In this document: positions 1-41,071 of the stretch, in pieces
How positions within the stretch are numbered: position 1 is the first letter of the stretch
Layout: each line of letters begins with the position of its first letter
Translations under genes and position numbers: made by a program
Assembly: GCA_009885545.1 (NCBI GenBank)
Contig: VFKM01000148.1
Coordinates: 1 to 41,071, forward strand
Direction: 5' to 3'
Length of the DNA: 41,071 nucleotides
DNA from: Flavobacteriales bacterium
GTDB taxonomy: Bacteria > Bacteroidota > Bacteroidia > Flavobacteriales_D > Crocinitomicaceae
Notes under the pieces: generated by a model
Database searches by the model: none
What the model was told of the DNA's origin: nothing
Seen by the model: only the letters and a program-made list of their open reading frames with translations

Positions 1-102
1 ATGTTCAAATGTGTTGTAATCGTCGTTGTAAATAATTAAATCCTTTTTATCAACCAATAACTCCAACACGTCTACATCAAATTCTTCTTCCGTTTTTGTC
101 AT
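1..102 (-). CDS. clpS: ATP-dependent Clp protease adaptor ClpS (N-terminal part, cut by window edge)
   Basis: Translating the reverse complement from the ATG at 102 gives 34 residues that run off the window. They end in DLIIYNDDYNTFEH, which matches the conserved ClpS core (YNDDxNTFxHV) that follows a variable acidic N-terminus. ClpS binds the N-domain of ClpA/ClpC and delivers N-degron substrates in the cytoplasm. The ATG lies one base after the stop of the 2931-aa gene, so it is probably translated from the same transcript. It is too short and truncated for the ORF track. Identity rests on this single motif, but the motif is distinctive. Confidence 0.8.
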   Translation of the reverse strand, partial: MTKTEEEFDVDVLELLVDKKDLIIYNDDYNTFEH

Positions 103-103
103 T

Positions 104-3100
104 TTATTTTTCTTCTAATTCAAGTTCAGTTTCTGTAACCAAAGTCCAAGTTAAACCAAATAAATCTATTTTGGCTTTTAATTCATCCATTTTATTATCA
201 GGAATTCGATATATTCTTAATTCAATTGATTCCTCAGTTTGAATAAATTCTCTTCTATAATTGTAACGCAACAACCAGTCGATGAAATCACCCGGTAATT
301 TTTTGCTACTAAACTTCACTGAAACAATAGACGATGGCTCATCATTAGCATCTAAAACGTATAGGGTATCAACATCATCCTTGAAATGATAAACTTGTGG
401 TAATTCATCTTTGGAATCTGCGATTGCCGATTTCACATGTTTGTCTATTTCATCATAATAGAAACTTCCATGGCTGTTGTAACGGTTCAAAACCTCACGA
501 GGGAATTCGTCAAATGTTTTCTTTGTAATAATTTGAACTCTTTCTAGTTTCTTTGTAACAACTTGCTCATCAGGGATGATAACTGTAGCAGATATGACTG
601 GGTCAACAACAGTCACTGGAGCAATCACCTTTCCTTCCAAAACACTGGCACCCTTTTCGTCCAACAATTTTTGAGCATCAGCCAATGTTATTCTTTCTCC
701 CTTGTAATAAGCCGTAATAAATGCATCTTGCACTCCTTTAGCAATTGCATCCAGTTTCTTAGGACGTGCATTGTCTATTGAAGTAAACATTCCAGTAGAA
801 TAACGGATTTGCCCATTCGGTAAACGCACTGTCATCAATGGAGTAATATTATGCACTGTATTTGCATTCACAGGTTTGTTGTAAACACCGATTTGAACTG
901 TAAAGAATAAACCTAAATATTTTTCTATCGGTTCAGCTTTCACTGCTCCTGGAGCTTTATTATATGTCAACTCATCCACTTTTATTTTCCTCAAAGTGTC
1001 TTCAAGACCCATAGAGATGGCAGTGTTTGTAGCCATTTCAAGAATTAGCTCATTTTCACCTTTTGCGACACATTCACCATTTGCTTCAAGTATTTTAGCC
1101 TCTGCCAATGAAATTCTTTTTCCATCGCAGTATGCTACAGCGAAAGCGTCTGCATATCCTAATCCTTTGATTTGATCTCTTACCTCTACAACTTTCTTAC
1201 TGTTATTGAAATAACCCGCCATGTATCTTGTAACACCATTATTCAATTTCTCTCCTGAAATCGGATTGAATTCTTTGAATAAATCTTGTGGAATTGGTTT
1301 AGCAAATGCACCAATTTGAACGCGATAAACTAATCCTGTAGGACTCTTAACATCAACTGGAATTGGTTTTGCTGCAGAATAAGTGTTTGTACCTTCAGCC
1401 TTAATATCTAAACCACTTGCAGGAAGTGGAACCAATGCAGCAAGAACAGCCAATCGTTTGATTGGTAAAATTCCTCTTTCAACAAGATTTTGCATTTTCA
1501 TCGCTTCTTCTGTATTCGCTGGCAAAGCTTCCTTTGCAATTTGTTGTTTTACTTTTAATTCACTTAGAAGCGTTTGTTTCTCCGCTTCCATTTGTTTGAT
1601 TTTTTCAACGTTCAATTGAAGTTTCGCTTGATTTTCTTCAGTTGGGCTGTCAATACTATTCTTAACCAATTCTTTTGTAATTGATTTTTCCAAGTTCAAT
1701 TGAGCATCTAAATTAGCAATTTGTTTTTCAACTTCCAATGCTGGTCTTGCCTTCTCTTCATAATTCTTATATTCTTCCGTTGCAGCTATTTCCTGTTCTT
1801 CAACAAAAGAAACACTATTTTTCATTGCATTAGGATCAGTTGTTGTTTCAATTTTTTCTTGTTGAGCAAGGCGCGCATCAATAGCTTCTAGCTGTTGCTG
1901 AACCAAAGTTCGTTGTTGAACTTTCTCTTTTCGTTCTTCATTTAAAGCAATTAATTCTTTTCCTTTTGCCTTAGAAATTTCATAATCCAATTCCTTGATT
2001 ATTCGGGTTAGTTCCCCAACTTGAATTGAAAAACGACGTTTCTTTTCTTCTAGCGTAATGTTTGATTCCAACGACGTAATCCCGTTTTCTTCTTCAAGTT
2101 GTTGTATTTTATTCTCAACAATTGCTTCTTTTAAAATATCATTCGCTTGTTTTTCCTTTTGTAAGGCGGTATTCAACAAGTAATTCTTTTCTTCTACACT
2201 TTTTGTTTCATTTGCTTCTTTTACCAAGGCTTCAACTTCTGTTGACAATGATTCTTGCTGTACAAGTGCCGCTTCAGAAGTTAATTTTGTTTCGTTATTT
2301 AATTGAGATCCTGCTTTCAGTTCATTTGTTTGCGTTTCGATGACTTTCTCTTTATTTGCAATTTCAGCGGTAATCAATTTGTTTTCTTGCGTCGTTTGCT
2401 CCTTTTGAACTTGAGTTAATTCTTTTTGAATAACTTGTTTTTCCTTTGGTGTTAATTCTGGATTCGTTAAATCACTTTGTAATTTGTTTTCTTTTTGATT
2501 CAATTCAGTCAACAAAGGGTCGTTGAATTCATTTCCTTCATTCGTTTCATCAGGGCCAGCAATTCTTTCCAATTCTCCGATAGAAATCTTCCATTGACGA
2601 CGTCTTTCTTGAACTTGCGTCAATTCTTCTTTCAACCAATTTACTTCCTCTTTCAATACTTCATTCTCAGCGTCATTTTTTAATTCGTTTGACTTCTCAG
2701 AAATTTGAGTTGAAAGCGCTTTTTCATAATTTGCAAGAATTGCATCTTGTTGTTTTAATTCCTCAATCGTCTTAAATTCATTAGTCATTGCGGCATTGTT
2801 CCCTTGCAATAAATCTTCTCTCAAATTATTTACAAATGCTGTTTGTTTGATTTCATTTTCAACAACATCAACATTTCCTGTTCTATAATTCTGCTCGTTT
2901 TCTTTGCTTTGAATCAATTCGTTTTTCAATACTTCATTCGCAGCAAGAATTTCTGGATTCTGCTTTTTCGCAAGGATCTTCTCATTGGCTGCAATTTGGG
3001 TTGCAATTCTTTCTTGATGAATGACTTCTCTTTCAGCTAAATCAGAATTTTTCGCATCCGAAGTTGAAGCTTTTAATTTTTCGATATCAGCAGAATAGTT

Positions 3101-6100
3101 TTCGTCAACTTTAGTAATGATTTCGGTTTCCTTAATTTGAGCATTCAATTCCGCATTTCGATCTGTTAATTCAGTTATAACAGCTTTTTGACTAACAATC
3201 AATTCTTGAACTGCTGCTAATTTCTGTTGAACTTTTTCGTCCGTTGGATTCTTGTCTAACAGTTTATTCAAACTCTTTTCTTCCAATTGAAGTTTTGTCA
3301 ACAACTCATTTTCCAATTTGATTTGCTCAGCAATTTTCTTATTCTCAACCATTCTAGAATTCGCCAATTCCTCTTTACGAGAAGTGTAATCTGGTAAAAC
3401 ATCGGCAATAATTTGTTCTTTGTCAAGTGTGTTATCAACAGATTCATTTGAATTGTTCAAGATATTTTTATTCTCAGCAATCAACTTTTCCGTTTCTAGC
3501 TGAATTGCTTCAAGAATTGCCAGTGCCTCTTTTAAGGAATTATCATTTGGTGATTGATTTAATCGTTCCTGAATATTGATTTTTTCAGTTGTCACTTTAT
3601 CATTGAAATCATTGTTCAACTTCAATAATTGCTCAGCTTTTTCTATGTTTGATAAATTACCATTTTCTTCTATACTTTCTTTTTGAGAAATGTAAGAAGG
3701 GTCTATTTCATCTATTTTATTCGATTTCGCTTGTGCAGTAACAGTCGATTCAGATGCTGCATTGTTTTTTTGTTCATTCAATCGTTCAATTGAGGATTGC
3801 AAATCAGATCGAATAGCTTCTAATTTCTTTCTTTCCTCTATTTTCACTTGATCCTCTGGATTGTTCATTAAGGCTTCTTCAATAGAAAACAATGCGTTAT
3901 TGACTTTCGCTAAAAGTGAAATTTCTTCATTCAAGAGTTTTTGAATTCTTTCAGATTCTTCAACATCCGATTTATTAATGTTCGTTATGTTGTCGAAGTA
4001 ATTAGGATCAATTTTATTAATTGTCGCTTCTTTCACTTCGTTACTCACACTTGCATTCACAGAATTTTGGTCAATTTGTTTTTGGCGATTCTCAATATTA
4101 TTTTCAAGTTCTTCACTAAGTGCATTTAATATTTGTTGCTCTTTTTTCAATTCAACAGAAGAAGGATTTTCCATCAATTGATTTTCTATATTTTCCAGTT
4201 GGTCGTATACTTTGCTCAATAATTGTCGATCCAATAATTGAATATTCTCAAGTTTTTCTAATGCCGTTTGATTGCTTTGCTCAATTGTATTTAATTCACT
4301 AAAATATTCTGAATTCAACTGATTAATAATTGCATCTTTCTCTTCTTTGGAAACAAATACAGCTGGTTCGTTAGAATTTAAAACAGCTTCATTTTGAACT
4401 ACTTTTTCTTTAATTTCTTTTTCGATTTGAGCTAAAACTGCTTGTTCTTTCAACAACGATTGATTTCCAGCATCTTTTTCTAATTGAGATTTAACAACTT
4501 GGTTCTTTTGCTGAATCTGGTTTAATAATGTCTTTTCTTCTTCCAGTAATTGTTGTGCTTTTTCCTTATCAGAAATTTCAGTTGAACTTTCAATTTCTTT
4601 TACATTTGATTCATATTCCTCAGAGATGTTATTGATCGCAGTTTGTTTTTCCTGTTCAGTGAAATTATCAATTGGCAATCCATTTTTAAGTGAAGCAATA
4701 TCACCATTGATAGCATTTATATTATTCTCTGTTTCCTTTTTTAATTCAGTTAAAACGATCATTTTGTTTTTGGCTTCAGCGTTGAAAGGATCATTGTCCA
4801 ATACTTTTTGAGCAATTACAATTTCAGCTTGAATTTTATCCAATAATTGCTGTTCTAACTTTAATTCTGAATTTTTCTTTTTCAAATCAGAATCGTTTCC
4901 TTTTGCAATACTTTCTCTTTTCGAACTATAATTAGGGTCTAGCTTATCACGAAGTAAATTCTTTTGTTCAATCAGACTTTCGGCTGATAATTCAACATTC
5001 GATTTACTTTCCATAATTTGAGCACGTTCTTCCATTCGTGATTCAATCAAGGATTTCAATTCTAATAACTTCGTCTTTTCTTCTTTTAGAGATTCATTAT
5101 TCGGTTGTTTCACCAATTGTTTGTCTAAAGCAACTATTTTAGCATCAATTGCCGTCATCAACTTTTGATCTTTTATCTGAAGTTGCGACATTTTCTCTTC
5201 CTGACTTAGTGAAGTATTCTCATTAATACTTACTACTTCTTTCGCATATCCAGGTTGAATTGTTTCAATTAATGCATTTGTTACTTCACTTGACGATTCA
5301 CTTGTTAACGAGTCAGGAATTTGCTTTTCTCTGTCTGCTATACTATTTTCCGTTGTTGCTTTTAATTCAACTAAAGCGGCTTTATTTTCTATTAAAGTTT
5401 CATTTGTTGGATCTAATTCTATCTTCTCTATGACTTTCTCTAATTCTTCTTCAATTTTCTCGATGAGCGATTTATCAATCTCATTGAGTGCTTTTGATTG
5501 TTCCTCATTCGTTAAATCAGTATTCGACTTCACCTCATCAATCTTCTGAGTATAAGTTGGATCTATTTGTGCAATAACTTCCTTACCACTTGGTGCTTCG
5601 TTGGTGTTGGTTAAAGCAAGTAATTCTGTATTTCTTTCAGTAATAGTTGATTGTGTTGTTGATTTAATTTCAGTCAAAGCTTCTTGCTTTCCGAGCAATG
5701 TTTTATCCGTTGGATTTTTTTTAAGTTGCGTGTTGACAGCTTTCAATTCTTTGTCAACAGTCATTAAGAATTTCTCGTCTTCCTGATTAAGTGCTTGTAA
5801 TTTCTCTTTCTCAGTCAGAGAATTATTCGTTGAAATCTGTTCCTTTCTAGTTTCAATCGTTGGGTCCAATTGAGCAGCAATCTCCTTCTCATTCAGCTTT
5901 TCGTTTGTGTTGGTTGAAGCAAGTAATTCTGTATTTCTTTGAGAAATAATTGCGTTGGTGTTTTCCTTAATCTGTGTTAATGATTTTAGTTTTTTCTGCT
6001 GTGTTTTATCGAAAGGACTTTCAGCTAAACCAGCAGAAACAACTTTTAATTCCTTATCAATGGCTGCAATTAATTTTTCATCTTCCTTGTTTAATTCTTC

Positions 6101-8899
6101 CAGTTTTTCAGAATCATTCAAGTTAACATTCGCTTCAATTGCCTTTCTCTCTTTATTGTAATCAGGCTGAATCGATTGAATGAGTTCATCCATATCATTA
6201 GACCCATCCTGCGACACAAGTGCTTCAACTTGTTTATCTCTATTGGCAATATTAATATCTAACGTTTCTTGGTATTTTAGAATTTCTTGTTTCTCTTTAT
6301 TTAAATTTTCATCAAACTTATTGTCAACAAGTAGTTTTTCAATTTCAGCTAATCGCTTATCTAGTAATTTATAGGTATTTCTGTCATTCTCTAAATGTTT
6401 GTAAACCTTATCTTCTTTGGATAGAACTGGATCATCTTGTATCCCTTTTGATGAGGCTGTATATTGCTCAAAAATATTATTCGCTTTCAACCCAGAAGTA
6501 ACGTTTATTCTTTCTTTCAAGGTTGGGTCTTTTTTCTCAAGTTCAAGTATTTGTTGGTTCACGTATGCGGTTAACGTGTTTGAATTAGTTTTTTCTGTTT
6601 CGGCTAACGCTGCACTTGCTTTTTCTTTACTAACAACGGCAATCGATCTATTAGAAATTGCATCCTGTAGAATTTGAATTTGTTTATTAACTAAGTACTT
6701 CTCTTGGCTTTTTTTATCAATTATATTTTGAATTTTATCCCGCTCCTCTTGAATTAGCACTATTTCAGCTTCTTTTTCTGCAATTTTTTGTTGAATTGCT
6801 GGAACCTCTTTGCTTTTAACCGAACCAATTGAGTTTTGAAGCGCTTGAATTTCAATCTCAAGTGTTTTAACATCCTTATTATAGCCATCAACCTTACCTT
6901 TCAATGAACTTATGTCATCGTCATATTTCACCACTTTTTCAACTAAATTTTGAACTAAATCTGTAGAATTATCTTTCAAAATAGTTTTTAATAAGTCTTT
7001 GTTTTCTACAATTAGTTGAACAGCCTCTTTTTCATTCCCTGCTTTAAACAACTCATCAAACTGTTTTGTAATTGCTGTCAGTTTTTGCTGATCAACGCCC
7101 AAACTAGATTTTGAAAGGACTTCTTTAATAGAGTCATTCAAATGCAGCAGGTCCTTCGAATATTTTTTGAGTTCATTTTGCTTGTTAATTAATGACTCTG
7201 CTTCTCTTAATAGAATGTATTTACTTTCTGTATCTTGCGTTTTGTTCGCTTCAGATACTTTTAATTTAATTTGTTCTTCAAGTGCTAAAAATTCGACTGC
7301 ATTTTCTACAACCAAATTATTGATATTATTCCCGATGCTATTAATTAAATTCGTGTTCTCAGATGCTTTTTTCATCTGTTGATTCAGTACATCAGAAACT
7401 TCTACCAGCAATAAATTACCCAATCCTAGCTCATCAAGAATTTCTTTATTGATTTTATCCTTTTGAACTTCATTCATGTCAAACTCATTAATATTGACAT
7501 TTAAATTCGAACGCATTTTTATCACTTCAGCTAAAACCGCTGCAGGGTCATCAACTTCTTCATCGAACAAATTCACAATCTTTACAACCTCTTTCCCTTC
7601 CTCCATTGTATGGATGATTTTTTGCTTTAGAGGTTTGAATTCTTTCATAAATGGAATGGAAACAACGAATTTATATTCTTGGTCACTTCCTTCAACTGTC
7701 ATGATATATTCATACTTTCCTCCCTTTGGGAAAGTGATCAAGTATACAGCTTTGTCATTTGAATTAAATTTCCCAATGATTTCACCATTCGCGTAATCTT
7801 TAATTTCAAAATTGATTCTTTTTATCTTAGGATCAATTTCCGAGAGAAAATTCCCTTTTACCACTGCTAATTGCAACGGCACCCTGTCAACATTCACTTT
7901 GTAAACAAATAATTTACCAGATTCACTCTGTCGTGCAGATGCAAAATAGGCGTCTTTGTTTAATGAATCTACGACATAAAACAGATCATCATCTGGAGAT
8001 GAAACAGCAAAATCCATATTTTCTGGTGGACCAAAAGAATTATTATCGACGTCAAACTTACTGCGGAATACATCGTATCCTCCCATCGAGTTGTGCCCTT
8101 TAGATGAAAAATACAAATAGTTTCCATCGGGGTGCATATATGGGAAATCTTCATCGAATTCAGTGTTTACATTACCTTGAATTGCTTGAGGCATACCCCA
8201 AGAACCATCAGGCAATCTCCTTCGAACATAAATATCTTTACCTGAATTACCATTGTCTCCATAACTTGAATAGTAAATTAATGAAGCATTTTTAGGAAAG
8301 TGAACTAACGGAATATGATTGTTTTTCTTATCTAATTTAGACTGGAAATCTGCTGTGACCAATAAATCCCCACCGATGTCTTTCAATTCGTATACACGAA
8401 AAAATTTATCTATTGTGATCTCTTTTTTCTCAGAAACAATTATATCCGTAATGGTAGTCATTAATCGCTTCCCATTTTGACACATTTGAATTGCCCTTTC
8501 CGTTTCTTCTACCTTATTACCTCCTGGACTTTTTTCTAAATAGAAATTATATTGTTTAATTGCCTCATTGAATTGGTAATTTAAATGCAATGCTTTACCT
8601 AGAAAATAATAAGCATCAGGCGAAGTGGCAGGGTCATTTACAGAAAAAGACAAGTATTTTATTGCTTCTTGCTTATTGTTTGAGTTAAACAAGAGGCAAG
8701 TCCCATATTTGTAATTATAAGATGCGTCTCTTGGTTGAAGGGATAGCAAACGTAAATACAAAGACGTGGCTTCTAGGTACTGTTCTAAATCGAACAGTTT
8801 ATCAGCTTGTGCCTTCATTTCTATCTCTGTTTGCGCCTTACTAAAAAAGGAGAAAAAGATAACAATCAAGAGTATTACTCTATGTTTTTTAATGCTCAC
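104..8899 (-). CDS. Giant exported TPR / PD40 / coiled-coil-repeat protein with two SPOR-like segments (2931 aa)
   Basis: The start codon is GTG at 8899: an in-frame TAA lies immediately upstream and the next Met (residue 28) would lose the signal peptide (IKKHRVILLIVIFFSFFSKAQ). Order of parts: TPR-like helices about residues 30-130; a PD40/WD40-like propeller region about 190-335 (FPYMHPDGNYLYFSSKGH); a short beta-rich segment; then a vast Glu/Lys/Asn/Gln-rich helical region from about 460 to 2450, including about ten tandem ~102-residue repeats at 910-1930. Two SPOR-like segments follow, beginning near residues 2525 (YRVQIGAFAKP) and 2665 (FTVQIGVYNKP), and a C-terminal alpha/beta domain of about 150 residues. 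The TPR plus PD40 front resembles PorE-type T9SS/envelope proteins, but I see no OmpA-type C-terminus. An envelope scaffold or peptidoglycan-linked tether is inference. It lies 46 bp after plsY and one base before clpS. Confidence 0.9.
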   Translation of the reverse strand: MSIKKHRVILLIVIFFSFFSKAQTEIEMKAQADKLFDLEQYLEATSLYLRLLSLQPRDASYNYKYGTCLLFNSNNKQEAIKYLSFSVNDPATSPDAYYFLGKALHLNYQFNEAIKQYNFYLEKSPGGNKVEETERAIQMCQNGKRLMTTITDIIVSEKKEITIDKFFRVYELKDIGGDLLVTADFQSKLDKKNNHIPLVHFPKNASLIYYSSYGDNGNSGKDIYVRRRLPDGSWGMPQAIQGNVNTEFDEDFPYMHPDGNYLYFSSKGHNSMGGYDVFRSKFDVDNNSFGPPENMDFAVSSPDDDLFYVVDSLNKDAYFASARQSESGKLFVYKVNVDRVPLQLAVVKGNFLSEIDPKIKRINFEIKDYANGEIIGKFNSNDKAVYLITFPKGGKYEYIMTVEGSDQEYKFVVSIPFMKEFKPLKQKIIHTMEEGKEVVKIVNLFDEEVDDPAAVLAEVIKMRSNLNVNINEFDMNEVQKDKINKEILDELGLGNLLLVEVSDVLNQQMKKASENTNLINSIGNNINNLVVENAVEFLALEEQIKLKVSEANKTQDTESKYILLREAESLINKQNELKKYSKDLLHLNDSIKEVLSKSSLGVDQQKLTAITKQFDELFKAGNEKEAVQLIVENKDLLKTILKDNSTDLVQNLVEKVVKYDDDISSLKGKVDGYNKDVKTLEIEIQALQNSIGSVKSKEVPAIQQKIAEKEAEIVLIQEERDKIQNIIDKKSQEKYLVNKQIQILQDAISNRSIAVVSKEKASAALAETEKTNSNTLTAYVNQQILELEKKDPTLKERINVTSGLKANNIFEQYTASSKGIQDDPVLSKEDKVYKHLENDRNTYKLLDKRLAEIEKLLVDNKFDENLNKEKQEILKYQETLDINIANRDKQVEALVSQDGSNDMDELIQSIQPDYNKERKAIEANVNLNDSEKLEELNKEDEKLIAAIDKELKVVSAGLAESPFDKTQQKKLKSLTQIKENTNAIISQRNTELLASTNTNEKLNEKEIAAQLDPTIETRKEQISTNNSLTEKEKLQALNQEDEKFLMTVDKELKAVNTQLKKNPTDKTLLGKQEALTEIKSTTQSTITERNTELLALTNTNEAPSGKEVIAQIDPTYTQKIDEVKSNTDLTNEEQSKALNEIDKSLIEKIEEELEKVIEKIELDPTNETLIENKAALVELKATTENSIADREKQIPDSLTSESSSEVTNALIETIQPGYAKEVVSINENTSLSQEEKMSQLQIKDQKLMTAIDAKIVALDKQLVKQPNNESLKEEKTKLLELKSLIESRMEERAQIMESKSNVELSAESLIEQKNLLRDKLDPNYSSKRESIAKGNDSDLKKKNSELKLEQQLLDKIQAEIVIAQKVLDNDPFNAEAKNKMIVLTELKKETENNINAINGDIASLKNGLPIDNFTEQEKQTAINNISEEYESNVKEIESSTEISDKEKAQQLLEEEKTLLNQIQQKNQVVKSQLEKDAGNQSLLKEQAVLAQIEKEIKEKVVQNEAVLNSNEPAVFVSKEEKDAIINQLNSEYFSELNTIEQSNQTALEKLENIQLLDRQLLSKVYDQLENIENQLMENPSSVELKKEQQILNALSEELENNIENRQKQIDQNSVNASVSNEVKEATINKIDPNYFDNITNINKSDVEESERIQKLLNEEISLLAKVNNALFSIEEALMNNPEDQVKIEERKKLEAIRSDLQSSIERLNEQKNNAASESTVTAQAKSNKIDEIDPSYISQKESIEENGNLSNIEKAEQLLKLNNDFNDKVTTEKINIQERLNQSPNDNSLKEALAILEAIQLETEKLIAENKNILNNSNESVDNTLDKEQIIADVLPDYTSRKEELANSRMVENKKIAEQIKLENELLTKLQLEEKSLNKLLDKNPTDEKVQQKLAAVQELIVSQKAVITELTDRNAELNAQIKETEIITKVDENYSADIEKLKASTSDAKNSDLAEREVIHQERIATQIAANEKILAKKQNPEILAANEVLKNELIQSKENEQNYRTGNVDVVENEIKQTAFVNNLREDLLQGNNAAMTNEFKTIEELKQQDAILANYEKALSTQISEKSNELKNDAENEVLKEEVNWLKEELTQVQERRRQWKISIGELERIAGPDETNEGNEFNDPLLTELNQKENKLQSDLTNPELTPKEKQVIQKELTQVQKEQTTQENKLITAEIANKEKVIETQTNELKAGSQLNNETKLTSEAALVQQESLSTEVEALVKEANETKSVEEKNYLLNTALQKEKQANDILKEAIVENKIQQLEEENGITSLESNITLEEKKRRFSIQVGELTRIIKELDYEISKAKGKELIALNEERKEKVQQRTLVQQQLEAIDARLAQQEKIETTTDPNAMKNSVSFVEEQEIAATEEYKNYEEKARPALEVEKQIANLDAQLNLEKSITKELVKNSIDSPTEENQAKLQLNVEKIKQMEAEKQTLLSELKVKQQIAKEALPANTEEAMKMQNLVERGILPIKRLAVLAALVPLPASGLDIKAEGTNTYSAAKPIPVDVKSPTGLVYRVQIGAFAKPIPQDLFKEFNPISGEKLNNGVTRYMAGYFNNSKKVVEVRDQIKGLGYADAFAVAYCDGKRISLAEAKILEANGECVAKGENELILEMATNTAISMGLEDTLRKIKVDELTYNKAPGAVKAEPIEKYLGLFFTVQIGVYNKPVNANTVHNITPLMTVRLPNGQIRYSTGMFTSIDNARPKKLDAIAKGVQDAFITAYYKGERITLADAQKLLDEKGASVLEGKVIAPVTVVDPVISATVIIPDEQVVTKKLERVQIITKKTFDEFPREVLNRYNSHGSFYYDEIDKHVKSAIADSKDELPQVYHFKDDVDTLYVLDANDEPSSIVSVKFSSKKLPGDFIDWLLRYNYRREFIQTEESIELRIYRIPDNKMDELKAKIDLFGLTWTLVTETELELEEK
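3110..6172 (-). repeat. About ten tandem ~102-residue repeats inside the giant protein
   Basis: Each unit begins with [IL][DQ]P.Y (for example IQPDYNKERKAIE, IDPTYTQKIDE, IDPNYFDNI, IDPSYISQKES). It continues with a short Leu/Glu helix (LNxEDEKLL-like), an NP.[DN]..L turn (KNPTDKTL, QPNNESL, SPNDNSL) and a helix ending near ENxIxxRNxEL. Unit starts at residues 910, 1011 and 1112 give an exact 101-residue step, and ten units fill residues 910-1930. Units 1 and 2 are closest: at DNA level, AAGTAATTCTGTATTTCTTT occurs on the plus strand near 5619 and near 5920. Later units diverge, so the duplications look old with one more recent event. Confidence 0.85.
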
Positions 8900-8945
8900 T
8901 TAAAATCTATACTGTACACTATTTAATAACAAAGGAATAGTACGT

Positions 8946-9566
8946 CTATTTTTTAAAAAGGTTCATCTTCGCCTCTTCTCCTTTCATTAGTCTAACGATG
9001 TTTTGTCTATGTGCAAAAATGACAAGAAAGCTTAATAAAATACTGAAGCTAAAAAGCCAATTAGAATCTTCTTCAATTACAAATCTAACGACAAGTGGGA
9101 AAGACAATGCTGCAACCATTGCTCCAAGAGAAACAAATTGAAACAAAATGAATACAATTAGAAAAAGTACAACACATATTAAAGCCGCTATGGGCTGTAA
9201 TCCAATTATTACACCTAAAGATGTTGCTACTCCTTTTCCTCCTTTAAATTGAGCAAAGATTGGAAATACATGGCCAATAACTGCTAAGATCGCAGCAATT
9301 ATTTGAATTTGAATAATAAGATCTTTTTCAATTGTTGAATTTAAAAAAATCATCGGTAAAAATGTGGCTAAAGCCCCTTTTGCTATATCGATTGATAGCA
9401 CAAAAATCCCTGGTTTTTTTCCTAATACCCGAAATGTATTAGTTGCCCCAGCATTCTTACTACCGTGCTCTCTTACATCAATATTATACCACGCTTTTCC
9501 AACCCAAACGGCAGAAGGAATTGACCCTAGTAAATATGCAATAATTGAAAAGATTAAATATTCCAT
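8946..9566 (-). CDS. plsY: Glycerol-3-phosphate acyltransferase PlsY
   Basis: PlsY transfers the acyl group of acyl-phosphate to glycerol-3-phosphate at the inner membrane, the first committed step of phospholipid synthesis. The 206-residue length is typical. Family motifs are visible: YLLGSIPSAVWVGK near the N-terminus, HGSKNAGATNTFRVLGKKPG, and FKGGKGVATSLGV, with about five to six hydrophobic membrane segments. Its ATG shares one base with the stop of the 1540-aa gene (TAATG), which suggests translational coupling. It sits between two very large exported proteins of unknown function, an unusual place for this housekeeping enzyme. Confidence 0.96.
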   Translation of the reverse strand: MEYLIFSIIAYLLGSIPSAVWVGKAWYNIDVREHGSKNAGATNTFRVLGKKPGIFVLSIDIAKGALATFLPMIFLNSTIEKDLIIQIQIIAAILAVIGHVFPIFAQFKGGKGVATSLGVIIGLQPIAALICVVLFLIVFILFQFVSLGAMVAALSFPLVVRFVIEEDSNWLFSFSILLSFLVIFAHRQNIVRLMKGEEAKMNLFKK

Positions 9567-12500
9567 TATTTTTCAAATAATTGTAAGAACCTACTCTTAT
9601 AAATTTGAGAAGTACTTGATTCAAATTTAAAATTCTTTGTTTTTCGCTTATCCTCTTTAATCGCATTAACAGCTGTATTAAAATCGACATCGTCAGAAAC
9701 GATTTTCATATCACCTTCTTTTTTGACCATAGAATAATCAAAATAATAATCTCGCCCACCAGGGATTGAAATTAAAAGCCCGAAGTGGTCTCCTCCACTT
9801 TCAGAATAAATCTGTTGAAAGAAAGCTTTCATAGGAACATATTTCATAATTGGTTTTTCAAACATGTTAACTAGTACAGCTGATTCCACACTTGATATTA
9901 TTCCTTTTTCTTGAGAAGAATATTTATCATAAGACGACAAACGTAATCCAGTGATTGTCATTGCCTTTTCTAATTGTTGTGGCAGTTTTTTAATTTCTCC
10001 TTTAATTGTGTAATCAGACTTTATTTTATCTGCAGTTTTTAAATCTGTCCATTCTACCAATGCCTCTTCAAAAGTTGTAGAACTAAAATCCATTGGTTCC
10101 AAACCTTCTACTACATTGATTCTAGTTGCTACATCTTCCATAGTACCTTTATCAAGAGCCATATTAAATCTAGTGGTAAGATTCATTGAAGTTTCTCCTG
10201 TTCCCTGATTATAGTTTACAACGCCCACAGCATCAACTGCAACGTCCCCATAATCCATTCCTAAATTCACGACACCCATTCCGTTGAGAGAACAACTTTC
10301 AGTATGAAGAGCCAAGAAATTTCCTTTTTCTGTTCTATTTAACAGCTTTTCTTTAGAAGCAATTTGGAATTCTTTAGCTGAATAATTATATTGTAAAAAA
10401 CCACTTGCAGTCATTACCACTGGGTCATTTACATCTGTTAATTGTGAAAGGAATGTTGGATATAATTTTATACTATCTGTGTCACGAGAATTACGCCAAA
10501 TGATACCAGCAGAAATTGCTTCTCCGTCCAAATTTTTCATTTTCGCAGAAACAGGAATTTGGATATTTTTCGGATCAATTGACGCGCTAAAACTCATCCA
10601 GGTTTTATCGAATTTCTCGCAGTTGTGGTGAATTCTTGTTGCACCTTCAAAATTGATTAAAGGGTTTGACGCTAAGATTGAAACTTTTCCGTAATAATCA
10701 AATTCCGGACTTAACTTAAATCCAGCATTATTATCAATCGCACCACTAGCAATTGTTTGATATGATGTGTCTAAGGTGATTTTCTTCATTTGAAAATAAG
10801 TCAAAACACTATCTTTATCATAATATGGATATTCTCCATTCCCTAGGTAGGCTCTTTTTGCTGTTATCTCAACATTTGCTTTTGTAAAGGTGTGGTATTT
10901 TGTAATGTAATTCGCAACAATTTTAGAATTTGTAAATGGTTCCATTTTTGCCTTCTTATGAATTACAACTTTCATACTATCAGGATATATTCTGGCATCG
11001 GCAACTTCAATAAATTCAACTTTTTCACAAAAAATAGTTCTTAATTTCAAATCATATTTTGCGACTGGTGCTCTAAATTGAAGGGAATCTTGATCTGGAT
11101 GAACTGAAAAGAAATTAGGTCCAACTAAATCCATGTCTGTGTCAATCGTAATATCTTTTTCGCCAGTTTTATCTAGTTGCAATTCAGCGTAATCCATGAA
11201 CCAGGAAAACTTATCCATTCTACAGATATATTGATTTACTGGGAAATTCACTTGAGAAGAACCTTTATTTGACTTAAATTCTCCCATTCTTTCTTTAAAC
11301 GAAATATGCGCTTCAACATTGTCTGCTTGAAAAGCTAGCGGGTCTTCACCAGCCTCTGCAAACGTATTTCTTAGAGAGAATCCAGAGGTATCAGCGTCAA
11401 TATCCCACCTTTTAAAATTATAATCATCAGAAACAGTTGTAGCAGTTTTAAATGTAATTAAACCATTCCCTCTCATTCCCTTTGGAGTTACAATTGCTTG
11501 GCCTCTTAATTTTGCTTCAGCTTTAAAGAAAAGCAAATCACTTTTGGGTGTTGATTGAGCGCGTAAAAAATTCTTTTTTGGAACATACGTAATAAACGCT
11601 TCTTCAGATTCAACGTCTGGAAATTGCACATCCACTTCAATCGGTTTATTAGAAAATTGGGCTAAACCAATTGTTGAATCTGGCAAGAAATTAAGCGCTT
11701 TAGATGTAGATGTTGAATGAACAAAGTTTATGACACCCGCACCTTGTAATCCATTGAATGAAAGTACAATTTTGTTTTCATATTTTGCTCCTGGGCCATA
11801 AAAATCAAACCCTCCAGGAGGTGCTTGAGTCGCAAATCCAAAAGAATAATCCGCCATAATTTTTAAGTCTTCCGTAATTTTAGGAAAAATCCCAGCTGAA
11901 GTTAATTCTCCTTTAAAACGCATTGTTTTTTCACTAAAATCATCCAAGCTATCCATTTCAAATGGCGCAACAGTATAAAAGAACCGAGTACTATCATAAA
12001 CGCCTCTGAATACAGATTTATCATTATAGTAGACAAAAGTAGGTTTGGTTGATTTTATTTTAGGATATCCTACTATTGTTTTATTCTTACCTGATCGATT
12101 TGTTGGATCATCAACAAAAATTTCACCTTTTATCCCAGTAATATTACTAACCATTGGAATAGGTTTTGTTCCATCTGCTTGTTGCAATGGTCTTACTCTA
12201 AAGATTGATTCACCTGATTTTAATATATTGAATTTGTTATCACGGTAATTGAAATTTGCAGAGTACGTATTCATTTCAAGTTTACCTATGTTTAACCAAC
12301 CACTAAACTCGAAATTTCTATTTTCTTTTAAGATAACCCTACTTTCATCTGGAAAAACTGTAGTGTTCTGTAAATCTGATATTTTCACCCTATCTACAGC
12401 GTTCAAATCAATTTCCAACGTCCCAAGATTCATTTTACCGAAATAGGTCATCAATCTTCGATCTTCAGATTGTTTTTTATATAATTCCTTGAGTGTTCCT

Positions 12501-14188
12501 AGATTTGGATCTTCTTTGATTTGCTCATCTGTATAGCCTTTCAACTCTTTTGGTCTTAAATCGGATGTAAAGAGTAAGTTATCATAATCTTTTTTCCCTG
12601 CTTTACCTTGAACAAAATTATCAAGTTTAGGATTTACAGTAATCAACTTAGTTTCTAAATCGTAATTAATGAATCCCATACTAGATAATTCAATTAACAA
12701 TGGTTTAACCTGCTCAAGTGTTTTTCCTAACGCTGTTGCAGCCTTACCATCATTGATTATATATTCATCATATTTATAACAATATCTTGAAATTGCTGCT
12801 AATGGATGAACTGTTTCTAAGCCTTGTAACCTGTCGTATAATCGTTCATCAAAATAACCTTTGGATTCAAAATTTGCAACTCTCTGTTCTTGTGACGTTC
12901 CAAAATCAAACGTGTAATAAATATCTTGTTCGTCTACTTTCCAAGTGATTTTTGGGACATAAATATCCACCATATGATAAGAATCAAGAAAAGGAGACAT
13001 TCCATTTCCTGTATTTGTTCGAACCAATTCAACTATCTTTTTTTCAAGATCAAACCGAAGATTCAATCCACTGTGCGTTATTGAGTCTCCTGTATTTAGA
13101 TACAACGCAGTTGCTGCATTATTACTAGAAATTTTAGTTGGCGAGACAAAAATGTATTGAGCACTTACCTTAATAAAAACAGTGCTATTTCTATAAATTA
13201 AAATTTTTGCAGGATCTACAGGGGTGCCAATTCCAACAAAGCTTGCACCCTGCATTGAAAACCCACCATCATAATCAACATTTTCTTTAATATTCTTTAT
13301 TCTCAACCTCTTTTCATACGATAAAAATTGAGGAAAAACTTTATCTTCTTCACGATTTATAGTAAATGCCTTGTCAGTCAATTGACCTAATATAGGCTTA
13401 GCAAAATATTTAGAAGTTAAAGCAACTGAATCTGCAGAAAGGTTAGGCGTTTTAAGTGAAACGTCGTATTTTTTTAAGGTTCCAAATGTTTCAGATTTTG
13501 GTAAACCAACTTTCTCCCACGTAATGGTTCCTCCAAGTCCATCCCATTTTTTTAAAACTGGATCGTATGTCCCACTTGTTTTAAAAACAACCAAACTATC
13601 AATATATGGTTGATCCTTTTTTGTTTTCATATCACGGTTTTCCACGCGACAAATTAAGTTACCATTTGAACATTTAATAAAAGGCTTATCTGTAAATTCA
13701 AATGAATATTCACCCCCCTCATAAAACCATTTAAAATTAGAGGACTCTGCTATTTTTCTTTCTGAAAAAAATCCTGCAGATAAGTCAATAAAATCTTCAA
13801 ATTTCTTAACGTTTGTTTTATCCAATAATTTTTCAACAGTGCCATGCCAAGCTTGAAAACTAGCATTTGATTGTTTGGCATTTACTAATGAATATACAGA
13901 AAAAACATATTGATAAATTTCAGGAAAAGGACTCATTTTTTTTGTTTCCATCAAATTGCAAGTCTCTACCATTTTAGTAAAATAAGCATCGGAAAAAAGT
14001 GATGTCTGAAGTAACATTGTCGGTAAAGTTTTCTTTGCAAAATCATGAAATTCTCCCTTACCATAATCTGTTAATGATTTTTGAAATTCTTTGGTGAATT
14101 TTTCTCTATCATTCGAAAAAGTTTGAGAAAAAGAATAGAATGAACATATCATCCCACATAATAAAAGAACCCTTTTTACTACCATCAT
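9566..14188 (-). CDS. Large exported beta-rich protein of unknown function (1540 aa)
   Basis: I do not recognise this family. The N-terminus is a signal peptide (VKRVLLLCGMICSFYSFSQ) with two adjacent ATGs at 14188 and 14185. There is no lipobox and no T9SS C-terminal domain. Residues up to about 600 are mixed; from about 640 onward the protein is dominated by alternating polar/hydrophobic beta-strand patterns with recurring phrases such as ENRNFEFSGWLNIGKLE, LSFNGLQGAGVINF and TPKGMRGNGLITFKT, reminiscent of repetitive beta-sheet (OstA/AsmA-like) envelope proteins. That resemblance is only an impression. The C-terminus (about 1400-1540) looks like a separate domain. It starts 10 bp after prmA and overlaps plsY by one base, so it is expressed with housekeeping genes. 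Codon use looks like its neighbours. Confidence 0.9.
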   Translation of the reverse strand: MMVVKRVLLLCGMICSFYSFSQTFSNDREKFTKEFQKSLTDYGKGEFHDFAKKTLPTMLLQTSLFSDAYFTKMVETCNLMETKKMSPFPEIYQYVFSVYSLVNAKQSNASFQAWHGTVEKLLDKTNVKKFEDFIDLSAGFFSERKIAESSNFKWFYEGGEYSFEFTDKPFIKCSNGNLICRVENRDMKTKKDQPYIDSLVVFKTSGTYDPVLKKWDGLGGTITWEKVGLPKSETFGTLKKYDVSLKTPNLSADSVALTSKYFAKPILGQLTDKAFTINREEDKVFPQFLSYEKRLRIKNIKENVDYDGGFSMQGASFVGIGTPVDPAKILIYRNSTVFIKVSAQYIFVSPTKISSNNAATALYLNTGDSITHSGLNLRFDLEKKIVELVRTNTGNGMSPFLDSYHMVDIYVPKITWKVDEQDIYYTFDFGTSQEQRVANFESKGYFDERLYDRLQGLETVHPLAAISRYCYKYDEYIINDGKAATALGKTLEQVKPLLIELSSMGFINYDLETKLITVNPKLDNFVQGKAGKKDYDNLLFTSDLRPKELKGYTDEQIKEDPNLGTLKELYKKQSEDRRLMTYFGKMNLGTLEIDLNAVDRVKISDLQNTTVFPDESRVILKENRNFEFSGWLNIGKLEMNTYSANFNYRDNKFNILKSGESIFRVRPLQQADGTKPIPMVSNITGIKGEIFVDDPTNRSGKNKTIVGYPKIKSTKPTFVYYNDKSVFRGVYDSTRFFYTVAPFEMDSLDDFSEKTMRFKGELTSAGIFPKITEDLKIMADYSFGFATQAPPGGFDFYGPGAKYENKIVLSFNGLQGAGVINFVHSTSTSKALNFLPDSTIGLAQFSNKPIEVDVQFPDVESEEAFITYVPKKNFLRAQSTPKSDLLFFKAEAKLRGQAIVTPKGMRGNGLITFKTATTVSDDYNFKRWDIDADTSGFSLRNTFAEAGEDPLAFQADNVEAHISFKERMGEFKSNKGSSQVNFPVNQYICRMDKFSWFMDYAELQLDKTGEKDITIDTDMDLVGPNFFSVHPDQDSLQFRAPVAKYDLKLRTIFCEKVEFIEVADARIYPDSMKVVIHKKAKMEPFTNSKIVANYITKYHTFTKANVEITAKRAYLGNGEYPYYDKDSVLTYFQMKKITLDTSYQTIASGAIDNNAGFKLSPEFDYYGKVSILASNPLINFEGATRIHHNCEKFDKTWMSFSASIDPKNIQIPVSAKMKNLDGEAISAGIIWRNSRDTDSIKLYPTFLSQLTDVNDPVVMTASGFLQYNYSAKEFQIASKEKLLNRTEKGNFLALHTESCSLNGMGVVNLGMDYGDVAVDAVGVVNYNQGTGETSMNLTTRFNMALDKGTMEDVATRINVVEGLEPMDFSSTTFEEALVEWTDLKTADKIKSDYTIKGEIKKLPQQLEKAMTITGLRLSSYDKYSSQEKGIISSVESAVLVNMFEKPIMKYVPMKAFFQQIYSESGGDHFGLLISIPGGRDYYFDYSMVKKEGDMKIVSDDVDFNTAVNAIKEDKRKTKNFKFESSTSQIYKSRFLQLFEK

Positions 14189-14198
14189 ATTATCAAAT

Positions 14199-15035
14199 TT
14201 ATTTTTTTAATTCTATAGCTGCCCAATTATCTTTATTCAATATCCTGTATTTACTTAGACCTAATGATTCAGCAATTGTTACTAATTCATCTACGTCTGA
14301 ATCAAAAAATCCACTCAATAAAAGTGTTCCATTTTGATTTAACATTTTAGCATAAGCTGGTAAATGAGCTTTCAAGACATTTTTGTTAATGTTGGCAAGA
14401 ATCAAACCAAAAGATTGACCTTCGACCATTTCTATATTTCCACAAATTGCTTCAATTTTGGAACAGTTGTTTCTCTCCGAGTTTTCTATAGTATTCTCTA
14501 CTGACCAATCCTCGATATCAACAGCTACAATTTTATCAGCTCCTAATTTCTCTGCTACAATAGCTAAAACACCTGTTCCAGTGCCCATGTCCAAAACCTC
14601 TGATGGCATTGAATCTAGTTCAAACAGCGCCTTTGACATCATCCAAGTAGTCTGATGATGACCCGTTCCGAAAGACATTTTTGGTTGAATTTCAACCAAC
14701 ATTCCTTCTAGGCTTTCTTTTTCATGAAATGGTGCATGAATAGTTAAATATTTTTCTACTTCTACAACTTGAAAGTCCGCTTCCCAAAGTGCATTCCAGT
14801 TTTGTTGTGGAATAATTTTCGCTTCCCATTGAGCTACAAAATCAGCTGTATCGTTTTTTAATATCGTGTTATTTATTGGATCAAAATTATTGACCAATGT
14901 AACTTGACCAAAAGCTTGAATTCCCGTTTCTGTTTCAACAAAACTTTCATAGCCATTTTCCGCTAATTCGGTCAATAGAATTTCCGACCAAGGATCTTTG
15001 GGTACAATGTTTACAGTTAATTCTAAATAATCCAT
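14199..15035 (-). CDS. prmA: Ribosomal protein L11 methyltransferase PrmA
   Basis: PrmA uses S-adenosylmethionine to methylate ribosomal protein L11 in the cytoplasm. The 278-residue protein has a variable N-terminal substrate-recognition domain (DPWSEILLTELAENGYESF) and a Rossmann methyltransferase domain. Diagnostic motifs are MSFGTGHHQTTWMM, the SAM loop VLDMGTGTGVLAIVAEKLGA, the acidic ribose-binding strand IVAVDIEDW, and the catalytic-loop LILANINKNVL. The ATG overlaps the tpiA stop by one base (TAATG). The order tpiA-prmA with clpS further downstream is, as I recall, common in flavobacteria. Confidence 0.95.
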   Translation of the reverse strand: MDYLELTVNIVPKDPWSEILLTELAENGYESFVETETGIQAFGQVTLVNNFDPINNTILKNDTADFVAQWEAKIIPQQNWNALWEADFQVVEVEKYLTIHAPFHEKESLEGMLVEIQPKMSFGTGHHQTTWMMSKALFELDSMPSEVLDMGTGTGVLAIVAEKLGADKIVAVDIEDWSVENTIENSERNNCSKIEAICGNIEMVEGQSFGLILANINKNVLKAHLPAYAKMLNQNGTLLLSGFFDSDVDELVTIAESLGLSKYRILNKDNWAAIELKK

Positions 15036-15784
15036 TAAAACGATTTTACTATTGAAATGAATGTTTCGGTCTTTAAAGATGCGCCACCAATGAGGCCACC
15101 GTCTACATTTGGACAGGCAAATAACTCATTTGCATTAGATGCGTTACAACTTCCACCGTATAAAATTGAAATCGAATTTGCTATCTCTTGGTTATAACAT
15201 TCAGCAACCCACATTCGAATAGCGCAATGCATTTCTTCAGCTTGCTCAATCGTTGCAGTTTTACCTGTTCCAATCGCCCATATAGGCTCATAAGCAATAA
15301 TACATTTTTGAATTTCCGAATTCGAAAGGTGAAACAAACTATCAATAAGTTGTTGTTTAACGTACAACGATTGTGTGTTCCCTTCTCGAATACTCAAAGG
15401 TTCACCACAACAAAACACAACTCCAATTTCATGTTCAATTGCCGAGTCAACTTTTAGTTTAATCAGCTCATTTGACTCTTGAAAAATTTCACGTCGCTCG
15501 CTGTGACCAATTAAAGCATGGGTAGCTCCACAATTCTTAATTTGAGAAATAGAAACTTCTCCAGTAAAAGCACCGCTTTCTTTTGGGTAAAAATTTTGAA
15601 CACCAACTTTTAAATGACTTTTTATCTTATCTATTTCCACTAAAAATAAAGTTGGTGGAAAAATCAATAGTTCCACATCCAATATATCTTTGGCTTCTGC
15701 AGCGATATCCTCAACAAGTTGAATAGCATCATTTAATTGCAAATTCATTTTCCAATTGCCTGCAACAATTTTTTTTCTAATCAT
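15035..15784 (-). CDS. tpiA: Triosephosphate isomerase
   Basis: Interconverts dihydroxyacetone phosphate and glyceraldehyde-3-phosphate in glycolysis and gluconeogenesis. The 249-residue TIM barrel shows all catalytic signatures: AGNWKMN (substrate-binding Asn and Lys), ALIGHSERR (catalytic His), IAYEPIWAIGTGKTAT (catalytic Glu and the flexible phosphate loop) and ILYGGSCNASNANE (phosphate binding). Its ATG overlaps the stop of the upstream DoxX-like gene as ATGA. The downstream product, dihydroxyacetone phosphate, feeds glycerol-3-phosphate synthesis, a loose metabolic link to plsY in the same operon. Confidence 0.98.
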   Translation of the reverse strand: MIRKKIVAGNWKMNLQLNDAIQLVEDIAAEAKDILDVELLIFPPTLFLVEIDKIKSHLKVGVQNFYPKESGAFTGEVSISQIKNCGATHALIGHSERREIFQESNELIKLKVDSAIEHEIGVVFCCGEPLSIREGNTQSLYVKQQLIDSLFHLSNSEIQKCIIAYEPIWAIGTGKTATIEQAEEMHCAIRMWVAECYNQEIANSISILYGGSCNASNANELFACPNVDGGLIGGASLKTETFISIVKSF

Positions 15785-17538
15785 TTTAACATTCCATTAT
15801 TTTTCAACCATTCAACAGTTGGAATTGAGCGGTGTGGATATTTTGCCATTACAATTCCTTTTTTAATAATAAGTAAGGAAGGATTTGAACGAGATACTGA
15901 CTTCAAACCGGTTCCATCATTTAACAATACAGGGACATCGAATTTATTTACTTTGCGGAAAGAATTGATTTCGTTTCTACTCGCATTTGTTATCATCACA
16001 AATGAAATATCCTTTGATTTACAATAAGAGTAGATTGCTTTCATACGGTTAATTTCGTTCCAATTGGCCGTTGTCAAATTTTGCGCATTTACAATAACAA
16101 CAAAATTTTCTCTGACAATTTCCTTTTTAAATGAAAGGGTTGTTTCACTTGGATTATTTCTTGATTTTAATGAAACAAAAGAAAGATTAAGTTCACTTTT
16201 GGTTAAATCTTTGACCCTTATGAACGGATCAAATTGATCTGAAATTGTTGGATCAACTGAAGCAATTATAACTTTTACTTGTTGGTCAACAACAGCATAT
16301 TTTTTCTCATCCCACAATTTAGCATTCGATTCAGAAGTATATTCCTGCTGAGTATATGATTTTTTAACGCCTGTTTTTTTATTTTTTACAACATATAAAA
16401 CTTCTTTCACTCCATCTTTCCCATCATTCATCTGCCACAATAAATTTTTCCCTTCTGCGAAAGGACTAAAATCTTTTAGGGGTGCATACAGTAATACATA
16501 TCCAATAAAGATTGAGCTCAAAACAATTAAGAACAAGGAACTTCCAAAATGATTGCCTAAAAAATATCCTCCTCGATTACGGACCCAGAGAGAACCAATT
16601 ATGGAAATGAGCGCAAAAACAATTGGGAAATACCAACCAAAAACTACTGAAAGACCAGATACAAATAATAGAGTGACAATGATAAATTTAATGTTTTGTT
16701 TTTTCGTATTTGGAATGATTATTCGTTGACTTATAAAAATCCAAAATACTAAATACAGAAGAACGATATCCTTCCAAAGTGATTCAGAAGGAGTTAAAGA
16801 ACGCCCAATTGAACCTTTCAGTGCATCGCCAAAACAGCCACAATCAGAAACGCATTGCGGATGTTTCCATTCTTCAACTACAATTTCATTTGCCGTTTTT
16901 GAAACAATTTTAATTCTCTTATTTAACTTAGAGTCTTTGAGTTTGATTTGTGCAATTGAGCTTTCAGTTTGATACGTATCTCTATCTAGAAAAGAATCCT
17001 TTGAATTACAACTCGCCGTATGCGAAGTTAAAAACGTAAAGAACAACATCATCAACGCTAACAAATAGGAAACTAGTTTTATTTTTCCACCGATGATAAC
17101 TAAAACCCCCAGAATAATCTCTATGATACAAATAAAGATGGATAAGGTTAATGCCGAATCGACTAAAAATTCTAAGGAAAAACCAGACATACCAAATAAT
17201 TCCTTGATGCGATAAGCTAATGCCCCGTCTTCAAAATATTCTTCCAATTTATAGGCAAAACCAATTGGGTCATTTGCTTTAACTAAACCTGAAACAATAA
17301 ATAAACTTCCAACAATTGCTCGTGCAACATTGGCAATCATTAAACGACCTTGAAAAACAAAAATACCTGCAGCACTTAAAGCTAGGATAATGTATCCCAA
17401 AAAATTAAATAAAAGAAAATAATCCTGAAACGCAGCATGAGATCCTATTACAACCAATGAGAGACCACATAAATTAAATATCACAAACAGGACATTAAAT
17501 ACCATTGACCTTCCTTGAACTGTTGCTTTTTGTTTCAT
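15781..17538 (-). CDS. DoxX/BT_3928-family membrane protein with thioredoxin-like C-terminal domain (585 aa)
   Basis: The N-terminal ~370 residues contain about nine hydrophobic segments, including a DoxX-like bundle (ANVARAIVGSLFIVSGLVKANDP). The motif CVSDCGCFGDALKG is characteristic of BT_3928/MauE-like membrane proteins. After a last membrane segment near residue 350 come about 220 soluble residues. The final ~110 (ENFVVIVNAQNLTTANWNEI through LLIIKKGIVMAKYPHRSI) have the strand-helix pattern of a thioredoxin fold but no CxxC pair. The family is linked to electron transfer or envelope redox only by analogy, and the molecular role is unknown. It starts 7 bp after DUF1599 and overlaps tpiA (ATGA). 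The DUF1599-DoxX-tpiA order is familiar in Bacteroidota. Confidence 0.85.
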   Translation of the reverse strand: MKQKATVQGRSMVFNVLFVIFNLCGLSLVVIGSHAAFQDYFLLFNFLGYIILALSAAGIFVFQGRLMIANVARAIVGSLFIVSGLVKANDPIGFAYKLEEYFEDGALAYRIKELFGMSGFSLEFLVDSALTLSIFICIIEIILGVLVIIGGKIKLVSYLLALMMLFFTFLTSHTASCNSKDSFLDRDTYQTESSIAQIKLKDSKLNKRIKIVSKTANEIVVEEWKHPQCVSDCGCFGDALKGSIGRSLTPSESLWKDIVLLYLVFWIFISQRIIIPNTKKQNIKFIIVTLLFVSGLSVVFGWYFPIVFALISIIGSLWVRNRGGYFLGNHFGSSLFLIVLSSIFIGYVLLYAPLKDFSPFAEGKNLLWQMNDGKDGVKEVLYVVKNKKTGVKKSYTQQEYTSESNAKLWDEKKYAVVDQQVKVIIASVDPTISDQFDPFIRVKDLTKSELNLSFVSLKSRNNPSETTLSFKKEIVRENFVVIVNAQNLTTANWNEINRMKAIYSYCKSKDISFVMITNASRNEINSFRKVNKFDVPVLLNDGTGLKSVSRSNPSLLIIKKGIVMAKYPHRSIPTVEWLKNNGMLK

Positions 17539-17545
17539 AATTACT

Positions 17546-18088
17546 TTAATTTTTATTATTCATATGAATCAATGCAAATACAGCGTAATTGAGCATATCG
17601 AAAAAATTCGCATCAATTCCTTCGCTAATCAAAGTAGTTCCTTTATTGTCTTCAATTTGTTTTACTCTTAAAATTTTCATTAATATCAAATCAGTCAATG
17701 AGCTTACCCTCATATCTCTCCATGCTTCGCCATAATCATGGTTTTTCTTTGCCATTAATTCTTGAGCTTCTTTGACGTATTTTGAATATAATGTATTCGC
17801 TAATTCTTCGGAAAGTTCTAGATCTTTTAATTCTTCCTCCTTAATTTGAATTATTGCCATGACACAATAATTAATTATTGCAACAAATTCTCCCTCAATA
17901 TCTTCGCCAACTTTATTCTGTCCAGTCTCCTGGATCGTACGTATTCGTTGAGCTTTTATAAAAATTTGATCTGTCAAAGAGCTTGGTCTCAATATTCTCC
18001 AAGCAGTTCCGTAATCTTTTGTTTTTTTTGAGAAAATATCTCTACAAACATTGATTACATTTGTATATTCTAAATTCGTTTGATTCAT
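17546..18088 (-). CDS. DUF1599 domain-containing protein (two tandem DUF1599 copies)
   Basis: This 180-residue soluble protein consists of two related halves. The first has CRDIFSKKTKDYGTAWRILR followed by SSLTDQIFIKAQRIRTIQE; the second has AQELMAKKNHDYGEAWRDMR followed by SSLTDLILMKILRVKQIED. Both halves end in a similar helix (VAIINYCVMAIIQI, FDMLNYAVFALIHM). This is the DUF1599 pattern, with a conserved KxxDYGxAW core that may bind a nucleotide or metal, although the function is not established. It is the first gene of the long minus-strand operon. Its start is only 11 bp from the divergent folP ATG, so the two promoters must overlap the coding sequences. Confidence 0.92.
   Translation of the reverse strand: MNQTNLEYTNVINVCRDIFSKKTKDYGTAWRILRPSSLTDQIFIKAQRIRTIQETGQNKVGEDIEGEFVAIINYCVMAIIQIKEEELKDLELSEELANTLYSKYVKEAQELMAKKNHDYGEAWRDMRVSSLTDLILMKILRVKQIEDNKGTTLISEGIDANFFDMLNYAVFALIHMNNKN
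18056..18063 (+). promoter_or_regulatory. Candidate -7 element for folP
   Basis: TACATTTG matches the Bacteroidota TAnnTTTG -7 consensus exactly. A start site about 7 nt downstream would give a leader of roughly 30 nt before the folP ATG at 18100. The motif lies inside the 5' coding part of the divergent DUF1599 gene. I found no well-spaced TTG (-33) element, so confidence is modest. Confidence 0.4.
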
Positions 18089-18099
18089 TATTTATATCA

Positions 18100-18954
18100 A
18101 TGGGCTTTTCAAAGGTTGAAGATACACATTTTCCAAAAAACAATTACCTAAGGGTTAAGGATAAATTAATTGACTTAAGTTTCCCTAAAATAATGGGGAT
18201 TGTTAACGTCACCCCTGATTCATTTTATTCGAGCAGTAGAAAAACAAGTGAGAAAGCACTTCTACAGACTGTAAATCAAATGATTGAAGACGGGGCTGAT
18301 CTAATAGATTTAGGTGGATACTCAACAAAACCTGGGGCGGAATTTGTTTCTGAAGAAGAAGAATTAAATAGAATTTCGAACCCAATATCATTGATAAAAA
18401 AAGAATTTCCAGCTATTCCTTTAACCCTTGATACGTTCAGAGGAAAAATTGCAAAACATGGAATTGAACTAGGTGTTGATATTATTAACGATATCAGTGG
18501 ATTTCAATATGATCTTGACTTACTCGATGTTATTTCAGAAACAAAAACGCCTTATATTTTAATGCATGTTAATTCTGATCTCAATCAAATGCATCATACA
18601 ATTCAACATGAAAATCTCTTTAGAGAAATGATTTATTATTTTTCTGATAAGTTGTTGCAATTAAAAAATAGGGGGATTGTAGATGTAATAATTGATCCTG
18701 GATTTGGTTTCAGTAAGACATTAGAACAAAATCATTCCATACTTCATAATTTAGAACTTTTTCACATTTTAGAACGCCCAATTTTAGTCGGTTTGTCAAG
18801 AAAATCAATGATTTATAACAAATTAAATATTTCAATTGACGATTCTTTAAATGGTACTTCCATACTAAATACAAAAGCTATTCTCAAAGGTGCATCCATC
18901 ATAAGAGTGCATGATGTAAAGGAGGCAAAACAAATAATTGAGTTAATTCACTAA
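18100..18954 (+). CDS. folP: Dihydropteroate synthase
   Basis: Condenses 6-hydroxymethyl-7,8-dihydropterin pyrophosphate with para-aminobenzoate in folate synthesis; target of sulfonamides. The ORF track begins at TTG 18061, but the first ATG is 18100. This gives a 284-residue protein whose family homology begins at PKIMGIVNVTPDSFYSSSR. Other signatures are DGADLIDLGGYSTKPGA, LTLDTFRGKIA, DIINDISGFQYD, YILMHVNSD, VDVIIDPGFGFSKTLEQN and VGLSRKSM near the C-terminus, together forming the pterin- and pABA-binding TIM barrel. It is transcribed divergently from DUF1599, a neighbour pair that recurs in flavobacteria (recollection). Confidence 0.96.
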   Translation: MGFSKVEDTHFPKNNYLRVKDKLIDLSFPKIMGIVNVTPDSFYSSSRKTSEKALLQTVNQMIEDGADLIDLGGYSTKPGAEFVSEEEELNRISNPISLIKKEFPAIPLTLDTFRGKIAKHGIELGVDIINDISGFQYDLDLLDVISETKTPYILMHVNSDLNQMHHTIQHENLFREMIYYFSDKLLQLKNRGIVDVIIDPGFGFSKTLEQNHSILHNLELFHILERPILVGLSRKSMIYNKLNISIDDSLNGTSILNTKAILKGASIIRVHDVKEAKQIIELIH

Positions 18955-19032
18955 CCTTTTTCTGTTTCTTGCGTATTGCTTATTGAAAAGAATTTTTTAC
19001 ATTGAAGATTCAATACAATAAAAACTACTTAT

Positions 19033-20151
19033 ATGAGGTTAATATTTACGTCACTCTTTATTGTTTTTACGTCCAATTTTGTTTTTGCCCAACCTATTGC
19101 AATAATTTCTCCTTCGACAACAACAGTATGTGCGGGTCAATCCATAATTTTTAATAGTGCAAGCACGGGAACAAACCTTAACACTTGGACTTGGTCATTT
19201 GGTAGTGGATTACCTGGGACAGCAAATACCACCGGCCCTCATAGTGTCACATTTCCTTTTGTAGGTTCGTTTAATGTCTGGCTTCAAGTAGAAGATGATT
19301 TTGGTATAGATGATACCACAATACTGATTACTGTCGTTGCTTGTAGTTCTCCTACAGCTGCTTTTGCAATTTCGGATAACGCTATCTGCGAAAACGACTG
19401 TATTACTTACGATAATAACTCAACAACCTCAGGTCCAACTACTTATTTATGGACATTTAGTGGTGGATCACCTGCAACGTCTACAGCATATACACCAACC
19501 TCAATTTGCTATAGCACCTCGGGTACTTATACAACTTCGCTTTTAGTAACAAATTCCTTTGGGAATAATACATATTCACAAAACATTACTGTTCTAGTAC
19601 CTCCAACGATAGTTGCTACCGGTAGTAATTCAGTTGCAGTTGAACCTGGAACGCTTATACAAGTTACTGCTGCTTCTTCACCAGGAGTTATTACGTGGAC
19701 TGCAAATCCATCCAGTCAATTATCAAATTTGGTTTGCGATCCACCTGATTGCTCGGGAGCAAATATAACTGCTGTTTTAACAACAATTTACACAGCAACT
19801 ATAACGACAGATGAGACTTGTACATCAACAGATACGCTAAAAATCACAATTAGCTCTCCAGTAGGTGGATTCACGGTTGGTGTTCCAAATATGTTCTCAC
19901 CTGATGGAAATCCAGACAATGCTATTCTTTATGTTCGAAGTTTTAATGACGTTTTGATATCAACTATGACTTTCAGAGTATTCAATAGATATGGTCAAAT
20001 AGTTTTTGAATCTACTGATCCATCAATCGGATGGGATGGACGTTTTAAAGATAAGGAAGAAAACGCTGGAGTTTTTGTTTACACACTTGATTATGAGCTT
20101 GTTGATGGAACATCTGGTTCAACAAGTGGTAATGTAACATTAGTAAGATAA
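19033..20151 (+). CDS. Secreted PKD-domain protein with T9SS type B sorting (gliding-associated) C-terminal domain
   Basis: The 372-residue protein begins with a signal peptide (RLIFTSLFIVFTSNFVFAQ). PKD/Ig-like domains follow at about 20-105 (NTWTWSFGSGLPG, GSFNVWLQVEDDFG) and 107-190 (TYLWTFSGGSPA, SGTYTTSLLVTNSFGN), then a third Ig-like region to about 285. The last ~85 residues form a type B T9SS sorting domain: VPNMFSPDGNPDN, FRVFNRYGQIVFES, GWDGRFKDKEENAGVFVY and a final GNVTLVR strand. The protein is therefore expected to cross the outer membrane by type IX secretion and be displayed or released. Only 5 bp separate it from the PorP/SprF gene, its probable dedicated partner. Ligand unknown. 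Confidence 0.93.
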   Translation: MRLIFTSLFIVFTSNFVFAQPIAIISPSTTTVCAGQSIIFNSASTGTNLNTWTWSFGSGLPGTANTTGPHSVTFPFVGSFNVWLQVEDDFGIDDTTILITVVACSSPTAAFAISDNAICENDCITYDNNSTTSGPTTYLWTFSGGSPATSTAYTPTSICYSTSGTYTTSLLVTNSFGNNTYSQNITVLVPPTIVATGSNSVAVEPGTLIQVTAASSPGVITWTANPSSQLSNLVCDPPDCSGANITAVLTTIYTATITTDETCTSTDTLKITISSPVGGFTVGVPNMFSPDGNPDNAILYVRSFNDVLISTMTFRVFNRYGQIVFESTDPSIGWDGRFKDKEENAGVFVYTLDYELVDGTSGSTSGNVTLVR

Positions 20152-20156
20152 GAATT

Positions 20157-21188
20157 ATGAGAAATAAAATTACATATACGCTTTTATTGACTGCCATTTG
20201 CTCGTTAAATGCTTTTACTCAACAGGACAAACATTTAAGTATGTGGAATGAAAACACATCACAAATTAATCCAGCAGCAGTTGGAATTATGGACGAGAAT
20301 CTTCGTTTCTTAACTAATTTCAGAATACAATGGCTTCCTATTACGGGAAAGGCTTTTAGAACGAATACATTCTCATTTGATACAAAAATTATAACGAGTA
20401 AAATTTCAGATAGCCACTTAGGAATCGGAATAAATTTTTATAATGATCAAACAGGAGATTCTAAATTCATGACCAACAGTTTTTCTGTGCCTATTGGATA
20501 TAACATAGAAATAGACAGAAAAAATTCTTTCTCTCTTGGTATTTCTCCAGGATATATTTCTCAAACATTAATCGGAGGAAACCAAACATGGAACAACCAA
20601 TGGAATGGCTTTAAGTTCGATCAAACTATCGTTAACCCAGAAACGTATAATCAAAAAAATGCGGGTTTTGATATTGGCGCTGGTGTGCAATACAAAGTTG
20701 CTTTTGATGCTACCTCACACATTACTGCTGGGATATCAATGAATCATATAAATCAAAAACAGGATGAGATGTTTAAACAATTTAACTTTCATTTAAGTGC
20801 AACAAAATTTGATTCATATAGACGTTTTGGTTTTTCACCGCAAGTTTTAGTTTCCTTGATGGGCCCAAATAATAATATATTGATAGGTTCATCTTTCGAT
20901 CATGAACTTTTTGAAAGTTCTCAGCGTACGGATTACGTGCAACGCTCATTTATTTCTTACGGATTTTTCATGAGGTGGAGGGATGCACTGATAATTACAG
21001 CTTCATTCAAAACTAAAGGATTTAAATTCGGTTTGGGTTATGATTTAAATTTATCGAAATTAAGTTCTGCTACTAGGTCTTCAGGAGCAATTGAACTTTT
21101 CTTAAAATATTCGATTGTTTCAGATCCAAATGCAAAAATTGGTGATAGAAAATTATTCCGTTGGAAAGGCGGAGGCGGAGGATTGTAA
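20157..21188 (+). CDS. PorP/SprF family type IX secretion membrane protein
   Basis: The 343-residue protein has a signal peptide (TYTLLLTAICSLNAFTQ) followed by the family start QDKHLSMWNENTSQINPAAVGI (the N-P-A-x-x-G motif of PorP/SprF). A 12-14-strand outer-membrane beta-barrel pattern follows (GIGINFYND, FSLGISPGYISQ, GAGVQYKVAF, FKFGLGYDLNLSKL, IELFLKYSIV). PorP/SprF-like proteins help secrete or attach type B CTD cargo, and they are typically encoded directly downstream of that cargo, as here. The C-terminus is basic and Gly-rich. A strong hairpin terminator follows within 20 bp, so this pair forms the end of a plus-strand unit. Confidence 0.93.
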   Translation: MRNKITYTLLLTAICSLNAFTQQDKHLSMWNENTSQINPAAVGIMDENLRFLTNFRIQWLPITGKAFRTNTFSFDTKIITSKISDSHLGIGINFYNDQTGDSKFMTNSFSVPIGYNIEIDRKNSFSLGISPGYISQTLIGGNQTWNNQWNGFKFDQTIVNPETYNQKNAGFDIGAGVQYKVAFDATSHITAGISMNHINQKQDEMFKQFNFHLSATKFDSYRRFGFSPQVLVSLMGPNNNILIGSSFDHELFESSQRTDYVQRSFISYGFFMRWRDALIITASFKTKGFKFGLGYDLNLSKLSSATRSSGAIELFLKYSIVSDPNAKIGDRKLFRWKGGGGGL

Positions 21189-21205
21189 ATTCACCTGAAA
21201 ATACT

Positions 21206-21245
21206 GAGGGTAGTTCATTAACTAAATGTTCTACCCTCTTTTTTT
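21206..21245 (+). terminator. Rho-independent terminator after the PorP/SprF gene
   Basis: An 8-bp perfect stem GAGGGTAG/CTACCCTC (21206-21213 with 21231-21238) carries an inner CATT/AATG stem beyond a 2x2 internal loop, and is followed by a run of seven T. It overlaps the last codons and stop of the convergent minus-strand gene. Confidence 0.85.
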
Positions 21246-22147
21246 GCTATCATTTTCCCTCCTTGGATTCCACCTGTATGAACGAACAAAATAGAACAAT
21301 CTTGAACATTCATTTTTTCTATCCAATCAAATAAAGCGAATAAGGTTTTACCAGTATAGACTGGATCAAGTGGAACATTCGTTTTGGAATAAAACTCTTC
21401 CATAAAGACAAGAAGTTCATTTGTGTACTTTCCGTATCCACCAAAATGATAATCTGACAATACCTCTACTCTATTCAATATTTCATTTGAAAAAGAATCC
21501 TCAAACCCAGAATGATTATATAAGTTTTTCATTTCACCAATGGAATCAAATCCTTTTAAAACAGGGACAACATTTAACATTGACTTTTCTGGTAATGAAA
21601 GTAAGATACCTGCACTTGTGGTTGTCGTTCCCTGAGCAACAAAGACATAATCAAAATCATTTGTCGTTTCTAAAAGAATCTGTTGACAGCCAATCAAACC
21701 GTAATAATTACTTCCACCTTCTGGAATAATATGATAATTAGAATATTCATATGACACTTCCTCTTGAAAAAATTTTTCATTTCTTAAAGAATATTTATCT
21801 CTGGAAATAAAAACCAATTGCATCCCCATTGTTTCACAGTTCTTCAAGGTATCATTGGATGAACTATTTAATTCTTCTCCCCTTACTATACCAATAGATT
21901 TTATTCCAATTTTCTGACACGCAGCAGCTGTTGCCAACAAATGATTTGAAAATGCTCCACCAAATGTTAATATCCCTTCATTTTTCATTTGAATAGCATA
22001 GTCAACATTGTATTTCAATTTTCTCCATTTATTGCCAGAAACATTTTCATCAATAAGATCGTCTCTTTTAATATATAATTTGATTGAACGTTCATTCAAA
22101 GATTCTATCTCAACTTTTTGTATGATGGATTTTTCTATATTGAACAT
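21218..22147 (-). CDS. PLP-dependent 1-aminocyclopropane-1-carboxylate deaminase / D-cysteine desulfhydrase family protein
   Basis: The 309-residue protein is a fold-type II PLP enzyme of the ACC deaminase/D-cysteine desulfhydrase family. Visible signatures are LYIKRDDLIDENVSGNKWRKL (with the PLP-binding Lys in SGNKWRKL), LTFGGAFSNHLLATAAA, VAQGTTTTSAG (phosphate-binding loop) and VPLDPVYTGKTLFALFDW near the C-terminus, then ILFVHTGGIQGG. The family cannot be split into ACC deaminase or D-cysteine desulfhydrase from sequence reading alone; in non-plant-associated Bacteroidota a D-cysteine or related amino-acid role is more likely (inference). Single gene, convergent with the T9SS pair, divergent from the DUF5522 gene. 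Confidence 0.9.
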   Translation of the reverse strand: MFNIEKSIIQKVEIESLNERSIKLYIKRDDLIDENVSGNKWRKLKYNVDYAIQMKNEGILTFGGAFSNHLLATAAACQKIGIKSIGIVRGEELNSSSNDTLKNCETMGMQLVFISRDKYSLRNEKFFQEEVSYEYSNYHIIPEGGSNYYGLIGCQQILLETTNDFDYVFVAQGTTTTSAGILLSLPEKSMLNVVPVLKGFDSIGEMKNLYNHSGFEDSFSNEILNRVEVLSDYHFGGYGKYTNELLVFMEEFYSKTNVPLDPVYTGKTLFALFDWIEKMNVQDCSILFVHTGGIQGGKMIAKKEGRTFS

Positions 22148-22206
22148 TGACTAGTGTGCGATTTTTTTAACAAATGATGTTTGATGGAAGTTATGTTTTG
22201 AAATGG

Positions 22207-22214
22207 TATTTTTG
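22207..22214 (+). promoter_or_regulatory. Candidate -7 element for the DUF5522 gene
   Basis: TATTTTTG is an exact TAnnTTTG match, with a TTTG 23 bp upstream (22180-22183). The implied start site near 22221 argues against the ORF-track start at 22174 and favours ATG 22231. The element-to-ATG distance of 17 nt is then the same as for uvrB. Confidence 0.45.
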
Positions 22215-22230
22215 TTCTATGGAAAATGAT

Positions 22231-22410
22231 ATGTCAGGTTTTTCAAAAAAAAATCAATTAGCAGAGGATGATTATTACTTAAGTCCTGAAGGTTATATTG
22301 TTTTCACTGAAAAATATCATCTTAAAAGAGGTCATTGTTGCAAAAGTGGATGTAAACACTGTCCTTATGGGTTTGATATAAAAACCGGAGAGATTAAACA
22401 AAATCAATGA
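22231..22410 (+). CDS. DUF5522 domain-containing cysteine-rich mini-protein (59 aa)
   Basis: The ORF track gives 78 residues from 22174, but the family core begins near DYYLSPEGYIVFTEKYHL and the promoter motif at 22207-22214 points to ATG 22231 (59 residues; ATG 22219 is the alternative). The core motif is HLKRGHCCKSGCKHCPYGF, with four closely spaced cysteines plus His, a likely metal-binding knuckle (zinc or iron-sulfur; inference). DUF5522 proteins are small soluble proteins of unknown function, common in Bacteroidota. Its last 7 bases overlap the convergent acyltransferase gene. Confidence 0.85.
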   Translation: MSGFSKKNQLAEDDYYLSPEGYIVFTEKYHLKRGHCCKSGCKHCPYGFDIKTGEIKQNQ

Positions 22411-22946
22411 ACACCATTCTCTGGGTACTTCCCTTTGAATTGTCCCATAATCCCTTTGATATAAACAATATCGGCATCAACGTCGCCTGTTGGATAATAA
22501 ATACTATGAAAACCTCCAATTTTCTTTTCATAGTCCATATAACAAATATAGATTGGCACTTTTGCTTTTACAGCAATGTAATAAAATCCCTTTTTCCAAT
22601 TCGGATTGTAGCTCCTTGTTCCTTCAGGGGTGAAAACCATAAATAATTTTTCATGTTCATTAAAAAGTTTAACAGCCATATCAGTAATATTGTTGTTTTT
22701 CTTTCTGTCCACAGGAATTCCTCCGATTGCCTTTAAAAACCATCCTAATGGAGGAAAAAACAAATCATTCTTTATTAATATTTTTGGTTTGATTCCGTAC
22801 ATTACAAATGCCATTCTACCAATAACAAAATCCCAGTTAGATGTATGAGGACCTACAACAATTACACATTTTTCAACTCCTTCTGGAGATCGTTGATCAA
22901 TTTTCCAACCGGATAATTTCAAAAGAAGACGCACTAAATATTTCAT
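22404..22946 (-). CDS. PlsC-like lysophospholipid / 1-acylglycerol-3-phosphate acyltransferase
   Basis: The track starts at a TTG (22952); the ATG at 22946 gives 180 residues (MKYLVRLLLKLSG). The acyltransferase motifs are CVIVVGPHTSNWDFVIGR (the HxxxxD catalytic pair in the form HTSNWD), AIGGIPVDRKKNNN (acyl-acceptor binding) and VFTPEGTRSYNPNWKKGFY (EGTR motif). It is shorter than classical PlsC (about 240 aa) and resembles the short Bacteroidota 1-acyl-sn-glycerol-3-phosphate acyltransferase group. A role in phospholipid or glycine-lipid acylation cannot be separated from sequence. The 3' end overlaps the DUF5522 gene by 7 bases. Confidence 0.88.
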   Translation of the reverse strand: MKYLVRLLLKLSGWKIDQRSPEGVEKCVIVVGPHTSNWDFVIGRMAFVMYGIKPKILIKNDLFFPPLGWFLKAIGGIPVDRKKNNNITDMAVKLFNEHEKLFMVFTPEGTRSYNPNWKKGFYYIAVKAKVPIYICYMDYEKKIGGFHSIYYPTGDVDADIVYIKGIMGQFKGKYPENGVH

Positions 22947-22949
22947 ACG

Positions 22950-22957
22950 CAAAGTTA
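22950..22957 (-). promoter_or_regulatory. Candidate -7 element abutting the PlsC-like gene
   Basis: On the minus strand this reads TAACTTTG, an exact TAnnTTTG match. Its final G is only four bases from the A of the ATG at 22946, so a transcript from it would be leaderless or nearly so. It could also be coincidental. Confidence 0.35.
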
Positions 22958-22988
22958 AGTATTAAACAAATACCTTTACTTTTACACC

Positions 22989-24353
22989 ATGTATTTTAGA
23001 AAGAGCTTTTTTCAATTTTTATCAATTACTATTCTACTTATTTTCACGTGGCTTTTTCTATTTTTCAATCAAGCAATTTTAGCTAAAAACTCCAACAATA
23101 ATCTCCTTCACGTGCCGAATAACGCAAGTTTTGCCATACGTATAGATGGGAGAGAACTTGTAGAAAAAACTATTTTTTCCATTTTCTTGGAATCAAAAGA
23201 CGAAGTTGTAATTTCCTTATTACAAGAATTAATTTCTAAAAAATCCACTAATAAAGGTCAATTCAAGAATTATGGTATTGACTATTTATCTGATATAGTA
23301 ATTTTTGAAATCCCTTATAAAAGGAATTCCATTCAAGGAATTCTTGTAAATATTAATAACGAGCATCTTTTTTCTAAAAACTTGAAAAACTCTAAAAATG
23401 TTTATGCTTGTTCAAAAGATGTAGGTGTGATTTTTAATTATTTAAGCTTTAAAAATCAAATTTCTATTTCAGAATTAAAAAAGATTGCAAACAATATCGT
23501 AAAAACTAGCACTGATAATTCAATTAAACATTTCATCACCAATCATAGTTCAGGAAAATTTATTGAGACTTTTTCTCAAAAAAGCAACTTTGATCAATCA
23601 GCTTATTTTGAAAAATCCAATATTCTATTTGAATTACACGAAAACAGTTTGATGTTGTCCGGTAAACTAAGTGCAAATTCAAGTAGTTCTAAAATTAAAC
23701 CCTTAAATAAAATTGTTAAACCCAAAGGATTCCATTTTTCGAGTACTATTATTCCAACAATTCTTGTGGATTCTCTTAATGGATGGCTAAATCAATTTTC
23801 GATTAAAACCCCTTTAATAAGTAGTATTTCATTCAATTTAATAGAAACAAAAATAATTAATCACTCATCGGGTTTCTTTGTGATTCCCCAAATCGAATTA
23901 TTCCTTGAATTTGAAGAAAATTTCTCAATTCAAGAATTTCTATCATCATCAGAGTTAATGGCATATTTAGACTATTCCTTGCAGGATGCCTCTATTAGTT
24001 TTCAAGACGAAAAATTATATTTCAAACAATTAACATCAAATTCAATTTACATTGGAATTAATGAAAACCCGATTTTCAAAGCCGTTGATGCAAATGAAAC
24101 AGTCAAAATACAAGGAGATTTAAAAGCGTTAACGTCAATCAAAGGAGGCGGGATGATGACAGCATTTCTAGAAATGATTCCTATTTATGGTGCAAGTAAA
24201 AACTTGGCAAAACATACAGAGTCATTGGACTTAATTCTTGTCAAAACCGATGCCATTACTATTGATTTGAAAGGCGAATTAAAATTCAAAAAAGATCATT
24301 ATCCAATGAATGAATTGATAAAATTCCTACTCGTTGGCCAATTGTTGGATTAG
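22989..24353 (+). CDS. Hypothetical membrane-anchored or exported protein (454 aa)
   Basis: I do not recognise this protein. It starts with a basic stretch and one strong hydrophobic segment (FLSITILLIFTWLFLFFNQAIL, about residues 10-31) that may be an uncleaved anchor or a signal peptide. The remaining 420 residues are soluble, mixed alpha/beta and rich in Ser, Asn, Lys and Ile. Phrases include LLHVPNNASFAIRIDGRELVEKT, KPKGFHFSSTIIPTILVD and a possible amphipathic segment KGGGMMTAFLEMIPIYG. The first domain is reminiscent of DUF3352-type exported proteins, but this is only an impression. The 3' end overlaps the convergent metal-receptor gene by 27 bp. TACCTTTA at 22971-22978 is a near match to the -7 consensus. 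Confidence 0.75.
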   Translation: MYFRKSFFQFLSITILLIFTWLFLFFNQAILAKNSNNNLLHVPNNASFAIRIDGRELVEKTIFSIFLESKDEVVISLLQELISKKSTNKGQFKNYGIDYLSDIVIFEIPYKRNSIQGILVNINNEHLFSKNLKNSKNVYACSKDVGVIFNYLSFKNQISISELKKIANNIVKTSTDNSIKHFITNHSSGKFIETFSQKSNFDQSAYFEKSNILFELHENSLMLSGKLSANSSSSKIKPLNKIVKPKGFHFSSTIIPTILVDSLNGWLNQFSIKTPLISSISFNLIETKIINHSSGFFVIPQIELFLEFEENFSIQEFLSSSELMAYLDYSLQDASISFQDEKLYFKQLTSNSIYIGINENPIFKAVDANETVKIQGDLKALTSIKGGGMMTAFLEMIPIYGASKNLAKHTESLDLILVKTDAITIDLKGELKFKKDHYPMNELIKFLLVGQLLD

Positions 24354-25112
24354 TTCATTCAAATATTTCGGAGCATATTTCAATCGCGAACCATACCAAG
24401 AAAACATTTCACCATCTACAATCAAAACTTTAGAAGTCGGATATTTCTTTTTCATTTCAAGTACATCCTCTTCTTTAAACGGATAGGGTTCAGAGCTTAA
24501 GAAAATTAAATCTGGTTGATTGACAACATCATCTTCCAATTCGGGATAACGATTTTCAACACAAAAATTATCAAATCCTATTTCTTGTATTATTGCATCT
24601 ATGAAAGTAGCTTTACCCGCTACGTAATATGGTTTTTTCCAAATGAAATAGAGTACGCTTTTAATTGAAATTGGAAGAATTATTTTTGAGAATTCTCGTT
24701 TAATGTCTGCCACAATTTGGTTTGCAACGATTATTGAATTAGTTATATCTCCAAGTTGTTCGATCATTTCATACGATTCATCCAAGGTTGAAATATCACT
24801 CATCCAAACAGGCGCTATCTCTTTTAATAATTCAATGTCTTCTTTTGTGTTTTCCTCTTTGTTTCCAATTATTAAATCAGGTTTCAAAGAACGAATGGCA
24901 TCGATATTAAGTTGTTTTGTCCCACCTACTCTCGTCTTATTATTAAACCATCTTTCAGGATGAATACAAAACTTGGTTATTCCAACAACCTTTTCATCCA
25001 ACCCTAAATCACATAAAAGTTCAGTTTGAGATGGAACTAAAGAAACAATCCGACTTGGAAATTCTTCCAGTCGGATTGTATTATTCATTTGATCTGTAAA
25101 ATATTTTGCCAT
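24327..25112 (-). CDS. BtuF-like helical-backbone metal/cobalamin-binding protein without signal peptide
   Basis: The 261 residues show the periplasmic-binding fold of the TroA/BtuF class: RIVSLVPSQTELLCDLGL, VVGITKFCIHPERW, GGTKQLNIDAIRSLKPDLIIGN and a linking helix, then YVAGKATFIDAIIQEIGFDNF and QPDLIFLSSEPYPF in the second lobe. This class usually binds cobalamin, haem or chelated iron for an ABC importer. Here the N-terminus (MAKYFTDQMNNTIRLEEFPS) has no signal peptide and no transporter genes are adjacent, so the protein may be cytoplasmic. Its ATG overlaps the stop of the cystathionine beta-synthase gene (TAATG), which implies coupled translation. Substrate unknown. Confidence 0.87.
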   Translation of the reverse strand: MAKYFTDQMNNTIRLEEFPSRIVSLVPSQTELLCDLGLDEKVVGITKFCIHPERWFNNKTRVGGTKQLNIDAIRSLKPDLIIGNKEENTKEDIELLKEIAPVWMSDISTLDESYEMIEQLGDITNSIIVANQIVADIKREFSKIILPISIKSVLYFIWKKPYYVAGKATFIDAIIQEIGFDNFCVENRYPELEDDVVNQPDLIFLSSEPYPFKEEDVLEMKKKYPTSKVLIVDGEMFSWYGSRLKYAPKYLNELIQQLANE

Positions 25113-26473
25113 TAAGACATTGCCGAGATGATATCGTAACGTGTTACAATATGATGTCCACCTTCTGGCATTTCTACCAATACAGCTGGTGTATTTTTAT
25201 TTATCAATTTACACAATTCGTCTAAATGAGTTGCAGCTTTCACAATTGGAAAAGCAGCATTCATGATTGTTGAAATAGGTGCATTTCTTAATTCTGGATT
25301 TTCGACTAACAATTGGTAAACGTCACTATCATCTATTGACCCAACAAATTTTCCATCCTTCATAACAGGAATTTGAGAAATTGAAAATTTACGCATTGCA
25401 GCAATGGCATGTGAAACCAATTCTTCAGCATATAGTGTTACTAATGGTGTATTTCTGTGTTGTGCGACTAATTCACCTGCTGTTTTAAATTCTTCATCTA
25501 AAAACCCTCGTTCACGCATCCAATCATCGTTGAACATTTTTCCAACATACCTACTTCCATGGTCATGGAATAAAACAACTACAACATCATCGGCCGTTAG
25601 TTGGTCTTTTAATTGAAGTAATCCTTTGATAGCAGATCCAGCAGAATTACCAACAAAAATCCCTTCTTCACGTGCAATTTTGCGTGTGTAAACAGCAGCA
25701 TCTTTATCGGTTACTTTTTCAAATAAATCAATCACATCAAAATCAACATTTTCAGGTAAGATATCTTCACCAATTCCTTCTGTGATATAAGGATAAATCT
25801 CATTTTCATCAAAGATTCCAGTTTCCTTGTATTTCTTAAAAACCGAACCATATGTATCTATTCCCCAAATTTTAATGTTCGGATTTTTTTCTTTTAAATA
25901 TTTCCCGACTCCAGAGATTGTTCCTCCAGTTCCAACACCAACAACGAAATGGGTGATTTTACCACCAGTTTGCTCCCAAATTTCAGGCCCAGTAGACTCA
26001 TAATGAGCGGTTCTATTCGATAAATTGTCATATTGATTAGCATACCACGAATTAGGTGTTTCTTCTGCCAATCTTCTTGAAACTGAATAATATGAACGAG
26101 GATCAGTTGGCTCAACAGCGGTTGGACAAACTACTACCTCTGCTCCTACTGCTCTTAAAATATCCATTTTTTCTTTGGATTGTTTGTCATTCAATACACA
26201 AATCAATTTATATCCTTTGATAATGCATCCTAAAGCTAAACCCATTCCGGTATTCCCAGAAGTCCCTTCAATAATCGTTCCTCCAGGCTTTAACAAACCT
26301 GCTTTCTCAGCATCTTCAATCATTTTGATCGCCATTCTATCCTTTACTGAATTTCCAGGATTTGTAGTCTCTACTTTTGCTAAAACTGTTGCTTTAATAT
26401 CTTTCGTTACTACGTTTAACTTTACAAGAGGCGTGTTTCCAATTGTTTCAAGAATATTATTATAAAATTTCAT
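25112..26473 (-). CDS. Cystathionine beta-synthase (PLP domain plus CBS-domain pair)
   Basis: Condenses serine (or an activated serine) with homocysteine, or makes cysteine in the reverse sense of sulfur flow. The 453-residue protein has a fold-type II PLP domain over about residues 1-320: ETIGNTPLVKLN, TTNPGNSVKDRMA (Schiff-base Lys), IIEGTSGNTGMGLA, VVGVGTGGTISGVGKYLK and EEGIFVGNSAGSA. A CBS pair follows over about 340-450 (MRKFSISQIPVMKDGKFVGSI, STIMNAAFPIV). The two-domain layout distinguishes it from plain O-acetylserine sulfhydrylase (CysK), although some such proteins accept O-acetylserine. There is no haem-binding N-terminal extension. It is translationally coupled to the metal/cobalamin-binding protein downstream. 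Confidence 0.92.
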   Translation of the reverse strand: MKFYNNILETIGNTPLVKLNVVTKDIKATVLAKVETTNPGNSVKDRMAIKMIEDAEKAGLLKPGGTIIEGTSGNTGMGLALGCIIKGYKLICVLNDKQSKEKMDILRAVGAEVVVCPTAVEPTDPRSYYSVSRRLAEETPNSWYANQYDNLSNRTAHYESTGPEIWEQTGGKITHFVVGVGTGGTISGVGKYLKEKNPNIKIWGIDTYGSVFKKYKETGIFDENEIYPYITEGIGEDILPENVDFDVIDLFEKVTDKDAAVYTRKIAREEGIFVGNSAGSAIKGLLQLKDQLTADDVVVVLFHDHGSRYVGKMFNDDWMRERGFLDEEFKTAGELVAQHRNTPLVTLYAEELVSHAIAAMRKFSISQIPVMKDGKFVGSIDDSDVYQLLVENPELRNAPISTIMNAAFPIVKAATHLDELCKLINKNTPAVLVEMPEGGHHIVTRYDIISAMS

Positions 26474-26593
26474 TGTATATTTTTTGCGTAAAGATAAGGA
26501 ACCAAAATTCTAATCACGAATAATAGGATTCCCAAAATAATAATTAATTTCGGTATGATTTCTGTAAACCTCTTTTGACATTAAAACTATCCT

Positions 26594-27634
26594 ATGAAAC
26601 TATTACTTTCATCATCATCAATTTTCACATTATTATTACTAATAAATTCTTGTGCCGGTACACTTAACATGCGAGTTGAAGTAAAGCGACCTGCATTAAT
26701 TACAATTTCACAAGATATTCAGTCCATTGCTGTCTTGAATAGGTCGCTACCTTTTGGTAATCCATCAATAGAAAGCACTATTACATTAGAAAAACCAGCT
26801 CAAGACAAAGAACTTTCTGAAAATTGCTTAAGAGGTTTAGTAGATCTATTAAACACGAGTAACCGCTTTAAAGTTAAAAGGTGTGACAATGTAATGTTTG
26901 CCTCAGACCCAAAAAGTTTAACTTTTGGCAAGCCGATGGACTGGGACGTTGTAGAAAAATTATGCACTGAATACGAGGTCGATGCTTTAATCGTTTTGGA
27001 ATATTTCGACACAGATTTTAGTGTGTTAAATCCAGGAGCAACAGCAGCAAATGCAATTGGAAATGTTATAAATGGTAATCAAGCTGAAGTAAAAGTTACA
27101 GGAACAGCAAAATCGTTTTGTGGATACCGTGTTTATTATCCAAAAACGAAATCAATTTTGTACGAAGATAACTTTGATTACAAAAAAACTTGGTCGCAAA
27201 GTTCAACGAATCCTATTGAAGCAGTAGCGAAATTGATAAAGAAAAATGACGCTTTATATGATGTAAGCTATGAAACGGGACAAGAATTTGCGATGAACAT
27301 AATTCCTTTGTTTTACTGGGAAAATCGTGATATGTACAAAGGTAAAAAGGGAGATATGGAACGTGGACAAAGACAAGCAATAGCGAAAGACTGGGAAGGT
27401 GCTTTAAAAACGTGGACTGAAGTATATGAAATGAACTACAAATCAAAAATTAAGGCAAAAGCTGCGTTTAATGCTGCACTGGCTTGCGAAGTTCTTGGGA
27501 ATTTAACCGACGCACAAATGTGGGTTCAAAGAGCTTACATAGAAGATGGGAAAGACGAAGCAAAAATTTATTCTGATATCATTGATTTCCGTTTACGTGA
27601 ACAAGCTAAATTAAAAGAACAAACAGGAGAATAG
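26594..27634 (+). CDS. DUF6340 family lipoprotein
   Basis: The 346-residue protein has a short lipoprotein signal ending in a lipobox (LLLLINSCAG), so the mature Cys is probably lipid-anchored. The body shows SIAVLNRSLPFGNP, CTEYEVDALIVLEYFDTDF and GYRVYYPKTKSILYEDNFDY, matching the DUF6340 pattern seen in Bacteroidota. The last ~90 residues form TPR-like helices (GQRQAIAKDWEGALKTWTEVY, KAKAAFNAALACEVLGN, AQMWVQRAYI). Function unknown; a GNA1162/CsgG-like outer-membrane accessory role is a guess. It ends 1 bp from the convergent TerC-family gene. Confidence 0.85.
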   Translation: MKLLLSSSSIFTLLLLINSCAGTLNMRVEVKRPALITISQDIQSIAVLNRSLPFGNPSIESTITLEKPAQDKELSENCLRGLVDLLNTSNRFKVKRCDNVMFASDPKSLTFGKPMDWDVVEKLCTEYEVDALIVLEYFDTDFSVLNPGATAANAIGNVINGNQAEVKVTGTAKSFCGYRVYYPKTKSILYEDNFDYKKTWSQSSTNPIEAVAKLIKKNDALYDVSYETGQEFAMNIIPLFYWENRDMYKGKKGDMERGQRQAIAKDWEGALKTWTEVYEMNYKSKIKAKAAFNAALACEVLGNLTDAQMWVQRAYIEDGKDEAKIYSDIIDFRLREQAKLKEQTGE

Positions 27635-27647
27635 CTTAATTCTTTTT
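27628..27647 (+). terminator. Weak hairpin at the DUF6340/TerC convergent junction
   Basis: A 5-bp stem AGAAT/ATTCT with a 6-nt loop (AGCTTA) is followed by TTTT. It overlaps the stop codon of the DUF6340 gene and the C-terminal codons of the opposing gene. The stem is AT-rich and weak. Confidence 0.3.
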
Positions 27648-28391
27648 GAAAAATTTAACTGATACAATCGGTAGAATAAAAATCATTAAAGTCAGTACAG
27701 AAATGAACAAATCAAACTCTTCTGATTCAATCCATTTGTAATTCGGATTGAAGTGAACCAACATTGAGAAGCATAATTTCAATCCTAAAATACCAATAAC
27801 AATAAAGGCTGATTTCTCAAGAAAAGCGTATTTTTCCATTAAAACTACAAATGATTTGGCAACATACCTCATCGCTAGAATTCCAATAAAAACTCCTATA
27901 CAAATAACAAAGTAGTTTTTAGACATTGAAACAACCGCAAAAATATTGTCAATTGAAAATACAATGTCCATAAATTCTACTGCCAAAACAGTCGACCAAA
28001 AAACGCCAATAAGACCAACTGTAGAACGATAAATTATACTTTTTTTAGTGTCTGAAACGGTTTCTTTTGCTTCAACTGCCGCACTTTTACTAAAGAAACT
28101 GAAACACATCCAAATTAAATACAACCCTCCAAGTGGTTTTAACCACCATATTTCTAAGATAGATTCTACTAAAACCAATGCTATACCTCTAAATAAATAC
28201 GCTCCAATTATTCCATAACGCAATGCTTTGGATTGTTGTTCTTTGGGTAAATCTTTAACCATTGTGGCTAAGACAGCAGCGTTGTCAAATGAGAGGATTA
28301 CCTCCAATAATAGTATGCTCAAAATTAAAAAAACAGCATTCAATGGCTTTGTCGCAAGCATTGTGACTAAATCATTCCATTGTTCTATCAT
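27636..28391 (-). CDS. TerC family integral membrane protein
   Basis: The 251-residue protein has about seven membrane segments and the two acidic TerC signatures LLLEVILSFDNAAVLATMV (first half) and VEFMDIVFSIDNIFAVVSMS (second half), then ILAMRYVAKSF. TerC-family proteins have been linked to metal ion, particularly manganese, export or metalation of exported enzymes; the ion cannot be told from the sequence. The hydrophilic loop near residues 105-118 (AAVEAKETVSDTKKS) probably faces the cytoplasm. Single gene, divergent from uvrB with about 100 bp between them. Confidence 0.93.
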   Translation of the reverse strand: MIEQWNDLVTMLATKPLNAVFLILSILLLEVILSFDNAAVLATMVKDLPKEQQSKALRYGIIGAYLFRGIALVLVESILEIWWLKPLGGLYLIWMCFSFFSKSAAVEAKETVSDTKKSIIYRSTVGLIGVFWSTVLAVEFMDIVFSIDNIFAVVSMSKNYFVICIGVFIGILAMRYVAKSFVVLMEKYAFLEKSAFIVIGILGLKLCFSMLVHFNPNYKWIESEEFDLFISVLTLMIFILPIVSVKFFKKN

Positions 28392-28467
28392 CTTTATTCA
28401 GCTATTTTTAAGATTGTAAAGATAGTTTTTTTGAGTTTTAAATCGACCAATTATTCTTTAAATTCAG

Positions 28468-28475
28468 TAGTTTTG
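28468..28475 (+). promoter_or_regulatory. Candidate -7 element for uvrB
   Basis: TAGTTTTG matches TAnnTTTG exactly and ends 17 nt before the uvrB ATG, giving a leader of about 10 nt. No well-spaced TTG (-33) was found. No LexA-type palindrome is evident between the element and the gene. Confidence 0.5.
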
Positions 28476-28491
28476 TTAGAAAGACAAACCC

Positions 28492-30522
28492 ATGGATTTT
28501 CAACTTGTTTCAGACTTTCAACCTACCGGTGATCAGCCAGAAGCAATTCGACAATTAGTAGAAGGTTTAAAAGCCGAACTACCTTATCAAACACTTCTCG
28601 GTGTAACTGGTAGTGGGAAAACATTCACAATTGCTAATGTCGTTGAACAAATCAATCGACCAACCTTAATATTATCTCATAATAAAACGTTAGCTGCTCA
28701 ATTATATGGTGAATTCAAACAGTTTTTTCCCGAAAATTCTGTTGAATATTTTGTTTCTTACTATGATTATTATCAACCAGAGGCGTACATGCCGGTTACA
28801 GGAACATATATTGAAAAAGATCTTCAAATTAATGATGAAATTGAAAAACTGAGACTTTCAGCTTCTTCAGCTTTATTATCTGGAAGAAGAGATGTGATTG
28901 TGATTGCTTCTGTTTCTTGTATTTATGGTATTGGAAATCCAAATGAATTTGCAAACAGTATTATTAGCTTAAAAGTTGGTGAAAAAGTGTCTCGAAACAA
29001 ATTCCTTTTCAAATTAGTCGAAAATTTATATTCTCGGGCCAACGCAGAATTCAAGCGAGGAATGTTTCGTGTGAAAGGTGACACTGTTGACATTCATTTG
29101 GCATATGCCGATTATGCGATTAGAATAGAATTTTGGGGTGATGATATTGAAGCTATTTCTTCAATAGATCCAATTTCAAATACTAAAATAGAGTCCTTTC
29201 AAGATATCAATATTTATCCAGCGAATATCTTTGTCTCAAGTCCAGAAACAACTCGAAAGGCAGTTGATATGATTGGTGAAGACATGTTAATTCAAGTTGA
29301 AAACTTCAGAAAAGAAGGTAAAATTGAAGAAGCAAAACGTTTGGAAGAAAGAGTCAATTATGACTTAGAAATGATCCGCGAATTGGGTTATTGTTCTGGA
29401 ATTGAAAACTATTCACGGTATTTTGATCAACGTCAACCTGGAGAAAGACCGTTCTGTCTATTGGACTATTTTCCTGATGATTTTTTGATGGTTATAGATG
29501 AGAGTCATGTTACCATTCCTCAAGTAAGAGCTATGTATGGAGGAGATAGAGCACGCAAAATCAATTTGGTAGATTATGGTTTCCGATTACAAGCAGCTGT
29601 TGATAATCGTCCTCTAAAATTTGATGAATTTGAATCAATGGTTGAACAAATAATTTACGTTTCTGCAACTCCTGCTGATTATGAAATGGAGAAATCCGAA
29701 GGAATTGTTGTGGAACAAGTAATACGTCCAACTGGTCTGTTAGACCCTATAATTGATGTTCGACCAAGTTTAAACCAAATTGACAATTTGATTGAAGAAA
29801 TTCACATTCGAATAGATCGAGATGAAAGAACCTTGGTTACAACACTTACCAAAAGAATGGCTGAAGAACTTCAAAAATATTTAGATAAATTAGGAATCTT
29901 ATGCCGATATATTCATAGTGAAGTTGACACAATTGAAAGAGTTGAGATACTACGACAATTGCGTTTAGGAACTTTTCATGTATTAATTGGTGTGAATTTA
30001 TTACGCGAAGGACTTGACTTACCAGAAGTTTCGTTAGTGGCAATTTTAGATGCAGATAAAGAAGGTTTTCTGCGTAATGAGCGTTCACTCGTTCAAACAA
30101 CAGGAAGGGCAGCACGTAATGTGAATGGAATGGTTATCATGTATGCTGATAAAATGACCAAATCTATGCAAAGAACAATTGATGAAACTGCTCGGAGAAG
30201 AACGCTACAGATAAAGTACAATGAAGACAATGGCCTTGTTCCAACTGCTTTAAATAAATCCAAGGAAAAAATCATGGATTCAACCTCAGTCGCTGATGGT
30301 AATCCAAATAAACGTCAAGTTAATTACGAATATCCAGAAGCAATTCCTTTAGCCGCGGATCCTGTTGTAGCATTTATGTCAATTGAACAATTAGAAAAAG
30401 CAGCAATTTTCACTCGTAAAGAAATGGAAAAAGCAGCTAAAGATTTAGACTTTATTGAAGCAGCAAGATTAAGAGATGAATTGTACGCTTTAGAATTGAG
30501 AAAGAAAGAGAAGATGAAGTGA
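28492..30522 (+). CDS. uvrB: Excinuclease ABC subunit UvrB
   Basis: UvrB is the damage-verifying helicase-like subunit of nucleotide excision repair; it receives damaged DNA from UvrA and recruits UvrC. The 676-residue length is typical. Motifs in order: Walker A GVTGSGKTFT (near residue 40), the beta-hairpin SYYDYYQPEAYMP that inserts at the lesion, DVIVIASVSCIYGIGNP, Walker B-type VIDESHVTIPQ, motif V LLREGLDLPEVSLVAILDADKEGF (quoted in part: LREGLDLPEVSL), motif VI TTGRAARNVNG, and a C-terminal UVR domain (IFTRKEMEKAAKDLDFIEAA) that contacts UvrC. It is a stand-alone plus-strand gene. Confidence 0.99.
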   Translation: MDFQLVSDFQPTGDQPEAIRQLVEGLKAELPYQTLLGVTGSGKTFTIANVVEQINRPTLILSHNKTLAAQLYGEFKQFFPENSVEYFVSYYDYYQPEAYMPVTGTYIEKDLQINDEIEKLRLSASSALLSGRRDVIVIASVSCIYGIGNPNEFANSIISLKVGEKVSRNKFLFKLVENLYSRANAEFKRGMFRVKGDTVDIHLAYADYAIRIEFWGDDIEAISSIDPISNTKIESFQDINIYPANIFVSSPETTRKAVDMIGEDMLIQVENFRKEGKIEEAKRLEERVNYDLEMIRELGYCSGIENYSRYFDQRQPGERPFCLLDYFPDDFLMVIDESHVTIPQVRAMYGGDRARKINLVDYGFRLQAAVDNRPLKFDEFESMVEQIIYVSATPADYEMEKSEGIVVEQVIRPTGLLDPIIDVRPSLNQIDNLIEEIHIRIDRDERTLVTTLTKRMAEELQKYLDKLGILCRYIHSEVDTIERVEILRQLRLGTFHVLIGVNLLREGLDLPEVSLVAILDADKEGFLRNERSLVQTTGRAARNVNGMVIMYADKMTKSMQRTIDETARRRTLQIKYNEDNGLVPTALNKSKEKIMDSTSVADGNPNKRQVNYEYPEAIPLAADPVVAFMSIEQLEKAAIFTRKEMEKAAKDLDFIEAARLRDELYALELRKKEKMK

Positions 30523-30563
30523 GGATTTTGACGCAATGAGTTTATAGTTGATGAGAGAAAAGC

Positions 30564-30594
30564 GAGCGACAGTGTAAAAGTTCTACTATCGCTC
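30564..30594 (+). terminator. Hairpin between uvrB and the convergent VWA gene, possibly bidirectional
   Basis: The stem GAGCGA/TCGCTC (30564-30569 with 30589-30594) is extended by AGT/ACT across a single mismatch. On the plus strand only TATTTCT follows; on the minus strand the stem is followed by GCTTTTCTCT, so it may serve the minus-strand gene better. Confidence 0.5.
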
Positions 30595-30602
30595 TATTTC
30601 TA

Positions 30603-31718
30603 TCAAAGTTGAACAAACTTTCCTCCTGTCATTTTAAATTTCAAGCCATTCAACTTTATTGTTTTTCCTTCACCAATTTTTGCTACGTCTATTAAATCTT
30701 CTTCCATTGTGTGTAAAGAACCTCCAGTTGCATATGCGATATCCAAATACAAGGTATTCATTCTATCTGTTACACCACAAACAATGATTTTAATTGGAAT
30801 TTTCTGACTTTTTAGATAACTCAAAAGTTCCATATCACAAGGGTTCTCCCAATTATCTGCAATAAGCACAACATTCTGTTTATTTTCAGGATATTTTTTA
30901 ATTGCGTAGCAAATTGCTTCCAAGTTATTTTCAATATGGTCGCCTTTTTCCATTGCTTCTAAAGCCATCTCTATAACCTTTTTAGAATTCCCTGATTCAA
31001 TACTCCACATTCCCGTTTGGTCATTAACAACAGTTTGATTTGTACTATGATAATCATTGTCATTAAAAAACACGATTTGTTTGAATGTTTTTATTGTTTG
31101 ATTACTTTTTATCCATAACAATATTTGTGAGGTGTATGGAGCCATACTTCCCGTAACATCGCAGACCACGAGCATATCTTTCCATGTACTATTGCGACTT
31201 ACAACTTTTAATATTGTAGAATCTTCTGGAGCCTTTTTTCCATCGATAATATCCGTAATACTCGTGTTTTCTGATTGATATGTAGGCATTGGTCTATAAT
31301 AGACAACAAAACCATGGAAATAATTATGGATATTACCTGTTTGTTCAACTCCTGTTTGTTTAACCAATTGCCATTTAATAATTGTACTATTAAATGCTTT
31401 GGGCAAATTCATGTGTAACTCTAAAATTCGCATTCGATTTAATTCTGTAAAATCCTCGCCTACCGGATAATCGGAATAAACCAAATCAATACCAACAATT
31501 GTTTGATCACTTAATTTTTGAATAACATCTAGATTATTTATTTCATATTCTCCGGGATCCATTGTGATTTTCACATTTGAAAAACCATTATTTTCAGGTG
31601 CATATTTCGCGACGACAATTGTGTCTTTGAAACGAATATTGACCTTAACATTTACTTGAGCTGTGACAGACCCTTTAATCAAAAGAATCAATATCAAAAT
31701 GGAGAGTGAAGATTTCAT
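30603..31718 (-). CDS. Exported von Willebrand factor A-like protein
   Basis: The ORF track begins at TTG 31757, but the ATG at 31718 directly starts a signal peptide (MKSSLSILILILLIKGSVTAQ), giving 371 residues. After a ~140-residue beta-rich region, a VWA-like domain starts at DMLVVCDVTGSMAPYTSQI, where DxTGS is a MIDAS-type metal site variant of DxSxS. It continues with IVFFNDNDYHSTNQT, NNLEAICYAIKKYPENKQNVVLIADNWEN (quoted in part: NVVLIADNWENPCD) and IKIIVCGVTDRMN. The fold suggests metal-dependent protein binding in the periplasm or at the outer membrane; no partner is identified, but the TonB receptor gene ends 35 bp upstream and is probably in the same operon. Confidence 0.82.
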   Translation of the reverse strand: MKSSLSILILILLIKGSVTAQVNVKVNIRFKDTIVVAKYAPENNGFSNVKITMDPGEYEINNLDVIQKLSDQTIVGIDLVYSDYPVGEDFTELNRMRILELHMNLPKAFNSTIIKWQLVKQTGVEQTGNIHNYFHGFVVYYRPMPTYQSENTSITDIIDGKKAPEDSTILKVVSRNSTWKDMLVVCDVTGSMAPYTSQILLWIKSNQTIKTFKQIVFFNDNDYHSTNQTVVNDQTGMWSIESGNSKKVIEMALEAMEKGDHIENNLEAICYAIKKYPENKQNVVLIADNWENPCDMELLSYLKSQKIPIKIIVCGVTDRMNTLYLDIAYATGGSLHTMEEDLIDVAKIGEGKTIKLNGLKFKMTGGKFVQL

Positions 31719-31753
31719 ACTGCTATAATAACTTTCAATCGAAAGGTAACAAA

Positions 31754-34381
31754 TCAAAACCGCAGAATCATCTTCAAATTAAATCTTCGTTGTGTTAAAT
31801 AATTTGGAATTGCATAATATTTACCCTCAACATCCTGAATCCATTGCTTGGATAAAACATTGTTGATTCCTAGCAAATTAAATACTTCAAAAGATAGCAT
31901 AGCTGTTGTGAAATTTTTATTCCAAAATGATTTTTTATTTTTTTTCTTGTAAAGAAAATCGTAGGACAATCCTATATCTACCCTGAAATAAGACTTCATT
32001 CGTAAGGTATCTTTATAGCGATTTTTATCTGGCGGTCCATAAGGCAAAGAAGAACCATATTGCATTCCCATTTGTACACTGAAACTCTCAAAACCTGGCA
32101 TTCTATCTTGAACCAAAGCTCCAAAATTGATCATTTGTTCTGTCGGTCTAGGAACATAACCCGGATAAATTGTTGCACTATCAACAACTTCTTGATCTTC
32201 ACTATAGCCAAAGATTATTCTTTCTCCAGCAGCGTTATAAAATTCTTCGTAAGAATCATTCAAAATATCTTCTTTGGTAGAAAGAAAACCAACTTTGAAA
32301 AAGGACTCTATCCCTTCAACAAATTCACCATGTATATTTAAGTCTAGCCCATAAGCGTATGCGATTGCATTATTTTCTGCATAATAACGCGTTCGTACAT
32401 TTTCAACTTCATATGGATTTACATCCCACAAATATTTGTAATAGGCTTCAGCTGTAAATTTAAACGGCACTTCCCTATTCCACAAATTGAAATAGACATC
32501 AGATCCAGCCACTAAATGAAATGACTTTTGCGACTTTACATTCAAATTTAACTGTCCGTCGAACGTTCTAAATTCTCGATAAAATGGTGGCTGGTAGTAC
32601 ATGCCAGATGCAAGTCTGACAGTCATATCACGGCGTGTGATTTTGCCTCTATTCAACATATAAACTCTCGGGTAATAAATCACAGAAGCACGTGGTGTAA
32701 TAAACAATTCATTATTTACATCCGTGTATCCTGCACGAGTACCTATGTTAAAGGCCAATCGAGAATTTGACTCTAAAATGGTATCACTTACAATACGTGT
32801 TTCTTTCTTTTTGTTGATTTTAATTTTATCTTCAAGTGTTATAACTAAATCTCTTTTTGTTTTCGACCAAATAGAATTTAATTGTAAAAAGCCTGTAATA
32901 CGGTTTGATTGTAAATTCAATTTACTTTTTATCGTTTCAAACAATTCAACTTCATTGTCATTGCTTTGAGGTAAACTATATCCTGCAGAATCTATCATTC
33001 GCCATTCACTCAAAATATCATTGAACTGATCATACTGAAAACTTACTCCCCAGTTAACGACTTTACTCCGAAATTTTGTTCGTTCATCATTTACAAATTT
33101 ACTTTTGATGGTAAACTCACCATTGTGATAAACATTAAAAATCGTAGCATTTAATTTATTTCTGGCGTGATTCAAAAAAGTTCCAATTCCAAGAACAGCA
33201 ATTGAATCTCCAAACGTTTCCTTAGACGGATCTGTTTCCAATTCATTGATGTAATATTGTCCTTGAATGTCAAAATATTCACGCTCAACTGTATTAAAAA
33301 CAGTTGCATAAAAATCTAAATTTGTTTTTTTGTTTGCTTTAATTTTGATTGATGTTCCACCCATCATAGTTTGAAACTTCGTTTGTTCTTGACCGTCGAA
33401 GTAGATTTTAAACGAATATGCTTCATTTGCTGTTCCGAAATCGGTTTCAGAAGTTTGGGGTGTGAAACGGTAATTATTACTTGAAAAATGTCCTAATACT
33501 GACCAAGTAATCTTTTCAGTTAATGCGTAATTCGTCAAAAATTGTGCATCCCAAAAAACAGGATTGTACGCACCTTTGGTAGGCAGCGAATTCAATAGAT
33601 AACCATTTGAGCGATATCTTGCGCCAATTAAATAATTAAATCGTGTCGTAGGATTGTGTTCAACGTGTGATTCCACCCCTAATAATGACACCATTGTAGA
33701 AGCTCTTAATTTTGTGGGTGTTTTGTAATCAATATCTAAAACAGAACTTAACTTATCCCCATATTGCGCATTGAATCCTCCGCCAGAAAAACGGATGTTT
33801 TGAACGAGTGCAGAATTTATAAAACTCATACCTTCTTGTTGTCCACTTCGTGTTAAAAAAGGCCGATAAACTAGGAATCCATTTACATACACTAAATTTT
33901 CATCATAATTCCCTCCCCTAACGTTATAATTGGATGTCAGCTCATTACTAGAAGTTGCGGCTGTGGTATAAACTAAATACCTTTCAACTCCACCCATAGG
34001 TATTGCTTGAACGTCGACCAAAGGTAATTTTTGAATTTCAAAGGGATCAATTCTTTCAGCACGAATAATTACTGCATTCTCAAGAATGAATGGGAATTTG
34101 ACATCTTGAAGATATTGAATTTGTTTTTCTGTAACTATATAAGCAATTGTTTCCGAAAATTCAGCAATTATAAAAGTAAGTTTTAACGTGTCCAAAGGTT
34201 TTGAATAGATCTCAAAAACTCCTTTATTGTTGGTGTAAAAAGGATTTAATGAATCTTGATTTAAGTAACCCTTCACCTGATCTAAACCATTGCTTCTTTT
34301 ATCAATACAACGTCCAACAACCTTCACTTCTTGAGAAAAGCATACTAGATTTATAAAAAGAAAAATGAAGAGTAAACGCAT
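31754..34381 (-). CDS. TonB-dependent outer-membrane receptor with carboxypeptidase-like N-terminal domain
   Basis: The 875-residue protein begins with a signal peptide (RLLFIFLFINLVCFSQ). A carboxypeptidase-regulatory-like beta-sandwich follows at about 20-105 (VVGRCIDKRSNG, YTNNKGVFEIYSKP), then a plug domain (TSNYNVRGGNYDENLVYVNG, IRFSGGGFNAQYGDKLSSVLD). The remainder is a long barrel ending in RRFNLKMILRF with the expected terminal Phe. There is no SusD-type gene alongside, so it is not a standard polysaccharide locus. The substrate cannot be predicted; the neighbouring VWA protein is the only clue. It starts 45 bp after bshC. Confidence 0.92.
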   Translation of the reverse strand: MRLLFIFLFINLVCFSQEVKVVGRCIDKRSNGLDQVKGYLNQDSLNPFYTNNKGVFEIYSKPLDTLKLTFIIAEFSETIAYIVTEKQIQYLQDVKFPFILENAVIIRAERIDPFEIQKLPLVDVQAIPMGGVERYLVYTTAATSSNELTSNYNVRGGNYDENLVYVNGFLVYRPFLTRSGQQEGMSFINSALVQNIRFSGGGFNAQYGDKLSSVLDIDYKTPTKLRASTMVSLLGVESHVEHNPTTRFNYLIGARYRSNGYLLNSLPTKGAYNPVFWDAQFLTNYALTEKITWSVLGHFSSNNYRFTPQTSETDFGTANEAYSFKIYFDGQEQTKFQTMMGGTSIKIKANKKTNLDFYATVFNTVEREYFDIQGQYYINELETDPSKETFGDSIAVLGIGTFLNHARNKLNATIFNVYHNGEFTIKSKFVNDERTKFRSKVVNWGVSFQYDQFNDILSEWRMIDSAGYSLPQSNDNEVELFETIKSKLNLQSNRITGFLQLNSIWSKTKRDLVITLEDKIKINKKKETRIVSDTILESNSRLAFNIGTRAGYTDVNNELFITPRASVIYYPRVYMLNRGKITRRDMTVRLASGMYYQPPFYREFRTFDGQLNLNVKSQKSFHLVAGSDVYFNLWNREVPFKFTAEAYYKYLWDVNPYEVENVRTRYYAENNAIAYAYGLDLNIHGEFVEGIESFFKVGFLSTKEDILNDSYEEFYNAAGERIIFGYSEDQEVVDSATIYPGYVPRPTEQMINFGALVQDRMPGFESFSVQMGMQYGSSLPYGPPDKNRYKDTLRMKSYFRVDIGLSYDFLYKKKNKKSFWNKNFTTAMLSFEVFNLLGINNVLSKQWIQDVEGKYYAIPNYLTQRRFNLKMILRF

Positions 34382-34426
34382 AAAACAAATGTAGTACTAG
34401 AAACGCAATGAGATTGAAATTATTTC

Positions 34427-36013
34427 TTATTCTCGAATAATAATAAAATCTGGATCCATTGGATCGATTATACTATGAAGATATGCAATTTTGGGAGTCA
34501 CTTTTCCGTCAGAACAAAGTGAAAACAAATTCAACGATCGTTCTTGCATTCCACCATTTGGAAAAAGTTTATCATAAATCTGATCAATTGTTTTCATAGC
34601 ATTATCATGGCGTTGTTTTACTGTTTTAACTAATTTATCCTTAATTGAATCCAATTGCTTATTCATTTTAACCATTTCTGCTTGTGCGTATTGTTCTAGA
34701 TTGACATCAACTTTTACAACCTTTTCATAAATACTATATTTCAATTCTTTCACTCTTTCATCAAGCTCCAAAAAATCTACCTCATCTCCGGCAAATTCCT
34801 GTAAATAATGTTTCTTAACTTTTGAAATATCTTTAAAAAGATCCTCTAAGACAAGAGACACTTTCTCTATTTTTTTCGACATTACGGAATCAATCCATAA
34901 AATAGAAGTTCGAACTTGAATCATTGGATAAGGCAAATTGATAGCGTCAAAAACTCCTTTCAATTGTAACCAATAGGAAATTTCGCCTATTCCACCGACG
35001 TAACACAAATTGGGTAAAATTGTTTCTTGATAAACGGGCCTTAAAATTACATTCGGGGAAAATCGTTCTGGAAATTCATTTACCTCTTGTAATAAATCTG
35101 CTAACGAAAGAGCTCCTTTACCTTCTATGAAAAAACCGTCTTCAACATGCAGAATTCTCTCACGTGATTGATTCGCCAAATAAAACAGATTGATTTCACG
35201 TCCGTTGACTTGTAACTTAAAACCTTCTTTAATGATTTGCTCGTTTGTTTTATGAAGTGCCTTAAATGAGAATTGAGTCGTCAATTCTTTTTCAATTACT
35301 GGTATAAATGCTCTTTTCAACTTCGCATTATCGCCGTCAATAATGATTAAGCCGTAAGCATCAAACAAGCGATGAATCAATTTGAAATTTGCATCACTTA
35401 AATTTTGGCCATCATATTCTTCTAAAATCGATGCTACTTCACTTTCATCTTGATTTTCAAAAAAGGAGGCAATCTCTGCTTTAACCGAATCCAAACCTGT
35501 TAAATCAAATCGTCCAACTGCGCCTTTTTGATCTGATTCCCATTTTAAATTTTTAGAAAAAATCTCTACAGACTGAATTTCTTCAAAATCATGGTCTTCA
35601 GATGCCATCCAAAAAACAGGAACAAAATTATTTTCAGGATATTCTTTTTTCAACTCTTCAGCCAATCGTATAACATGTATTATTTTGTAAATCAAATACA
35701 TTGGTCCTGCTGCAATTGAAAGCTGGTGTCCTGTTGTTATTGTATAAGTGTTTTCATTTTGAATAAATTGAATATTGCTTTTCACCTTCGGCGAATGAGT
35801 ATACTGCTCATATTTACTCTGCACTTCATTTAATAGTATTCTGCGGTTCTCAAGAGAAAACGATGCTTTCTTTTGTAAAATTTGCCTTTCAAAATTCTTT
35901 ACCGAAAATGGTAAATTGATAAAGGACAATAATTGTTCTTGGCTATAAGCTAATTGATTTTCTTGATCAGTAAATAGCTCTGTTAATTGTCTATGAAAAT
36001 TGAATTTTTGCAT
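34427..36013 (-). CDS. bshC: Bacillithiol biosynthesis cysteine-adding enzyme BshC
   Basis: BshC adds cysteine to glucosaminyl-malate, the last step of bacillithiol synthesis. The track starts at TTG 36049; ATG 36013 gives 528 residues (MQKFNFHRQLTELF), close to the family's usual ~530-540. Signatures are TITTGHQLSIAAGPMYLIYK, FVPVFWMASEDHDFEEIQSV (Rossmann-like core), LRPVYQETILPNLCYVGGIGEISYWLQLKG (quoted in part: LPNLCYVGGIGEISYW) and a long helical hairpin at about 370-480 (KKIEKVSLVLEDLFKDISKV). It implies that this organism uses bacillithiol as a low-molecular-weight thiol. It is divergent from the cyclophilin gene and first in the unit that includes the TonB receptor. Confidence 0.95.
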   Translation of the reverse strand: MQKFNFHRQLTELFTDQENQLAYSQEQLLSFINLPFSVKNFERQILQKKASFSLENRRILLNEVQSKYEQYTHSPKVKSNIQFIQNENTYTITTGHQLSIAAGPMYLIYKIIHVIRLAEELKKEYPENNFVPVFWMASEDHDFEEIQSVEIFSKNLKWESDQKGAVGRFDLTGLDSVKAEIASFFENQDESEVASILEEYDGQNLSDANFKLIHRLFDAYGLIIIDGDNAKLKRAFIPVIEKELTTQFSFKALHKTNEQIIKEGFKLQVNGREINLFYLANQSRERILHVEDGFFIEGKGALSLADLLQEVNEFPERFSPNVILRPVYQETILPNLCYVGGIGEISYWLQLKGVFDAINLPYPMIQVRTSILWIDSVMSKKIEKVSLVLEDLFKDISKVKKHYLQEFAGDEVDFLELDERVKELKYSIYEKVVKVDVNLEQYAQAEMVKMNKQLDSIKDKLVKTVKQRHDNAMKTIDQIYDKLFPNGGMQERSLNLFSLCSDGKVTPKIAYLHSIIDPMDPDFIIIRE

Positions 36014-36016
36014 GTA

Positions 36017-36024
36017 CAAATTTA
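36017..36024 (-). promoter_or_regulatory. Candidate -7 element abutting bshC
   Basis: The minus strand reads TAAATTTG (exact TAnnTTTG), ending four bases before the bshC ATG. If used, the mRNA would be essentially leaderless. A weaker alternative, TTAATTTG at 36047-36054, would give a leader of about 27 nt. Confidence 0.3.
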
Positions 36025-36065
36025 AGGAAGGATTCTTTATTTCAAGCAAATTAAAAGAGAGAATG

Positions 36066-36073
36066 TATCTTTG
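36066..36073 (+). promoter_or_regulatory. Candidate -7 element for the cyclophilin gene
   Basis: TATCTTTG matches TAnnTTTG exactly and ends 18 nt before the ATG. The leader between them is A-rich (TTATCAAAAA), as is typical for Bacteroidota translation starts that lack Shine-Dalgarno sequences. Confidence 0.5.
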
Positions 36074-36090
36074 TCAAAAATTATCAAAAA

Positions 36091-36543
36091 ATGGAAGCAC
36101 TAATTAAAACAAATAAAGGAACAATGAAGGTTTCTTTATATACAGAAGATGCACCGATTGCGGCGGCTAACTTTGCTAAATTAGCAAAACAAGGATTTTA
36201 CAACGGGTTGAAATGGCACCGTGTAATTCCAAATTTTGTGATTCAAGGTGGTTGCCCTAACTCACGTGATGGTGAAAAAGGAATGGCTGGAACTGGCGGG
36301 CCAGGTTACAAAATTGATTGTGAATTGAAAGGTGGAAATCAATACCATGACCGTGGTGTTCTTTCAATGGCGCATTCAGGAAGAAATACTGGTGGATCTC
36401 AATTTTTCGTATGTCATTCAAGAGAAAACACAGCTCATTTAGATGGAAACCATACGTGTTTCGGTAAAGTGATTGAAGGAGTAGATTTTGTTGATGATAT
36501 TCGTGAAGGAGACGCTATCGAATCAATTGAAATAATAGATTAA
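36091..36543 (+). CDS. Cyclophilin-type peptidyl-prolyl cis-trans isomerase
   Basis: Catalyses cis-trans isomerisation of Xaa-Pro bonds. The 150-residue protein is a minimal single-domain cyclophilin with no signal peptide, so it is cytoplasmic. Active-site signatures are KWHRVIPNFVIQGG (catalytic Arg in the FHR-type motif, here WHR), GVLSMAHSGRNTGGSQFFV (Gln and Phe of the pocket) and LDGNHTCFGKVIEGVDFVD. It is a monocistronic gene between a -7 element and a strong terminator. Confidence 0.96.
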   Translation: MEALIKTNKGTMKVSLYTEDAPIAAANFAKLAKQGFYNGLKWHRVIPNFVIQGGCPNSRDGEKGMAGTGGPGYKIDCELKGGNQYHDRGVLSMAHSGRNTGGSQFFVCHSRENTAHLDGNHTCFGKVIEGVDFVDDIREGDAIESIEIID

Positions 36544-36546
36544 TTT

Positions 36547-36585
36547 AAATCCCGCCCCTCGACAAGTTCTGGGAGCGGGATTTTT
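36547..36585 (+). terminator. Rho-independent terminator after the cyclophilin gene
   Basis: A perfect 9-bp stem AAATCCCGC/GCGGGATTT (36547-36555 with 36575-36583) is extended by CCC/GGG across a bulged A and followed by TTTTT. It lies in the short gap before the convergent lipoprotein gene and may work for both. Confidence 0.9.
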
Positions 36586-36589
36586 AAAT

Positions 36590-36895
36590 TTATTTTGAAT
36601 TTTTTACATATGTATCATGTAAAGCTTTCATGTCTGGACACTTTTCTTCCAAAGATTTTCCCATTTGAGCGTCAAACGGATCAACTTCTCCTACAACATC
36701 TAAAGCACATAATGAAAAATCTAAATCTTTCATATCGATTTTAAAACTTGATGTGTCAGCATCACTCTCAGCAATCTTTTTGCTCATGCAATCACAAATG
36801 GTTTGAGCTGATTTATCAAACTCTTCTTTTCCTGGACCACCGCAAGATGCGACAATAAGTGCAACTGCAGCCAATCCTAACATTTTTCTTTTCAT
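36590..36895 (-). CDS. Small cysteine-containing lipoprotein (101 aa)
   Basis: The protein opens with a clear lipoprotein signal (KRKMLGLAAVALIVASCGG; lipobox VASC), so the mature form is about 84 residues anchored at the membrane. After the anchor Cys there are four more cysteines: CDCMSKK, FSLCALDV and EEKCPDMK. These could form two disulfides in the periplasm (inference). I recognise no family beyond a general similarity to small Bacteroidota lipoproteins with a CxCM motif. Convergent with the cyclophilin gene. Confidence 0.8.
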   Translation of the reverse strand: MKRKMLGLAAVALIVASCGGPGKEEFDKSAQTICDCMSKKIAESDADTSSFKIDMKDLDFSLCALDVVGEVDPFDAQMGKSLEEKCPDMKALHDTYVKNSK

Positions 36896-37031
36896 ATTGT
36901 AAATTTAATATAGGTTACCTAAAAATAAAGAAAAATCTTTAAATGAACATTAGAATTGTGCTTTATTTTTCATCAAAATATTTAGTTTTTAACAATGTGA
37001 TATTTTACGTGGAAAAATGATTCCTATACAT

Positions 37032-37039
37032 TAACTTTG
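37032..37039 (+). promoter_or_regulatory. Candidate -7 element immediately before dnaX
   Basis: TAACTTTG matches TAnnTTTG exactly. With the final G at -7, transcription would start at about 37046, the A of the dnaX ATG, giving a leaderless message. No good -33 TTG was seen. Confidence 0.4.
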
Positions 37040-37045
37040 TTTTTT

Positions 37046-38161
37046 ATGAGTGATTTTGTTGTTTCAGCTAGAAAATATAGACCTCAAACCTTTGATACGG
37101 TTGTGGGACAAAAATCTATTACTTCTACTTTAAAAAATGCTATTAAAACAGGTCATTTAGCACAATCATTTCTTTTTTGTGGTTCAAGAGGTGTTGGTAA
37201 AACAACTACAGCTAGAATTCTAGCAAAAACTATCAACTGTTTTAACAGATCTGAATCAATTGAAGCATGCGACCAATGTGATTCTTGCCTTTCATTTAAC
37301 GAAGGTGCTTCACTTAATGTTTATGAATTAGATGCCGCTTCGAATAATGGAATTGAGGATATTAGAAATCTAATTGACCAAGTTCGTATCGCTCCACAAT
37401 TGGGAGAATATAAAATCTATATAATTGATGAGGTTCACATGCTTTCAAATGCTGCTTTCAATGGTTTTTTAAAAACACTTGAAGAGCCACCAAAACATGC
37501 GATTTTCATTCTTGCCACGACTGAAAAACACAAAATAATTCCTACCATACTTTCTCGTTGTCAAATTTTTGATTTTAGTAGAATCAAAGTAAAGGATATT
37601 GCTGATCATTTAGCATATATTGCCTCTCAAGAAGCAATAACAGCAGATGCAGAATCATTACATTTAATTGCGCAAAAAGCCGAAGGAGCATTGCGTGATG
37701 CTTTATCAATTTTTGATCAAATTGTAACGTTCACTGGAAGTAATTTAACCTATAAGAGTGTTATTGAAAACCTTAACATTCTGGATTACGATTATTATTT
37801 CAGAATAGTTGAAAGTGCACAAAAAGAAGATATTCCGTCATCCTTATTGCTTCTAAACGATATATACGAGAAAGGTTTTGATGGTCACAATTTCATAGTT
37901 GGTTTGGCTGATCATTACAGAAATTTATTGGTTTGCAAAGATATTCGAACAGCACCATTATTGGAAGTTGGTGAAGCAATTGAGCAACGTTATATCGACC
38001 AATCGAAAGAAGTTGATGGTAATTTAATATTACGAGCATTGGCAGTTTTGAGCAAGTCAGATGTCGAATATAAATCATCCAAAAACCAACGCTTACTGGT
38101 TGAAATGGCTTTAATGCAATTGTGTTCTTTAGTACAAGAGCAAGAAAAAAAAAATGCCTGA
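37046..38161 (+). CDS. dnaX: DNA polymerase III subunit gamma/tau, zero-frame (gamma-like) product
   Basis: DnaX is the ATPase of the clamp loader. The track begins at TTG 37037, but the conserved N-terminus SDFVVSARKYRPQTFDTVVGQ begins at ATG 37046, giving 371 residues in the zero frame. Walker A is CGSRGVGKTTTARIL; the zinc finger is formed by an early Cys and CDQCDSC; Walker B is IIDEVHMLS; sensor 1 and the SRC arginine finger are in ATTEKHKIIPTILSRCQIF. The AAA+ lid and collar domains run to about residue 365. The frame then reads through a run of ten A and stops at TGA 38159-38161. The rest of the protein lies in the -1 frame (next entry); -1 slippage would give a 575-residue tau. Confidence 0.9.
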   Translation: MSDFVVSARKYRPQTFDTVVGQKSITSTLKNAIKTGHLAQSFLFCGSRGVGKTTTARILAKTINCFNRSESIEACDQCDSCLSFNEGASLNVYELDAASNNGIEDIRNLIDQVRIAPQLGEYKIYIIDEVHMLSNAAFNGFLKTLEEPPKHAIFILATTEKHKIIPTILSRCQIFDFSRIKVKDIADHLAYIASQEAITADAESLHLIAQKAEGALRDALSIFDQIVTFTGSNLTYKSVIENLNILDYDYYFRIVESAQKEDIPSSLLLLNDIYEKGFDGHNFIVGLADHYRNLLVCKDIRTAPLLEVGEAIEQRYIDQSKEVDGNLILRALAVLSKSDVEYKSSKNQRLLVEMALMQLCSLVQEQEKKNA

Positions 38162-38173
38162 CGGATCCCGTTG
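38145..38173 (+). other. dnaX: dnaX slippery site: A10 run plus downstream stem-loop (or homopolymer error)
   Basis: Ten consecutive A (38145-38154) precede the zero-frame stop TGA at 38159-38161. Immediately after lies a compact hairpin TGACGG-ATC-CCGTTG (38159-38173; four Watson-Crick and two G-U pairs, 3-nt loop). A -1 shift in the A run enters the tau C-terminal frame. E. coli dnaX uses A AAA AAG with a downstream hairpin, and Thermus thermophilus dnaX uses a poly-A run with transcriptional slippage. The alternative is a one-base sequencing error in the A run. Confidence 0.65.
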
Positions 38174-38772
38174 ATTTAATTCCTTTTCCAAATCAAAACT
38201 TAAGAGACAAGGTGTCGTCTGTTCCAAAACCGATTGCTCCACCTGTCCGACAAGTACCAATAATTGCGGAACCAGAAAAAAAACTTACAACAATATCATC
38301 GGCTGAAATTAAAACCACTTCTCTTTCTATTAAAAAGATGATGGAAAAGAAAGAAGATGAAAAGTCTGGTATTAATCAATTACAAGAAAACCTTCCAAGA
38401 AATCCTTTCACGTTCGATCAAGTTAAAAGACATTGGAGATCTTTTGCTTTTGAAATGAAAGAACGAGGTTTAGAAACTTTCTACAACGCAATGGTAAAGC
38501 GTGAACCGATCCAAAAAGAAGAAACACATTTTGTAATGAATGTTGATAATCAAACGCAAGTGGATATGATTACGCCGCACTTATTGGAATTAGTAGGATA
38601 CTTTAGAAAAGAATTAAAAAATTATTCAATTGACATTAGTTTCGAGCTCAATGACAACCCTGAACACGAAGTGAAATTTTTATCAGGCAAGGATAAATTT
38701 GCTGCTATGGCTAGAAAAAATCCAAGCATGAATATCTTGAAAAACACGTTTAATTTGGATATTGAGTTTTAA
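38146..38772 (+). CDS. dnaX: DnaX tau-specific C-terminal region, reached by -1 frameshift from dnaX
   Basis: This stretch is in the -1 frame relative to the upstream dnaX part; the open frame extends back to a GTG at 38122, but a separate protein starting there is unlikely. It has a low-complexity Pro/Lys linker (PIAPPVRQVPIIAEPEKK), a helical segment (TTSLSIKKMMEKKEDEKSG) and a folded C-terminal domain starting at NPFTFDQVKRHWRSFAFEM and ending KNPSMNILKNTFNLDIEF. That ending is the typical Bacteroidota DnaX C-terminus (NPxxxxLxxxFxLDxxF), so it belongs to the same gene. The tau C-terminus binds the polymerase alpha subunit and DnaB helicase in well-studied bacteria. Confidence 0.85.
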   Translation, partial: KKKCLTDPVDLIPFPNQNLRDKVSSVPKPIAPPVRQVPIIAEPEKKLTTISSAEIKTTSLSIKKMMEKKEDEKSGINQLQENLPRNPFTFDQVKRHWRSFAFEMKERGLETFYNAMVKREPIQKEETHFVMNVDNQTQVDMITPHLLELVGYFRKELKNYSIDISFELNDNPEHEVKFLSGKDKFAAMARKNPSMNILKNTFNLDIEF

Positions 38773-38850
38773 AGAGTGAGGAGTTTATAATTGAAAGTTG
38801 ATAGTTGATTGAAATTAGATGGACAAACAAAAATAGATTTCATTTTTTTG

Positions 38851-38912
38851 ACCACAAAGACACAAAGAGCGCAAAGAATTTAGCCGTTATGTGAACTATG
38901 TTTCTATGTGGT
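38851..38912. repeat. REP-like imperfect inverted repeat (ACCACAAAGACACAAAG type)
   Basis: The 179-bp gap between dnaX and the HHH gene contains ACCACAAAGACACAAAG (38851-38867) and its imperfect reverse complement CTATGTTTCTATGTGGT (38896-38912), 14 of 17 positions matching. The arms flank AGCGCAAAGAATTT. This resembles the ACCACAAAGRCACAAAG extragenic repeats I recall from many environmental bacterial genomes. It could form a hairpin or be the remains of a REP/MITE-type element. The rest of the gap holds an AT-rich stretch with GTTGATAGTTGATTG and no gene. Confidence 0.6.
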
Positions 38913-38951
38913 TTCAATAAACTAAGAATGTTCATTTTTTTCTCTTTCTCT

Positions 38952-41027
38952 TCAAAACTGCACTCTCAACTGCACGGTAATATCAGTTTTTTTCGAACCT
39001 GTAATTTCCTCTGCACCTGAGCCGATTGAAGAACGGTTGTTATAAATAGAAACACCGTAACGCACCCATAAATCACAATGACGTAAGAAGGAATAACGAA
39101 TCATTGCGTATGCCCTACTTCCTTGATAATAATAAGAAGGAACAGCAAATACATAAAGAGCATTATTTTCGTAGGAATAAATTCGCGTATCATAACTATC
39201 TGTATCAAATAGTACATATCTCAATGCAAGATCAAAAGGTAATTTCTTTGGTTTAAACAATATGTCCTGACTGATGATTAATCCCTGTTCAGGCATATTG
39301 CTTTTTCGATTGATTGTAACGTATTCAATTCTACTTTTGATGGTAAAAAACTCACTTACGGCATAAGAAATATTCAAACGGTAATTGCGTTGAACAACAT
39401 CTTCAATTGCTGTAACAGTTCCATCAGAATCACGGCTATTTTTTTGTCTCAATTGCTCACGGTATCGTCCATATATTTCCAATTGCTTATTAGGTTTATA
39501 TGAAGGTTGAATCATAAATTCATGTCCAGTAGATGGTGCGTCAACTTGGTATTTCATCCAAGGAAATTTGAATAAATCAACATAACTGTTGACGGTCCAA
39601 GCTGAAGATAATTTCAATTTTAATCCAGCATAAATTCCACTTTCATTTTGGGTATTACTTCCTTCTGAGAACCCTGTATTATACAATGTTTGATATCCTC
39701 TTTGGTAATTTCGGTATAGGATGCTAAATGATGCTCTCGAGTCTAAAGAAAATAAAACACCGTGTAAATTTGCCCATGAACCATTGTAGGAAGAGCGAGA
39801 TGTTTCACCGAAGAAATTAAAATTCTTGATTACCCAGCTGTAATCTGCACTCAAGGAAAACATGTTTTTACCTCTAAAATCAAATTGATTGTATGGCTGA
39901 ATTGACTTGCTATAATCTTTATCATAACCTTGAAAAATTCCAGCGACACCAAATTGAAAGTTTCTGTTTCTATAGCGTAAATTAGATCCAAGGATTTTTT
40001 CTGTCAATGCATTTTTCTTTGCAATTTCAGAATTCGTTCGATGTAATCCTGTTAAATTAATGCTTGTAACAAATTCCAAATCATCAAATAAAGAATCAGA
40101 TAATAAGGACGCATCTACTTTTTTCACCGAGGCAAAAGATGTCAAAGAAAAAGCCTTGTATCCAATATCAATAGCAGCTCCACGCATAAATCGTGTTTCA
40201 TCAACCGAAGTATAAGGTTTCAGTGGATTAGCAGTTTTTTTAATATTTGTGACATCCGCCGTTTTACCAAAAGCATATCCCGACCATAAATTCAATCCTT
40301 GACCAATTTGAATTTGATAATCACCAAGTGCAACAGCTCTAATGTATTTTCCTCCTTTGAAAAAGGCATGAACAGAGTAAAAATCGAATCCATTTTTTTG
40401 TGCACCTTTAAAAAATTGCTCGCCAGCGTCCTTATCACCAGTGATCCCGATACTTATATTGGTTCGATAACTATAGCGCAAACGAGTGTAATAATGGTCT
40501 GAATTCCCATAATAATAAGAGTTACTGTTTTGCTGAATTGAATCAGGAACATTGGCATAACCACTTTTTGCTTCTGGAGTTGTTTGATAACGCAAGAATG
40601 CTTCATAATTCCCTTGATTCAATGCTTCTTTCCAAGAAACATGAAGGTTATCTAATTTATCATCCACTCGGATAAAAGGTAAAATCAATTGAATTGTTTG
40701 TAAATCCCAATATTCAAGACTTTGAAGCTCATAAACAGAAATTAATTTTCCGAACAATTTTATATGCAACAATAAATCATTGATTTGGACTGACGACAAT
40801 AAATTTAATTCTTCTAATTCTTCTGCCGCTGCGCCATTTAAGTTTAAAGGATGATCAAAATAATAATTCAACTGTTCAACAACATTGGTTAAATCGATTT
40901 CTTCAGTTTCTAATTGCTCTGCGATGAATTCTATTCGTTGTTGAATGATTTCACTCTTCTCTTGTGAAAATCCTTGAAAGCTTATAAATAAGCAACTTAA
41001 TATGATGATATGTCGAAAACGGATCAA
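38952..41027 (-). CDS. Helix-hairpin-helix domain outer-membrane beta-barrel protein
   Basis: The 691-residue protein appears to start at TTG 41027: a TAA lies two codons upstream in frame and no ATG follows before the signal peptide (IRFRHIIILSCLFISFQGFSQ). After an acidic segment comes a helix-hairpin-helix-like region (about 45-110: LNLNGAAAEELEELNLLSSVQ and YELQSLEYWDLQTIQLILP). From about residue 160 to the end there are alternating strand patterns typical of a beta-barrel (YYTRLRYSYRTNISIGITGD, FQFGVAGIFQG), ending SKKTDITVQLRVQF with the terminal Phe of outer-membrane proteins. HHH domains in this exported context are usually protein- rather than DNA-binding by inference; the function is unknown. 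It is 3 bp from the preceding gene fragment. Confidence 0.85.
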   Translation of the reverse strand: MIRFRHIIILSCLFISFQGFSQEKSEIIQQRIEFIAEQLETEEIDLTNVVEQLNYYFDHPLNLNGAAAEELEELNLLSSVQINDLLLHIKLFGKLISVYELQSLEYWDLQTIQLILPFIRVDDKLDNLHVSWKEALNQGNYEAFLRYQTTPEAKSGYANVPDSIQQNSNSYYYGNSDHYYTRLRYSYRTNISIGITGDKDAGEQFFKGAQKNGFDFYSVHAFFKGGKYIRAVALGDYQIQIGQGLNLWSGYAFGKTADVTNIKKTANPLKPYTSVDETRFMRGAAIDIGYKAFSLTSFASVKKVDASLLSDSLFDDLEFVTSINLTGLHRTNSEIAKKNALTEKILGSNLRYRNRNFQFGVAGIFQGYDKDYSKSIQPYNQFDFRGKNMFSLSADYSWVIKNFNFFGETSRSSYNGSWANLHGVLFSLDSRASFSILYRNYQRGYQTLYNTGFSEGSNTQNESGIYAGLKLKLSSAWTVNSYVDLFKFPWMKYQVDAPSTGHEFMIQPSYKPNKQLEIYGRYREQLRQKNSRDSDGTVTAIEDVVQRNYRLNISYAVSEFFTIKSRIEYVTINRKSNMPEQGLIISQDILFKPKKLPFDLALRYVLFDTDSYDTRIYSYENNALYVFAVPSYYYQGSRAYAMIRYSFLRHCDLWVRYGVSIYNNRSSIGSGAEEITGSKKTDITVQLRVQF

Positions 41028-41030
41028 ATT

Positions 41031-41071
41031 TTATTTCCCTTGATACGTCAATGAAAAATGAGGTGACCAAC
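41031..41071 (-). CDS. C-terminal end of an upstream minus-strand gene (cut by window edge)
   Basis: In one minus-strand frame the last 41 bases read WSPHFSLTYQGK followed by TAA at 41031-41033. The alternating pattern is compatible with a final beta-strand. It ends 3 bp before the TTG of the HHH/barrel gene, which would explain that gene's unusual start through coupled translation. Only 12 codons are visible, so the assignment is tentative. Confidence 0.35.
   Translation of the reverse strand, partial: WSPHFSLTYQGK

Follow-up and report, generated by a model that had tools for sequence, protein, structure and literature searches.

A giant exported protein with a tandem array of predicted helical hairpins whose number differs between related species of Crocinitomicaceae

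The giant gene and its neighbours

The window, which is the whole 41,071-nucleotide stretch of DNA that was analysed (contig VFKM01000148.1 of a Flavobacteriales bacterium of the family Crocinitomicaceae), carries on its reverse strand the gene of a giant protein (Table 1). The polypeptide consists of a signal peptide, a TPR region, a PD40 region, a segment that resembles a carboxypeptidase-regulatory-like domain (CRD), a coiled region, an 11-unit helical array, a helical region, two SPOR domains and a C-terminal domain. Homologues were found in all 40 relatives searched, the weaker matches including other PD40 proteins. There is no cysteine in residues 1-22 and hence no lipobox in the signal peptide, so membrane attachment of the protein must come via a partner. 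Literature searches for a giant protein of Crocinitomicaceae found nothing, and the papers searched contain no experiments on where members of its family are located, what they bind or what their deletion does.

The gene plsY, which has no part in the mechanism proposed below, separates the giant gene from the upstream gene of P0003, an exported protein. P0003 is present in 93 of 100 genomes of the order and, where a genome has both, usually lies no more than 20 kb from the SPOR pair (41 of 59 genomes). Sequence searches of Pfam, NCBIfam and the PDB gave no match to it. As a conserved neighbour, P0003 is the likeliest candidate for a partner of the giant protein. Farther away, at 15781-17538 on the reverse strand and near tpiA, the window encodes a 585-residue membrane protein with a MauE/DoxX-like N terminus.

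Table 1. Features of the giant gene and its upstream neighbours. Positions are those of the window; residue r of the giant protein starts at 8899-3(r-1).
Feature	Residues	Window positions	Strand	Basis or remark
Giant gene	2931 aa	104..8899	-	Open reading frame
Signal peptide (...FFSKA/QT)	1-22	8834..8899	-	Read from the sequence
TPR-like region	~30-128	8516..8812	-	PF13432/PF13431 below cut-off; phmmer to designed TPRs 7e-18; above cut-off in one relative
PD40 / PorE-like propeller region	205-349	7853..8287	-	PF07676 above cut-off; NF052230 77 bits
CRD-like segment	~336-404	7688..7894	-	Weakest assignment; from the alignment to the CRD part of the PorE/CHU_0125-like paralogue
Unit 0, divergent first repeat	~809-898	6206..6475	-	15 bits (profile from the window alone); E=5e-11 (profile from the wider family)
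Unit 1	910-1010	5870..6172	-	Unit profile
Unit 2, copy-number hot spot	1011-1111	5567..5869	-	Comparison with relatives
Unit 3	1112-1213	5261..5566	-	Unit profile
Unit 4	1214-1319	4943..5260	-	Unit profile
Unit 5	1320-1424	4628..4942	-	Unit profile
Unit 6	1425-1527	4319..4627	-	Unit profile
Unit 7	1528-1629	4013..4318	-	Unit profile
Unit 8	1630-1731	3707..4012	-	Unit profile
Unit 9	1732-1833	3401..3706	-	Unit profile
Unit 10, most divergent of the ten	1834-1930	3110..3400	-	71 bits; leave-one-out E=6.9e-7
SPOR domain 1 (YRVQIGAF)	~2520-2608	1076..1342	-	PF05036 E=0.13; fold and profile matches to 1x60
SPOR domain 2 (FTVQIGVY)	~2663-2753	641..913	-	Same strand/helix order in the model; profile family
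C-terminal alpha/beta domain	~2786-2931	107..544	-	AF2 secondary structure; present in the alignment of relatives that underlies the C-terminal model
plsY (glycerol-3-phosphate acyltransferase)		8946..9566	-	PF02660 7e-57
P0003	1540 aa	9566..14188	-	Candidate partner of the giant protein

The repeat unit, its predicted fold and its copy number

The array is composed of ten units of about 101-106 residues, which occupy residues 910-1930 (window 3110-6172), and a divergent eleventh unit (unit 0) ahead of them. The unit profile finds the ten in the giant protein at 71-97 bits, plus a weak match at residues 809-897, and profiles made with one unit left out recover each omitted unit with E-values of 6.9e-7 to 6.2e-21 (Z=10000). 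The BLOSUM62 autocorrelation peaks at a lag of 101 residues, where it reaches 0.174; the same residues shuffled 500 times give -0.350 +/- 0.037. The first-pass annotation, made from the letters of the DNA, had described about ten units at 3110-6172 with first steps of exactly 101 residues. The coordinates turned out to be correct, the spacing of the first steps is as described (the remaining steps are 102-106 residues), and the periodicity lies far outside the shuffles. Of the motifs proposed at that time, the start motif and the NP.[DN] turn have held, but the ENxIxxRNxEL ending is merely a loose tendency. Unit 0, the extra short helix described below, and the PorE-like and SPOR ends of the protein, which hint at its function, had been overlooked.

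The consensus of 362 unit matches reads [E/Q/K]-I-.-P-.-Y ... L[ST]..EK ... L ... L...P ... L ... L..L ... I. Units of the giant protein are mostly 17-28% identical to each other, and the array is acidic, with a net charge of -74. Unit 0 is 71-74% identical to its orthologues in the two closest species.

In an AF2 model of three consecutive units (pLDDT 82.8, pTM 0.67), each unit is made of a short helix, a helix of about 31 residues, the NP.[DN] turn, a second helix of about 31 residues and a short connecting helix. Coevolution among 340 units from many species is independent of the model. Of its 30 strongest couplings, 18 fall on an antiparallel ridge, compared to 2-6 in column-shuffled nulls, and the short helix is coupled to helix A. 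The two approaches agree on the predicted fold, an antiparallel hairpin of about 31+31 residues that turns at NP.[DN] and carries an additional short helix at the base. On their evidence a continuous coiled coil is rejected for the array, as the first-pass annotation had anticipated in suggesting a hairpin module. Contacts between units are another matter: coevolution across 256 consecutive unit pairs shows no clear pattern, so that a stiff rod is not supported and we propose no geometry for one. By arithmetic alone, the array would reach about 20 nm with the hairpins side by side and about 55 nm with them end to end.

Neither in the window protein nor in the other arrays tested does any Pfam family match the unit at its cut-off, and no NCBIfam or PDB family covering the unit was found. 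The PDB sequence matches are mostly to designed coiled coils and TPRs, and a fold search of the PDB with the three-unit model returned nothing at E<=0.001, the best TM-scores being about 0.4, to designed proteins. An array of TPRs was considered and rejected because the period of 101-106 residues with helices of about 31 residues does not fit a 34-residue repeat; on the arrays, all TPR families stay below their cut-offs. The earlier remark that no named family has such a repeat thus stands, none of the PDB matches indicating homology. As judged from these comparisons, the repeat forms a new family of an already known kind.

The unit is present in 83 of 120 genomes of the taxonomic family and in 21 of 100 genomes of the order, where the open frames that contain it are 2005-3551 residues long with one exception of 1357 residues. 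In a sample of 248 genomes of the phylum it was found solely in the window's own genome, always within the giant open frame. Throughout the genomes searched it is confined to one protein family.

Among the 27 relatives with a complete protein and three or more units, the number of units per protein ranges from 3 to 15. Protein length follows 1764 + 101.9 residues per unit (r=0.86, n=27), a correlation that is partly built in, since the units are part of the length; it bears out, for the length of the protein, the earlier suggestion that length depends on copy number. The array mostly starts near residue 806-841 and is followed by 696-1272 residues. The flanks are nearly constant while the number of units varies.

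The nearest relatives differ at a single position of the array. Unit 2 is missing in one species (G022), single in the window genome, and present in two copies in a third (G005) and in four copies in a fourth (G002). The two copies in G005 are 95% identical in amino acids and 96% in nucleotides, and the four in G002 share 78-92% of their amino acids. Every other unit of G005 and G022, the two closest species, is a one-to-one orthologue with 62-85% identity. The dN/dS ratio is 0.03-0.18 wherever it can be estimated, dS being often saturated, and the protein is apparently under purifying selection. The dN of units 4-10 is higher than that of the PD40 or SPOR ends. Two genomes of the same genus (G006 and G017) keep the protein without a recognisable unit, hence the array is not essential for the core role of the family. 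A relative of a different lineage (locus L060, 3527-11311) has four near-identical consecutive units, apparently the product of a recent expansion of independent origin.

The two ends of the protein

The N-terminal end resembles PorE, a protein with peptidoglycan-binding ability that has been proposed to anchor the type 9 secretion system (T9SS) to the cell wall (PMC7192894), and CHU_0125, the loss of which impairs the integrity of the outer membrane (PMC5891637). BLASTP aligns this end collinearly (E=6e-28) with a protein of the same genome (L133, 1242-3365; G000:C39), which is a 707-residue TPR-PD40-CRD-OmpA protein of the PorE/CHU_0125 type. The PorE order of TPR, PD40 propeller and CRD is found in the giant protein. 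Its CRD, the weakest of the three, has no direct match in the giant protein itself, and PF13620 is weak in two relatives. The giant protein cannot be called a PorE. The NF052230 model scores 77 bits, over residues 205-349 only, compared to a curated cut-off of 600, and the OmpA_C-like peptidoglycan-binding domain (PF00691) was found neither in the giant protein nor among the matches listed for its relatives. PorE is an outer-membrane lipoprotein, which the giant protein, lacking the lipobox cysteine, is not.

The C-terminal end is predicted to have the SPOR fold. PF05036 gives 13.1 bits on the giant protein, below the curated cut-off of 21; at E<=1 the model finds 11 of 17 proteins, the best at 2e-5. 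The AF2 model of this end (pLDDT 75, pTM 0.32) matches the SPOR domain of CwlC (1x60) in Foldseek with a probability of 1.00, a TM-score of 0.64 on the target, 27% identity and E=0.045. This was the 14th match, behind other, mostly ferredoxin-like, folds, and none of the matches reached E<=0.001. A sequence profile finds the same structure at E=0.005. The glutamine and phenylalanine of the SPOR glycan site, through which denuded glycan is bound (PMC6895207), have counterparts in both domains. Across 14 proteins, Q2528 and F2532 of the first domain are invariant, within an invariant Q/G/F set, and in the second domain Q2669 is invariant and the other site holds Y or F. In 80 of 80 relatives scored the protein has two or more SPOR domains, a count that reflects constancy of number and not presence, because these relatives were fetched with the SPOR pair as the query. 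The alpha/beta domain that follows the pair is possibly a third SPOR-like fold. One relative (G014:C41:3407-6895) has at least five tandem matches to the second SPOR region in one frame, the second example of an expansion by whole domains within this protein. No SPOR protein of Fluviicola or F. johnsoniae was found in the papers searched, nor was the combination of a PorE-like N terminus, a helical array and SPOR domains.

Possible roles of the array and related systems

The favoured reading, with a probability of roughly 0.6, is that the array is a modular periplasmic spacer or tether between a scaffold on the outer-membrane side and denuded, septal peptidoglycan. In an exported periplasmic protein, the 10-11 hairpins in series would keep the two ends apart. 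The N terminus, with its TPR, PD40 and CRD-like parts, aligns collinearly with scaffold proteins of the PorE/CHU_0125 type, which are associated with the outer membrane, and would dock to partners on that side. The division septum is enriched in denuded peptidoglycan, to which the SPOR pair would bind. By gaining or losing units as a whole, the tether would change in reach and keep its ends as they are. That the tether is periplasmic, that it is septal and that reach is what matters are inferred from this architecture.

Two other roles for the array have to be weighed against the tether. In one, the array is a binding scaffold whose positionally conserved units each bind a partner of their own, such as P0003 or cell-wall enzymes, and its length is a by-product. 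The one-to-one orthology of the units in the closest species, which have not been homogenised, and the identity of mostly less than 30% between paralogous units are expected of specialised positions, and the conservation of P0003 nearby fits as well. However, the couplings within units are dominated by the hairpin core, the number of units ranges from 3 to 15 with none recognisable in some relatives, and units 4-10 have the higher dN noted above, which together make a scaffold unlikely. A long coiled coil or flexible linker of low constraint, with no specific fold and a period that merely records tandem duplication, is less probable still. It would account for the low pairwise identity, the acidic composition, the PDB matches to designed proteins and the lack of clear couplings between units, but not for a register of about 102 residues held across genera with conserved P, Y, L, EK and P positions, nor for dN/dS values below 0.2 where estimable, the antiparallel coevolution ridge and the confident AF2 hairpin.

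As to ancestry, the unit might be a distant branch of the repeats of Gram-positive surface proteins of the DUF1542 type (PF07564). At E<=0.1 this model finds 8 of the 82 single units, the best at 1.3e-5, and the start of the DUF1542 helix is similar to that of the unit (L[ST]..EK..A/L...D). In the arrays tested, however, the scores of 17.4 (the window array) and 16.4 bits stay below the curated cut-off of 24.3, so that membership is rejected, and the matches cover 41 or 64 of 77 model positions; helical composition in common would suffice to produce them. Such a descent is very improbable.

Returning to the tether, the data define a repeat unit that Pfam lacks and for which the PDB offers no recognised relative. 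The protein family that contains it spans much of the order. Sister species that differ by whole units, with nearly constant ends, provide a natural series of lengths on which the idea of envelope tethers as rulers could be examined. The analysis also reveals a PorE-like architecture in which SPOR domains take the place of the OmpA of PorE, and it draws attention to P0003, a conserved, unstudied neighbour. A bolder version is rather doubtful as a whole: the unnamed family would be an evolvable periplasmic ruler of Bacteroidota, in which hairpins, their number tuned by duplication at one position, space a PorE-like scaffold from a SPOR pair and so set the reach from the outer membrane to septal peptidoglycan; P0003 would be its dedicated partner.

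The closest known systems each resemble a part of the giant protein. PorE (NF052230) and the CHU_0125-type Pal (NF053607) share with it the signal peptide, TPR, PD40 propeller and CRD-like segment in the same order, but have an OmpA_C end and a lipobox, whereas the giant protein has a helical array of about 1000 residues and the SPOR pair. FtsN, DamX, RlpA and CwlC (PF05036) are like its C terminus in the SPOR domains with conserved Q and F and, in the case of CwlC, in the fold match; unlike theirs, the SPOR pair here is joined to a PorE-like N terminus and a helical array. DUF1542 and other helical repeats of surface proteins also build long proteins from tandem helical units and have weak local similarity to the array, but the DUF1542 profile has 77 positions compared to about 102 residues in the unit, is sub-threshold on the arrays, and the giant protein is predicted to be periplasmic. 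In its proposed role the giant protein is compared, by analogy, with Lpp and other outer-membrane-to-wall spacers, which link the outer membrane to peptidoglycan and set the distance between them (PMC8824477). A relationship in sequence to these spacers is not expected. The giant protein probably works like such a tether, as a chain of hairpins where Lpp is a single long coiled coil.
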